48,341 nt of DNA from an uncultured Eubacteriales bacterium (GTDB taxonomy: Bacteria; Bacillota; Clostridia; Peptostreptococcales; Anaerovoracaceae), in the NCBI GenBank assembly GCA_902795135.1, contig CADBJW010000012.1:1-48341 (forward strand), written 5' to 3'. Positions 1-48,341 of the stretch are shown here, piece by piece; position 1 is the stretch's first letter, and every line of letters starts with the position of its first letter. Below the pieces are notes generated by a model. It did no database searches. It was not told the DNA's origin and saw nothing but the letters and a program-made list of their open reading frames with translations. Both the position numbers and the translations under genes were made by a program.

Positions 1-173
1 TGGCGGACAACTGCCAGGTTGGGCGTCGTCATTACGATTTTAAATTTGCCTAGTCCTGCCAGGCCTAACCGTCCTGCAAAGCGCATGAACCCTGCGATTT
101 CCGCAAGTTCACAGCATTCTTTTTTTGGCTCGATACGGGCAAGTTCATTTTTGGTTTCCGTTGCAAATGACAT
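1..173 (-). CDS. whiA: WhiA, DNA-binding cell division/sporulation regulator (N-terminal part only)
   Basis: Only the first 57 codons are inside the window; the gene runs off the left edge. The translation opens MSFATETKNELARIEPKKEC and continues with CCELAEIAGFMRFAGRL, the typical start of WhiA, a protein with a LAGLIDADG-like N-terminal domain and a C-terminal helix-turn-helix that acts in cell division and chromosome segregation in Firmicutes. The ATG at 171-173 is preceded by TAAGGAG at 183-189. whiA normally follows rapZ and yvcK. Here it lies downstream of kce and its terminator, so it is probably transcribed separately. Identity is firm despite the truncation. Confidence 0.9.
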   Translation of the reverse strand, partial: MSFATETKNELARIEPKKECCELAEIAGFMRFAGRLGLAGLGKFKIVMTTPNLAVVR

Positions 174-244
174 ATCGGTCAGCTCCTTATTGGCTCCTAA
201 CGGGGTACATTTCTACACGGCTTTTGGTGTGCCGTGGGTTTTGC

Positions 245-279
245 TATAAAAAGAGGCAAAGGAAATCATCCTTTGCCTC
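245..279 (-). terminator. Intrinsic terminator downstream of kce
   Basis: An 11-bp perfect stem GAGGCAAAGGA / TCCTTTGCCTC (253-263 with 269-279) has a 5-nt loop. On the minus strand it is followed by TTTTT. It lies just after the kce stop codon and before whiA, so it ends the kce transcript. A second hairpin without a T-run (CACGGC / GCCGTG, 216-236) sits between it and whiA. Confidence 0.88.
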
Positions 280-292
280 CGAATCAACGTTT

Positions 293-1126
293 TTATCTTT
301 CCGGTACAGGAATGCTCAGGATTCTTCTGGCTTCATCCGGAGTCGCGATTTCTCTGCCGAGAAGTTTCGCGATCTTAACAACTTTTTCAACGAGTTCGCC
401 GTTGCTCTTTGCGAGAACGCCCTTTTCGAGGTAAAGGTTGTCTTCGAATCCTACACGAACGTGTCCGCCCATGGCGATGGATGCTGCTGCAATGGTAAAT
501 TCATCTTTACCGATTGCGCATCCCGTCCACGTACATCCTGGTGGCAGTGAGTCAACGCAGAAGCAAAGGTCTCTGACTGTTGCGGACATCTGAACGCCAA
601 GTACGAAATCAAAGTGCATTGGCTGATCGAGGTAACCCTTTCTTCCTGCTGCTTTGAGAACGATGTCCATCATGCCTTTGTCGAAGCATTCCAGTTCAGG
701 TTTCATGCCTTTTTCCTGCATAACCTTCGCAAAGTTTTTGATCGTGTTGTCTGTGTTTACGAAGATTTCATCCCCACCAAAGTTGCATGTTCCGCAGTCC
801 AAAGTAACGAATTCAGGCTTCGGAGTAACATTTGTGGAATCCAGTCTTTCTTCGTCAGTCATACCAACTGCTCCGCCTGTGGACGGCTGGATAATGACAT
901 CCGGACATACCTTATAAATCGCATCCATGCACTCCTGGAATCTTTCATGACTCTGTGTTGGAGTTCCGTCATCTTCTCTTACGTGAAGGTGGATCACAGC
1001 AGCACCTGCATCATAAGCAGATTTTGCTTCTCGCACGATTTCTTCAACCGTGTACGGAACTGCCGGATTATGTTCTTTTGTTACTTCAGCACCGCAGATC
1101 GCTGCAGCAATGATCAGTTTTTCCAT
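293..1126 (-). CDS. kce: 3-keto-5-aminohexanoate cleavage enzyme (BKACE family)
   Basis: Kce converts 3-keto-5-aminohexanoate plus acetyl-CoA to 3-aminobutyryl-CoA and acetoacetate in clostridial lysine fermentation. The 277-residue protein has the usual family length. It shows the zinc ligands of the HLHVR motif (His46, His48), Glu14 in the N-terminal strand, and the VRVGFED segment (Arg224, Glu228) that corresponds to the substrate-binding Arg and catalytic acid of characterised Kce. The start has AAGGAG nine bases upstream. A promoter at 1175-1203 and a terminator at 245-279 make it a single-gene unit. The other lysine-fermentation genes (kamA, kamDE, kdd, kal) are not in this window. Another BKACE substrate cannot be excluded. 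Confidence 0.87.
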   Translation of the reverse strand: MEKLIIAAAICGAEVTKEHNPAVPYTVEEIVREAKSAYDAGAAVIHLHVREDDGTPTQSHERFQECMDAIYKVCPDVIIQPSTGGAVGMTDEERLDSTNVTPKPEFVTLDCGTCNFGGDEIFVNTDNTIKNFAKVMQEKGMKPELECFDKGMMDIVLKAAGRKGYLDQPMHFDFVLGVQMSATVRDLCFCVDSLPPGCTWTGCAIGKDEFTIAAASIAMGGHVRVGFEDNLYLEKGVLAKSNGELVEKVVKIAKLLGREIATPDEARRILSIPVPER

Positions 1127-1174
1127 AGTTTAAGTCTCCTTTTCTCTAAAATCAATTTTTACTAACACCATCCT

Positions 1175-1203
1175 ATTCTAACACTATAAATCTCTGTGTT
1201 CAA
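1175..1203 (-). promoter_or_regulatory. Sigma-A-type promoter for kce
   Basis: On the minus strand, TTGAAC (1198-1203) and TAGAAT (1175-1180) are separated by 17 nt. The -35 box lies inside the last codons of rapZ and the start site would fall about 40 nt before the kce ATG. This gives kce its own promoter within the murB-rapZ-whiA neighbourhood. Confidence 0.6.
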
Positions 1204-2029
1204 GAGTCGTTCTATGACCGTCTTCCGTCAGTCTGCGATACAGTTCATTGGCCAGAGCCACCGAACGGTGATGCCCACCGGTACAGCCAAAACAAACACT
1301 CAAACTGTACTTTCCTTCGTTCATGTAGTAAGGAATCAGCTGGGTGATCATGGACTCGATCCGGTCCATAAACTGCTTGGCAATATCGTGTTTCAGCACG
1401 TATTGGCTGACTTTCTTATTGTTTCCCGTAAGATTCTTTAAGGACTTGACATAGTACGGGTTCGGAATGAATCTAGCATCAAAAACCATATCTGCAGAAA
1501 TCGGCATTCCATTCTTGTAACCAAAGGACATGATATTAATGGTAAAGGTCCTTTTATCGGCTTCGGTCTCGACCAGTTCACTGATATACGCCGAAAGGTG
1601 GGAAATATTCAGATCCGAGGTGTCGATGATAAAGTCCGACTCATCCCGGAGAGATTTTAGCATTTTTTTCTCTCTGCGTATTCCGTTTAATACGCTCCCG
1701 CCTTCGGCAAGAGGATGAGAGCGTCTGGTTTCGTTGTATCTGCGCGCCAGGACCTTTTCACTCGCCTCGAAGTAAAGAATCTTATAATCCACGTCCGCTT
1801 TTTTAAGATCCTCCAGCGCATCCTTAAGGTCGTCGAACAATGCGCCCCCTCTTACATCGATGACAAAGGCCGCTTTCTCAATGCCCTTGCCCGTGGACGC
1901 CAGTTCCAGGAAGTTTTTGATCAACGCTGGCGGCATGTTATCTACACAGTAATAGCCCATGTCCTCCAAACAATCAATGGCCAGGGTTTTTCCTGCTCCC
2001 GAAAGTCCTGTTACGATAATCGCTCTCAT
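1184..2029 (-). CDS. rapZ: RapZ/YvcJ nucleotide-binding protein
   Basis: P-loop protein of the RapZ/YvcJ family. In enterobacteria RapZ is the RNase adaptor controlling GlmZ and GlmS; in Firmicutes YvcJ is a nucleotide-hydrolysing protein linked to competence and cell-wall precursor supply. The Walker A motif GLSGAGKT is at residues 8-15. The C-terminal domain shows FGCTGGHHRSV and ends near EHRDL, both family hallmarks. At 281 residues it is the usual length. The stop codon of murB-PHP lies only 2 nt before the rapZ start, so the two are co-transcribed. yvcK, which usually follows, is not between rapZ and whiA here. Confidence 0.95.
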   Translation of the reverse strand: MRAIIVTGLSGAGKTLAIDCLEDMGYYCVDNMPPALIKNFLELASTGKGIEKAAFVIDVRGGALFDDLKDALEDLKKADVDYKILYFEASEKVLARRYNETRRSHPLAEGGSVLNGIRREKKMLKSLRDESDFIIDTSDLNISHLSAYISELVETEADKRTFTINIMSFGYKNGMPISADMVFDARFIPNPYYVKSLKNLTGNNKKVSQYVLKHDIAKQFMDRIESMITQLIPYYMNEGKYSLSVCFGCTGGHHRSVALANELYRRLTEDGHRTTLEHRDL

Positions 2030-2031
2030 AG

Positions 2032-3753
2032 TTACCTATCTTTCCCGGTTTTGCTGATTCTTCTTATATTTACAATCCGTGCAGGGTCAAGACCTGCGTC
2101 CAGAGCCCTTTGCAGGCCTGGTTTGAATGTACCGACTGCGTCCGGCGTGTGTGCATCGCTGCTGATGATGAACTTCACTTCCGGAATCGCTGCCGCGATT
2201 TTGATTTCTTCCGTTGTAAGGTGGCAATGTCTGCAGTTGATTTCCATCAGCGTATCCGTTTCAACGCACACGTGAGCGATCTCTTCGATATCGAATGGAC
2301 CCTTATCCCCAGGATGGGTCAAGATGGCCAGATCGTTCTTCCTCAGGGAGTCCACGATCATCTTCGTGTTTTTAGCCTTTAGAGATTCCTCTCCCAGCTT
2401 GATTCCGTGAGACCACAACCAGTTGCGGATGGATCCGCATCCAAAGAGCCCGAAATGAAATCCCGCAATGACGAAGTCGAATTCCGCGAATTCTTCCGGT
2501 TTGATGTCAAGACCATTGCCTTCGTAAACCGTGTTGGCCTCCACGCTCATCTTCACGTTCGTCTTCGGGAATTTTACATTCATCTTTTCGATGTCGGTTT
2601 TCATGTTTGGGAAGTCATTCCGGTTGACACCATAAAACAGATGCCCCGGACCATGGTCCGAAATGGCGATAAACTCCAGCTTCTTGTCCACCGCAACCCG
2701 GACATTATCTTCAACGGTTCCTTCGCCGTGTGAATACTTCGTATGGGTATGAAGATCGTAGATCATTTCGAAATCGTCGACGGTCAGTTCCTGATCACCT
2801 TTCATCTCCGCGTCTGTAAGGAACTCGGATTCTTTCTCTGAACCGTCTCCGCCAATGATCCGCACTTCCGGTTCCAGCAAAACGCCGAACTGTTCGTAGA
2901 CGCAGGCACGCACGATATCCATCAGCCGCAGGATATCCGTTGCCGTCGCGCCGCCCCGATTAATGATGAATCCGCTGTGCAGTGTGGACACTTCCGCGCC
3001 GCCTACACAAAGGCCTTTGCATCCGGCATCTTCTATGAGCTTGCCGGCAAAATGACCTTCCGGGCGCTTAAAGAAACTTCCGGCGCTCGGATACTGGACC
3101 GGTTGCTTAGAGTTCCTCCTCGCTGCCAGTTCGTTCATCTGGGCGCGGATTTCCTCTTCATCGCCTTCTTCAAGCTCGATGGTCGCCTCAACAACAATGT
3201 CGCCGGTTTCATGGAGTTTCGTATGGCGATAGGACATTTCCAGTTCTTCGGCGGTGACATCTCTGATTTCGCCACTGTCTTTGGAAATGATTTTGGCCTG
3301 TTTTAATATGTTTTTGATTTCGCCCCCATAAGCGCCTGCGTTCATAAATACGGCTCCGCCCATGCTCCCCGGTATTCCGGACGCGAATTCAAAACCCGTC
3401 AGGCTGGATGCAGCCGCAACTTTGGCAACCACAGAAAGCAAGGCACCTGCCCCGCAAACCAGCGTGTTGCCATAATGTCTGACATAGTTAAAGGCCTTGC
3501 CGATCTTAACGATTACGCCAGGGTATCCCTCATCCCGGACGAGGATGTTCGTACCGTTTCCCAGTACCAAATACTCCGCGTCCAATTCCTTAAGGGTATT
3601 CAGTGTTGCTACCAGCTCTTCCGTTGTTTGTGGTTCCACAAGCAAGGCGGCCTTACCTCCCGCCTTAAAGGAGGTGTATGCTGACATATCTGCGTCAGCG
3701 ATGATATATTCTTCAGGAATGATCCTGTTCAGTTGTTCCTTGATCTTGTTCAT
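2032..3753 (-). CDS. murB: MurB fused to a C-terminal PHP-domain phosphoesterase
   Basis: Residues 1-300 are UDP-N-acetylenolpyruvoylglucosamine reductase, which reduces UDP-GlcNAc-enolpyruvate to UDP-MurNAc in peptidoglycan synthesis. They include the FAD-binding GNGTNI and GIPGSMGGAVFMNAGAYGGE segments, the catalytic Ser226 in PSAGSFFKRP, and LLEPEVR near residue 295. After a short acidic linker (about 303-329), residues 332-573 form a PHP metal-dependent phosphoesterase with LHTHTKYSHG, SDHGPGH, LTHPGDKG and SSDAHTPD metal-binding motifs. MurB is usually about 300 residues, so this 573-residue chain is a genuine fusion with no stop between the halves. The start overlaps the upstream AI-2E gene by 41 nt; the next Met is residue 23, inside the MurB fold. 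Confidence 0.93.
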   Translation of the reverse strand: MNKIKEQLNRIIPEEYIIADADMSAYTSFKAGGKAALLVEPQTTEELVATLNTLKELDAEYLVLGNGTNILVRDEGYPGVIVKIGKAFNYVRHYGNTLVCGAGALLSVVAKVAAASSLTGFEFASGIPGSMGGAVFMNAGAYGGEIKNILKQAKIISKDSGEIRDVTAEELEMSYRHTKLHETGDIVVEATIELEEGDEEEIRAQMNELAARRNSKQPVQYPSAGSFFKRPEGHFAGKLIEDAGCKGLCVGGAEVSTLHSGFIINRGGATATDILRLMDIVRACVYEQFGVLLEPEVRIIGGDGSEKESEFLTDAEMKGDQELTVDDFEMIYDLHTHTKYSHGEGTVEDNVRVAVDKKLEFIAISDHGPGHLFYGVNRNDFPNMKTDIEKMNVKFPKTNVKMSVEANTVYEGNGLDIKPEEFAEFDFVIAGFHFGLFGCGSIRNWLWSHGIKLGEESLKAKNTKMIVDSLRKNDLAILTHPGDKGPFDIEEIAHVCVETDTLMEINCRHCHLTTEEIKIAAAIPEVKFIISSDAHTPDAVGTFKPGLQRALDAGLDPARIVNIRRISKTGKDR

Positions 3754-4987
3754 TTCTTTTCTTCTTGCTTTTTCTCTTTTTCACTCTGTATTTATCAACT
3801 TTATAGTCTGAAACGTCGGTTGAGAATCCTTTTTCGCTCAGTTTCTTATTCAATGCTCTGGAAATGTACGCGTAAATAATGGCAAATACCGGGACTCCAA
3901 CGACCATTCCAACAAATCCAAACAGACCGCCGCCAACCAGAATGGCAAACAGTACCCAGAAGCTGGCCAGCCCAGTCCGGTCTCCCAGAATTTTAGGTCC
4001 GAGTACGTTTCCGTCAAATTGCTGGAGTGCCACGATCAGAATCAGGAAATACAGGCAGTGCATCGGATTGACCATAAGCAAAAGCAATGCTGACGGTATC
4101 GCTCCGATAAACGGCCCGAAGAATGGAATAATGTTCGTAAGTCCTATGATACAGCTGATCAGCAGTGAGTATTCCCATCCAAACAGCGACATGAACAGGA
4201 AGCATATGATGCCGATGATGAGGGAATCAATGATCTTGCCATTGATGAATCCCCCGAAAGTTTTATTCGTAAATACTGCACCTTCCAGAATTTCATCTGC
4301 CGTGCTCTCCTTGAAGCATGCAAAGAGTATTTTCTTAGCCTGTGCGCCAAGAGTGTCTTTGATGTTCAAAAAGTAAATGCAGACAATGATTCCGATGATG
4401 AAGTCGAAAACCACTCCAACGGCTCCAATCAGTCCGTTGGATATTCCCGCCGCAATCGAACCGGTATGCGGCAGCAGTGTGTTCTTAGCAAAATCCAAGG
4501 CGCTTTCCGTAAAGTAGTTGACCCACTCATCGATGGAATCTTTCGCCACAGGCAGTTTGGCAAACTTGATATCCACCCAATTGGTAAACTGTCTCATGGC
4601 TGCTGGCAGCGTATCAAAGATTTTGATCAAACTGTCAAAAAGACCCGGTATGATCATCCACAATACACCGGCGATTATGACGATGATTGCAATCGTAGCT
4701 ACAATCGAACCGATGGCTTTTGAAAACGCCATATCGTGTTTGAATTTATACTTGCCACGGTTCATCAGATTGTAGGACTGATTGACCGTCAGATTGTAGA
4801 TCGGACAAAGCAAATATGCCATGACCAGTCCATAGATGAATGGCGAAAGTACACTGACACATAAGGAGAAAAAGTTCTGAACGACATCAAACCGGTAAAT
4901 CGCGAAAAATACTAGACAGCACAAAATAAATACGATGAAAACCGTAAGTCCCCATTGATAATGCTTTTGTTCCAGCTTTATCCGCAT
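3713..4987 (-). CDS. AI-2E family transporter (PerM/YtvI-like membrane protein)
   Basis: A 424-residue polytopic membrane protein with hydrophobic segments near the N-terminus (two helices), around residues 100-120, and a C-terminal block of about five helices containing the conserved PFFGPFIGAIPSALLLL stretch. That pattern is diagnostic of the AI-2E/PerM family, whose members export small molecules or exchange sodium for protons. The C-terminus is a basic tail (KKRKSKKKR). The chosen ATG overlaps the stop codon of the upstream Fic-like gene (TAATG) and has GAGGTG upstream. A start 18 nt earlier would lie inside the upstream gene and lacks a ribosome site. Substrate is unknown. Confidence 0.87.
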   Translation of the reverse strand: MRIKLEQKHYQWGLTVFIVFILCCLVFFAIYRFDVVQNFFSLCVSVLSPFIYGLVMAYLLCPIYNLTVNQSYNLMNRGKYKFKHDMAFSKAIGSIVATIAIIVIIAGVLWMIIPGLFDSLIKIFDTLPAAMRQFTNWVDIKFAKLPVAKDSIDEWVNYFTESALDFAKNTLLPHTGSIAAGISNGLIGAVGVVFDFIIGIIVCIYFLNIKDTLGAQAKKILFACFKESTADEILEGAVFTNKTFGGFINGKIIDSLIIGIICFLFMSLFGWEYSLLISCIIGLTNIIPFFGPFIGAIPSALLLLMVNPMHCLYFLILIVALQQFDGNVLGPKILGDRTGLASFWVLFAILVGGGLFGFVGMVVGVPVFAIIYAYISRALNKKLSEKGFSTDVSDYKVDKYRVKKRKSKKKRNEQDQGTTEQDHS

Positions 4988-5709
4988 TAAATCACCTCGC
5001 TGCATGCAGTAATCGTTCGCTGCATTTTGTCACTTATCGTTTTATAGAGAAATTCGTAAAACTCGTCCTGCCTGGACCCTTTGAGACATGCGGCAACCAG
5101 ATCCAGGTATTCCTGCCGTTCAATAGGAAGGCTTACCGGCATCAGGTCTTCTCCCATCAAATAGTAATTCATTGCAAAAACTGCCAGCTCACCGCTGAAA
5201 TCATCAAATGGATAGATGTCGATGATCTTATTGTGAATATACATGGCCTTCATGACCACGTTATTGCCGGCTTCACTGCTGTAAACCCTTCTCAGCACGT
5301 CGGTCAGCAGGCCGTCAATGTCCGTTCTGTGGGGTGGTACGTGATTGAACGCATACACTACAGGGTTTGATTTACGGAAGGATCCGTTTGGGTCTTCGGC
5401 CAGTATGCGGTAGGCCCGGACCAGTAAATTTTTATCCAGAGAATTTCCCATTTCCAGATTGCTGTAAGCCATTTCCAGAACCGAACAGAAATTCTGGATG
5501 AACACGTAGTCGCCGATCGGAATATCCTTTTGCAGTTCCCCTTCCAGGATCCGGTCGATGGCGATAATATCATGACGCGTGTTCCGGATAATCATGGAAC
5601 CGCGTATCATATCTACCTTGTTGACTTCGCGTACAGCTTTTCGCAGATCCCGGTTTTCTTTGAACAGATCCGCAAGCTGATGTTTCATTATTACAAATTC
5701 TGATTGCAT
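4987..5709 (-). CDS. Degenerate Fic-domain protein
   Basis: A 240-residue soluble protein with the architecture of Fic AMP-transferases: an N-terminal helical part with an inhibitory-helix-like RGSMIIRNTRHDI, a GSFRKSNPVVY segment, a PPHRTDI segment, then the active-site region. The canonical HPFxxGNGR loop reads YPFDDFSGE at residues 166-174. The catalytic His is Tyr, Asn is Ser and the anchoring Arg is Glu, so nucleotide transfer by the normal mechanism is unlikely. The frame is intact with a good ribosome site (GGGAG, 6 nt) and is coupled to its neighbours, so this looks like a conserved pseudo-enzyme rather than a decayed gene. Assignment rests on pattern and spacing, not a search. Confidence 0.62.
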   Translation of the reverse strand: MQSEFVIMKHQLADLFKENRDLRKAVREVNKVDMIRGSMIIRNTRHDIIAIDRILEGELQKDIPIGDYVFIQNFCSVLEMAYSNLEMGNSLDKNLLVRAYRILAEDPNGSFRKSNPVVYAFNHVPPHRTDIDGLLTDVLRRVYSSEAGNNVVMKAMYIHNKIIDIYPFDDFSGELAVFAMNYYLMGEDLMPVSLPIERQEYLDLVAACLKGSRQDEFYEFLYKTISDKMQRTITACSEVI

Positions 5710-5727
5710 GATAATCTCCCTGTGTCA

Positions 5728-6153
5728 TCAGCCTTTGAGAAAACCGATTCGTCCTCTGGCAACAGCATACTTATACATTTCCACATCGCCAAAATCGCCT
5801 TCGACTTTTCTCAGTCCAGGCATCTTGGCCTTGATGCTTTCATAATCCATGGTCGGGAGGAAAACGACATCGTACTTATGAAGCAGGGTCAACTGCAAAA
5901 AATCAAGCACTTCATCATCGTTGAAACCTTCTTTGAGAGCCACATCCAGTCGGATGCCAAGGCCAAGACCAATGGCCTTGTTAATTCCGTCAATAACCGG
6001 CTGCAGTTCTTTTCCGTCATTGGACTCTGCATATCTGGTGTAATTGAATGTGTTTACCGTTACAATCACGTCAGTAACGCCGTTCTTTTTCAGGTCTTCT
6101 GCCTTTTCCGCCAGATCCTGCCCATCCGTAACAATTGTCTTTTTTTCTTCCAT
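5728..6153 (-). CDS. MoaA-like partial radical-SAM-fold protein lacking all Fe-S cysteine motifs
   Basis: The 141-residue product aligns by eye with the middle of GTP 3',8-cyclase MoaA. TIVTDG stands in for the TTNG segment, VIVTVNT for INVSVDS, PVIDGINKAIGLGLG for the VxxGIxAAxxAG helix, FNDDEVLDFL for the NxxExxxFL helix, and ARGRIGFLKG for the late GEIGLI strand. Both the N-terminal CxxxCxxC cluster site and the C-terminal three-cysteine site of MoaA are absent, and there is no Cys in the protein. It therefore cannot do radical chemistry and may be a binding or scaffold protein. ATG 6153 is preferred over 6168 because GAGG lies 5 nt upstream. It follows trxA by 32 nt. Function unknown. Confidence 0.5.
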   Translation of the reverse strand: MEEKKTIVTDGQDLAEKAEDLKKNGVTDVIVTVNTFNYTRYAESNDGKELQPVIDGINKAIGLGLGIRLDVALKEGFNDDEVLDFLQLTLLHKYDVVFLPTMDYESIKAKMPGLRKVEGDFGDVEMYKYAVARGRIGFLKG

Positions 6154-6185
6154 CCTGTCCTCGCTCATGATTCATTCGGTTCCTG

Positions 6186-6494
6186 TTACAGTAACGCCAT
6201 CAGGTTTTCTTTTGGCTGGAAACCCATGGTTTTATTTACTACTTCACCGTCTTTAAAAACTATGATTGTCGGAATACTCATGATTCCAAATTTCATTGCC
6301 AATTCCTGTTCTTCATCTACGTTGACTTTGCCGACTTTGATCTTGCCTTCGTTCTCGGCTGCGATTTCTTCGATCGTTGGCGCCAGCATCTGGCACGGTC
6401 CGCACCAAACTGCCCAAAAATCAACCAATACAGGAATATCTGATTCTAAAACTTCTTTTTGAAAATTATCCTTCGTAATTGTTATTTCTGCCAT
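6186..6494 (-). CDS. trxA: Thioredoxin
   Basis: A 102-residue classical thioredoxin, the general protein-disulfide reductase. The redox site WCGPC is at residues 30-34. The cis-proline is in MSIPTIIVF and the buried Asp in VLVDFWAVW. The start has GGGGAT upstream. It is the first gene of a long leftward operon (MoaA-like, Fic-like, AI-2E, MurB-PHP, RapZ) driven by a strong promoter at 6533-6561. No thioredoxin reductase is adjacent. Confidence 0.96.
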   Translation of the reverse strand: MAEITITKDNFQKEVLESDIPVLVDFWAVWCGPCQMLAPTIEEIAAENEGKIKVGKVNVDEEQELAMKFGIMSIPTIIVFKDGEVVNKTMGFQPKENLMALL

Positions 6495-6532
6495 TTTAAT
6501 CCCCTTTCTTTTTCCGAAATTGTTCCATTGTA

Positions 6533-6561
6533 ATTATATATCCTGACGATGATATTTTCAA
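6533..6561 (-). promoter_or_regulatory. Strong sigma-A promoter for the trxA operon
   Basis: On the minus strand TTGAAA (6556-6561) and a consensus TATAAT (6533-6538) are 17 nt apart. The -35 box overlaps the stop codon of the subtilase gene, so little space is left between the two units. The predicted start is about 30 nt before the trxA ATG. Confidence 0.75.
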
Positions 6562-8702
6562 TGCAGGTTTGACTCGTTGATATCAAGAAACCTGACGTTT
6601 ATGATTCGCCCGGTATGGGTTTGTTCGTATTCATTGCGGTACTCTTCACTGGACAGCACTTTCTGGTCATCCACAGCAAACCCGGAACATATATTTCGGT
6701 TTACGCTGCCGCCCTCTTGTCCAAACTCATAGGATAGATATTCCCCGCTATAATCCGCGAACGAGCCCAGCAGGCTTTTGAACGAATCACCGAACCCAAT
6801 CACGATCATATAGGAGCCTCCTCCCTGATTGGTCCTTTCAATATCTATCAGACCATTGTCATAGCAGGTAATCTTGCTCTCCGCAAAAGAGCCGAGTACC
6901 GTGAAGCCTTTGACTTCCTTTACCCCATCACTTGGGGTATTCTCGAAGAAATGGTATCCGCCGACGCTCCCGTCGACTCCCGGTGAGCTTGAGTCTGCAA
7001 CGTAAGTATTGTTGTATACGATCATTTCGCTCTCCCCGTCGCCATCAAAATCAGCAACCGCATACTTGAACCATGTGGTTGCCCCGTATTCCGGCTTCGG
7101 CGTACCATCGGCTTCCCGCTCGTAATAGTACGGGTATCCATTTGCATAGTCATCGGCTTTGTCATAGATATTTTTCAGATATGCCACAAAAGCATCCTGT
7201 CCGGTTGAAGCAGCGTTGCCTGTTGGTTCACTTTCCGTAGGTGCCGAACCTGCAGCCTTTGCAACCGCTGCACCGGCGTCCAGCATTCCAAAGGCTCCGA
7301 CCGCATCTTTCGAATCCGGATCGTCCAAAGCATATCCATTGCACGTGGAAACGAGTATCTCTTTCACGTCGGATGCCTTCAGAGACGGGTTCGCGCCCCA
7401 GACCATGGCAGCCGTACCGCTTACAAATGGCGCTGCTAAAGACGTTCCGCTTGCCGTATTATATCCTCCGACGCTTGTCGAGTAGATCCCTTGCCCCGGA
7501 GCACAGATGGTGACCCGGTCTCCCCCGTTCGAAGAAGCCGCCTGCATAAAGCCGCTGCCATTGTAGTAAGCGTTGCCAACGACTATTACGTGTCCGATGA
7601 TTTCTGCATAGCTGTGTTTGTCTGTATAACAGTTTTGTTCTGTAATGCTGCAGAACATGTTGTTGAATCTCGCATCCACTCCGACACCGCTGTGGTTCCC
7701 ATTTCCGGCGGACTGTACGATCAGAAAGTCATATCCCTGATCCATCAGCCTTGAAACTTCCAAAGACGCGGTTTTACCCCAAGCGTCAAAAGCGTTTTGG
7801 TCGCCGTTATATTTCAGGAGCGAGCTGCTGCCGCGGGACAGGTTTACAACCTTTGCCCCGTCTTTCACTGCATTGACGACACTGGCCGTTGTTGTGCTGG
7901 TCGTTACAGAACCATTGTTGCCGGTGCCCAGAGGATACCCTTTGACGGATGCATTTGGCGCTATGCCCGAAATGCCCTTGTCATTGTCAAAGTCCGCCCC
8001 GATGATTCCTGCCACTTCTGTTCCGTGATCCATGGCTGTATTGGAAGAATCCTGGCCGGAGGCGATGCTCAGGTTTTGCTGCAGATCCTCATGACCGGTA
8101 TCAAATCCGTTATCCACAACGGCTACATTGACGGGACTCAGCTTCGTGCGATAGGCCCAGGCCTGTGGCGCGTGGACCGCCTCCTGTCCCCAGTTCTGGC
8201 CGTTTGGGGATTCTTCATTCCAATCATCGGAATAGCCTTCCCCCGGATAGTAGACCATGGTATAGGTTTCCATGATATCGGTTTCCATGGTGTAGTCGAC
8301 GACAGCCATCGTCACTGCTTCGCTGGCTTCAATGGATGCGCAAAGGTTTCTCAGTTCCTCGTAGGATTTCGTTTCGACCTGAATCTGATACTGATTTAGC
8401 GTATCGATTTGGCCGATGACTTTTCCGTCTGCCTGGTCAACGATTTCTTCTTTTTCACTGTCGCTGACCCCATCCTCGAAATAGACAAGGATCACGTTGT
8501 TAATATATCCAATGCCGTCTTCCGTATAGGCATAGTCTTCCGGTTCCGGTGTGTAGGCGTAGTCTTCGCTGCCACTTCCGCCTCCGATGCCACTCCCATC
8601 CCCCAAGCCGCATCCTGCAAAGGCCGCTGTCATCAGCAATGCCGTTACGATCGCTAACAGGAATCGGATATTGATTTTCTTTCTTGTTTTTTGTGCTCCC
8701 AT
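6558..8702 (-). CDS. Subtilisin-like serine protease (S8 family), predicted lipoprotein
   Basis: A 714-residue exported protease. The N-terminus is basic, then hydrophobic, and ends in a lipobox TAAFAGC with Cys31 as lipid anchor, followed by a Gly/Ser-rich spacer, so it should be tethered to the outer face of the membrane. A propeptide-like region (about 60-140) precedes the S8 domain. The catalytic triad is Asp197 (VAVVDNGFDTGHEDL), His226 (DHGTEVAGI) and Ser421 (SGTSLAAPFVSGTAAM), with oxyanion Asn334 (SAGN). After residue 490 comes a roughly 220-residue C-terminal domain without a recognised family; it includes an acidic FDGDGESEM stretch that may bind calcium. It starts 5 nt after the LOG gene and is probably co-transcribed with it. 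Confidence 0.92.
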   Translation of the reverse strand: MGAQKTRKKINIRFLLAIVTALLMTAAFAGCGLGDGSGIGGGSGSEDYAYTPEPEDYAYTEDGIGYINNVILVYFEDGVSDSEKEEIVDQADGKVIGQIDTLNQYQIQVETKSYEELRNLCASIEASEAVTMAVVDYTMETDIMETYTMVYYPGEGYSDDWNEESPNGQNWGQEAVHAPQAWAYRTKLSPVNVAVVDNGFDTGHEDLQQNLSIASGQDSSNTAMDHGTEVAGIIGADFDNDKGISGIAPNASVKGYPLGTGNNGSVTTSTTTASVVNAVKDGAKVVNLSRGSSSLLKYNGDQNAFDAWGKTASLEVSRLMDQGYDFLIVQSAGNGNHSGVGVDARFNNMFCSITEQNCYTDKHSYAEIIGHVIVVGNAYYNGSGFMQAASSNGGDRVTICAPGQGIYSTSVGGYNTASGTSLAAPFVSGTAAMVWGANPSLKASDVKEILVSTCNGYALDDPDSKDAVGAFGMLDAGAAVAKAAGSAPTESEPTGNAASTGQDAFVAYLKNIYDKADDYANGYPYYYEREADGTPKPEYGATTWFKYAVADFDGDGESEMIVYNNTYVADSSSPGVDGSVGGYHFFENTPSDGVKEVKGFTVLGSFAESKITCYDNGLIDIERTNQGGGSYMIVIGFGDSFKSLLGSFADYSGEYLSYEFGQEGGSVNRNICSGFAVDDQKVLSSEEYRNEYEQTHTGRIINVRFLDINESNLH

Positions 8703-8707
8703 TTTGA

Positions 8708-9235
8708 TTACAAAATCCTTTCGATGTCTTCCATTTGCTCAACGAAACGAATGCCCTCCTGCCGCTCTTCTGTGGAAAAGCCATGTTCGACCATGGTCCG
8801 CAGCATTTTCTGAAGGTCTGAATAATAACCCTTATGATTGTAAAGTATGCAAGGCGCTTTCAGGTGTCCCAAAGAAACCATTGACATGATCTCGCTGATT
8901 TCCTCCAGCGTTCCGGTCCCACCAGGCAGCGCGATGAATGCATCTCCCAATTCGATCATCTTTGCTTTTCGCTCTGACATATCTTTCGTCACAATCAATT
9001 CTGTCAGCTCATCGTACTGCAAAACCTGATCCACAAAAAACACCGGTTCTACGCCGATTGCCTTTCCTCCTGCGCGGATCACGCTTTCTGCCAGAATCCC
9101 CATGAGTCCGATTTTGGATCCTCCGTAAATCAGACAATGTCCATTTTCGCCGATCCACTTACCCAGCTTTCTGACTGCGGCTTTGAGCGATTCATCCTTT
9201 CCTTCATAAGAACCGAGATATACGGTTATATTCAT
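8708..9235 (-). CDS. LOG family protein (nucleoside 5'-monophosphate phosphoribohydrolase)
   Basis: A 175-residue Rossmann-fold protein of the LOG family, formerly called lysine decarboxylase-like. Family members hydrolyse the N-glycosidic bond of (cytokinin) nucleoside monophosphates. The signature PGGTGTLEE is at residues 104-112 and the phosphate-binding GGSKIGLMG at 38-46. Length is typical of bacterial LOG proteins. It is the first gene of a leftward pair with the subtilase, driven by an extended -10 promoter at 9277-9285. Physiological substrate in Firmicutes is not established. Confidence 0.9.
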   Translation of the reverse strand: MNITVYLGSYEGKDESLKAAVRKLGKWIGENGHCLIYGGSKIGLMGILAESVIRAGGKAIGVEPVFFVDQVLQYDELTELIVTKDMSERKAKMIELGDAFIALPGGTGTLEEISEIMSMVSLGHLKAPCILYNHKGYYSDLQKMLRTMVEHGFSTEERQEGIRFVEQMEDIERIL

Positions 9236-9276
9236 AGTATCAATCTGCCTTCCTTCTCTATTGTGTGCTATCGAAA

Positions 9277-9285
9277 ATTATATCA
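9277..9285 (-). promoter_or_regulatory. Extended -10 promoter for the LOG-subtilase pair
   Basis: On the minus strand TGATATAAT gives an extended -10 (TGnTATAAT). No good -35 box is seen 17 nt upstream, which fits an extended -10 promoter. It is back to back with the promoter at 9295-9323. Confidence 0.55.
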
Positions 9286-9294
9286 GAATCCAAA

Positions 9295-9323
9295 TTGATT
9301 TGGAAATCCATTTGCAATATAAT
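9295..9323 (+). promoter_or_regulatory. Promoter of the 94-residue repeat protein
   Basis: TTGATT (9295-9300) and TATAAT (9318-9323) are spaced by 17 nt. A small inverted repeat CCAAAT-TG-ATTTGG (9290-9303) overlaps the -35 box and could be an operator. The start would lie about 35 nt before the ATG. Confidence 0.65.
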
Positions 9324-9363
9324 AAAAGCAGTATTAAATCAATTGTTTGAAAGGAGATTGAAA

Positions 9364-9648
9364 ATGGGTTTCAAAGATAAACTGGAAGGTCTGAAAGATA
9401 AGGTAGATGACGCTCTGGAAAAGACAGACATCGATGATAAGATCAAAGCAAAGGCTCAGGAAGCTCTGGATAAGACTGATATCGATGACAAAATCATTGC
9501 CGGCGCAAAAGACTTAAAGGACAAGGCTGACGATGCTTTAGAAAAGACAGATATTGACGACAAAATCAAGGCAAAGGCTCAGGAAGCTCTGGACAAGACT
9601 GATATCGACGATAAAATCAAGGATAAAATCGACGATATTACCAAATAA
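9364..9648 (+). CDS. Small repetitive, highly charged amphipathic protein
   Basis: A 94-residue protein of unknown function, rich in Lys, Asp and Ala and without Cys, His, Trp or Tyr. It is built from two copies of a roughly 34-residue unit (KDK-V/A-DDALEKTDIDDKI...). Each unit holds two shorter repeats ending in KTDIDDKI, so TDIDDKI occurs four times. The repeats are also visible in the DNA. The pattern predicts a continuous amphipathic helix, as in LEA-like or apolipoprotein-like stress proteins. AAGGAG lies 7 nt before the ATG; an upstream in-frame start lacks support. It stands alone with its own promoter. No family was recognised. Confidence 0.82.
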   Translation: MGFKDKLEGLKDKVDDALEKTDIDDKIKAKAQEALDKTDIDDKIIAGAKDLKDKADDALEKTDIDDKIKAKAQEALDKTDIDDKIKDKIDDITK

Positions 9649-9673
9649 GATTTGGGATCAAAAGGATGTCTGC

Positions 9674-9701
9674 GGGGTGTGTCAATATATTGACACACCC
9701 C
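9674..9701. repeat. Perfect 28-bp palindrome between the small protein gene and tRNA-Val
   Basis: Two 12-nt arms, GGGGTGTGTCAA and TTGACACACCCC, flank a TATA centre that is itself palindromic. There is no T-run on either side, so it is a poor intrinsic terminator. It directly abuts the -35 box of the tRNA promoter (9702-9707), so it may be an operator as well as a 3'-end hairpin of the upstream mRNA. Confidence 0.8.
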
Positions 9702-9729
9702 TTGTCAAATCCAAATTATCAGTTATAAT
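9702..9729 (+). promoter_or_regulatory. Promoter of tRNA-Val
   Basis: TTGTCA (9702-9707) and TATAAT (9724-9729) are separated by 16 nt. The tRNA begins 24 nt after the -10 box. Confidence 0.7.
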
Positions 9730-9753
9730 GATTATGACAACTTCATCTGTTCG

Positions 9754-9829
9754 GATCCATTAGCTCAGCTGGGAGAGCGCTTGGGTGACAACCAAGAGGT
9801 CACTGGTTCAAGTCCAGTATGGGTCACCA
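9754..9829 (+). tRNA. tRNA-Val (anticodon GAC), CCA encoded
   Basis: The 76 nt fold into a full cloverleaf: acceptor GATCCAT / ATGGGTC (one T-G pair), D stem GCTC / GAGC, anticodon stem CTTGG / CCAAG with loop GTGACAA, T stem ACTGG / CCAGT with loop TTCAAGT, discriminator A and an encoded CCA. The anticodon GAC reads Val codons GTC and GTT. It is a single tRNA with its own promoter and terminator. Confidence 0.95.
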
Positions 9830-9836
9830 AAAAAAG

Positions 9837-9876
9837 AAAATGCAACGGATTGTGAAATCACACCGTTGCATTTTTT
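9837..9876. terminator. Bidirectional terminator between tRNA-Val and sstT
   Basis: AAAATGCAACGG pairs with CCGTTGCATTTT and an inner TGTG / CACA extends the stem. It is followed by TTTTTT on the plus strand and by T-rich sequence on the minus strand, so it can end both the tRNA and the convergent sstT transcript. Confidence 0.85.
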
Positions 9877-9908
9877 CGTCCTGTTAAAAGCCGCATCTGC
9901 GATTGGAG

Positions 9909-11135
9909 TTACAGCGGAAGTTTACGTCCTTCCTTTTTCCACTCTCTAAATTCAGCCGTTGCTGTAAAGATCGCGTCGCCGGATGAGTTCAAAGCCGTTT
10001 CCATAGAATCCTGAATGACGCTGATGATAAAGCCGACTCCAACGATTGCCATGGATACGTCCGGAGCAACGCCGAACAAGGAGCATCCGAGCGGAACCAA
10101 CAGCAGGGATCCGCCGGCAACACCGGATGCGCCGCAAGCAGAAAATGCCGCCACAAAGCTCAGTGCGATGGCCATAATGAGCGTAACATGTACGTCCATG
10201 GTATAAGCGGCCGACAGGGAGAACGTCGTGATCGTTACGGCCGCGCCGTTCATGTTGATGGTTGCACCCAGTGGAATCGATACGGAATACATATCCTCAT
10301 CCAATCCAAGTTCCTCACACAGTTCCATATTAACGGGTATATTCGCGGCCGAACTTCTCGTGAAAAACGCCGTAATACCGCTGGTTCGTATGCATTTCCA
10401 AATCAGCGGGTACGGATTATGCCGAAGTAAAAGTCCTACAATCAGAGGGTTGACCGCAAACGCAACCAGCAGCATAGTGCAAACAAGCACACCTACCAGA
10501 TGCCCATAGGTCTTGAAAATGTCCAGGCCGCTGGTGGAAACCGAGTTGAACACAAGACCCAGAATTCCAAACGGCGCACAGCTGATGATTCCCCGTACGA
10601 TTTTCGAAATGGCGTCTGCCAGATCGCTGAGCATGGTTTTGGTTCCCTCACTCCCATGCTTTAAGGCAATCCCTAGGATGATCGCCCAGAAAAGGATTCC
10701 GATATAATTGGCATTGAGCACCGCATCCACAGGATTTGCGACGATGCTTTTGAGCAGATTGACAATGACTTCTGCCATACCGCTTGGAGCCGTGTATTCA
10801 TTGGTCGCCACGATACCATCCAGTGGAATGCGCGTCGGGAACAGAAAATTCATGATGACTGCCAGTACCGCCGCGGTCATCGTACTGAAGAGATACAAAA
10901 TGATAACCGTCCGGAATTTTTTAGCATGACCGCCTTTTGCATTGGCCAGAGACGACGCTACGAGTACCAAAACAAGGATCGGTGCCACCGCCTTCAGCGC
11001 GCCTACAAACAATTCCCCCAGAATGGCGATTCCCGTTGCTTTTGGAATCAGCAGTCCCAAAATCGCGCCCAGGATCAAACCGCACAGAATTCTAATAATC
11101 AGGCTTATCGAATTCCACTTTTTAATAATTTCCAT
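9909..11135 (-). CDS. sstT: Sodium:serine/threonine symporter SstT
   Basis: A 408-residue DAACS-family transporter that imports serine and threonine with sodium. Recognisable features are the N-terminal IIRILCGLILGAILGLL helix, a serine-rich hairpin TSGITAFFTRSSAANIPVNM, the substrate/sodium-site sequence SIPLGATINMNGAAVTI, and SACGASGVAGGSLLLVPLGC near the C-terminus, all as in SstT. The start is the ATG with AGGTGG five bases upstream; a GTG three codons earlier sits within that ribosome site. It lies 25 nt beyond the AraC regulator gene on the same strand. Serine and threonine import suits an amino-acid fermenter. Confidence 0.93.
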   Translation of the reverse strand: MEIIKKWNSISLIIRILCGLILGAILGLLIPKATGIAILGELFVGALKAVAPILVLVLVASSLANAKGGHAKKFRTVIILYLFSTMTAAVLAVIMNFLFPTRIPLDGIVATNEYTAPSGMAEVIVNLLKSIVANPVDAVLNANYIGILFWAIILGIALKHGSEGTKTMLSDLADAISKIVRGIISCAPFGILGLVFNSVSTSGLDIFKTYGHLVGVLVCTMLLVAFAVNPLIVGLLLRHNPYPLIWKCIRTSGITAFFTRSSAANIPVNMELCEELGLDEDMYSVSIPLGATINMNGAAVTITTFSLSAAYTMDVHVTLIMAIALSFVAAFSACGASGVAGGSLLLVPLGCSLFGVAPDVSMAIVGVGFIISVIQDSMETALNSSGDAIFTATAEFREWKKEGRKLPL

Positions 11136-11160
11136 TGCTCCCACCTAACTAAATGCTAAA

Positions 11161-12114
11161 CTAAAACGATTTGAATGTCTTTGCAATATGCCATGACGTA
11201 ATGAAATCCCGAATGAATTCCCCCGCCTTCTGCGGCGGAAACGTCACAGAAGTGTTGTCATGAAGGGCTTCCTCATACTGGTTCAAATACCGCTGCCGGT
11301 CCTCCGTCGGCGTCATGTTCCACAATTCCTTGAATGCCGAGTAGAAATACTTCGGATCGCTAAACCCGCAGTCAAAGGATATTGCGGATACCGAGCGGTC
11401 TGTCGTCAAAAGCAACGTCTCCGCTTCATAACAGCGTATGTATTTTACCATATTACTAAAACTTGAAAATACCGTTTTGCTAATAAATTGAGAAAAATAG
11501 TTTTTGTTGATGTGCTCCATGGCTGCCAGCTGGGATACCGTGATCTTTTCCCGGTAATTATCAATGATGTATACCATCACTCTGGTGAACCGTTCGTAGA
11601 GTTCGGTGTTCATGTATTCATCCTGGTTTTCATAATTGAACCAGTTGAAATAGGTAAACAGCGTATCGATCAGTTCATGCAAAGGCTCCGTGCACGCATC
11701 CGCGGAGAGATTGCTGTCTGTGAAATATTTATAGGTCAGAGAGAGAATGGTGTCTTTGATTTTCTCCATTGCCTGCTCCTGATAGGGATAGCAGTGATTG
11801 CTTTCACAAGCAAAAAAGACATATTTCAGTTCCTCCCAGTTTGGGAGTTTGGAAAGATCAATGTGAAAAATCAGGGTCAGATTGTCACTGATCCCATTGA
11901 GATAATGGATGTCCCAGAAATCGATGGAGTGGATCTGCCCTGCCCGGAGAATGTGCTCCTGATCCGATGCGATAAGACGAATACTACCCTGCAGGCAGTA
12001 CACTAATTCCAGCTCGGTTGGGTGCCGGTGGGGCATTTGTTTCCCGATGCGACACAATTCCGCTTCAAAAGGTAAGTCATTTTTGTATTTCAGTTCAGGT
12101 GTTTCGATGTTCAT
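11161..12114 (-). CDS. AraC family transcriptional regulator
   Basis: A 317-residue regulator. Residues 1-150 form a cupin-like sensor (MPHRHPTELELVYCLQGSIRL). The C-terminal part (about 185-290) holds two helix-turn-helices with the AraC signature: TVSQLAAMEHINKNYFSQFI, then SAISFDCGFSDPKYFYSAFKELWNMTPTEDRQRY. It is transcribed divergently from the saccharopine-dehydrogenase-like gene and lies just upstream of sstT, so either may be its target. No ribosome site precedes the ATG. Instead a near-consensus promoter places transcription initiation at the ATG itself, so the mRNA is probably leaderless. Confidence 0.9.
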   Translation of the reverse strand: MNIETPELKYKNDLPFEAELCRIGKQMPHRHPTELELVYCLQGSIRLIASDQEHILRAGQIHSIDFWDIHYLNGISDNLTLIFHIDLSKLPNWEELKYVFFACESNHCYPYQEQAMEKIKDTILSLTYKYFTDSNLSADACTEPLHELIDTLFTYFNWFNYENQDEYMNTELYERFTRVMVYIIDNYREKITVSQLAAMEHINKNYFSQFISKTVFSSFSNMVKYIRCYEAETLLLTTDRSVSAISFDCGFSDPKYFYSAFKELWNMTPTEDRQRYLNQYEEALHDNTSVTFPPQKAGEFIRDFITSWHIAKTFKSF

Positions 12115-12120
12115 GAGCGA

Positions 12121-12149
12121 ATTATATACCCTTGGGTCGTTATAGTCAA
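12121..12149 (-). promoter_or_regulatory. Promoter producing a probable leaderless araC-type mRNA
   Basis: On the minus strand TTGACT (12144-12149) and TATAAT (12121-12126) have a 17-nt spacer. Only six bases (12115-12120) separate the -10 box from the ATG (12112-12114), so the expected start coincides with the start codon. Confidence 0.75.
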
Positions 12150-12282
12150 ATTTTAGTTAGAAATACAACAAAATGATAAAAAACAGCTATAGCCTTTGGA
12201 CGAGAGTTGGGAGATAATTTTTGTAGAACAATCGAGGAACTTTAAAACCCGACTTAGTTTAATGAAAAGGAGATGTTTTTAT

Positions 12283-13587
12283 ATGGGTAAGAAAGTATTA
12301 GTACTTGGAACAGGTGCACAGGGAACCACCGTTGCAAAGAGACTGGATCTGGAACCAAATGTTGATAAGATTATCTGCGCTGACTACGACGAAGCTGCTG
12401 CGAAGGAACTTGCCGGAGAACTGAAGAAGGCTGAAGGTTGCTTCTGCGATGCTTCCAAGAAGGAACAGGTTGTCAAATTGGTTGAAGGATGCGATCTCGT
12501 TGTAAACGCACTGCCACTGGCATTCGGTATCAATGTCATCGAAGCCGCACTGGAAGCAAAGTGCAACTATCAGGACTTTGCTGCACCGGAAGGTTTCAAA
12601 GAGACCTGGGAAAAGTGCATGTACACACTGCTTACTGAATACAATGAAAAATTTAAGGAAGCCGGAATCCTGGGAATCATGGGAACCGGTTCCGCTCCTG
12701 GAACAATGTGCGTTGTTGCCAGAGACACCATGAAAGATATCGACGAATGTGACACGATTTACATGATGGTTTATGAAGGCGTTGAAGCTAAGAGATTCCA
12801 GCCTTACTGGTGGTCACCGGTTACTGCGCTGGCTGACATGGACGACCTTCCGGTTGCATGGATCGACGGCAAAATGGTTAACACAAAGCCATTCTCAATG
12901 CCAATCGAAAGAACCATCGATTACGTTGGATATCCGGTAAGATTCGTAGAACACGCTCACGATGAACCTTTCTACGTAGGTATGAGAGCCAACGATCTGT
13001 TCAAAGGCTGTAAGAACGCATACTTTAAGTATGGCGGCGTAGGGATTGAATTCGCAGAGCCTTTAGCCAGAGCGGGACTGCTTAAGAGAGAACCGGTTGA
13101 AGTAGATGGACAGATGGTTAATACGCACAACGCGATTCTGAACGCACTGCCTCACCCACCTCGTTTTGCTCACGAAGTACAGGAAATCATCGATGAAGGT
13201 CTGGTTTCCGATACTGGCGCATTTGTTTGTGAAGCCATGGGTAAAAAAGACGGCAAAGATGTCAGAGTGGAATCTCACCTCTTTGCTCCTGGTTTCGTAG
13301 AATCCTTTGAAAAATTCGGCGTAACCGGTGAACAGTACCTGACCGGTCAGGGCGGATTCCTGTTCACAAAGCTCTTTGTAAACGACGAACTGAACCAGAC
13401 TGGATTCATTTCATCAGCAGAACTGACGGACGAAGCAAATGACAGATATCTCGAATATGCTAAGGAACTCGAGATCACCGTCGAAAGACGTATCATCTAT
13501 GACGATCCGTACTATGAAGAACAGGCGCCAGCTAAGGAATACAAGCCTTGGTGGGATGGTGAAACAATTACCCCGGTAGAACTGTAA
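12283..13587 (+). CDS. Saccharopine dehydrogenase family oxidoreductase
   Basis: A 434-residue NAD(P)-binding protein. The N-terminus KKVLVLGTGAQGTTVAKRL is a Rossmann dinucleotide motif, followed by VVNALPLAFGINVIEAALEA and YQDFA, typical of saccharopine-dehydrogenase-like enzymes. A roughly 200-residue dehydrogenase/substrate domain follows and the tail is acidic and aromatic. Relatives act on lysine, saccharopine or carboxynorspermidine; the substrate here is undetermined. Because Kce is also encoded in this window, a role in lysine or another amino-acid catabolic route is plausible but only inferred. AAAGGAGA precedes the ATG; the longer frame upstream is not supported. No convincing promoter was seen in 12150-12260. 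A clear terminator follows. Confidence 0.85.
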   Translation: MGKKVLVLGTGAQGTTVAKRLDLEPNVDKIICADYDEAAAKELAGELKKAEGCFCDASKKEQVVKLVEGCDLVVNALPLAFGINVIEAALEAKCNYQDFAAPEGFKETWEKCMYTLLTEYNEKFKEAGILGIMGTGSAPGTMCVVARDTMKDIDECDTIYMMVYEGVEAKRFQPYWWSPVTALADMDDLPVAWIDGKMVNTKPFSMPIERTIDYVGYPVRFVEHAHDEPFYVGMRANDLFKGCKNAYFKYGGVGIEFAEPLARAGLLKREPVEVDGQMVNTHNAILNALPHPPRFAHEVQEIIDEGLVSDTGAFVCEAMGKKDGKDVRVESHLFAPGFVESFEKFGVTGEQYLTGQGGFLFTKLFVNDELNQTGFISSAELTDEANDRYLEYAKELEITVERRIIYDDPYYEEQAPAKEYKPWWDGETITPVEL

Positions 13588-13638
13588 GCATCACAGTCAA
13601 AGAACATTGTAACCAATAATTTGCAACTAATAGAACGT

Positions 13639-13670
13639 CGCAGCAGACCATCCTCTGCTGCGATGTTTTT
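13639..13670 (+). terminator. Intrinsic terminator of the saccharopine-dehydrogenase-like gene
   Basis: The 9-bp stem CGCAGCAGA / TCTGCTGCG (13639-13647 with 13654-13662) is followed by ATGTTTTTTT. Confidence 0.88.
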
Positions 13671-13681
13671 TTGAACACTGT

Positions 13682-13924
13682 ATGGAGCGGTTTTTGTTTT
13701 CTGCGGGGGGGCGTGTGGCGGCCGGGGGCATTCCGCAGACGCAGATGCGGTCTGAAGCGAAGAGAGCAAAGAGAATCGCACAGGCCCGGACACTGCCTGA
13801 GCGAAGCGAGTTTGTCCGGGTCTCGATTCTCTGCGAACGAGCGCGGCTGACCGCCTGCGGCGAGGACACGCACCCGGCCGCCACACGACACGCCCCCGCA
13901 GAAGCAATCAAAAAGCCGCTCCAT
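13682..13924. repeat. 243-nt GC-rich imperfect palindrome (unclassified element or structured RNA)
   Basis: The whole stretch folds back on itself. Paired blocks are ATGGAGCGG (13682-13690) with 13916-13924; TTTTTG (13691-13696) with 13909-13914; CTGCGGGGG (13701-13709) with 13893-13901; GTGTGGCGGCCGGG (13713-13726) with 13873-13886; GCGGTC (13747-13752) with 13849-13854; AGAGAATCG (13770-13778) with 13824-13832; and CCCGGACA (13785-13792) with 13813-13820. The tip contains GCGAAGC, a sequence known to form very stable mini-hairpins. GC content is far above the neighbouring genes. Open frames across it are by-products of the composition. It sits between two converging genes after the plus-strand terminator. 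It could be a non-autonomous mobile palindrome, a structured RNA or a 3'-end element; the sequence alone does not decide. Confidence 0.85.
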
Positions 13925-13944
13925 GAATGGTTCATAAAGCGGCT
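13910..13944 (-). terminator. Terminator of the NCS2 permease gene, sharing an arm with the palindrome
   Basis: On the minus strand AGCCGCT (13938-13944) pairs with AGCGGCT (13914-13920), an inner ATGAA / TTCAT extends it, and TTTTT follows (13910-13914). The distal arm 13914-13924 is also the outermost arm of the 243-nt palindrome, so the two structures exclude each other. Confidence 0.8.
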
Positions 13945-13979
13945 CATTGGTTCCGTTACATTGTCTTACAATTCCAGGA

Positions 13980-15341
13980 TTACAGGAAAATGTATTTGCA
14001 TGCAAAGAGTGCTGCGAGGATGTACATCAGTACTGTAATATCTTCTTTCTTTCCGCAGAACAGTTTGATCAGAACAAAGGAAATACAGCCGATGGCGATT
14101 CCCTCTGAAATGCTGTAAAAGAGCGGCATTGCGATAATGCAGAGATATGCTGGAATGGAATCGGTTAAGGTTTCTTTGCTGAAGGTGAACTCTTTGATCC
14201 CCTCAAACATGAGGAATCCAACCATCATCAGGGCCGGAGCTGTTGCGAAGGCTGGAATCGCAGTAAACAGCGGTGAAAACAGTGTGGACAAGGCAAATAA
14301 GCAACCGGTCGTGATTGCCGTAAGCCCTGTGCGGCCTCCAATGGCAACCCCAGCTGAAGATTCAACAAAAGTCGTCGTCGTCGACGTCCCTAACACAGCG
14401 CCGCATGTAGTCGCGATCGCATCAGAAAGAAGTGCCGGCCGGATGGCAGGCAGATGACCGTCCTTATCCAGCATTCCTGCCTTTGTGCTGACACCGATCA
14501 ACGTTCCTATAGTGTCAAACATATCCACGAACAGAAATGAAAAAACGATTGCGATAAAGTTAAAAATGCTGGTCCCGGCCAGTCCATGGGTAAAACACTT
14601 ACCAAAAGTAAGTCCCAAATCAGAAAAGTCAAAACTGATGATCGCAGTCGGGAAAAGGCTAAAGGCGCCGTTATCCGGATCCGGAACATAGATGCCGATC
14701 AATTGACAAATCATTCCCAAAATCCATGTGACCACGATTCCGATGAGGATAGACCCCTTGATTTCACGAATGTACAAAACCGCTGTAATGAAAAGGCCGA
14801 TCAGCGCCAGCAGCGCACAGATTCCTGCGGTCGAAAAGCTTTCTCTAAAATCAACAATCGTTACCAGTGTAGAGGAATCCACGCAAAGGCCTGCGTTTTG
14901 AAGACCGATGAACGCAATAAACAGCCCGATCCCTACTGAAACTCCGGTTTTAAGCGGAAGCGGTATGGCATTGAATATGGCTTCTCGTACACTCGTCAGT
15001 GACAGGAGTATGAAAATCACGCCCTCTATGAAAACAGCCATCAACGCCGTTTCCCAGGCAACGCCCATAATGCCAACGACCGTATAGGCCAAAAATGCAT
15101 TCAACCCCATACCGGCGGATAACGCAAATGGCAGATTCGCCATAAATCCCATGCAAAAGCATCCGATGACCGATGCCAGACACGTTGCGATCAGCACTGC
15201 ATTGGAGTTGATTCCTGCTGCGCCCAAAATCGATGGGTTGATTGCCAGAATGTACGCCATGGTCATAAATGTCGTCAGTCCGGCAGCCAGTTCCGTTTTA
15301 ACGGTTGTATTATTTTCTTTTAATTTGAACAGTTTCTCCAT
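13980..15341 (-). CDS. NCS2 family purine permease (AzgA/PbuG-like, guanine/hypoxanthine/adenine)
   Basis: A polytopic permease of about 453 residues. It carries the AzgA-branch signatures AGLTTFMTMAYILAINPSIL, PFALSAGMGLNAFLAY and the STTTTFVESSAGVAIGGRTG region, which identify proton-coupled adenine/guanine/hypoxanthine importers. Two starts are possible. ATG 15362 has no ribosome site. ATG 15341 has GGAGG upstream, although 14 nt away, and matches the usual family N-terminus (MEKLFKLKENNTTVKTE), so it is preferred. The gene is monocistronic and diverges from the radical SAM gene. Confidence 0.9.
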   Translation of the reverse strand: MEKLFKLKENNTTVKTELAAGLTTFMTMAYILAINPSILGAAGINSNAVLIATCLASVIGCFCMGFMANLPFALSAGMGLNAFLAYTVVGIMGVAWETALMAVFIEGVIFILLSLTSVREAIFNAIPLPLKTGVSVGIGLFIAFIGLQNAGLCVDSSTLVTIVDFRESFSTAGICALLALIGLFITAVLYIREIKGSILIGIVVTWILGMICQLIGIYVPDPDNGAFSLFPTAIISFDFSDLGLTFGKCFTHGLAGTSIFNFIAIVFSFLFVDMFDTIGTLIGVSTKAGMLDKDGHLPAIRPALLSDAIATTCGAVLGTSTTTTFVESSAGVAIGGRTGLTAITTGCLFALSTLFSPLFTAIPAFATAPALMMVGFLMFEGIKEFTFSKETLTDSIPAYLCIIAMPLFYSISEGIAIGCISFVLIKLFCGKKEDITVLMYILAALFACKYIFL

Positions 15342-15445
15342 GACCCTGCTTTTTTCCTCCATTCTTATCGTGGAAATACACGGGTAATCATAGCATAAAA
15401 TGGTTCATGGAACAAGCTTTTGGCTTTTGGCGTGCACTCTGCCCC

Positions 15446-15474
15446 TTGAAATCGGGGAACCAATCATTCATAAT
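15446..15474 (+). promoter_or_regulatory. Promoter of the radical SAM-nhaC pair
   Basis: TTGAAA (15446-15451) and CATAAT (15469-15474) are separated by 17 nt. A small CCCC...GGGG inverted repeat surrounds the -35 box. The start would be about 25 nt before the ATG at 15505. Confidence 0.55.
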
Positions 15475-15504
15475 GGAAAAAGTGCTGAAAAAGGAGGAAT
15501 GCTC

Positions 15505-16095
15505 ATGTCAATCGTCTACGATTATTTTGGCGGACTATACATCAATCTTACCAACAAATGCACCAACCGCTGCGAATTCTGCATTCGGAATTTCACAGAC
15601 AGTCTGGGCAATGCGGATTCTCTGGTTCTGGACCGGGATCCGGATGTGGAAGAAGTCAAAGCAGAACTGCGAAAATGGAAACTGAGCAACTATGACGAAG
15701 TTGTTTTCTGCGGATACGGCGAACCTACCGAACGGCTGCCGGAGCTTTTGGAACTTGCAAAACATATCAAGGCTGCTTACGGCAAACCGATTCGAATTAA
15801 CACGAATGGTCTGGCAGATCTCATTTGGGGAGAAGACACGACGGCTTGGCTGGACGGCATCATTGATTCCGTTTCCATCAGCCTGAACGAGGCCGATGCA
15901 GAGAGTTACGATCGCCTTTGTCACCCGCGCTTTGGCATTCAGTCCTACGATGCAATCCTCACCTACATCAAAAATGTCAAAAAACACGTTCCGAATGTTG
16001 CTGTCTCCGTCGTTGGCGGAAGCATTACTTATAGTGCCATCGAACAGTGCAGAAAAATTGCAGAAGATCTGGATGTCACGTTCAAAGTGAGGTAG
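15505..16095 (+). CDS. TatD-associated-type radical SAM protein
   Basis: A 196-residue short radical SAM protein. The cluster motif CTNRCEFC supplies Cys19, Cys23 and Cys26, followed by VVFCGYGEPTERL (the GGE-like SAM site) and RINTNGLADL. The opening LYINLTNKCTNRCEFC and the small size match the family named for its usual neighbour TatD, but no tatD gene is present here. The ATG at 15505 has AGGAGG at a good distance; the ATG at 15499 is too close to it. The stop codon overlaps the ribosome site of nhaC, so the two are co-translated. Substrate unknown. Confidence 0.82.
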   Translation: MSIVYDYFGGLYINLTNKCTNRCEFCIRNFTDSLGNADSLVLDRDPDVEEVKAELRKWKLSNYDEVVFCGYGEPTERLPELLELAKHIKAAYGKPIRINTNGLADLIWGEDTTAWLDGIIDSVSISLNEADAESYDRLCHPRFGIQSYDAILTYIKNVKKHVPNVAVSVVGGSITYSAIEQCRKIAEDLDVTFKVR

Positions 16096-16098
16096 TCC

Positions 16099-17463
16099 AT
16101 GGGCCTGATTATCGTATTCGTTCTATTCATTGCCGGTATGATCACCGCCATTGCGTTGGGGCTGTCCATGATTCTGCCCCTTCTCTTTGGGTTGATTCTA
16201 TTCACCCTGCTGGGGCTGTATGTCCTCAAGAAATCCGGTATCGGATACGGCAAAGGACTTTTGGAACTGTCCAAGTGGAGTTGGGGTTCCATCAAAGATT
16301 CTCTGGTTGTCATTGAAGTCATGCTGATCATCGGTTTCATCACCGCCGCATGGAGAATTTCCGGAACGATCACCGTATTCGTTTACTACGGAATCAAAGT
16401 CATCGTTCCACCTGCCTTTTTGTTAATTGCATTCCTGCTTTCCTGTCTTCTCAGCTATGCGCTGGGGACATCGTTCGGTGTTGCCGGAACTCTGGGTGTT
16501 ATCTTTATGGCCCTTGCAAGAAGCGGCGGCGTGGACCCGCTGATCACTGCCGGAGTGGTAATGTCCGGGATCTATTTTGGTGACCGGGGATCCCCGGTAT
16601 CGTCCAGTGCCAATATGGTGGCCGGGATCACGAAAACGGATATCATGGTCAACGTAAAGCTCATGTTCAAATCCGCTGCCCTTCCCTTTACGATTACCAC
16701 GATCATTTATGCCATCGTTTCTTATATGAATCCCATCAGTCATGTAGACTCAGCCATTGTTCATGAGTTTGAAAGCGCCTTCACCCTTTCCCCATGGAGC
16801 TTTTTACCTGCTGCAGTAATGCTCTTGCTCCCACTTCTGAAAGTGGGCGTGATTCTTTCCATTACAGCAAGTATCCTAACCAGTGTTGCCGTCGCCTTCT
16901 TCGTCGAGCACGTTGCATTTCTTGAGATTGTACGCATACTATTTTTCGGGTATCACACTACGGGAACGGGACTGGGAACGATTCTAAATGGTGGCGGTTT
17001 GTGCTCCATGCTTGAAATCGCCGCGATCCTCGTCATTTCCTGCGCTTACTCCGGCATTTTCAACCGTACGGAAATGCTAAAGAGCCTGCTGGATCTCATC
17101 GAAAAAAGCTGTACCAAGGTTGGAAGACTGGCGGTCACCTTCCTTGTCAGCGCAGCGACCTGCTGCATATTCTGCAATCAAACGATCGCAACCCTAATGT
17201 GCAACGACCTGCTGATGAAACCCTATCTGAACACCGGCGGTTCCAGACAGGAACTGGCCATTGATATGGAAAACACCGTTATCATCATCGTTGGTCTGAT
17301 CCCGTGGTGCATTGCCTGCTCTGTGCCTTTGACCTTTATGGGCGTCGGCATCGGCGCATTGCCGTGGGCGTTCTATATGTATCTGGTTCCAGCCTGCTAT
17401 TTCTTCACGAAGAAGCGTTGGTTTTCGAATAGAGCTCACGTCGCAGCTGACCAGTCTGACTAA
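16099..17463 (+). CDS. nhaC: NhaC family Na+/H+ antiporter (or related organic-anion antiporter)
   Basis: A 454-residue membrane protein with about eleven hydrophobic segments. The conserved NhaC core is visible: SYALGTSFGVAGTLGVIFMA and IYFGDRGSPVSSSANMVAG, followed later by NGGGLCSMLEIAAILVISC. Family members exchange sodium for protons, and some exchange malate and lactate. The start lies 3 nt after the radical SAM stop with GAGGT upstream. The 3' end overlaps the convergent DUF6382 gene by 59 bp, so there is no room for a terminator between them. Confidence 0.87.
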   Translation: MGLIIVFVLFIAGMITAIALGLSMILPLLFGLILFTLLGLYVLKKSGIGYGKGLLELSKWSWGSIKDSLVVIEVMLIIGFITAAWRISGTITVFVYYGIKVIVPPAFLLIAFLLSCLLSYALGTSFGVAGTLGVIFMALARSGGVDPLITAGVVMSGIYFGDRGSPVSSSANMVAGITKTDIMVNVKLMFKSAALPFTITTIIYAIVSYMNPISHVDSAIVHEFESAFTLSPWSFLPAAVMLLLPLLKVGVILSITASILTSVAVAFFVEHVAFLEIVRILFFGYHTTGTGLGTILNGGGLCSMLEIAAILVISCAYSGIFNRTEMLKSLLDLIEKSCTKVGRLAVTFLVSAATCCIFCNQTIATLMCNDLLMKPYLNTGGSRQELAIDMENTVIIIVGLIPWCIACSVPLTFMGVGIGALPWAFYMYLVPACYFFTKKRWFSNRAHVAADQSD

Positions 17464-17944
17464 CGATGTCATGAATGCGGTAGTGGCCGTAATGGATCGA
17501 CCTGGCGATTTGATCCAGATAACCGACGTGTTCGTCTTTGATTTCCGTTTTTAACTGTGAAATAAACTTCAAAAGATTGCGCCGGAGACTGATATTCTCA
17601 CCGGTAATCGGAACGTAGGCGATTTTTATTTCTCCGGATTCCTGCCGGTAAAAAATGGTCTTGCTGCTTAGCGTCACTTTCGCAGGAGTAATCAGATACT
17701 CCGCAACATGTCCCAAAATAAGAAGTACCTTTTCCAATACGAACAATGCATCGTCTGTTTTTTCGATGCTGTAAGTGTCCAGGGCCGCAAATCCGCTGCA
17801 GTTATAGTAAGCCGTTTCCTTTCCGTTTTCTCCAATGAAGACCATCGGAATCAGATAGTCACACTCTCCCGATGTGAGCATGATTCGCTCGTAATCGTGT
17901 ATTGCATTTTCCTGAAACGTGATTTTATATTCATCTTCCCACAT
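17405..17944 (-). CDS. DUF6382-type protein at the end of the Tad pilus operon
   Basis: A 179-residue soluble protein without signal or membrane segment. The N-terminal pattern (LTSGECDYLIPMVFIGENGKETAYYNCSGFAAL and an SKTIFYR strand) resembles the DUF6382 domain, which in Firmicutes is often joined to an FHA domain and encoded with Tad/Flp pilus genes. No FHA domain is present here. It is last in the leftward pilus cluster, 51 nt after the Cys-rich TadE-like gene, with AAAGGGGA before the ATG. Its end overlaps nhaC on the other strand. Function unknown; family assignment is from memory of the pattern. Confidence 0.6.
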   Translation of the reverse strand: MWEDEYKITFQENAIHDYERIMLTSGECDYLIPMVFIGENGKETAYYNCSGFAALDTYSIEKTDDALFVLEKVLLILGHVAEYLITPAKVTLSSKTIFYRQESGEIKIAYVPITGENISLRRNLLKFISQLKTEIKDEHVGYLDQIARSIHYGHYRIHDIVSQTGQLRRELYSKTNASS

Positions 17945-17995
17945 ATGAAATCCCCTTTATTTCTTTTCCATGTATATATGTCCCCTGCTGATTCA

Positions 17996-18757
17996 CTACG
18001 TCCCGCCGCACTTGCTGCAAGGCGTGTAGCCTTTTTCTTCGGCTTCCGACCGGTCTATGACCGCCGTGTGCCGTTTGATGCTCCGGCAGTTTCCCCGGTG
18101 GTAGGCGGTATCTTCTCCGCCAAAACAAAAAACGATACTGCCTGGTTCAAGTTTTCCTGAATCGCACATCTCACATGCCTTATATTGCCGCTTCAAGCGA
18201 CTGGTCAGTATGCAGCTTTTCACCGAAGCCTTCACATAGGTACAGGACTGGCTGTGATACTTTTCACCAGACTGAGGAAAAATCCAGACCGGGTCTTCCG
18301 GTTCTTCGCTTTCCAGGCCCTCGGTTCCCATGCCATGGGGTTCGTATTGAAGTCCCTTGAATCCGCGGTATTTCACTTTTCCTTTGAACTCCATGTTCCG
18401 GTCGAACCCCGCCGGGAGCACGATGCTCATGTTCGCCTTCACCGTATATTTGGTCAATTCATTGCAAAGACCATCGGAATAATGATCCGCAACGCCAGTG
18501 ATTTTCAGAGAATCCAAAGGATCGTTCTCTCTTAAAATCCTCTTTTTGATCCGCGGGATCGAGTCCAGTTCAGAAATGCTCCCATAAGCTCTGGATGCGG
18601 AGTACGCGCTTTCGTCAATGGCACAATGCATCACGTTCTCCCAAACGGAATCAAGCTTTATGAAATATCCCACGGATAGAACAGCCAGAATCACAAAAGG
18701 CAGGAAAATGGCTGCTTCCAGAGTATAAAAACCTTTTCTGTTAATACTTTTTGTCAT
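17996..18757 (-). CDS. TadE-like pseudopilin with two tandem Cys/His metal-binding-like modules
   Basis: A 253-residue protein. Residues 8-35 (KGFYTLEAAIFLPFVILAVL) form a type IV-pilin-like N-terminus with Glu in the usual place, as in TadE minor pilins. The C-terminal third contains two copies of a module with H-x3-C followed by C-x2-C: His168/Cys172...Cys195/Cys198 and His220/Cys224...Cys247/Cys250. These resemble small zinc-binding modules found in several secreted proteins, but could also form disulfides. The start codon overlaps the end of the upstream DUF5702 gene by 17 nt, suggesting translational coupling. The longer frame upstream lies within that gene and lacks a ribosome site. Confidence 0.72.
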   Translation of the reverse strand: MTKSINRKGFYTLEAAIFLPFVILAVLSVGYFIKLDSVWENVMHCAIDESAYSASRAYGSISELDSIPRIKKRILRENDPLDSLKITGVADHYSDGLCNELTKYTVKANMSIVLPAGFDRNMEFKGKVKYRGFKGLQYEPHGMGTEGLESEEPEDPVWIFPQSGEKYHSQSCTYVKASVKSCILTSRLKRQYKACEMCDSGKLEPGSIVFCFGGEDTAYHRGNCRSIKRHTAVIDRSEAEEKGYTPCSKCGGT

Positions 18758-19943
18758 AGGAGTAATGTGTTCCGTTGATGACCGAGTCCATAGAAATCCC
18801 ATAAGAGCATTCCGAAATCAAAAAATCAGAATCATAATTCTTTCTCATATTGATTTGGATCAAATCAAGGATGCGGGCTGTTTTTATGTCGTGATCTTCG
18901 ATAAACAATAGAATCCTGAGATAATCCTGATACACTTCACCTTTGTTGACATCCGGTTTGATCAGCTTGTCGGTTTTTTTCTTCAATAGTCCGTCCATAT
19001 CCACCGCCCAGGAAGATGCATCCTTTACAATCGGTACCTTGTATCCGGCATGCAAAAGCTTGGCGTCATTAAAGGATTCTGCCGTGGCCCAAGCCGCAGC
19101 GATTCCGGTTTGGGTCACCGTTCCCAGTAATCCCGGTGTAATCGTCTCCGCTGCTGCGGTAACGGCCGCCCACTTTTCCGGATCGGAATAAATATGGGCC
19201 AGATTCGCTGGAAAACGAATCGCCTTTAAGGCCAGATCAGTCCGGCGGATGTTGTCTTCATCGGACAATTTTCCTGCCAGAAGATATTCCACCTCATTGT
19301 TGAAAAAGTGGTTTTCTGCAGGCATGGTCGTATCCGAATTAAAATGGGTCAGTATATAGCTGTCCAGCATATAGCTTCGCGTTCCTTTTTTGAATACCCG
19401 AGACGGGTTTTTGACACTCGAAGCAGCCGCCTCTGCCTTTTGGACGATGCCTTTATCCGGAATCTGTCTTGAAGGCAGAGATACGATGGTTGGACCGTGT
19501 CGCAATGTGTGTTTGGTCCGGTCTGTCTCCACCGGTCGTTCTTTGATCGCATCTGCAAGGCCAACCGTTTTTACATATTGGATGATTTGTTCCTCCACAT
19601 TTCCAACATCGATGACGTTGAACCTGCCTGCGGAGATTTGGCTGCTTTCTATATTTACACCTTTTAATGCACCCAGGGAATATGATGTGTAGTTTCGGAA
19701 TTTCCTAGAAAGCTGCGCATCATTTCCCTGGAGGAGGAATAGCCCATATTCCTGCTGCACATAAGAATCGAATTCTGACATGACCGAATCACCGGCCAGC
19801 CTAAAGACACTGTCTGCAAAACTGCCAACCGCCTGATTATGCGCGGCATAGATCATGACGAGTGAGATAGACATCAAACCCGAAAGTATTACACAGAGGA
19901 ACACTGCTGAGCTGCCTTTTTTAGTCTTGAATAATTTCCCCAA
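18741..19943 (-). CDS. DUF5702-type pilus-assembly protein (TadG-like)
   Basis: A roughly 400-residue protein with one N-terminal membrane segment (SSAVFLCVILSGLMSISLVM) and a long extracytoplasmic region, the layout of DUF5702/TadG-like proteins in Firmicute Tad loci. A TTG at 19943 is the likely start: AGGAGG sits 7 nt before it and the protein then begins MGKLFKTKKGSSAVFL. The ATG at 19976 gives 11 extra residues but lacks a ribosome site. It overlaps the upstream TadE gene by 23 nt and the downstream gene by 17 nt. Probable role: minor component of the Flp pilus at the cell envelope. Confidence 0.68.
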   Translation of the reverse strand: MGKLFKTKKGSSAVFLCVILSGLMSISLVMIYAAHNQAVGSFADSVFRLAGDSVMSEFDSYVQQEYGLFLLQGNDAQLSRKFRNYTSYSLGALKGVNIESSQISAGRFNVIDVGNVEEQIIQYVKTVGLADAIKERPVETDRTKHTLRHGPTIVSLPSRQIPDKGIVQKAEAAASSVKNPSRVFKKGTRSYMLDSYILTHFNSDTTMPAENHFFNNEVEYLLAGKLSDEDNIRRTDLALKAIRFPANLAHIYSDPEKWAAVTAAAETITPGLLGTVTQTGIAAAWATAESFNDAKLLHAGYKVPIVKDASSWAVDMDGLLKKKTDKLIKPDVNKGEVYQDYLRILLFIEDHDIKTARILDLIQINMRKNYDSDFLISECSYGISMDSVINGTHYSYDKKY

Positions 19944-20325
19944 TTTTCTGCCTCCTGAGAACATACCTGGTACCATTCGTAATATAAACAGAGCTATTTA
20001 GTTGCGTGCCCTCCTCTTGTCTGAGCAAACCCTCATGGATCATATGGATTTCTTTATGGCCGGAAATCTTTTTCCGACTGTACTCGAAAGAAATGTCCCC
20101 ATTCATTGGTGCACCGCCTTGTTCTGCCGGAGAGCGTTCCTCCATTACGCGAGTCTTCCCTGTAACCGCGTCCGTTTCCAGTCGCAGAATGCGGTGCATC
20201 CCGCTTTGTGAAACGGATCCGTCATAGTAGTACATTACAATCAGTATGACTGTAATCAGGGTAAGTATGATCATCGGCAAAATTACAGATGCTTCGATCA
20301 GGTAGGTTCCGCGCTTTGAATGCAT
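19921..20325 (-). CDS. TadE family minor pilin
   Basis: A 134-residue protein with a pilin-like N-terminus (KRGTYLIEASVILPMIILTLITVILIV) in which Glu follows the cleavage-region Gly, then a charged extracellular domain. This is the TadE pattern: small pseudopilins processed by the Flp prepilin peptidase and needed for Tad secretion. The start ATG shares bases with the stop of the Flp-like pilin gene (TGATG). The 3' end overlaps the DUF5702 gene. Confidence 0.78.
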   Translation of the reverse strand: MHSKRGTYLIEASVILPMIILTLITVILIVMYYYDGSVSQSGMHRILRLETDAVTGKTRVMEERSPAEQGGAPMNGDISFEYSRKKISGHKEIHMIHEGLLRQEEGTQLNSSVYITNGTRYVLRRQKIGEIIQD

Positions 20326-20483
20326 CAGTTGAATTTATCCAGTCCTTTGAAGGTTTCGTTAACAAAATCGGTGATTTGTGTCTTAAAGATCAACCCTATG
20401 GCGACTGCGATTGCAACCAGAATCGCCACCTGGACCAGCTCCATGCCGCTTTTGCTGCGGCACCATTGTTTCATATAATTCAT
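20325..20483 (-). CDS. Flp-type pilin subunit (52 residues)
   Basis: A short gene easily missed by length cut-offs. The product starts MNYMKQWCRSKSGMELVQVA and continues ILVAIAVAIGLIFKTQITDF, ending GLDKFN. The Gly-Met-Glu junction followed by a 20-residue hydrophobic helix and a short polar tail is the layout of Flp1-like major pilins. GAGG lies 6 nt before the ATG and the stop overlaps the tadE start. Its place between TadC and TadE matches a Tad operon, so it is most likely the major pilin. Length is typical of Flp (50-60 residues). Confidence 0.83.
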   Translation of the reverse strand: MNYMKQWCRSKSGMELVQVAILVAIAVAIGLIFKTQITDFVNETFKGLDKFN

Positions 20484-20497
20484 TGTAACCTCGTTTC

Positions 20498-21499
20498 TTA
20501 TAATTCCAGCAATGCAGGGCTTACCGTTATAATAACCAGAACCAGGAGGAACAAGGTTAAGGGAACCGTCAATTTGGTTTCCGATATTCTCCCCCGCTCT
20601 TCACAGTCCCTCTTCCTGTTGATCCACAGCACTTCACTTTCCAGCTGGAGTTTGTCGGTAAGTTCTACACCTTTATTGATATTGTCACTTAGAATATTGC
20701 TGATACGCATCAGTCCATTGTGTCCGGATTCTTTTGCAAAAGCTCTGAACTCCGTATTTAACGGACTGTTGGTTTCTTTGATATTCAGGTATATTCCCTG
20801 CATCTTTTCATAAAAATAATCGTTTTTACCTTCCTGCGAATCCAGACTCTCCTCAACGGACTTTTCAAAAGCCGCGCTGAGGACGAGACCTGCATTCAAG
20901 AGGAGTACCAATTTGTTAATAAATTCAGGAAGCCGTCTGGTAATTGAGTCGCTTCGTAACTTTTGTGTTTTCTTAATAGGTGTCAATCTGCTTCTATAAA
21001 GAAAGAAACAAAGAGTGAAAGTGATGATCAAAATTGGAATAGTGTTTCTTTTGGGTTCGGTACTCCAGTATATTTTCTCGCCATTCGAAAGGTAGGAAGG
21101 TAATATGACCTTTCGGGCGGAAATATCGTCGTTCACTCCTGAAACGGCACTTCGCAGTTCATATGCGATAACTTCCTCAGATGATAAATCCTGGGAGTCC
21201 TTCTCAGAAGTCTGTTCCCCTGATCCTCCGGCAGATTCTTCCGCATAGGGATCAATGGTTATTTCATATTTCTTTTCATATTTTGTTTTCCCTTCTCTTA
21301 CACCGGCTTTCAGGCTGATGTGCTCCGGGGTTTCTCCCTCATCCGGCCTCAGAAGCACAATGTCTCCATTTTGATTTTTGTAAATCATATGACTGTCCCT
21401 GGCACTCATGGCATAATCACATAGGATCAAAAGGAGTCCTGCCAACAGCACGATCAGCATTTTCCTGAGCAACGGGCTATCTAATACTTTGCTATTCAT
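20498..21499 (-). CDS. tadC: TadC-like pilus platform protein
   Basis: A 333-residue membrane protein. One N-terminal helix (MLIVLLAGLLLILCDYAM) is followed by an extracytoplasmic region of about 115 residues, a second helix (ILIITFTLCFFLYR) and a C-terminal T2SS-F-like half (RRLPEFINKLVLLLNAGLVLSAAFEKSV...) that ends in a final helix. TadB and TadC form the inner-membrane platform of Tad pili. The extracytoplasmic insert is longer than in many TadC proteins. It overlaps tadB by 4 nt (ATGA). Confidence 0.8.
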   Translation of the reverse strand: MNSKVLDSPLLRKMLIVLLAGLLLILCDYAMSARDSHMIYKNQNGDIVLLRPDEGETPEHISLKAGVREGKTKYEKKYEITIDPYAEESAGGSGEQTSEKDSQDLSSEEVIAYELRSAVSGVNDDISARKVILPSYLSNGEKIYWSTEPKRNTIPILIITFTLCFFLYRSRLTPIKKTQKLRSDSITRRLPEFINKLVLLLNAGLVLSAAFEKSVEESLDSQEGKNDYFYEKMQGIYLNIKETNSPLNTEFRAFAKESGHNGLMRISNILSDNINKGVELTDKLQLESEVLWINRKRDCEERGRISETKLTVPLTLFLLVLVIITVSPALLEL

Positions 21500-22278
21500 A
21501 ATTCAATCGTTGAAAACTTCTCCATGAGCCAGATTCCGTATACTGCCATGGCCAGACACCCGGTCATGACCAGTCGTCCGGTCAGGGTCGTATATAGAGG
21601 AGAAATATATGTTTGTGAGACGATATTCAGGGAAAGCAGCATTGCCAGAGGCATCAGTGCAATGATACGTCCTTCAAGTTTTTTCTGGGCAGTCAGGGCA
21701 CGAATTTCTCGTTCAATGTTCATTTTATCGGTCAGTATGGTCGAAGTCCTTGCAATGATTTTTTCCAGATCTCCTCCCATACTCCTGCACGTTACATATA
21801 CTTGCACGAAATTGTTCACATCTTCGCTCTTGGTTCTGCGCGCAAAATCCTCAAGCAATGTTTTATCGCTTTCGTTGTTTTCGAGGATACATTTGCGCAT
21901 ATGTGACAATTCGACCATAATCGGTTTTCCTGCGTCATACATGACGGACATGTTTTCTTCCGCCTCTACAAGCGCTTCCTGCATCTGTCTTCCGGCCGCA
22001 ACGGAAGCGGAAATGCAATAGAGCATATCTTTGAACTGCAATTCCAGTTCCTGCATCCGTTTTCTCGCCATGAACTTCTCATAAAAGGGCTGTACAAACT
22101 TTATGAGCACCCCGGAAGCCACAGACAGTATCAGGCTGTGATAAAACAGAAACACGGTCAAGGCGATGCAGCAGTAACCCACCAAATAGAAGGCTGTTTT
22201 CTCCTTCTGTGATAATTCATAAATTGAGTAATCGTATATCATCTGCGATTTTCCCGGCTTCTTCACCGGTTCTCCCAT
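21496..22278 (-). CDS. tadB: TadB-like pilus platform protein
   Basis: A 260-residue protein with an N-terminal pair of hydrophobic helices (about 30-60), a cytoplasmic T2SS-F domain (LQFKDMLYCISASVAAGRQMQEALVEAEEN; GGDLEKIIARTSTILTDK) and C-terminal helices. It is the partner of TadC in the platform. The upstream CpaF gene overlaps by 62 nt if the first ATG is used. An internal ATG at 22242 would shorten the overlap; neither has a strong ribosome site, so the start is uncertain. Confidence 0.82.
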   Translation of the reverse strand: MGEPVKKPGKSQMIYDYSIYELSQKEKTAFYLVGYCCIALTVFLFYHSLILSVASGVLIKFVQPFYEKFMARKRMQELELQFKDMLYCISASVAAGRQMQEALVEAEENMSVMYDAGKPIMVELSHMRKCILENNESDKTLLEDFARRTKSEDVNNFVQVYVTCRSMGGDLEKIIARTSTILTDKMNIEREIRALTAQKKLEGRIIALMPLAMLLSLNIVSQTYISPLYTTLTGRLVMTGCLAMAVYGIWLMEKFSTIEL

Positions 22279-23470
22279 TCATAGTTTCCAGCTTTTCTCT
22301 GTGGATAATCGGATTGCCCGTCATCCCTGTTTCGCTGGTATAGATCTGATTTGTAACGATCACGCCTCTCTCGACGCGGTCTATTTCCGCAATCTCAACG
22401 ACCTTACGGTTACCCGTTTTCATTCTGCTCATATGCACAATCACATCGATGCCTTCCGAGATTTGACTTCGAATTGCTTCCACCGGAAAGTCCACCGCCT
22501 GCATGAACATGGATTCCAGTCGCTTGATCATACCGGAAATGCTGTTTGCATGTCCTGTGCTCAAGCTTCCTGAATGTCCGGTATTCATTGCGTTGATCAT
22601 ATCGAACACTTCTCCTCCACGGACCTCCCCAATAATGATCCGATCCGGTCGCATTCTGAGACTGGCCTTGACGAGCTGGGCCATATCCACGGCCCCTTTT
22701 CCTTGAACATTTGCGTTCCTGCATTCCATTCTTACAATGTTTTCGACCTGATTGATCTGGAGCTCCGCGGAGTCTTCGATTACTACAACTCTTTCATCGT
22801 GGGGAATCATTTGTGCCAGAACATTCAGCAAGGTGGTTTTGCCACTGGAAGTCCCGCCCGATATGAATATGTTATAACCAGTAAACACGAGTACGTTGAG
22901 CAAACGCGCCGCTTTCTCTGCTATCGTCTCATTGCCTATAAGGTCATGGATGGTCATAACCTTTTCCGGAAATTTTCGTATGGTAAGGATCGGTCCATTT
23001 AGCGCAATGTTCCTGTAAACTGCATTGACTCTGGATCCATCACTGAGTCTGGCATCGACGATGGGATTCAATTCATTGATTTCGCGATGCACTCTGGCAG
23101 AAATCCTCCGAATCAGCTCCTCCAGATCTTCTGTGGTATCGAAAGACAGGGAAACCCGTTCGATGCGTCCCTCCCGTTCGACGAAAATGTCATCCTTCCC
23201 GTTCACCATGATTTCGGAGATCGTCCGATCATCGATCAGCGGCTGCAGGATATCCATCTCCTTTCGAAGGGCAAAGAAGATCTTCTGAATGAGCTTATGA
23301 TTATCTATGTAACTACAGGAATCCGAGCGTGCTTTTGAAAATACGTATTTTTCGATTTCCACCAGTGCGACTTCATCGTTGATGTCTTCGGAAAAGGCTG
23401 CCAGCCTGGACCGGATTTCCGCAATGTTCTCTCTGGCTTCATCGCTTGAATAAAATGGTATCATTACCAT
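22217..23470 (-). CDS. cpaF: CpaF/TadA pilus-assembly ATPase
   Basis: A 417-residue secretion ATPase powering Flp pilus assembly. Walker A GGTSSGKT lies at 205-212. VVVIEDSAELQ (Asp and Glu boxes), RMRPDRIIIGEVRGGE (Walker B region) and TGHSGSLSTGHANS (His box) follow in the right order. The N-terminal domain DRTISEIMVNGKDDIFVEREG is typical of TadA/CpaF. The ATG has AAAGGA upstream. It is the first gene of the leftward cluster cpaF-tadB-tadC-flp-tadE-DUF5702-TadE2-DUF6382. No CpaE/TadZ, RcpC/CpaB or prepilin peptidase lies in the window. Confidence 0.93.
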   Translation of the reverse strand: MVMIPFYSSDEARENIAEIRSRLAAFSEDINDEVALVEIEKYVFSKARSDSCSYIDNHKLIQKIFFALRKEMDILQPLIDDRTISEIMVNGKDDIFVEREGRIERVSLSFDTTEDLEELIRRISARVHREINELNPIVDARLSDGSRVNAVYRNIALNGPILTIRKFPEKVMTIHDLIGNETIAEKAARLLNVLVFTGYNIFISGGTSSGKTTLLNVLAQMIPHDERVVVIEDSAELQINQVENIVRMECRNANVQGKGAVDMAQLVKASLRMRPDRIIIGEVRGGEVFDMINAMNTGHSGSLSTGHANSISGMIKRLESMFMQAVDFPVEAIRSQISEGIDVIVHMSRMKTGNRKVVEIAEIDRVERGVIVTNQIYTSETGMTGNPIIHREKLETMNGRTGEEAGKIADDIRLLNL

Positions 23471-23563
23471 AAATTTCCTTTCAACAGGATACTATCACAA
23501 CTGGAAGAAAATGGCAATCCTTTTTTTCGCAATTGTAACAAAAAGCACACCAACCAAGAGATA

Positions 23564-23572
23564 TGTTATAAT
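23564..23572 (+). promoter_or_regulatory. Extended -10 promoter giving a probable leaderless yitT mRNA
   Basis: TGTTATAAT (TGnTATAAT, -10 at 23567-23572) lies six bases before the ATG at 23579. No -35 consensus is seen. Initiation about 7 nt after the -10 would fall on the A of the start codon, and there is no ribosome-binding sequence. Confidence 0.7.
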
Positions 23573-23578
23573 CACTTC

Positions 23579-24217
23579 ATGTCAAATTACCTACTAAGAT
23601 ATTCATTGATTACCCTTGGGATCGTTCTCGTGAACGTCACCTATGTTCTCGTTACGGTTCCCTATGGGATCATAAATGGCGGCGTGACCAGCTTCAGTAT
23701 GATTCTGAGCCGGCTCCCCTTTACAGAGGCCCTGCCGGTCAATGCTTGGGTCACGATCGTCACCATCATTCTGGCGGTTTTGTGCGCCGTCTTTTTGGGG
23801 CGGGATGTTTTCATTGCCAGCCTTTTTAGCTGCATTGGCGGCGTAGGAGCCTTCAACCTGTTTACCTACATTACTCCTCAAGTTGTATTTGATGGGCTTT
23901 TGCGGTTCGGTCAGTTTGGAGACAATCCGGTTCTTCCCATCGGCACTGCCATCGAACTGATTCTTGCGGCCGTCGTCGTCGGCACCGGCTACTATTTATG
24001 TCTCAGCAACAACGCCACTGCTGTTGGCATGGATACCATCGCCCTGATCCTGCACACCAAAAACGAAAAGATTCCCATCGCCTACGCCATGTATGCCATC
24101 AACATCCTGGTGCTTTTGCTTGGCCTATATACCTACGGGATCCGCTGCGTGATCATGGGCATTGCCTTTGCTGGAATCCAGGCCTTCACCTTGAACCACA
24201 TGATTGCACAAAAATAG
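23579..24217 (+). CDS. YitT/YczE-type integral membrane protein
   Basis: A 212-residue protein with five to six membrane segments. The opening VLVTVPYGIINGGVTSFSMIL and the later ALILHTKNEKIPIAYAMYAINILVLLLG fit the DUF161/YitT-like families of Firmicutes, whose transport substrate is unknown. The cytoplasmic DUF2179 domain of full-length YitT proteins is missing, which fits the shorter group. The gene starts with a bare ATG directly after a promoter. It diverges from the pilus operon and precedes the alanine symporter by 65 nt. Confidence 0.68.
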   Translation: MSNYLLRYSLITLGIVLVNVTYVLVTVPYGIINGGVTSFSMILSRLPFTEALPVNAWVTIVTIILAVLCAVFLGRDVFIASLFSCIGGVGAFNLFTYITPQVVFDGLLRFGQFGDNPVLPIGTAIELILAAVVVGTGYYLCLSNNATAVGMDTIALILHTKNEKIPIAYAMYAINILVLLLGLYTYGIRCVIMGIAFAGIQAFTLNHMIAQK

Positions 24218-24282
24218 TATTTTACTTTAAGTTGTTTATTTGATAGTATGTTCACGTACTATTTAAGGGAGGAAATATCATT

Positions 24283-25707
24283 ATGACTGTTATTGACAAT
24301 TTTGTTTTGGCAATCAGCAACATTTTATATCAGCCTTTTGTTGTTCCGCTGATTCTCATTGCCGGAGGGATTTATCTGACCTTCCGTTGCAAATTCATGC
24401 AGATCGGCATGTTCAAAGAGGCCTGTTCCGTTATTATGGAAAAGCCACACGAAGGCGGGATCTCATCCTTTGGTGCCTTGATGGTATCGACGGCTTCCAG
24501 AGTTGGTACCGGAAACATCATCGGTGTTTCGACGGCCATCGTCTGCGGCGGCCCGGGAGCGATTTTCTGGATGTGGGTGACTGCATTCTTTGGCGGCGCC
24601 TCTGCCTTTGTGGAATCCACGCTGGCACAGATCTATAAAAAAGTCGATGACGAAGGCGGTTCCAAGGGTGGTCCGGCGTTCTATATGAGAGATGCTCTGG
24701 GACAGAGATGGCTCGGCGTTATATTCTCCATTCTGATCATCTTTACCTACATGGTTGGATATAACATGCTGGCATCCTACAACCTGCAGTCCACCTTCGC
24801 TGCATTCAACTTCTATCATGAGAAAACAACTCCGTTCATCATCGGCGTCATTCTCTGCGTTCTGTTCGCCATCATCGTTCTTGGCGGCGCAAAGAGACTG
24901 ATCCATGTTACGGAAGTACTGGTTCCAATCATGGGCATCATGTACGTTCTAGTATCCCTGATCGTTCTGGCTATCAACATTCCTAATCTGGGACACATGT
25001 TCGGAATGATCTTCCAGAGTGCCTTTGATTTCGAAGCGATCTTTGGAGGATTTGCAGGTTCCTGCATTATGTACGGTGTAAAGAGAGGCCTGTACTCCAA
25101 TGAAGCCGGTATGGGTTCTGCGCCAAACGCTGCCGCCAGAGCGGATATTTCACATCCGGCGAAGCAGGGTCTGGTACAGATGCTTTCCGTATTTATCGAC
25201 ACGATGCTGATCTGTACTGCAACAGCATTCATGTGTCTGTCCACCAAGGTCGACTCCGCGGCGTACAATCTGGCTGAAGGACCGGATGCGGCAGGCTATG
25301 TTCAGGATTCACTGGCTTCCGTATTTGGGGGATTCGGACCGGCATTCATTGCCATTGCCATGTGCTTCTTCGCCTTCACCACACTGATTGGGAACTACTC
25401 CTACTGTGAAGGCTGCTATGAATTCATCATCGGAAGAGAAGCATCCCACATTGAACTGGTTATAATGCGTATTATCGCTGCGATCCTCGTATTCCTGGGA
25501 GCCGTTGCTTCTGCAGGACTGGTATGGGATATTGCGGACATGATGCAGGGGCTCATGGTTATCACAAACGTTCCATCGATCCTGATTCTCGGTGGCGTCG
25601 CCTTCAAGTGTCTCAACGATTACAAGGCACAAAAGGCTCAGGGTCTCAACCCTATCTTCAAGGCTTCCAGCATTGGTCTGAAGCAGAAAACGGATTTCTG
25701 GAACTAA
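24283..25707 (+). CDS. Sodium/alanine symporter (AGCS family)
   Basis: A 474-residue transporter of the alanine or glycine:cation symporter family. Diagnostic stretches are GIYLTFRCKFMQ, SRVGTGNIIGVSTAIVCGGPGAIFWMW (the AGCS signature), MYGVKRGLYSNEAGMGSAPNAAA and TLIGNYSYCEGCYEFI. About eleven membrane helices are evident. GGGAGGA precedes the ATG. A weak promoter (TTTACT, 17 nt, TAGTAT) lies between yitT and this gene, and its -10 is inside a small palindrome ATAGTA...TACTAT (about 24243-24262), which may be an operator. It ends at a strong bidirectional terminator. Role: import of alanine or glycine for fermentation. Confidence 0.93.
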   Translation: MTVIDNFVLAISNILYQPFVVPLILIAGGIYLTFRCKFMQIGMFKEACSVIMEKPHEGGISSFGALMVSTASRVGTGNIIGVSTAIVCGGPGAIFWMWVTAFFGGASAFVESTLAQIYKKVDDEGGSKGGPAFYMRDALGQRWLGVIFSILIIFTYMVGYNMLASYNLQSTFAAFNFYHEKTTPFIIGVILCVLFAIIVLGGAKRLIHVTEVLVPIMGIMYVLVSLIVLAINIPNLGHMFGMIFQSAFDFEAIFGGFAGSCIMYGVKRGLYSNEAGMGSAPNAAARADISHPAKQGLVQMLSVFIDTMLICTATAFMCLSTKVDSAAYNLAEGPDAAGYVQDSLASVFGGFGPAFIAIAMCFFAFTTLIGNYSYCEGCYEFIIGREASHIELVIMRIIAAILVFLGAVASAGLVWDIADMMQGLMVITNVPSILILGGVAFKCLNDYKAQKAQGLNPIFKASSIGLKQKTDFWN

Positions 25708-25754
25708 GAATCCCGGTTTCTGAAGCAAAAGAAATTGATTCCAAAAAACAAAAT

Positions 25755-25804
25755 ACTGCCGCAGCCGGCTGCAATCTGTTTACAGCTGACGCGGCAGTTT
25801 TTTT
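25755..25804. terminator. Bidirectional terminator between the alanine symporter and nitrilase genes
   Basis: ACTGCCGC (25755-25762) pairs with GCGGCAGT (25791-25798), with an inner AGC / GCT. Seven T follow on the plus strand, and the A-rich sequence before it gives a T-rich tail on the minus strand. Confidence 0.85.
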
Positions 25805-25816
25805 ATTCTCTGCTGA

Positions 25817-26752
25817 CTATTCGTGCACGATCAATTCCAATACGTCCGGTCTGGCATAATGGCCGACGGCATCGTGTTCCATCTTGCAGGATGCCGGAAG
25901 CTGCATGTCCAGATCTGCATAGATGATGGTTTCTTCATCCCAAACCGGGTCCGTCAGATAATGTCCGAACGGATCTATGATACAGCTTCCTCCCCGGCAA
26001 ATCATGTCCGGCAGCTTTTGAAGATCGGATTTCGTTTCCAGATCCGTCGGATAAGAAGACTTCCTGACAATCATGTCGCTGTTGATGAAGTAGCATTTCC
26101 CTTCGATGGCGATATGCTGAATCGTTGCCTGCCACTCCGGATTATCGTTGGTATTTGGAGAAATGTATATGGTAATGCCCTTCTGATACAGAGCGACCCG
26201 CGCAAGGGGCATGTAACTCTCCCAACAAATCAGGCTTCCCATAGGCCCCCATGGCGTGTCGACAACCGGGAAAAAGTCCCGGTCCGCATCGCCCCAGACA
26301 AGGCGTTCCGAGCCGGTCGGTTTCAGCTTTCTGTGGACGCTGTAGGTTCCTTCCGGCGTAAAGATCGCATTACTGTTATACAACGTCCCTTTTACTGCAT
26401 CCCGCTCCGAAAACCCAATGCTGACATAGGCCTTTGCGGCTTTTGCAGCTTCGCAAAGGGCATCAAATTCGTCTCCGCCGGCCACGATCGACGCGTCATA
26501 ATACCGCTTCCAATCGCGCCTTCCCGGCTCGCTTCGTTTGCCCATGCTGAAACCAAAATTCATCCCGATGGGATACCCGGGAATAAACAGCTCCGGAAAG
26601 ACAATCAGCTCGACCTTCCCGGGACCAGCCGGATCCTTATCTACTGCTTGCTGAATCTGTTCCAGTGCCTTTTGCAAGCAAGCGTCCTTATCGAATAAAA
26701 CAGGTTCCGCCTGCACCAAAGCGATGCGGCAGGTGTCTTTTAAGTCCTTCAT
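25817..26752 (-). CDS. Nitrilase (carbon-nitrogen hydrolase)
   Basis: A 311-residue enzyme of nitrilase branch 1. The catalytic triad is Glu54 (VFPELFIPGYP), Lys142 (HRKLKPTGSERLVWGDAD) and Cys176 (GSLICWESYMPLAR). The RKLKPT and CWE(N/S)Y contexts are those of true nitrilases, which turn nitriles into carboxylates and ammonia, rather than of amidases. The chosen ATG follows GGAGGAGG by five bases; an ATG five codons earlier overlaps that site. It is last in a leftward operon with an Rrf2 regulator and a C-S lyase, so a link to sulfur or cyano-amino-acid metabolism (for example beta-cyanoalanine) is possible but unproven. Confidence 0.88.
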   Translation of the reverse strand: MKDLKDTCRIALVQAEPVLFDKDACLQKALEQIQQAVDKDPAGPGKVELIVFPELFIPGYPIGMNFGFSMGKRSEPGRRDWKRYYDASIVAGGDEFDALCEAAKAAKAYVSIGFSERDAVKGTLYNSNAIFTPEGTYSVHRKLKPTGSERLVWGDADRDFFPVVDTPWGPMGSLICWESYMPLARVALYQKGITIYISPNTNDNPEWQATIQHIAIEGKCYFINSDMIVRKSSYPTDLETKSDLQKLPDMICRGGSCIIDPFGHYLTDPVWDEETIIYADLDMQLPASCKMEHDAVGHYARPDVLELIVHE

Positions 26753-26800
26753 CGCGACCTCCTCCATTCATTCGTCGTCGAAACCTCAATCTACAAAACC

Positions 26801-28015
26801 TCAATCTACAAAGGCGTACTTCTCCAATCGGTCAAAGGCCTCTTTGACCCTTGTCAGTGGCAGCGCCAGATTCATGCGAATGGAATCCGGCCGGTTGAAC
26901 TGTCTTCCATCCTGCCACAAAACCCCGACTTCCACACCTGCAAGCAAAAGCTCATCGATGGTTTTATGATGCTCCCTGAGCCACTCCCCGCAGTCCAGCA
27001 GGAGCATGTACGTCCCCTGCGGTTTTGAAACATCCACGCCCTTAAAATGATTCCAGATAAAATCACATGCGTAATCCACATTTCCAGTGAGCACACCTCG
27101 AAGTTCATCAACCCATTCCATGCCCTCTTGCTTGTATGCTCCAATGAGTGCATGCATGGACAAAACATTCATAGAATTATAGGCGGGAAGTGCAGACTGA
27201 CGTTTGATTCTCGCCCGGAGATAATCGTTGTATATAATATGATAGCTGCCAATCAGGCCTGCCAGGTTAAAGGTCTTTGACGGCGCATAAAAAGCGACGG
27301 TTCTGTTTCTGGCATCCTCGGATACGGACTGCAGCGGAATATGGGTGCTCCCTTCCAGCGTCAGATCGGACCAAATTTCGTCCGAGATCACAAACACATC
27401 GTTTCGCTTAAATATTTCAAAGGCCTGTTCCAGTTCTTCCCGCTCCCATACGCGTCCGGTCGGGTTGTGCGGGGAGCAGAATATCATCGTGTGGATCTTG
27501 TATTTCTTGATTTTTCGCTCCATATCCTCATAATCCATTCTCCAGATCCCGTCCTGATCTTTCACAAGCTCGCTGCCGATCAGATGATATCCCGCTTCTC
27601 CGACTTCCTCGAGAAAGCCCACATAGGTGGGAGCATGGACGAGTACATGATCTCCGGCCGAGCAGAGAACGGCCAGTGCACTGAGTACGCCTCCAAGCAC
27701 GCCGTTCTGATATCCGATGTGCCTTGGTTCAAGACCCTGCACGTTGTTCCTCGTCTTTTGCCAGCGAATGATGCTGCTGTAGTACTCTTTTCTCGGAGAA
27801 AAATATCCAAACGCCGGGTGCTTCGCCCGCTGGATCACCGCCTCGCAAATGGTCGGTGCCGTCGGAAAATTCATGTCCGCTACCCACATAGGAATCAAAT
27901 CAAACCCATCTTTGATTTCCCCTTGTGGCGCGATTCCGTAAGGATCTTCCCAAGGCGCGACCGCAATGGCGTCCATCCCGGTTCTATCTAATATACTTGT
28001 AAAATCGTGTTTCAT
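26801..28015 (-). CDS. patB: PatB/MalY-type PLP-dependent C-S lyase (cystathionine beta-lyase)
   Basis: A 404-residue fold-type I aminotransferase of the MalY/PatB group. The PLP lysine is Lys247 in YAPSKTFNLAGL. PMWVADMNF, HPAFGYFSPRKEYY, CSPHNPTGRVW and VISDEIWSDL are characteristic. Members cleave cystathionine or cysteine, releasing homocysteine or sulfide, ammonia and pyruvate. Two ATGs are adjacent (28018 and 28015); the second has better spacing from GAGGAGG. It lies between the Rrf2 regulator (10-nt gap) and the nitrilase, opposite cysteine and homocysteine synthesis genes, which fits a role in sulfur amino-acid turnover. Confidence 0.9.
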   Translation of the reverse strand: MKHDFTSILDRTGMDAIAVAPWEDPYGIAPQGEIKDGFDLIPMWVADMNFPTAPTICEAVIQRAKHPAFGYFSPRKEYYSSIIRWQKTRNNVQGLEPRHIGYQNGVLGGVLSALAVLCSAGDHVLVHAPTYVGFLEEVGEAGYHLIGSELVKDQDGIWRMDYEDMERKIKKYKIHTMIFCSPHNPTGRVWEREELEQAFEIFKRNDVFVISDEIWSDLTLEGSTHIPLQSVSEDARNRTVAFYAPSKTFNLAGLIGSYHIIYNDYLRARIKRQSALPAYNSMNVLSMHALIGAYKQEGMEWVDELRGVLTGNVDYACDFIWNHFKGVDVSKPQGTYMLLLDCGEWLREHHKTIDELLLAGVEVGVLWQDGRQFNRPDSIRMNLALPLTRVKEAFDRLEKYAFVD

Positions 28016-28028
28016 CATTGCCTCCTCA

Positions 28029-28424
28029 TTACAATAAATCGCTCAGTTTTTTGCTGAAGAAAAAGTCATGCATCATTGTGTCGTACTCTTTCCACATAGG
28101 AAGCGTACGGCACTGGTCGGCACGGGGACAAGCCGCCGCGCCCTTTTCAAGACAAGCAACCGGCGCCAGGGTCCCTTCCATGAGTTCCAGAATTTCTCCC
28201 GCTGTATATTCGTCTGGTTTTCTGCAAAGGCGATAGCCGCCGCCTTTCCCGCTAACACCACTGATCAGACCGCCTTTTACCAGTTCTTTCACGATGATCT
28301 CAAGATATTTTTTAGAAATATCCTGCCGGTCTGCGATGTCTTTAAGAGGAATATTCCCTTCTCCATCATGTTGCGCCAAATCGATCATAACGCGCAACGC
28401 ATAACGTCCTTTCGTCGAAATCAT
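28029..28424 (-). CDS. Rrf2 family regulator with three conserved-type cysteines (CymR/IscR-like)
   Basis: A 131-residue winged-helix regulator. The N-terminus MISTKGRYALRVMIDLAQHD and the helix KDIADRQDISKKYLEIIVKEL are Rrf2 hallmarks, followed by the wing GKGGGYRL. Cys91, Cys99 and Cys105 are placed like the Fe-S ligands of IscR, though the first spacing is longer. CymR, the cysteine-metabolism repressor of Bacilli, lacks this cluster site. Position strongly suggests a sulfur-metabolism regulator: it is co-transcribed with a C-S lyase and divergent from O-acetylhomoserine sulfhydrylase and cysK, and similar operator-like sequences lie on both promoters. Confidence 0.87.
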   Translation of the reverse strand: MISTKGRYALRVMIDLAQHDGEGNIPLKDIADRQDISKKYLEIIVKELVKGGLISGVSGKGGGYRLCRKPDEYTAGEILELMEGTLAPVACLEKGAAACPRADQCRTLPMWKEYDTMMHDFFFSKKLSDLL

Positions 28425-28447
28425 GTCAGACCTCCAATGGTTTTATT

Positions 28448-28481
28448 ACCTATTCTACTACCAGATTAAAGGGTGAATCAA
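28448..28481 (-). promoter_or_regulatory. Promoter of the rrf2 operon with an operator-like sequence on its -10
   Basis: On the minus strand TTGATT (28476-28481) and TAGAAT (28452-28457) are 18 nt apart. The -10 lies inside GGTAGTAGAATAGGT (28448-28462), which shares AATAGGTAAT with the inverted repeat on the opposing promoter. This suggests autoregulation. Confidence 0.55.
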
Positions 28482-28499
28482 TGAAAAAAAATATAAATT

Positions 28500-28518
28500 A
28501 CCTATTGACATAGTAGGT
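28500..28518. promoter_or_regulatory. Operator-like inverted repeat over the -35 of the sulfhydrylase promoter
   Basis: ACCTATTGACATAGTAGGT has five-base arms ACCTA / TAGGT with partial symmetry inside, and it covers the -35 hexamer TTGACA. The position fits a repressor, most simply the divergently encoded Rrf2 protein. That assignment is inference. Confidence 0.6.
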
Positions 28519-28533
28519 TAATAGTGTTAATAT
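28505..28533 (+). promoter_or_regulatory. Promoter of the sulfhydrylase-cysK operon
   Basis: Consensus TTGACA (28505-28510), a 17-nt spacer and TAATAT (28528-28533). Transcription should start near 28540, about 245 nt before the first enzyme gene, leaving a long structured leader. Confidence 0.8.
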
Positions 28534-28580
28534 AGCCTCATCCAAAAGGAAAACATTCTGAACGAAAGGAGGCGCAAGCA

Positions 28581-28691
28581 ATGAAAATCATCGAAACCAA
28601 GAACATGATGTACTGGATGTGTTGTCTGATGCCGGACTCCCGGGCATGTAGTATGATGGGAGACGCGCAGCAGCCTTTGCGTGCGTCTTAA
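28581..28691 (+). CDS. Met/Cys/Trp-rich leader peptide (36 codons)
   Basis: This short frame is preceded by AAGGAGG at 28566-28572, an 8-nt spacing and one of the strongest ribosome sites in the window. Codons 9-17 read Met-Met-Tyr-Trp-Met-Cys-Cys-Leu-Met; in all there are seven Met, three Cys and one Trp in 36 residues. The tandem Cys codons (14-15, 28620-28625) lie about 11 nt before a sequence that forms an antiterminator, the spacing expected if a stalled ribosome leaves that sequence just exposed. It is probably a regulatory leader for O-acetylhomoserine sulfhydrylase and cysK, sensing charged tRNA-Cys (or tRNA-Met). The peptide need not have its own function. Confidence 0.78.
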   Translation: MKIIETKNMMYWMCCLMPDSRACSMMGDAQQPLRAS

Positions 28692-28757
28692 AAAGGGTTT
28701 ACAAAATAAATCATTTCCATCATATTGCCCGGGAGTATAACCTCAGGCAATTTTTTT
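28636..28757 (+). promoter_or_regulatory. Attenuator: alternative antiterminator and intrinsic terminator
   Basis: ACTCCCGGGCA (28636-28646, inside the leader ORF) is the exact 11-nt complement of TGCCCGGGAGT (28726-28736). The latter is also the 5' half of a terminator: ATTGCC (28724-28729) pairs with GGCAAT (28746-28751), with an inner GAG / CTC, followed by TTTTTT (28752-28757). The two pairings exclude each other. A third option, CTCCC (28637-28641) with GGGAG (28658-28662), would sequester the antiterminator strand. An independent hairpin AGACGC / GCGTCT (28661-28666 with 28683-28688) lies between. The terminator ends 28 nt before the enzyme gene start. Confidence 0.8.
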
Positions 28758-28785
28758 ATGCAAAGGCAGAAAAGGAATGGATAAA

Positions 28786-30069
28786 ATGAGCGATTACAGA
28801 TTTGAAACATTACAACTTCATGTAGGACAGGAACAGGCCGATCCGGCAACAGACGCGAGAGCCGTTCCAATCTATGCGACGACCGCATACGTATTTCATA
28901 ACGCACAGCATGCCGCAGACCGGTTTGGTTTAGCTGATCCGGGCAACATTTACGGCAGACTCACCAACTCAACCCAGGACGTGCTGGAACAGCGTGTGGC
29001 AGCTCTGGAAGGCGGCAGTGCTGCTTTGGCACTGGCTTCCGGTGCGGCAGCGATCACTTACGCGATACAGGCACTGGCCGCAAACGGCGGCCACATCGTT
29101 GCCCAAAAGACCATTTATGGAGGAACCTTCAATTTGCTGGAACACACCCTCCCGCAGTACGGCATCCAAACCAGCTTCGTAGATGCGCACAATCTGGCGG
29201 AAGTGGAAGATGCTATACAGGATAACACCCGTGCCATTTTCTTAGAGACCCTCGGCAATCCAAACAGCGACATTCCGGACATTGACGCAATCGCAGAGAT
29301 TGCTCACAAGCATGGTCTGCCGCTGGTCATCGACAACACCTTTGGAACGCCGTATTTGATCCGGCCAATCGACCACGGCGCGGACATTGTCATCCACTCG
29401 GCCACGAAATTCCTGGGCGGGCATGGAACGACCCTTGGCGGAATCATCGTAGAATCCGGCAAATTCAACTGGAAGGCCAGTGGCAAATTCGGCAACATTG
29501 CCGATCCAAACCCGAGCTATCACGGCGTATCTTTTTACGACGCCGTCGGCCCTGCGGCCTTTGTAACATACATCCGTGCCATTCTTCTCCGGGATACGGG
29601 CGCGGTCCTGTCACCGTTCAGCGCGTTCCTGCTGCTGCAGGGAATTGAGACACTGTCCCTCCGGTTGGAACGTCATGCGGAAAACACGAAAAAAATCATC
29701 GATTATCTGACGGCGCACCCGCAGGTTGTGAAAGTAAACCACCCTTCCCTGCCGGATCATCCGGACCACGCGCTTTATGAGAAGTACTTCCCGAATGGCG
29801 GTGGCTCGATCTTCACCTTTGAAATCAAAGGCGGCAAAGAAGAAGCATGGAAGTTCATCGATGGACTGGAACTCTTCTCCCTGCTGGCAAACGTGGCGGA
29901 CGTAAAGAGTCTCGTCATCCACCCTGCAACGACAACCCATTCCCAGCTTACGGAGGAAGAACTTGCCGATCAGGGCATTTATCCGGGAACGATTCGACTG
30001 TCCATCGGAACGGAACACATTGACGACATTATCGCAGATCTTGAAAAAGGATTTGCGGCAGCTAAATAG
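28786..30069 (+). CDS. metY: O-acetylhomoserine sulfhydrylase
   Basis: A 427-residue PLP enzyme of the Cys/Met metabolism family that joins O-acetylhomoserine and sulfide to homocysteine. The family signatures are RLTNSTQDVLEQRVAALEGG, NPNSDIPDI, and the PLP Lys208 in HSATKFLGGHGTTLGG. Length near 430 and the internal insertion distinguish this group from the shorter cystathionine gamma-synthases. The start ATG at 28786 has AGGA nine bases upstream; an ATG at 28777 abuts that site. cysK follows by 24 nt. Expression is probably controlled by the upstream operator and attenuator. Confidence 0.93.
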   Translation: MSDYRFETLQLHVGQEQADPATDARAVPIYATTAYVFHNAQHAADRFGLADPGNIYGRLTNSTQDVLEQRVAALEGGSAALALASGAAAITYAIQALAANGGHIVAQKTIYGGTFNLLEHTLPQYGIQTSFVDAHNLAEVEDAIQDNTRAIFLETLGNPNSDIPDIDAIAEIAHKHGLPLVIDNTFGTPYLIRPIDHGADIVIHSATKFLGGHGTTLGGIIVESGKFNWKASGKFGNIADPNPSYHGVSFYDAVGPAAFVTYIRAILLRDTGAVLSPFSAFLLLQGIETLSLRLERHAENTKKIIDYLTAHPQVVKVNHPSLPDHPDHALYEKYFPNGGGSIFTFEIKGGKEEAWKFIDGLELFSLLANVADVKSLVIHPATTTHSQLTEEELADQGIYPGTIRLSIGTEHIDDIIADLEKGFAAAK

Positions 30070-30093
30070 AAAAGAAGAAAGAAGGTATTGATT

Positions 30094-31026
30094 ATGGCAA
30101 ACATATACAAAGGAACATTGGAACTGATTGGAAACACTCCACTCGTCGAACTGATCAACATTGAAAAAGAACTAAATCTTGAAGCAACGCTTCTCGTAAA
30201 GCTGGAATACTTCAACCCAGCTGGCAGCGTGAAGGATCGTATCGCAAAATCCATGATTGAGGACGCTGAAGCCAGTGGCATTTTGAAAGAAGGCTCTGTA
30301 ATCATCGAGCCTACCTCCGGCAATACAGGCATTGGTCTGGCAGCCATCGCTGCAGCCAAGGGCTATCGCGCCATCCTGACCATGCCGGAGACCATGAGTG
30401 TGGAACGGCGGAATATCCTCAAAGCCTACGGCGCTGAGATCGTTCTTACAGAAGGTGCCAAAGGTATGAAGGGTGCCATCGCAAAAGCCGAAGAACTGGC
30501 AAAGGAAATTCCAGGCGGATTCATCCCGGGGCAGTTCGTAAACCCTGCCAACCCTAAGATTCACAAGGAAACGACCGGTCCGGAAATCTGGAGAGATACA
30601 GACGGCGCAGTAGACATTTTCATCGCCGGCGTGGGAACGGGCGGTACCGTTACCGGTACGGGCGAATATCTGAAAGAACAGAAACCAGATGTCAAAGTCG
30701 TTGCCCTGGAACCGGATGACTCCCCTGTCCTCTCCGAAGGGAAAGCCGGCTCCCATAAGATTCAGGGAATCGGCGCGGGATTTGTACCGGATGTTCTGAA
30801 TACTGCCGTCTACGACGAAGTGTTCCGTGCCACCAATGACGCAGCCTTTGCAGCTGCCAAATATCTGGCCAAAACCGAAGGCATTTCCGTTGGCATTTCT
30901 TCCGGTGCTGCGCTCCATGCAGCCATTGAATACGCCAAGAATCCTGCCAACAAAGGCAAAACCATCGTTGCACTATTGCCAGATAGCGGAGACCGATACT
31001 ACTCAACGCCTCTCTTTACAGAATGA
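30094..31026 (+). CDS. cysK: Cysteine synthase (O-acetylserine sulfhydrylase)
   Basis: A 310-residue fold-type II PLP enzyme making cysteine from O-acetylserine and sulfide. It opens with IYKGTLELIGNTPLVEL. The PLP lysine is Lys47 in NPAGSVKDRIA. PTSGNTGIGLA binds the substrate carboxylate and GVGTGGTVTGTG the cofactor phosphate. The ending LPDSGDRYYSTPLF is typical of CysK. The ATG at 30094 has AAGG upstream; an in-frame TTG two codons earlier is not favoured. It is second in the operon with metY and is followed by a strong hairpin. Confidence 0.95.
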   Translation: MANIYKGTLELIGNTPLVELINIEKELNLEATLLVKLEYFNPAGSVKDRIAKSMIEDAEASGILKEGSVIIEPTSGNTGIGLAAIAAAKGYRAILTMPETMSVERRNILKAYGAEIVLTEGAKGMKGAIAKAEELAKEIPGGFIPGQFVNPANPKIHKETTGPEIWRDTDGAVDIFIAGVGTGGTVTGTGEYLKEQKPDVKVVALEPDDSPVLSEGKAGSHKIQGIGAGFVPDVLNTAVYDEVFRATNDAAFAAAKYLAKTEGISVGISSGAALHAAIEYAKNPANKGKTIVALLPDSGDRYYSTPLFTE

Positions 31027-31033
31027 CTTTAAG

Positions 31034-31077
31034 AGACCGCTTCCGGATACATCCGGAAGCGGTCTTGGTTTTTGGTT
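31034..31077. terminator. Terminator after cysK
   Basis: A 14-bp perfect stem, GACCGCTTCCGGAT / ATCCGGAAGCGGTC, is closed by a very short loop (31034-31065) and followed by TTGGTTTTTGG. The convergent pepD gene ends within the T-rich tail, so it probably serves both strands, more strongly the plus strand. Confidence 0.88.
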
Positions 31078-32504
31078 TATAGCTTTTGCAGAATCGCTTT
31101 TAATAGCTCATAAAAATGCTCTATGGATTCTGCTCTGACCCGTTCCTGTGGGGAATGAAAATACTGGCAATCTGGGCCGATGGAAATCAAATCGATGCCC
31201 GGCTTTTTTTCTGCGAAAAATCCGCATTCAAGGCCTGCGTGAATTGCCAGCTCCCGCATCCCTTCTCCGAACAATTCCTGATAGGTATCGATGGCCAAAG
31301 GTCGAAGCCTGGAGTCCGCAGTAAATTCCCATGGAACATAGGCACTGAAATAAGAAACCTTCGCGTTCAACAGCTGCGCCAGTGCCTCAATGGTCTTCGT
31401 AATATCTTTGACCGTTGACTGATAGGCGCCTCTGACCTCGGAAACCAACCGCAATTGATTCTCTCCCGTTTCGATAATGCCGATGTTATCGGAACTTTCT
31501 ACCAACCCTTCCAGATTCCCATTCATGTTCACGATGCCATTGGGATACAGGCGGATGGCGGCTGTCACGTTCCTAAAAGATTCCTCTGTCAGTGGCGGCA
31601 TGCATTCCGCCTCCGAAATAGTGAGACTTAGATCTGGTGCTGCTCCGCTGTATTCCTTTTGGAAGACCGCTTTCCAAGCAGCGACCTGTTGTTCTACGTC
31701 CCTGCGGTTCTCTGCCAAAAGGACCGCCTCCGCTTCCCGCGGAATGGCCAATCGGTTGGTGCCGCCGGTGATAGAGACAACCGGCAAGTCCGCCTCCTCT
31801 AGCAGTCGCATCAGAAGATGGATTGCGTTGCCTCTGCCCCGGTGAATGTCTTCCCCGGAGTGTCCGCCCTGCAGGCCCGTCAAATGAATCTGATAGCCGC
31901 TCATTCCCTGGGGAACCGCGGGCTCCCGTTCAAGCGGCATGGTAAATTCCACTCCCGTGCCCCCACAGCTTCCAACAATCAGTTCCCGCTCATCTGCATG
32001 ATCCAAATTGATCATCTGCATAGCTTCACATGTGCTGATATCAACGGTTTCCGCCCCGGCAAAGGTGGTTTCCTCCTGCACGGTAAACACGACTTCCAGT
32101 GGTGGATGCGGCAGCTGGTCGTCATCCAGAATGGCTAAGGCAGCCGCTGCCCCGACACCATTGTCGGCGCCGAGTGTTGTGCCATTTGCGGCACGGATCC
32201 ATTCCCCATCATAGGCCAGCTCGATGGGATCTTTCGAGAAGTCATGGTTGCTTTCGCGATTCTTCTCGCATACCATATCGATATGTGCCTGCATCAGCAC
32301 GGCGGGATGATTTTCATATCCCTTCGACGCAGGTTTTTTAATAATCAGGTTCCAGATATCATCCTGGGAAACCTGAAGATTCCTTTCCTGTGCCCATTCT
32401 TTGATCCAGTCGCTCACCCCTTGTTCATGTCCCGATTCTCTGGGGATTCGGCTGATCTGGGCAAACAGATCAATCACCGGGTGTTTCATAATGTCTTTCT
32501 TCAT
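31077..32504 (-). CDS. pepD: Aminoacyl-histidine dipeptidase (PepD, M20 family)
   Basis: A 475-residue cytosolic zinc dipeptidase that cleaves Xaa-His and other dipeptides. Metal and catalytic residues lie in MQAHIDMVCEK, GTTLGADNGVGAAAALA, FTVQEETTFAGAETVD and NLDHADERELIVGSCGG. A dimerisation 'lid' domain follows in the middle, and HAGLECGFF and SIGPDCQYFHSPQE are near the end. Length and order match PepD. AGGAG lies 11 nt before the ATG. It would supply amino acids from peptides for fermentation. Confidence 0.93.
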   Translation of the reverse strand: MKKDIMKHPVIDLFAQISRIPRESGHEQGVSDWIKEWAQERNLQVSQDDIWNLIIKKPASKGYENHPAVLMQAHIDMVCEKNRESNHDFSKDPIELAYDGEWIRAANGTTLGADNGVGAAAALAILDDDQLPHPPLEVVFTVQEETTFAGAETVDISTCEAMQMINLDHADERELIVGSCGGTGVEFTMPLEREPAVPQGMSGYQIHLTGLQGGHSGEDIHRGRGNAIHLLMRLLEEADLPVVSITGGTNRLAIPREAEAVLLAENRRDVEQQVAAWKAVFQKEYSGAAPDLSLTISEAECMPPLTEESFRNVTAAIRLYPNGIVNMNGNLEGLVESSDNIGIIETGENQLRLVSEVRGAYQSTVKDITKTIEALAQLLNAKVSYFSAYVPWEFTADSRLRPLAIDTYQELFGEGMRELAIHAGLECGFFAEKKPGIDLISIGPDCQYFHSPQERVRAESIEHFYELLKAILQKL

Positions 32505-32577
32505 AATCTACAATTCTCCTGCCTTTGTGATTATTCCATTGTACCTAAACACGTCTTCCATGTCTAATCCAAACTCT

Positions 32578-32752
32578 TTATGCCTTTGTGAATTTATCTT
32601 TTCCCTGTTTGCAGCGAGGGCACTTCCAATCTTCCGGAAGATCCTCAAATGCCATACCATCATGTTCTTCAGGATCGTAGACATAGCCGCAAATATCTGT
32701 GATGTCCTTCACCGTGATTTTATCGATTTTCTTTGGATGTTTTCCATTTCAT
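32578..32752 (-). pseudogene. Frameshifted, cysteine-depleted rubredoxin
   Basis: A start ATGAAATGGAAA at 32752, with AAAGGA eight bases upstream, begins MKWK as many rubredoxins do, but its frame stops after ten codons at 32720. A different frame continues [20 protein letters not shown] and then [16 protein letters not shown] to a stop at 32578, a clear rubredoxin body with CGYVYDP and CPRC. One frameshift between 32720 and 32750 would join the two. The first iron-ligand Cys of the CxxCG motif is Thr, so three of four ligands remain. It is probably inactive. The rest of the 32505-32874 gap shows only an extended -10-like TGGTAGAAT before the next gene. Confidence 0.65.
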
Positions 32753-32874
32753 CACATAAATCCTTTCACTGCTGGCAATCGGATCATCGTCAGTAACGCA
32801 TCCATATTATACCACCATTTTACAACCCTCCTAAAGATAAAATGTGGTAGAATGAATCAGAAAGGAAACATGGA

Positions 32875-33822
32875 ATGAAGTCCGAAATTCTAAACGACAA
32901 AGGAAACAATCAGCCATCATACAAAAGCATCGCACAGCATGTCTACAATCTGTTCAAAGCGCGTTCTTCCAAGGACGATGAGTTTAACGACTGGGCGGGA
33001 TACAGAGACAGGCTGACCGATTTCGTGATCGACTGCATCGCTCCCGGTGAATCCCTTTTGATTCTTGGTGCCGGCAAATGCAATGACTTGGATCTAAAAA
33101 AACTTGCGGCACACTGCGGCAGCATCACGCTGTCGGACTACCGGCCCGAAACGGCGGACGAGGCTTTTGCTCGGTACGGACTGACTCCGTCCGACAAACT
33201 GAAATTCGTAGCATCCGATTATGTAGGAATCACCGATGAAGATTACCTGGAATATACGGAACGGCTTCTGAAGATTATGGAACGTTTAAGCAGCGGGCAG
33301 GAAGAAATCGACGGACCGGATCTGGAAGCGCTCAAGGACTGCCTTGAACGAATCTACCAAAACAACGAGGACTATGAAATCGACCTGGGTGATGAGATGT
33401 ATGACCGTGCCGTCATCACAGGCGTGCACAGTCAGCTGAACAATTCGTTCCGTGGTTTGTTCCAGTACGTTCGAAAAGATGTAGAGGATCGAATCGGTGA
33501 AATCAAATCTCTGGAGGAGCTGAATGCTGCAATCTTCCGGACAACGAGAAAACACACGAAATATTTGGTGAACCGCTTCAATGAGGCGGTGTTCGCGGTA
33601 GTCAGAAACGGCGTTCTCTACGGCTATGAGAAAAATATTATCTACACCCCAAGCGGATCCGATCAACCTGTGATCGGTACCGTTGACGGCGCACGTCAGG
33701 CGGGAGAACTAATTGCAAGCTTACCTGTAAAAAAGAATCTTGACTGTATCTGGCCCCTGTCACGCCGAAGAGGCATCAAGTTCACCATGTCCATCTGCTA
33801 TTTGGACCTACAATCAAAATGA
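32875..33822 (+). CDS. Putative class I SAM-dependent methyltransferase, unknown family
   Basis: A 315-residue soluble protein. The stretch ESLLILGAGKCNDLDL followed by SITLSDYRPE fits SAM-binding motif I and the acidic end of strand beta-2 in Rossmann methyltransferases. A long acidic helical insertion (about 115-195) and a C-terminal region with IWPLSRRRGIKFTMSICYL follow; the final strands with aromatic residues also fit this fold. No catalytic motif points to a substrate. AAGGA lies 8 nt before the ATG. The gene is alone, converging on the PiT gene with only 20 nt between stops and no evident terminator. Confidence 0.55.
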   Translation: MKSEILNDKGNNQPSYKSIAQHVYNLFKARSSKDDEFNDWAGYRDRLTDFVIDCIAPGESLLILGAGKCNDLDLKKLAAHCGSITLSDYRPETADEAFARYGLTPSDKLKFVASDYVGITDEDYLEYTERLLKIMERLSSGQEEIDGPDLEALKDCLERIYQNNEDYEIDLGDEMYDRAVITGVHSQLNNSFRGLFQYVRKDVEDRIGEIKSLEELNAAIFRTTRKHTKYLVNRFNEAVFAVVRNGVLYGYEKNIIYTPSGSDQPVIGTVDGARQAGELIASLPVKKNLDCIWPLSRRRGIKFTMSICYLDLQSK

Positions 33823-33842
33823 GATGAGCAGAGACGTTACTC

Positions 33843-34835
33843 TTACACGAACCATCCTAAAACAAGTTCTGTCAAACCGCCAAGGAGCATGGCTGCTGGA
33901 AGCGTCACGATCCAGGCCGTGAAAATGTTACTGGCAACGCCCCACTTAACTGCGCTGACTCTGCGGGCTGTTCCCGTTCCCATTATGGATGTGGTGATGA
34001 CCTGTGTGGTACTAACGGGAGCTCCGAGAAATGTCATCAGTTCGATTACCAGCGCAGAAGATGTCTGGGCGGCAAATCCGGATGCGGGTTCGATCTTCGT
34101 GACTCCGCTACCCATGGTTTTCATAACCTTCCATCCGCCGACCGATGTTCCTGCTGCCATGACTATGGCGCATGCCAGTTTTACCCATAACGGCACACCG
34201 TCCTCCTTGCCCAGCATGCCTCCTGTCACGAGGGCCAGGGTAATGATTCCCATTGTCTTTTGCGCATCGTTATTTCCATGGCTGAATGCTATGAATGCAG
34301 ATGATATGACTTGCAGCTTCAGAAAGAGCCGGTTTACTTTATGTGGTGTCCATTTTGCAAAGGCTTTGTATATGACTTTCATACAGATAAAGCCGATAAA
34401 CAAACCGAGAATCGGTGACGTGAAGAGTGGAATGATGACTTTCGATACCACTCCGCTCCAGATAATATGTTCCGCCGTCATGGTATAAGCCATTACGGCT
34501 CCAATCAGACTTCCGATCAGTGCGTGGGATGAACTGCTTGGTATACCCCTCCACCATGTGAATAAATTCCAGATGATCGCACCGATCAGTGCAGACAGGA
34601 TAACATACTGCTGCAATTCTATGTCCACTAAGCCTTTTGATATAGTCCCAGCGACTTTCTCACTGACCATCGCACCGGCCAGATTCATGACGGCCGCCAA
34701 TGCAATTGCCTTTTGTGGTGCGAGGGCCTTTGTATATACTGCCGTCGCGATTGCATTGGCTGTATCGTGAAATCCATTGATAAACTCAAAAATCAATGCA
34801 AATAATATAACGAATATGATGATGGAACTAAGCAT
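33843..34835 (-). CDS. pit: Low-affinity inorganic phosphate transporter (PiT family)
   Basis: A 330-residue membrane protein. The PiT signature appears twice: GFHDTANAIATAVYTKALAP near the N-terminus and SHGNNDAQKTMGIITLAL in the middle, with GAPVSTTQVITTSIMGTG near the end. These proteins import phosphate (or metal phosphate) with a cation. It overlaps the upstream DUF47 gene by 8 nt, the usual pairing, in which the PhoU-like partner modulates the transporter. Confidence 0.94.
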   Translation of the reverse strand: MLSSIIIFVILFALIFEFINGFHDTANAIATAVYTKALAPQKAIALAAVMNLAGAMVSEKVAGTISKGLVDIELQQYVILSALIGAIIWNLFTWWRGIPSSSSHALIGSLIGAVMAYTMTAEHIIWSGVVSKVIIPLFTSPILGLFIGFICMKVIYKAFAKWTPHKVNRLFLKLQVISSAFIAFSHGNNDAQKTMGIITLALVTGGMLGKEDGVPLWVKLACAIVMAAGTSVGGWKVMKTMGSGVTKIEPASGFAAQTSSALVIELMTFLGAPVSTTQVITTSIMGTGTARRVSAVKWGVASNIFTAWIVTLPAAMLLGGLTELVLGWFV

Positions 34836-35451
34836 TCTTGACCAACACTCCTCTTACCGTATCTGCCAGGTGCTCACAGGCATCCAGCGTGTCTTCCAAA
34901 TTCTCATAGATGTCTTTCCACTTGATCAGCTCCACCGGTTCGCATCCTTCCCGGAACAGTTTCCACAATGCTCTTCGGAATACTGCATCGCCTAGATTTT
35001 CCAATCTGTTGATTTCAATGATCGCTTCCGTTGCTTTATTATGCCGCTTGTTGTCCGGAAGCACCTCGAACAGGATCTTTACCTGCGTGGTAGCGTCACC
35101 AATCAGGTTCCCCATTTCGACTGCGTCATCTTTCATTTCCTTGACATCATAAATCTGCAGCTTATTGGCTGTATCTTCTATGTAGTCCGCCAGATCATCC
35201 AACTGATTTGCGATTTTGAAAATATCCTCTCTATCAAAGGGCGTGATAAAGGATTTGTTCAATTCATCCAGTATATTATGTGATTTCACATCACATTCCG
35301 ACTCTGTCATTTTCATGTCCGCAATGGCCCGTTCAACATTGTGATAGTGATTTATGATTTCCGCAAAGTCCGTTCCCATCTTATCGAGCGTTTCTGCGAA
35401 ATCTTTCAGCAAACTGAAAAACGGATCTTCTTTTTTCTTTCCTAATACCAT
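34828..35451 (-). CDS. DUF47 family PhoU-like protein, partner of the PiT transporter
   Basis: A 207-residue all-helical protein of the DUF47 (YkaA/PhoU-like) family, with no membrane segment. SFITPFDREDIFKIANQLDDLADYIEDTA contains the E/DxxxD metal-site pattern of PhoU proteins and is diagnostic. Such proteins sit with PiT transporters and probably gate phosphate uptake. GGAGGAAAGACT precedes the ATG, and the gene overlaps the transporter gene. Confidence 0.93.
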   Translation of the reverse strand: MVLGKKKEDPFFSLLKDFAETLDKMGTDFAEIINHYHNVERAIADMKMTESECDVKSHNILDELNKSFITPFDREDIFKIANQLDDLADYIEDTANKLQIYDVKEMKDDAVEMGNLIGDATTQVKILFEVLPDNKRHNKATEAIIEINRLENLGDAVFRRALWKLFREGCEPVELIKWKDIYENLEDTLDACEHLADTVRGVLVKNA

Positions 35452-35525
35452 AGTCTTTCCTCCTTCTCTTATAGATTAATGGGTTTCTGTAAACTCCATT
35501 ATCTACTCACTGTAAAATTACGGTA

Positions 35526-35566
35526 AAACAAACCCCGATCATCTGTATAAACTGAGACCGGGGTTT
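35526..35566 (-). terminator. Terminator of the amidohydrolase-GRE-activase operon
   Basis: On the minus strand AAACCCCG pairs with CGGGGTTT (35559-35566 with 35530-35537), followed by GTTTTACC. It lies 40 nt after the activase stop and before the DUF47 gene promoter region. Confidence 0.75.
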
Positions 35567-35605
35567 TGAAAATCCGTTTGATTCACTTGTTCCGTTCCCA
35601 CGCGC

Positions 35606-36535
35606 TTAAATACGCGCGCCGGAAATTTCTACGTCAATGCCTGCGTTGCGATATAATTCTTTTATTGTCTCCATTCGTTCTTCAGACGGCGCCTCGAAGG
35701 TCTGGTACTCCAATCCTGCATTCCGCGCTTTGGAAACGCCCATCTCGTGGTATCCCAGTAGAGACACCTTCCGGATGCCAAGTTCTACAAGCAAATCCAA
35801 GGCCGCCCGAGTGGTCTCCTCGCCGTCGTTGATGCCTTTGATGAGTGGCATACGGATCCAGATTTTATCGTGGGTCTGCGAGTCCGATGCCAGCGCACGG
35901 AGATTTTGCAGGATCCCTTCGTTGCGGACACCCGTCAGCTGCTCATGGATCTGGGGATCCATGTGTTTCAGATCAAAGAGCACGTGGGTCACATTGGGAG
36001 CCTGCGCCAGATCGATTAAGTGCCGGGTTTCTCCAAAGCCGCAGGTATCGATGCACACGTCGATGCCCTCTTTGCCGCAGGCATCAATCAATGACCGCAC
36101 AAAGGCAACGTGCTCCAGCGGTTCCCCGCCACTGATGGTCACACCGCCGCCCGAATCCAAATAGAAGTTCTTGTCCTGCACGACCACCGCCATCACTTCC
36201 TCCACCGTCATTTCTTCTGCGACGTAGGTGATGGCTTTTGCATAACAAACCCTGCTGCATGCACCGCAGGCCTGACAGGCTGCAAAATCAATGGCCACGC
36301 CCTTATCGGAAACCGTGATGCCTCCTTCCGGGCAAACCGATACGCACGCTCCGCACTGGATGCACCGGGACGGGCTGATCATCATCTGGTTTTTCGAACG
36401 GATCATCTCCGGGTTGTGACACCAGACGCAGCGCAAAGGACAGCCCTTCAGAAACACCGTCGACCGTATTCCCGGACCGTCTTGTGTCGAAAACTTTTGT
36501 ATATTTCCAATCAAAGCGCTATTGCTTTTGCTCAT
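35606..36535 (-). CDS. Glycyl-radical enzyme activase (radical SAM)
   Basis: A 309-residue activating enzyme. The radical SAM motif is Cys32/Cys36/Cys39 in GCPLRCVWCHNPE. A ferredoxin-like insertion with two clusters follows (CIQCGACVSVCPEGG and CQACGACSRVC), as in activases of glycerol/choline/hydroxyproline-type enzymes but not of PFL itself. The GGG(V)TISGGEPL motif binds SAM. The ATG overlaps the stop codon of the glycyl-radical enzyme gene (TGATG) with GGAGG upstream. It installs the glycyl radical on its neighbour using SAM and reduced flavodoxin or ferredoxin. Confidence 0.93.
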   Translation of the reverse strand: MSKSNSALIGNIQKFSTQDGPGIRSTVFLKGCPLRCVWCHNPEMIRSKNQMMISPSRCIQCGACVSVCPEGGITVSDKGVAIDFAACQACGACSRVCYAKAITYVAEEMTVEEVMAVVVQDKNFYLDSGGGVTISGGEPLEHVAFVRSLIDACGKEGIDVCIDTCGFGETRHLIDLAQAPNVTHVLFDLKHMDPQIHEQLTGVRNEGILQNLRALASDSQTHDKIWIRMPLIKGINDGEETTRAALDLLVELGIRKVSLLGYHEMGVSKARNAGLEYQTFEAPSEERMETIKELYRNAGIDVEISGARI

Positions 36536-38904
36536 CAACAACCTCCGTGGGCTGTACGTGCGATAATCGAATCCTGAACATGCCGGTCAAGTTCCGTGAA
36601 GTAAGCCAGATAGCCTGCTACACGCACGACGAGACCTCGATAGTCCTCCGGGTGCTCCTGGGCAGCACGCAGGGTGGCGTCATCGACCACGTTAATCTGG
36701 ATGTGCTGTCCGCCTTCTTTGAAGAAGGTCTTGACCACGCTCTCAATGGTGTCGATTCCCTTCTTCCCTTCTACGCTCTTCGGATCGAACCGAAGGTTGA
36801 ACAAAGCCCCTGCGTAGAAGTTCTCCGGCTTCAGTGAGGCGACCGATTTCACCGTTGCCGTCGGTCCGCTGATATCGCGGCCCATCATTGGAGAGGAGTT
36901 ATCGTTTAGCGCCTCGCCCGCATGTCTGCCATCTGGTGTGGCGCCGGTTTCCTCGCCGTGTGGCACATTCTCCGACTGGGACATGAGGGTGTAATCGTAA
37001 TGGCCGCCGCGAGCGTCCTTCCACTGCTGCACGGTTTCTGCCACATAATTGCAAATATCTCTATTGATGCTGTCAACATACGGATTGTCATTGCCGAATT
37101 TCGGCGGTACGTTGATCAGGTACTGACGGATTCTTTCGTTGTCCTGAAAGTCTCTGTCAAGGATATCGATCAGCTCCTGCATGGTGACGATCTTATCCTT
37201 AAACACAGCGTATTCGATGCCGACAATGGAGTCGGCCAGGTTCGCGGTTCCCGTTCCGAATATTCCTGCGCTGGAATGCTTCGCGCCGCCCTCCTGGACA
37301 GACATGCCCTTCTCGATGCAGCCATCCACCGTCAGTGAAGTATAGACTGCCGGAAGCCGTCTCGCCTGCTCCACCTGAAGGATCCGCGATGCTTCTACCA
37401 TTCTCGTATGGATGTAGATGATCTGCTTTTTGCATGCTTCAATCAGTTCTTCTTTACCGGTGAAGGCGCACGGATCCCCAGTATCGATTCCAAGCTTCAT
37501 GCCGGTCCTTGGATCCACGCCTCTGTGCAGAACCAACTCCAGACACTTGGCATAGTTGACATAGCCGACATCCGGGAAGCAGTCCGCACCACCGCCGCCA
37601 TACTGCGGCTGGGTGCATCCGACCACGTTCCAGCCAAGAACTTCCTCATCGGTGCCGCCCTTGGAACGAACGATTCTCATATTGACATCGTCATTAAAGA
37701 GTCCCGGCTGGGCCATGCCTGCCTGGATCATCTCCGCAGCTTGATGGAACAAATCCTCCGGTGTCTTGTCGCTGACACGCATCGCCAGAACCGGCTGAGC
37801 CGTTTTCACATCGGCCCCTGCTGTCAGACACATATAACTCAGTTTGTTGGTCGCATCTTCGCCGTCCAGTCCCAGTCCGCCCACCATAACAATGGCCCAC
37901 ATCGGGAAGCCGGCAAAGGCTTTGGAACATTCTTTATCTCTGACTTCGATGACCTCTCCGCACTTCAGGAAGAAGCACTCCAGGATCTCCTGAGCCCGGT
38001 CTTCATCGAAGATTCCTGCCTCCATATCTAACTCCATGTACGGATAAAGCACCTGGTCGAATCGTCCGAAGCTACATGCCGTCGCCGGTCCTTCGATGTG
38101 ATAGACCAGATGTACAAACCACACGAACTGCAGCGCTTCATAGAATCCTCTCGGCGGATTCTCCGGCACGTTCCTGCAGTTCGAAGCGATTTCCAAAAGC
38201 TCGGCCTTGCGTCCGGCGTTCGTCTCCCGGGCTGCAAGCTCCAGAGCCTTGTCCGCATAGCGATTGGCAAACCGGATCACTGCCTCCATGACGATGATTC
38301 CTGCTCTCCAGAAATCCAGTTTCTCCTGATCTTCCATGGTATCGCCCAATGTTTCTGCGATCTTTTCTTTGCAGCGTTGGATGTAGCCTTTGAACCCCTT
38401 CTCCATAAGGTTCTTGTAATTCGGAACCACCTCACCGGAAATGGTGTTGGTCTGGCCCATGTCAATGATGGAGTTGTCGTACATGGCCATGGTGTCCTCT
38501 GGTAAAATATCATAGAGCAGATCCTCAATGGCCCTGCCTTCCCAGAATTCCTCCAGGCAGTCCAAAATGACCTTTTTATCTTCTTCCGTCACATCGATCT
38601 GGTCCATCTCTCTTGTGGGAAACTCCGGAATCTCTTCCAAAAGCCATTCCGTCGAGGAATACTCCGGAAAAAGGAGCGCGCCGCGAAGCGTATAGGTTGG
38701 CACGCCAACGATGAGTTCTTCGTCATGGATGGTAATACTCAGATGGTCCAAAACGTATGCCAACGTTTTGCCACGAAACAGATACCGCGGCTCACCGGCA
38801 TATTTCTTATATGCCTCTGTAATAAGGAGCAGCCGCTCCGGTGTAATATTCGGTCTGACGGCCAGAAATCTATCTTTTAATCTTTGGACTCTTGGTGTAA
38901 TCAT
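36535..38904 (-). CDS. Glycyl-radical enzyme of the PFL2/PflD-like group, atypical Cys-Thr-Gln active site
   Basis: A 789-residue glycyl-radical enzyme. The radical Gly764 lies in VVRVAGYLAYF near the C-terminus and the thiyl Cys430 in NVVGCTQPQYGGGGAD. In dehydratases and decarboxylases of the superfamily the residue two after the Cys is normally a catalytic Glu (GCVEP-like); here it is Gln432. The N-terminal ITPERLLLITEAYKKYAGEP and HDEELIVG are typical of PflD/HypD-type enzymes rather than pyruvate formate-lyase. The ATG at 38904 has AAGGAG upstream; a longer frame reaches into the preceding gene. It is encoded between an amidohydrolase and the activase. Substrate unknown; a simple PFL assignment would be wrong. 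Confidence 0.88.
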   Translation of the reverse strand: MITPRVQRLKDRFLAVRPNITPERLLLITEAYKKYAGEPRYLFRGKTLAYVLDHLSITIHDEELIVGVPTYTLRGALLFPEYSSTEWLLEEIPEFPTREMDQIDVTEEDKKVILDCLEEFWEGRAIEDLLYDILPEDTMAMYDNSIIDMGQTNTISGEVVPNYKNLMEKGFKGYIQRCKEKIAETLGDTMEDQEKLDFWRAGIIVMEAVIRFANRYADKALELAARETNAGRKAELLEIASNCRNVPENPPRGFYEALQFVWFVHLVYHIEGPATACSFGRFDQVLYPYMELDMEAGIFDEDRAQEILECFFLKCGEVIEVRDKECSKAFAGFPMWAIVMVGGLGLDGEDATNKLSYMCLTAGADVKTAQPVLAMRVSDKTPEDLFHQAAEMIQAGMAQPGLFNDDVNMRIVRSKGGTDEEVLGWNVVGCTQPQYGGGGADCFPDVGYVNYAKCLELVLHRGVDPRTGMKLGIDTGDPCAFTGKEELIEACKKQIIYIHTRMVEASRILQVEQARRLPAVYTSLTVDGCIEKGMSVQEGGAKHSSAGIFGTGTANLADSIVGIEYAVFKDKIVTMQELIDILDRDFQDNERIRQYLINVPPKFGNDNPYVDSINRDICNYVAETVQQWKDARGGHYDYTLMSQSENVPHGEETGATPDGRHAGEALNDNSSPMMGRDISGPTATVKSVASLKPENFYAGALFNLRFDPKSVEGKKGIDTIESVVKTFFKEGGQHIQINVVDDATLRAAQEHPEDYRGLVVRVAGYLAYFTELDRHVQDSIIARTAHGGC

Positions 38905-38915
38905 AGTGTTTCTCC

Positions 38916-40535
38916 TTAAAATGCCTTTTTCCCGCAAATATAAGTGGCTTCGACTTTGATCTCATCGATTCGCGCAGGATCTATGGTGAATAGATTGTCG
39001 CTGAGAACCGCAAAATCTGCCGAATAACCAGGTGTCAGCTGCCCCAATCCCGCAAAACCGCACACGCCAGCGGCTTCTTTGGTGTAGAGTATAACTGCGG
39101 TCTCGATATCGACGCTCTCAGCCTGCCCAATATCCGAACCATCGTAGGCTTTGCGCGTTACTGCTGCTTTGATGTTTGAGAACGGATCGGACGGTACGGC
39201 CCAGGATGTCGCCGGCGCATCCGTGGAAAGGACCACTTGGATTCCATGATCCAGTTCAGTTCGGAACGGATAAATCTGTTTCAGCCGCTGTTCATCCATG
39301 TTGGCTTTGTAGGTCTCGATTTCTGAGTACTCAAAGATTGGTTGCGTCACGAAGGCGTATCCCTTTTCGGCTGCTTTTGTCATTGCCTGCTCGGAAGGTT
39401 CCGTCACGTGTTCGATTCTGACGAATGGTACGCGCCCATCAGTCCAGTCTGACTCATGGTACACACGATCGATTACCCGGTCCACTGCACGGCCGCCCAT
39501 GGCGTGCACCGCAATCTGACAGCCCGTTTTTTTCGCAAAGGCTATGGCCTTCTCCATGCTCTCATCGGAGTAGACCGGCATGCCGCAAAGATCTGTTCCC
39601 ATATACGGACGGTGCAGCCACGCTGTCTTGCCGCTGATACTTCCATCGCCGATCAGTTTGATTCCAGCGATGCGAATGCGGCTCTCGTAATCCATCTGTG
39701 CATGGGAAATTTCAAATTCGGGGTCATCCATAAAGTAATCCCACATGTAGTACAGACTGACGCGCTGCGGAAAGCCTCGTTCTGCTGCCTTTGCAAAATA
39801 ATCGAAATTCCCACCCGGATGCAGGTTTCCCATGTCACCGATCGCGACAATTCCCTGGGAAACCAGAAGCTGCCCAAGATCGGCTAAGGCATTTACGATT
39901 TCTTCCTCGGTTTCTTCCGGCATAAAGGGCAGAACCAGATCCCGGGCGTTTTCGCGCAGAATTCCCGTCGGTTCACCGTTTTCATCGCGGTCGATGCTCC
40001 CGCCAGGAGGATCCGGTGTGTCTTTTGTAATACCTGCGATTTCCAGCGCTTTGCTGTTCACGCAGCGGATGTGTTCGCAGCTCCTGACCAGAAAGACCGG
40101 GAGATCCCCGCTGCCACGATCCAGGTCGTAACGGTTCGGACTGCGCTTTTCCGTATATTTCCCTTCGTCATAACCCCAGCCACGGATCCATGGAGTCGCA
40201 CTGCCGTCCATGACGCCGGCCTGGCTATCGCCGGCATCCATAATGTCCCGGCGCACGCGGGCGATCTCCGCAACGAGATCTTCAATGGAATTCACTTTTG
40301 GCGGCAGACATGGGATCTGCTTGCTGTATTCTGCCAACATGAGCGGATGCATATGAGCATCAATCAGCCCCGGAATCACGGTTTTGCCTTGAAGGTCAAC
40401 GACCTCATCCGGAACGTCTTCCGGGCTTCCTGTTCCGATCCATTGGATCGTTCCACATTCCACCAGCATGGCGTCTGCATAGAGCCCATTCCTGTCCGAT
40501 GTGAATATTTTGGCATTTGTATATAGTGTTTTCAT
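38916..40535 (-). CDS. YtcJ-like amidohydrolase
   Basis: A 539-residue metal-dependent hydrolase of the amidohydrolase-3 (YtcJ) family. The start (MKTLYTNAKIFTSDRNG), VIPGLIDAHMHPL with the HxH metal ligands, the ATPWIRGWGYDEGKY segment, GDGSISGKTAWLHRPY and VVLSTDAPATSWAVPSDPF are characteristic. Family members hydrolyse amides or cyclic amides of unknown nature. It is first in a leftward operon with the glycyl-radical enzyme (11-nt gap) and activase, so it may generate the substrate for the radical enzyme. A TTGACA at 40629-40634 and an extended -10-like TGGTATAAA at 40610-40618 lie upstream, but their spacing is poor, so the promoter is not settled. Confidence 0.87.
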   Translation of the reverse strand: MKTLYTNAKIFTSDRNGLYADAMLVECGTIQWIGTGSPEDVPDEVVDLQGKTVIPGLIDAHMHPLMLAEYSKQIPCLPPKVNSIEDLVAEIARVRRDIMDAGDSQAGVMDGSATPWIRGWGYDEGKYTEKRSPNRYDLDRGSGDLPVFLVRSCEHIRCVNSKALEIAGITKDTPDPPGGSIDRDENGEPTGILRENARDLVLPFMPEETEEEIVNALADLGQLLVSQGIVAIGDMGNLHPGGNFDYFAKAAERGFPQRVSLYYMWDYFMDDPEFEISHAQMDYESRIRIAGIKLIGDGSISGKTAWLHRPYMGTDLCGMPVYSDESMEKAIAFAKKTGCQIAVHAMGGRAVDRVIDRVYHESDWTDGRVPFVRIEHVTEPSEQAMTKAAEKGYAFVTQPIFEYSEIETYKANMDEQRLKQIYPFRTELDHGIQVVLSTDAPATSWAVPSDPFSNIKAAVTRKAYDGSDIGQAESVDIETAVILYTKEAAGVCGFAGLGQLTPGYSADFAVLSDNLFTIDPARIDEIKVEATYICGKKAF

Positions 40536-40701
40536 TGTCTGTTCAGTCCCTCTGTCAGAATGGACATACGCAGATTTTCTGACGATGTCTTCCTCACAGT
40601 TCTATATTCTTTATACCACATTTATCTGTGTCAAATACAGAGTCTGGACTCATTTTTTTCTGATTCACATTGTGGCTCATGATTATTCCCTGTCGTTAGT
40701 G

Positions 40702-40710
40702 TGCTATAAT
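40702..40710 (+). promoter_or_regulatory. Extended -10 promoter of pepP
   Basis: TGCTATAAT (TG at 40702-40703, -10 at 40705-40710) with no good -35. The start falls near 40717, giving a 45-nt leader that contains a small CCGT...ACGG hairpin before GGAGG. Confidence 0.6.
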
Positions 40711-40761
40711 ACTTTTATCTGATGCCGTGAGAAAACGGAAACTGACACATTGGAGGCTACC

Positions 40762-42591
40762 ATGACTATCGTCACATCCAATCATTCCATACCCGACAGA
40801 CTTTCTGCTCTGCGGGAGAAAATGCGCACAAAAGCAATCGATGGGTGCATCGTCCCGACCGGCGATCCCCACATGTCGGAGTACACGAGCGATCATTATA
40901 AAACAAGAGAATTCATCACCGGCTTTACGGGTTCCGCCGGTACGGCCATCATCACGATGGATGACGCTGGACTGTGGACGGACAGCCGCTACTTCCTGCA
41001 GGCTGCCGATCAGCTTTTAGGGAGCGGTATCACCCTATACAAACAAGGTCTGCCAGGTACCATAAGGATCCATGAGTATCTGATGCAAACGCTTCCGGCG
41101 GGCAGCACCATCTGTGTGGATGGCCGGCTGGTCAGCAGCGCCTGGGCAGACAAACTGCGCGAGGACACTTCCGCGAGCCGTTTCCATCTGCGCACAGATG
41201 CGGATCTGGTCGGTGAAATCTGGTCGGACCGCCCTGCCGCACAGTTCAACCCTGTCCGGGAATACCCTATGCAGTATGCCGGGGTGTCCCGCGAAGAAAA
41301 ACTCTCCTTGATTCGGGAAGACATGCACAAAGCAGGCGCTGAAACACTGATTCTATCTCAGCTTAGCGATATTGCCTGGCTGATGAACCTGCGCGGCAAT
41401 GATGTCATGTGCAACCCAGTGTTCTTTTCTTTTGTGATACTTACGGAAGACAAGGTGGAACTCTACGCCGATGCTACAGCCTTTGCACCGGAACTGGTGG
41501 AGTTGCTCCAGACTGACGGGATCACGCTGCTGTCCTACGACGCGTTTTACGAAGATTTTAAGAACGTAGCGGGACCGGTTCTTCTGGACCGGGACACGTG
41601 CAGCGAGCGGATTCTCGGCGCACTTTCAGAGGACATAAAAATAATTAACGACTACAGCCCCGTTATGAAGCGAAAGGCAGTGAAAAATTCGGTTGAAATG
41701 GATGGAATCCGCACCGCTCACCTCAAAGACGGCGTTGCCATGTGCAAGTTCCTCTACTGGCTGAAGACCACTGCCACAAAGGCCGCTGAGACGCAGTCGG
41801 CCATGGGCATCACCGAAATTTCTGCCGCGGAAAAACTATATCACTTCCGCGCCCAGCAGGATCTGTTTATGGACGACAGTTTCGAGGCAATCGTCGGATA
41901 CGGTCCCCATGCTGCCATCGTGCATTACAGTGCCACACCGGAAAGCGATGCTGCTTTGCAGCCACGAGGCATGGTGCTCATTGATTCCGGCGGACAGTAT
42001 CTTGACGGCACGACAGACATCACACGCACTATCGTTTTGGGACCGATAACAAAGCAGGAAAAAACGCTCTTCACCGCGGTCCTGCGCGGCCATATCAATC
42101 TGGCCCGGGCTAAATTCCCGGAAGGTCTAAGCGGGGCTAATCTGGACTATCTGGCCCATGAACCGCTCTGGCAGATGGGATTGGACTACCGTCACGGCAC
42201 CGGCCACGGCGTTGGTCATTATCTCAATGTCCATGAGGATCCCAATCGAATCCATTGGAATGGTCGGAATGCCATTCCGCCGATGCCGCCTTTTGCAGTC
42301 GGCATGCTGACTTCGGATGAACCCGGCTACTATGAGGACGGTGTCTTTGGAATCCGTCACGAAAGTCTGCTTCTGACGGTCGCTGCCGGGGAAACAGAAT
42401 ACGGCAAGTTTTTGGGTTTTGAAGAAGTGACTCTGGTACCTTTCGATTTGGATGGCATTGACGTGAAACAGATGCAGCCTGAGGAAATCGCCTATCTCAA
42501 CGCGTACCATGAGAGAGTATATCAAAAAATCGCCCCTCACTTAAATGAGGAGGAGCGTGAATGGCTGCGTTCCGCAACCGCTGGTATCTAA
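40762..42591 (+). CDS. pepP: Xaa-Pro aminopeptidase (M24B, long form)
   Basis: A 609-residue aminopeptidase P. Residues 1-310 are two creatinase-like N-terminal domains (DRLSALREKMRTKAIDGCIVPTGDPHMSEY). The M24 catalytic domain follows with metal ligands in VLIDSGGQYLDGTTDITRTI, HGTGHGVGHYLNVHEDP, and LTSDEPGYYEDGVFGIRHESLL. A C-terminal extension (about 545-609) is typical of the long form found in eukaryotes and many Firmicutes. It removes N-terminal residues before proline. The ATG has GGAGG at five bases; the upstream TTG is not needed. Confidence 0.93.
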   Translation: MTIVTSNHSIPDRLSALREKMRTKAIDGCIVPTGDPHMSEYTSDHYKTREFITGFTGSAGTAIITMDDAGLWTDSRYFLQAADQLLGSGITLYKQGLPGTIRIHEYLMQTLPAGSTICVDGRLVSSAWADKLREDTSASRFHLRTDADLVGEIWSDRPAAQFNPVREYPMQYAGVSREEKLSLIREDMHKAGAETLILSQLSDIAWLMNLRGNDVMCNPVFFSFVILTEDKVELYADATAFAPELVELLQTDGITLLSYDAFYEDFKNVAGPVLLDRDTCSERILGALSEDIKIINDYSPVMKRKAVKNSVEMDGIRTAHLKDGVAMCKFLYWLKTTATKAAETQSAMGITEISAAEKLYHFRAQQDLFMDDSFEAIVGYGPHAAIVHYSATPESDAALQPRGMVLIDSGGQYLDGTTDITRTIVLGPITKQEKTLFTAVLRGHINLARAKFPEGLSGANLDYLAHEPLWQMGLDYRHGTGHGVGHYLNVHEDPNRIHWNGRNAIPPMPPFAVGMLTSDEPGYYEDGVFGIRHESLLLTVAAGETEYGKFLGFEEVTLVPFDLDGIDVKQMQPEEIAYLNAYHERVYQKIAPHLNEEEREWLRSATAGI

Positions 42592-42623
42592 GTTAATGTT
42601 CCTTAAAATGAGATAATGTGTAT

Positions 42624-43784
42624 ATGAAAAAACAGTACGTCAAATACATTATGGCACTGGGACACTTTTGCGTGGATTTCACCCAGGGGACCCTCTCTGC
42701 CGTGCTGCCATTTCTGATTGCGGCACATCATTACAGTTACGCCACGGCCGCAAGTCTTGTTATGGTAACGAATCTGGTTGGATCTGTGGTTCAACCTGCT
42801 TTTGGTGTACTCGCAGATAAAATAGACCGCCCGCACATGGTAACCGTCGGTGCGCTTCTCGCAGGTGGCGGGATGGCAGCCGTCGGATTCATCCCAAGTT
42901 TCTGGGGCCTTCTCATTGCGGTCATTATTACAGGGATCGGTGTTGCCATGCTCCATCCGCAGGCGGCCAGAATGGTCAATCGAATGGCCGATGATGACAA
43001 CATGGGAATGAGCATGGGTATTTTCTCTTTCGGAGGCAATGCAGGATTTACCCTCGGCCCTGTCGTCGCGGCGGGAGCCATTACCCTGCTCGGAATGAAA
43101 GGAACGCTCACCTTCCTGATTCCTGCTTTTGTTTTTGCTCTGATTATGGGCTTGTTCTATCGGAATTACGAAGGTGAAGCGAAGATGGCGCCACGGGAGA
43201 AAGAGACTGCATCCATGCCAACAGACGACTGGTGGGGTGCCTTTCTTAAGCTCGGCATTCTGATCACCTGTCGTTCCATCATATTCAGTGGTTACAGTAC
43301 ATTTCTGATTTTGTATTTGATTGAAGAATTCTCCCTCAGCAAGCCTGCGGGCAGTGCGCTGCTTAGTCTGTACTTCGGAATCGGCGCGCTCAGTTCCCTG
43401 CTAGGCGGCAAACTTGCTGACGTCAGCGGTCTAAAAAAGACATTGGTCTTTTCCTGCTGCATTTTAGTCGTCGGAACCATGGTGTTTGCATTTAGCTCCA
43501 GTCTGGTTCTTGCTGTCTGCATGATTGTTGTGCTGGGGCTCGGCAGCAATATCGGCTACAGCGCCATGGTCACCCTTGGGCAACTATACCTGCCGAATCA
43601 CATCGGGCTTGCTTCCGGGGTTACCCTAGGGCTGTCCGTGAGCATTGGTGGAATTCTGGCGCCAGTGCTTGGAACACTGGGAGATGCCCACGGACTGCGC
43701 GTTGTATTTTTTATTCTGGCCGGTCTGGCTGTCCTTGCCATGCTGATCTCCATTATAGTTCCGGGCAGAGGCAAAGGGCACTAG
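42624..43784 (+). CDS. MFS exporter of the Fsr (fosmidomycin resistance) family
   Basis: A 386-residue, twelve-helix major-facilitator protein. The opening ALGHFCVDFTQGTLSAVLPFLIA and the sequences VTNLVGSVVQPAFGVLADK (loop 2-3 motif), GIGVAMLHPQAARMVNRM and NIGYSAMVTLGQLYLPNHIGLASGVTLGL match the Fsr group. Natural substrates are unknown. A GTG two codons earlier is an alternative start; neither has a clear ribosome site, and the gene may be expressed by read-through from pepP, 32 nt upstream. Its stop overlaps the end of a surface-protein remnant on the other strand. Confidence 0.87.
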   Translation: MKKQYVKYIMALGHFCVDFTQGTLSAVLPFLIAAHHYSYATAASLVMVTNLVGSVVQPAFGVLADKIDRPHMVTVGALLAGGGMAAVGFIPSFWGLLIAVIITGIGVAMLHPQAARMVNRMADDDNMGMSMGIFSFGGNAGFTLGPVVAAGAITLLGMKGTLTFLIPAFVFALIMGLFYRNYEGEAKMAPREKETASMPTDDWWGAFLKLGILITCRSIIFSGYSTFLILYLIEEFSLSKPAGSALLSLYFGIGALSSLLGGKLADVSGLKKTLVFSCCILVVGTMVFAFSSSLVLAVCMIVVLGLGSNIGYSAMVTLGQLYLPNHIGLASGVTLGLSVSIGGILAPVLGTLGDAHGLRVVFFILAGLAVLAMLISIIVPGRGKGH

Positions 43785-44030
43785 ATTCTGTATCTGCGTC
43801 TTCGGAACAGAAGCAGCGAAAGAATGGCTGCGGAAGTCAGCAGCAGAGCGATATACAAGGCGATGGAAGTATCATCTCCCGTATCTGAGCCCTTGCCAGG
43901 TCTTCCGTTATCGTATATTCAATGGTCTTTCCGTCAGCCGATTTCCTTGGAAGACCGGTAAAAAAGGAATCGCATTCAAACGCGATCGCTGAACAGTAGG
44001 ATTTAATCTGCAAAAGCTTCAGGCACTACC
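43781..44030 (-). pseudogene. Remnant of a Cna-B-type cell-wall surface protein
   Basis: On the minus strand one frame reads SFFTGLPRKSADGKTIEYTI followed by TED, the end of a Cna-B domain (F-x-x-LPK...GK-x-I-x-YTITE). Near 43905 the sequence shifts frame and continues GRPGKGSDTGDDTSIALYIA, LLLTSAAILSLLLF and RRRRYRI to a stop at 43781. That is a sortase-type tail: a T-G sorting-like motif, a hydrophobic helix and basic residues. The upstream part of the protein is gone, with no start codon or ribosome site, and the remnant ends next to the scarred region at 44044-44135. Non-functional. Confidence 0.65.
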
Positions 44031-44043
44031 TATGTATCCATTA

Positions 44044-44083
44044 AAAACCTACCCAAACCTAAAGTTAGGTTTAGGTGGGTTTT
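44044..44083. terminator. Long terminator-like hairpin next to direct repeat A
   Basis: AAAACCTACCCAAACCTAA pairs with TTAGGTTTAGGTGGGTTTT (19 positions, one G-T pair and one mismatch, 2-nt gap). On the minus strand it is followed by TTTTTAATGG. With repeat A upstream of it on that strand, it looks like the terminator of a tRNA or tmRNA gene whose body is missing. Confidence 0.75.
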
Positions 44084-44110
44084 GCAGACCCCTATAGGCA
44101 CCCTTGGCGT

Positions 44111-44135
44111 TTGTTGAAGCATAGGGGGATCGAAC
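44111..44135 (-). repeat. Direct repeat A, degenerate 3' end of a tRNA or tmRNA
   Basis: TTGTTGAAGCATAGGGGGAT followed by CGAAC matches repeat B (47685-47709) at 22 of 25 positions. Read on the minus strand it is GTTCGATCCCCCTATGCTTC then AACA, i.e. a T-loop, T-stem and acceptor strand with a corrupted CCA. The rest of the RNA gene is absent. The remaining gap to 44407 holds only a promoter. Confidence 0.7.
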
Positions 44136-44310
44136 ATCAACGATGAATCGATCTGGTTCCAAAAAAGTGCATTTTCAATGGCTACGGCGTTTGAAAGTCC
44201 TGTGTCAAACAAATTAGTGTTACCAACTGTTACCGATTAGCTAACAAAACCAAGCCCGGTCCTAACAGCGCGATAAAAAGTGTAATAATAATCACATATC
44301 TGCAGCTTCC

Positions 44311-44340
44311 TTGACACAGTATCCTGCAGAGTGGTATCTT
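44311..44340 (+). promoter_or_regulatory. Promoter of the xdhC-desulfurase-mnmA cluster
   Basis: TTGACA (44311-44316) and TATCTT (44335-44340) with an 18-nt spacer, followed by further TATA-rich sequence. The start would be about 60 nt before the xdhC ATG. Confidence 0.55.
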
Positions 44341-44407
44341 GTATATAAACATACTGATTTGGTAGGTGAATAAAAACCCAAGGTATCAGGATGGGAGCAC
44401 ATTACAC

Positions 44408-45328
44408 ATGAAGATTGAAACACTGAAACAGATCACCGCTGCTTCTGAGCGGGGAGAAACGTCTTATCTGGAGCTGGCTGCGGGCAATGATTTTTACTGC
44501 AGGAAATTCGTACCGCGAGAGCGACTGATCGTTCTGGGAGGAGGACATATCTCCCAGCCGGTCTGCCGTATCGCGTCCATGCTGGATTTTGCAGTTACAG
44601 TGGTTGATGACAGGCCAATGTTCGCCAATTATGAAAGATTCCCGGATGCAGAAAACGTCATCTGCGAGGCGTTTCGGAAGGCGATACAGGAACTTCACAT
44701 CCGTGAAAACGACTATGTCTGCGTCATTACTCGAGGTCATCAGTGGGACGGGGAGTGCCTGCGTGAGATCCTTTCTGGGCAGATGCCGTCATATCTAGGG
44801 ATGATCGGATCCCGCAGAAGGGTCAAAGGTCTGTATGATGTGCTGCAGAAGGAAGGCTTCAGCAGAACGCTGCTGGAGAGCATCCACTCTCCGATCGGTC
44901 TGTCGATCCAGGCAGTTACGCCAGCGGAGATCGGTGTTTCGATCTGCGCGGAGCTCATCGCTCATCGAAGATCTGCAGTTGCAAAGGCAGATGAGAGCCC
45001 GGTTCTGGAACAGACCGATGTGAACCGGAAGATGCTGGATTTCGCGATACATGGAGATACTCCGAAAGCAATCATGACAGTGATCGGAACGAAAGGTTCC
45101 ACACCGGCACCTACCGGCGCCATGATGGTGATCGACGTTCTGGGGGAGAACAGGGGCACGATCGGCGGCGGCTGCAGCGAGGCAGAGGTCATCAGTCTGG
45201 CGCGCAGGATCGCTGCAGAGGGCGGCAGTGAGATCGCTCACATCGATATGACCAACGAAGCGGCAGCGCAGGAAGGAATGGCCTGCGGAGGGATCATGGA
45301 AGTGCTGGTCGAGGCCATAGAGAGATAA
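44408..45328 (+). CDS. XdhC/CoxI family protein with permuted domain order
   Basis: A 306-residue protein. Residues 38-186 are the Rossmann-like XdhC C-domain (RLIVLGGGHISQPVCRIAS; VVDDRP; YLGMIGSRRRVK; PIGLSIQAVTPAEIGVSI). Residues 207-306 are the XdhC_CoxI domain (TVIGTKGSTPAPTGAMMV; GTIGGGCSEAE; MACGG). In E. coli and Rhodobacter XdhC the CoxI domain comes first, so the order is swapped. XdhC binds molybdenum cofactor and guides its sulfuration by a cysteine desulfurase before insertion into xanthine dehydrogenase-type enzymes. A desulfurase gene follows directly, but no molybdenum hydroxylase is in the window. GGGAG precedes the ATG by ten bases; a GTG at 44366 is an alternative start. 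Confidence 0.82.
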   Translation: MKIETLKQITAASERGETSYLELAAGNDFYCRKFVPRERLIVLGGGHISQPVCRIASMLDFAVTVVDDRPMFANYERFPDAENVICEAFRKAIQELHIRENDYVCVITRGHQWDGECLREILSGQMPSYLGMIGSRRRVKGLYDVLQKEGFSRTLLESIHSPIGLSIQAVTPAEIGVSICAELIAHRRSAVAKADESPVLEQTDVNRKMLDFAIHGDTPKAIMTVIGTKGSTPAPTGAMMVIDVLGENRGTIGGGCSEAEVISLARRIAAEGGSEIAHIDMTNEAAAQEGMACGGIMEVLVEAIER

Positions 45329-45344
45329 GAAAGGAATACGCAAT

Positions 45345-46538
45345 ATGATAGATATAATATATGCGGACAATGCGGCGACAACAAAACTGAGCCGGGCAGC
45401 ACTGGACGTGATGATGCCCTATCTGGAACATGCGTACGGCAATCCTTCCAGTCTGCATAGGCCGGGACAGATCGCCCGCAGAGCTCTGGATGATGCAAGA
45501 AACGATATTGCGGATATTCTGAACTGCGTGCCACAGGAGATCACGTTTACTTCCGGGGGAACGGAAGCCAATAACCAGGCGATCCTCACCGCGGTATCCG
45601 ATCAGAAAAACCATGGAAAGCACCATGTCGTATCGACTGCGTTCGAACACCACTCTGTTCTGCACATGCTAAAAAAGCTCGAGCGCAGCGGGTTCGAGGT
45701 GACGCTTCTGGACATCCCGGAGGACGGGATCATACATCCGCAGCAGGTTGCTGCTGCGGTCCGGGACGATACATGCCTGGTCAGTGTGATGCACGCTAAC
45801 AATGAGATTGGCAGTATCCAGCCCATCGATGAGATCGGACAGCTCTGCCGGGAGAAAGGCATTCTCTTTCACACGGATGCGGTGCAGTCAGCCGGGCATC
45901 TGCCGATCGATCTCAAAAAGCAGCCCATAGATTTGCTGTCGCTCTCCGCCCATAAATTCCACGGCCCGAAAGGGACCGGTATTCTCTATGCGAAACGCGG
46001 CATCCATCCGGCGAACCTGCTGGAAGGCGGCGAGCAGGAACGCGGGTACCGGAGCGGGACCGAAAATGTCGCAGCCATCGCGGGAATGGCCGCGGCCCTC
46101 AAAGAAGCGAACAGAAATATGGAAGCGAACACTGCGCGCACAGTGCTTCTCAGGGACCTTCTCATCGCAGGACTGGAGACGATCCCTCACAGCATCCTGA
46201 ACGGCAGCAAAGAAGACCGGCTGCCCGGAAATGTCAATTTCTGCTTCGAGGGGATCGAAGGCGAGACTTTACTGCTTTTGCTTGATCAGAAAGGAATCTG
46301 CGCATCCTCCGGAAGCGCCTGCAGCGCGGGATCTCTGAACGCGAGCCACGTACTCCTGGCGCTCGGTCGGCCGAGGGAGCTGGCATTTGGGTCGCTGCGT
46401 CTCACTATCAATGAGGAGAACACAAAGGAGGACATCGACCAGATCATCAACGCAGTGACAGAAGGGGTGGCCAGACTGCGGAAAAGTTCGCCGATCTGGC
46501 GTGACAGACTTTCAGGACGAAGGGAGTTTTACTTATGA
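45345..46538 (+). CDS. Cysteine desulfurase (NifS/IscS family)
   Basis: A 397-residue PLP enzyme taking sulfur from cysteine as a persulfide. [47 protein letters not shown] and the PLP Lys204 in [10 protein letters not shown] are present. The persulfide Cys326 is in the flexible loop SSGSACSAG, as in group I (IscS/NifS) enzymes. AAGGAATACGCAAT lies before the ATG. It overlaps mnmA by 4 nt, the arrangement of the Bacillus YrvO-MnmA pair dedicated to tRNA thiolation. It could equally serve the upstream XdhC-like protein. Confidence 0.93.
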
Positions 46539-47626
46539 GGGTGCTGATCGCTATGAGCGGAGGTGTGGATTCCAGCGTCGCGGCCGGTTTGATGAAGGAG
46601 GCCGGATACGACGGCATCGGCTGTACGATGCGGCTGTTCGACAGCGAGGACGCCGGTGTGTGCAGCAGCAGGACATGCTGTTCTGTCAGGGATGTGGAAG
46701 ATGCCAGAAACGCGGCGGCTCGTCTGGGCATGCCCTACTATGTATTCAATTTCAAAGATGATTTCAGGCGTCTGGTGATCGACCATTTCGTGAATGAATA
46801 TCTCAGCGGCAGAACGCCAAACCCCTGTATCGACTGCAATATCCATTTGAAGTTCGACCGATTGCTTCAGCGGGCCGGGCAGCTAGAGTGTGATCATATC
46901 GTGACCGGCCATTACGCAAAGATACGATTTGACGAGAGGCAGGGAAAATACCAGCTGTTAAAAGGCATGGACAGATCGAAGGATCAGAGTTATGTGCTGT
47001 ACGGTATGACCCAGGAGCAGCTGGCACATACGCTCCTGCCTTTGGGCGAAATGACAAAGACGCAGGTCCGTGCAAAGGCCGAAGCCTGGGGCCTGCGAAA
47101 CGCTGCAAAACCCGACAGTCAGGATATCTGTTTCGTGCCGGACGGCGATTATGCAGGTATGATCTGCAGATATGCCGGAAACGTTCCCGGTCCGGGTGAT
47201 TTTCTGGACCTCGATGGCAATGTGATCGGAACGCACAAGGGGATCATCCATTACACCATCGGCCAGCATAAACGGCTGGGGCAGGCCTTCGGCGAGACGC
47301 GGTATGTCTGTGCCATAGACGCTGACGCCAATACAGTCACCCTTGGAGGCGCGGATGATGTCTACGCGTCTCATGCAAAGGCGATCCGTTTCAACTGGAT
47401 CTCCGGCGAGATCCCGAAAGGTGAGATTCGCTGCAAGGTCAGGCTGCGCTACAAACAGCAGGAACAGTGGGCGACGGTCAGACCGGTCAGGGAGAAACCG
47501 ACATCAGGATCAGGCAATGGTGTCGAGATCTTCTTCGATGAACCCCAGCGTGCTGTCACACCGGGTCAGGCGGCCGTTCTGTATGACGGTGATATCGTGC
47601 TGGGCGGAGGGACGATCATCATCTGA
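46535..47626 (+). CDS. mnmA: tRNA-specific 2-thiouridylase MnmA
   Basis: A 363-residue enzyme that thiolates U34 of tRNA-Lys, -Glu and -Gln. The PP-loop SGGVDSS is at 8-14. TPNPCIDCN carries the catalytic Cys101 and [13 protein letters not shown] the partner Cys199. [15 protein letters not shown] and [11 protein letters not shown] follow, then a C-terminal beta-barrel. The Cys-rich [16 protein letters not shown] segment (43-58) marks the clostridial-type subgroup. AAGGGAG lies before the ATG and the gene overlaps the desulfurase, indicating a dedicated sulfur relay. Whether this is the only mnmA of the genome cannot be told here. Confidence 0.93.
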
Positions 47627-47641
47627 AGAAAGGGAGTAAAA

Positions 47642-47668
47642 ATGGAACCAAAAGAAAAAGAACGTTGA
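47642..47668 (+). other. Orphan gene start: eight codons after a strong ribosome site
   Basis: AAAGGGAGTAAAA precedes ATG GAA CCA AAA GAA AAA GAA CGT and then TGA. The frame ends inside the 18-bp palindrome 6 nt before direct repeat B. It looks like the first codons of a gene that followed mnmA and was cut by recombination at the repeat. Confidence 0.5.
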
Positions 47669-47679
47669 AATTTCAACGT
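47662..47679 (-). terminator. Perfect 18-bp palindrome with T-rich tail on the minus strand
   Basis: ACGTTGAAATTTCAACGT is fully self-complementary. On the minus strand it is followed by TCTTTTTCTTTT, and it sits 6 nt beyond the CCA of repeat B, as the terminator of a tRNA or tmRNA gene would. Confidence 0.65.
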
Positions 47680-47684
47680 CCCTC

Positions 47685-47709
47685 TTGGTGGAGCATAGGG
47701 GGATCGAAT
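47685..47709 (-). repeat. Direct repeat B, 3' end of a tRNA or tmRNA with CCA
   Basis: TTGGTGGAGCATAGGGGGAT followed by CGAAT. On the minus strand this reads TTCGATCCCCCTATGCTCCA then CCA: T-loop, T-stem strand, acceptor strand, discriminator and encoded CCA. The sequence 5' of it on that strand does not fold into the rest of a tRNA. It shares 22 of 25 bases with repeat A, 3574 nt away in the same orientation. The following 47710-47850 holds a 10-nt direct repeat CATCTAATCA (47767-47776, 47779-47788) and, after AAAGGAG, a three-codon frame ATG AGT GCT TAA at 47811. Confidence 0.75.
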
Positions 47710-47850
47710 CGCGACGCTCAGCCTGCAAGCCTTGAAAAGAGAGGAGGTTGCACGCCATCATTTTTTCATCTAATCACACATCTAATCATTTACATAAAGG
47801 AGCGCATATCATGAGTGCTTAATTGTCTTTCTCGCCTTTGAGCTTACTTT

Positions 47851-47988
47851 CTATATCAGAAGCTCATCAAGATCCCTGAATCTGCCAGATTCTACATCTT
47901 CAAGCCCATTATGAATCTTTTCGCGTATTTGTCCTGCTGTCATTCTTTCTGCATTTACGCGAAGGTTTAATGTCGTATTCTTGTCCAT
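47851..47988 (-). pseudogene. Internally deleted RelB/DinJ-type antitoxin
   Basis: A 45-residue frame with an excellent ribosome site (GGAGG, 8 nt). It starts MDKNTTLNLRVNAE, the N-terminal strand of RelB/DinJ antitoxins, and passes directly to MTAGQIREKIHNGLEDVESG and RFRDLDELLI, the C-terminal toxin-binding end. The middle part of the usual ribbon-helix-helix (about 40-50 residues) is missing, yet the frame is kept, as after an in-frame deletion. No RelE/YafQ toxin gene lies beside it. DNA binding should be lost; toxin neutralisation might remain. Confidence 0.6.
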
Positions 47989-48011
47989 TGATATTTCCTC
48001 CTCGCGGCAAC

Positions 48012-48032
48012 TGTAACGCATTTTGCGTTACA
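48012..48032. terminator. Hairpin at the end of the AraC-type gene
   Basis: TGTAACGCA pairs with TGCGTTACA across a 3-nt loop. It contains the stop codon of the AraC gene. There is no T-run on the minus strand, so it may be an mRNA-stabilising 3' hairpin or weak terminator rather than a strong one. Confidence 0.5.
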
Positions 48033-48341
48033 ATTTAAGTTGGTTTCTTCGGAATTCGCGTGGTGTCATTCCAAAGCTTCTTTTGAATTGCAGGTTGAAA
48101 TAGGAGATGTTATCAAAGCCATTGAGCATGGCAATCTCGGAAACCGATCTTGTAGTTTCCTCAAGTGCATGAGCTGCTTCCTGGATGCGGTAGTGATTTA
48201 TATATTGAACACAACTCATCCCAACATACTGGCGGAAAAGGTTCATAAAATAATTCTCGCTGAAGCCTGCAAGATGTGCCAACTGCGTAATGCTTATTTT
48301 TTCGCTGTAATGGTTTGCAATGAACTCAAGCGCAGACTTTA
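48028..48341 (-). CDS. AraC family transcriptional regulator (C-terminal part only)
   Basis: The gene enters from the right edge; only its last 104 codons or so are visible. They form the complete AraC DNA-binding domain: ISITQLAHLAGFSENYFMNL, FRQYVGMSCVQYINHYRI, then VSEIAMLNGFDNISYFNLQF and KRSFGMTPREFRRNQ. The frame stays open to base 48341, so no start is in the window. Sensor domain and target are unknown. The RelB remnant follows 40 nt downstream on the same strand. Confidence 0.88.
   Translation of the reverse strand, partial: KSALEFIANHYSEKISITQLAHLAGFSENYFMNLFRQYVGMSCVQYINHYRIQEAAHALEETTRSVSEIAMLNGFDNISYFNLQFKRSFGMTPREFRRNQLKL

Follow-up and report, generated by a model that had tools for sequence, protein, structure and literature searches.

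A conserved leader element with cysteine codons, proposed to act as a transcription attenuator, precedes metY-cysK and other sulfur genes in Clostridia

In the enteric attenuators of the trp and his type, a leader peptide contains the regulatory codons, the antiterminator and the terminator are mutually exclusive, and a ribosome at the stop codon masks the antiterminator strand. In the Bacillota, control by cysteine is commonly attributed to CymR, T-boxes, and S-boxes. The known system that appears closest in kind to the element described here is the uORFC-8-2 motif ahead of cysS in Rhodobacterales, for which the accessible part of the source proposes tRNA-Cys attenuation (PMC8632094). Cys-rich leader peptides precede cys operons in Mycobacterium and other Actinobacteria (PMC1262725), attenuators for branched-chain amino acids have been described in Staphylococcus aureus and Listeria (PMC6123439), and attenuation has been proposed for the His leaders of bacilli (PMC2965389), each according to the available portions of these papers.

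The locus reported here lies in a stretch of 48,341 nt (“the window”, i.e. the whole stretch of DNA that was analysed). A sequence-only reading of it had claimed a promoter, a 36-codon leader ORF with a strong ribosome site and tandem Cys codons, an 11-nt complementarity, a terminator overlapping one of the two complementary strands, and a third, weaker pairing. All of these were found in the sequence, at the following positions.

28029-28424, minus strand: divergent Rrf2-family regulator (above the superfamily cut-off, below the IscR and CymR cut-offs)
28497-28521, no strand assigned: imperfect inverted repeat ATTACCTATTGACATAGTAGGTTAA over the −35 box, putative Rrf2-type operator (sequence)
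28505-28533, plus strand: promoter of the sigma-70 type, TTGACA-17-TAATAT (10 of 12 consensus positions)
28565-28572, plus strand: ribosome-binding site of the leader, AAAGGAGG (sequence)
28581-28691, plus strand: leader ORF MKIIETKNMMYWMCCLMPDSRACSMMGDAQQPLRAS, 36 codons, stop codon TAA at 28689-28691 (sequence; homologous leaders)
28620-28625, plus strand: putative sensor Cys codons 14-15, TGT TGT (Cys at the same place in relatives)
28626-28673, plus strand: candidate protector hairpin P1, CTGATGC 28626-28632 with GCAGCAG 28667-28673 and CTCCC 28637-28641 with GGGAG 28658-28662 (predicted in transcripts ending before strand B)
28636-28646, plus strand: antiterminator 5′ strand A, ACTCCCGGGCA (pairing, covariation)
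28652-28659, plus strand: antiterminator 5′ strand A′, TATGATGG (pairing, covariation)
28662-28687, plus strand: inner hairpin P2, GACGC 28662-28666 with GCGTC 28683-28687 (enclosed by the antiterminator)
28717-28724, plus strand: antiterminator 3′ strand B′, CCATCATA (pairing, covariation)
28725-28757, plus strand: intrinsic terminator, arms TTGCC...GGCAA, then seven T at 28751-28757 (sequence; covarying counterpart in relatives)
28726-28736, plus strand: strand B, TGCCCGGGAGT, both antiterminator 3′ strand and terminator 5′ arm (pairing, covariation)
28777-30069, plus strand: metY, O-acetylhomoserine aminocarboxypropyltransferase/sulfhydrylase (NCBIfam TIGR01326, above cut-off)
30088-31026, plus strand: cysK, cysteine synthase A (NCBIfam TIGR01139, above cut-off)

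Strand A is the exact 11-nt complement of strand B. Because only one of 2000 codon-shuffled leaders reaches an exact 11-nt match between leader and terminator, a chance origin of this pairing is improbable. The fold of the window leader is better than those of all 200 dinucleotide shuffles (z −4.17), and Cys is encoded at codons 14, 15, and 23. The terminator is weak and interrupted (duplex −9.8 kcal/mol), and a simple terminator scan did not list it. The third pairing is the CTCCC/GGGAG part of P1. Two helices were absent from the sequence-only reading, i.e. the second antiterminator helix, formed by A′ and B′, and the inner hairpin P2.

For comparison, we collected 110 metY upstream regions (30 loci from a search of the genus and 80 named loci). 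At least 42 of them contain a leader with a motif in which Cys stands 0 to 8 residues before S-R-A, and two further members (L039 and L094) were recognized afterwards. Although the motif was flexible, all 42 leaders have one single spacing. The 38 distinct sequences among them align without gaps from the Cys codons through strand A; the presence of Cys in these 38 is due to selection, since the search motif contains it. The common order is ATGTGTTGT-like codons, CGA or CTG, ATG, N5, CTCCCGGGCA, and an ATGGC-like A′, followed in the 3′ part by a GCCAT-like B′, TTGCCCGGGAG, and a CCCGGGC-like terminator arm with a T run. A covariance model, R1, was built from 30 of the 38 leaders, leaving out L018 and L067, which are atypical, and the six leaders of the window's subgroup; its training set includes three other leaders of the window's genus (L015, L017, L023). 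In a whole-genome search R1 matched the window at 28614-28752 with an E value of 2.1e-11. The relatives therefore supply the best evidence that the window leader is real, because a model built without its subgroup finds it. A second model, R2, starts after the sensor codons and is thus blind to them; the models span 132-151 positions. The tallies given below use 124 of 130 distinct leaders, six with a mis-set core being omitted.

Covariation was estimated in two alignments. The first, made with MAFFT, holds 30 leaders picked by the peptide motif; the window's subgroup was omitted as pairing in another register, together with two atypical leaders. For the antiterminator and the inner hairpin, 8 of 21 base pairs have changed on both sides, which is reached by 5 of 500 shuffles, and the number of cells changed on both sides (15) is reached by none of 500. 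The fraction of paired cells is 92%, versus no more than about 50% with a slid partner. For P1 and the terminator taken together, three pairs have changed on both sides, which is equalled by 357 of 500 shuffles, and the nine cells involved are weakly above shuffles (32 of 500). The second alignment, A3, contains 69 of the 124 leaders. We chose them, omitting the six leaders of the window's subgroup, the 17 of the cysK group in one genus, and 32 more that had divergent cores or unclear 3′ ends or were simply not taken. With the reservation that R1, a model that includes the structure, had found many of these leaders, 15 of 20 pairs of the antiterminator and P2 have changed on both sides, with 64 such cells against 18.0 (sd 3.6; 0 of 500 shuffles); the counterpart of P2 shows changes on both sides in all six pairs, and the terminator in four of eight (19 of 500 shuffles), with 19 cells against 8.6 (0 of 500). 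For P1 alone, covariation in the 69 leaders is not above shuffles, and its pairing is reached by 170 of 500.

Most of the 124 leaders have a downstream partner for strand A, with ten pairs in 85 and nine pairs in 28 (113 in total), while nine or more pairs are found in 139 of 2480 shuffles. The other 11 have no convincing strand B, as their 7-8 of 10 pairs are at chance level. Typical compensating changes are TCCCAGGCA with TGCCTGGGA, GGACA with TGTCC, and GGGCT with AGCCC, and two leaders (L362, L363) have other strand A sequences (ACAAGGGCTG and CGGGCTG), each with a matching strand B. The comparison upstream of metY, which had been suggested as a check, turned out in favour of the proposal: the ORF and its Cys codons are conserved, and the covariation of both the antiterminator and the terminator supports two mutually exclusive structures.

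Across families the core of the peptide is strikingly similar, and this would also be expected if a sulfur metabolite caused a sequence such as CCRMxxSRAxxMAGA to arrest the ribosome, with the Cys codons as part of the arrest peptide. However, nucleotides are conserved rather than residues, and one synonymous codon is nearly always used: Arg at position −4 is CGA in 93 of 94 cases, codon 0 is TCC in 111 of the 124 leaders, and codon +1 is CGG in 107. The last base of strand A, which lies in codon +2, tracks strand B in many leaders. In L351, ahead of metY, the reading frame stops directly after CCRMR, before “SRA”, and TCCCGGACA still pairs with TGTCCGGGA; the altered and still complementary strands A of L362 and L363 point the same way. 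Furthermore, 26 of 124 leaders, including that of the window, have Leu at −4, and the N-terminal part is variable. Peptide arrest is thus quite improbable, even though the CGA-ATG right after the Cys codons is near-invariant and the covarying helices leave this invariance unexplained. Because of the synonymous codon use, the joint changes of strands A and B, and L351, the SRA core is most readily explained as a by-product of RNA pairing, and this near-constant peptide would be an example of RNA pairing that imitates protein conservation.

Cys is found at codon −5 in 105 of the 124 leaders, at −6 or −5 in 120, and at −7 to −5 in 123, a value that is biased upward because the first 38 leaders were found by a Cys-containing motif and later ones by R1, which contains the Cys codons as well as the structure. 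In model-found leaders, Cys accounts for 38 of 993 codons further upstream and for 130 of 1153 codons after SRA. Its frequency after SRA is a point against attenuation, since a ribosome stalled there would not have the proposed effect.

As R1 includes the sensor columns, two sensor-blind tests were made. The pattern [AC]GAATG-N5-CTCCCGGG, which contains neither Cys codons nor strand B, has matches in 15 of 393 genomes. Cys codons are present in all six matches that have a strand B and in none of the nine that lack one. When searched over the order, the pattern yielded outside the family only matches without strand B, and a reversed control gave two matches. In the second test, a search of the class with R2 gave 15 matches besides the window. 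One of these (L358) is identical with a training row (L308); the other 14, from ten genomes and none of them a training row, all have Cys at −7 to −5. In the family of genome G534, R2 found essentially the same places as R1, and the extra weak matches were L346, L347, and antisense ones. L346, ahead of metY, has no Cys at −7 to −5, and L347, ahead of another gene, is probably a chance match.

The sequence-only reading had named either tRNA-Cys or tRNA-Met as the signal. The first half agrees with the 123 leaders, while the second is borne out by a single one, the exception L165 ahead of metF, where codons −7 and −5 are Met and Cys is found only at −8. A contribution of the Met codons (ATG at −7 or −3), so that the operon would answer to methionine as well as cysteine, would fit a pathway that yields homocysteine and the frequency of Met at −3 (120 of 124) and −7 (65 of 124). 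However, the leaders of most cysK and cystine-type transporter genes also have ATG at −3, and a ribosome held at −3 would be expected to cover strand A, predicting the OFF state. Dual or methionine sensing is hence unlikely; the signal would be cysteine, with methionine at best a rare variant.

A conserved RNA core with near-invariant segments could also suggest a riboswitch that binds a ligand, the ORF being incidental. This is extremely unlikely, because the Cys codons recur in one frame beside a pairing strand, a start codon with a loosely defined ribosome site upstream is present in 119 of 124 leaders, and the most conserved segments are the alternative pairing strands. In addition, the window has no match to a T-box, a SAM, or any other riboswitch at Rfam gathering scores. 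In ten related loci (E up to 1) only a tRNA was found besides, 13 related loci (E up to 0.5) gave a few weak matches to miRNA and sRNA models, below the cut-offs and outside the leaders, and 18 metY loci gave nothing. Of these 18, 17 lack a recognized leader of the SRA type; L094 was subsequently interpreted as an SQT leader, and a different leader peptide is present at L051 and L108. An identity of the window leader with a T-box or a SAM-type riboswitch was rejected on the basis of these searches. Four leader peptides had no match in NCBIfam or Pfam.

The element is not confined to the window. R1 matches were found in 12 of 49 genomes of the genus, in 54 of 349 genomes of the window's family, and in 47 of 397 genomes of a Lachnospiraceae-type family (that of Lachnospiraceae bacterium AC2029, itself a carrier, L058), one of which (G789) has four. 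All of 20 genomes chosen as carriers have a match; a second convincing copy is present in several, and G539 has four. R2 matched 12 of 331 genomes of the class, including the window's own, from six families by label. The distribution is patchy, i.e. no element was found at metY genes of 91-92% identity (L008, L010, L012). The downstream genes include metY, cysK, cystathionine enzymes, transporters of the cystine and methionine types, a sulfur-carrier fusion, and a sulfopropanediol dehydratase. In one genus (g14) of the window's family, the element is often found ahead of cysK, in some genomes alongside a metY copy.

For the Lachnospiraceae-type family, next genes were assigned at 58 of the 61 R1 rows, each being the longest ORF (110 aa or more) within 500 nt, and were labelled by BLAST or a short motif. 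These are metY (25), a lipoprotein with a YRTLDEI-like motif (11), a cystathionine-type PLP enzyme (6), MetQ-like, MetN-like, and GST-like genes (two each), and ten others that occur once each. Ten example next genes were compared with NCBIfam. The cut-offs were passed for (2S)-3-sulfopropanediol dehydratase (L280), a PepT-like peptidase (L311), methylenetetrahydrofolate reductase (L165), and, at the subfamily level, MoeB (L315). Among the matches listed, scores stayed below the cut-offs for L288 (a lipoprotein, in part cystine-binding-like and in part MetQ-like), L285 (a cystathionine synthase/lyase-like enzyme), L310 (a LysR protein), and L228 (a taurine/sulfonate-like ATPase); the next genes of L287 and L302 had no NCBIfam match. 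Some next genes are not obvious sulfur genes, i.e. LysR and PepT-like genes and those that we take, from the look of the sequence, to be SDR, HD, and cyclase-like.

Upstream of the window leader are a PatB-like C-S lyase and the divergent Rrf2-type regulator. The latter scores 95.4 bits against NCBIfam CymR, for which the cut-off is 195, and an operon controlled by CymR was rejected on this basis. The inverted repeat over the −35 box is 72% like a second copy at 28445-28469, and a loose pattern for its right half occurs near the leaders of 16 of 37 relatives; it is possibly the operator of the divergent regulator, which would bind there. Regulator and repeat together could mean that an Rrf2-type repressor alone controls the operon and that the leader terminator only trims basal expression. 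This is very improbable, since the conserved Cys codons and the covarying alternative structures would need an explanation of their own, and at many loci with the element no relative of the Rrf2 gene was found in the adjoining stretch examined.

Ribosome-mediated transcription attenuation that senses charged tRNA-Cys is very probably the mode of control ahead of metY-cysK. Comparison shows the ORF, Cys codons at a fixed spacing, both alternative structures, and sulfur genes downstream, and from these we infer a position of the ribosome, charged tRNA as the signal, a route to OFF, and any pausing role of P2, as follows. Transcription would start near 28540, and ribosomes would load on the leader at once. 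When Cys-tRNA is scarce, the ribosome would stall with Cys codon 14 or 15 in the A site, so that its leading edge would end about at the start of strand A. A and A′ would then pair with B and B′ as these emerge, no terminator would form, and the polymerase would proceed into metY-cysK (ON). When Cys-tRNA is ample, the ribosome would advance, and strand A would be covered by the same or a following ribosome or be held in a local hairpin. If A is unavailable when B is made, B would pair with the 3′ arm of the terminator, and transcription would stop at about 28757 (OFF).

Constrained folding of 120 of the 124 leaders gave, with a ribosome on the Cys codons, mean probabilities of 0.72 for the A:B pairing and 0.19 for the terminator, and of 0.00 and 0.74, respectively, with strand A covered. 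The corresponding values for the window are 0.98 and 0.00 on the Cys codons and 0.00 and 0.64 with A covered. The claim that a stall at the Cys codons frees the antiterminator strand is in agreement with these predictions and with the fixed spacing, and the modelled ON state is well supported.

The OFF state had been ascribed to a ribosome that moves on and masks strand A. As written, this does not follow, since the stop codon at 28689 lies 43 nt past strand A in the window and a median of 45 nt past it in the 124 leaders, in contrast to the attenuators of the trp and his type. With a ribosome at the stop, the equilibrium fold predicted for the window is still the antiterminator, as it is when no ribosome is present, and the terminator is predicted only when strand A is covered. 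Because the antiterminator wins in both situations, OFF must be a kinetic, i.e. timed, state. Folding suggests that it needs a ribosome over strand A when B emerges or a kinetic protector. P1 was considered as an obligate protector; it is attractive in single folds, but it lacks backing by covariation, and the constrained folds of the window are against it. In the pre-B transcript of the window, the probability is 0.65 for its upper part and 0.40 for its lower part, and with a ribosome on Cys15 the value for the upper part increases to 0.92. As a protector hairpin, P1 is thus possible only. Where RNA polymerase outruns ribosomes (PMC13323073), which may be so in Bacillota, attenuation would need a polymerase pause. 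P2 may pause the polymerase, which is a conjecture.

Taken together, the observations of the sequence-only reading are confirmed, and its interpretation as leader-peptide attenuation at Cys codons is strongly supported by the comparison of sequences. The finding is also larger than had been stated, since the conserved elements would form a family of cysteine attenuators that has a sulfur regulon. More tentatively, it might be a portable cassette, forming a sulfur regulon without a regulator protein, in which one RNA core has spread, in several clostridial families, ahead of enzymes, transporters of the cystine, methionine, and sulfonate types, and an enzyme that degrades sulfonates. Specificity would then reside only in the codons just 5′ of strand A and could be recoded, as is suggested by the Met codons of L165 ahead of metF. 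If widespread, a cysteine attenuator would give rumen and gut Clostridia a further layer of control that needs no regulator, and the element would predict the sulfur regulon of organisms that are scarcely amenable to manipulation. It also raises the question of how a ribosome-timed switch works where the RNA polymerase may outrun the ribosomes.

The literature search, covering mainly freely accessible papers, so that priority is unproven, found no cysteine attenuator for Lachnospiraceae or Clostridia. Attenuation had been called unusual in this group; as far as the literature found goes, this is true for cysteine, and it is not for other amino acids, in view of the branched-chain and histidine leaders of Gram-positives in the available parts of the sources. 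By description, the uORFC-8-2 motif shares a short leader, tandem Cys codons, usually at 14-15, and a terminator at the 3′ end; it differs, as far as the accessible part of the paper states, in being restricted to Alphaproteobacteria and to cysS and in having its Cys codons inside the first stem (PMC8632094). In the element described here, compared with it by description only, the Cys codons are found just 5′ to the antiterminator strand, and the downstream genes are those of sulfur assimilation and transport in Clostridia. The actinobacterial Cys leaders belong to another phylum and, in the part of the report available, have no conserved hairpin that could be a terminator (PMC1262725); that of M. 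smegmatis is cited as acting by translation attenuation (in the accessible part of PMC13236596), unlike the transcription attenuation proposed here. The branched-chain and His leaders of Gram-positives share ribosome-mediated attenuation, or its proposal, for other amino acids, according to the available portions of PMC6123439 and PMC2965389. In contrast to these, one recognizable RNA core recurs here ahead of many unrelated genes.

Directly 3′ of the Cys codons of the predicted sensor, the codons at positions −4 and −3 (28626-28631; the Ser codon of the conserved S-R-A core is position 0) are nearly invariantly CGA-ATG, with CTG-ATG found instead in the group to which the window belongs. CGA-ATG is this constant even though its sole predicted partner, the possible protector hairpin P1, shows no covariation. 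Cys is also common downstream of S-R-A, representing 130 of 1153 codons, and many leaders end with Arg-Cys-stop, CGATGTTGA.

The leader at locus L165 (genome G258, approximately positions 640-740), located upstream of metF, has a scaffold identical in kind. Met replaces Cys at codons −5 and −7, and Cys is found only at −8; the sensor has possibly been recoded from Cys to Met. A distinct leader peptide is common to two loci upstream of metY in records labelled Treponema (L051 and L108), i.e. EKLVRENFRNGRM followed by Cys codons. The leader at L305 looks like a hybrid of this type and the S-R-A type.

Two further features were found in the window:

28029-28521, divergent Rrf2-family regulator gene and two operator-like repeats
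25817-28018, minus strand, PatB-like C-S lyase gene and nitrilase-like gene, beyond the Rrf2 gene

The repeats (28445-28469 and 28497-28521) resemble each other, and the second overlaps the −35 box. Together with the regulator, they could possibly form a second control layer. The C-S lyase and the nitrilase-like protein, both of which miss the NCBIfam cut-offs, perhaps belong to a single sulfur-related cluster.

Among the genes downstream of related elements, L288 (G740) encodes a lipoprotein, predicted to be leader-controlled, in which cystine-binding-like and MetQ-like parts are fused in a single chain; the proteins at L272 and L277, which are about as long, may be built likewise. At L280 (G787), the attenuator precedes the gene for a glycyl radical enzyme that acts in sulfonate degradation, (2S)-3-sulfopropanediol dehydratase. 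This arrangement would couple sulfonate use to the need for cysteine.
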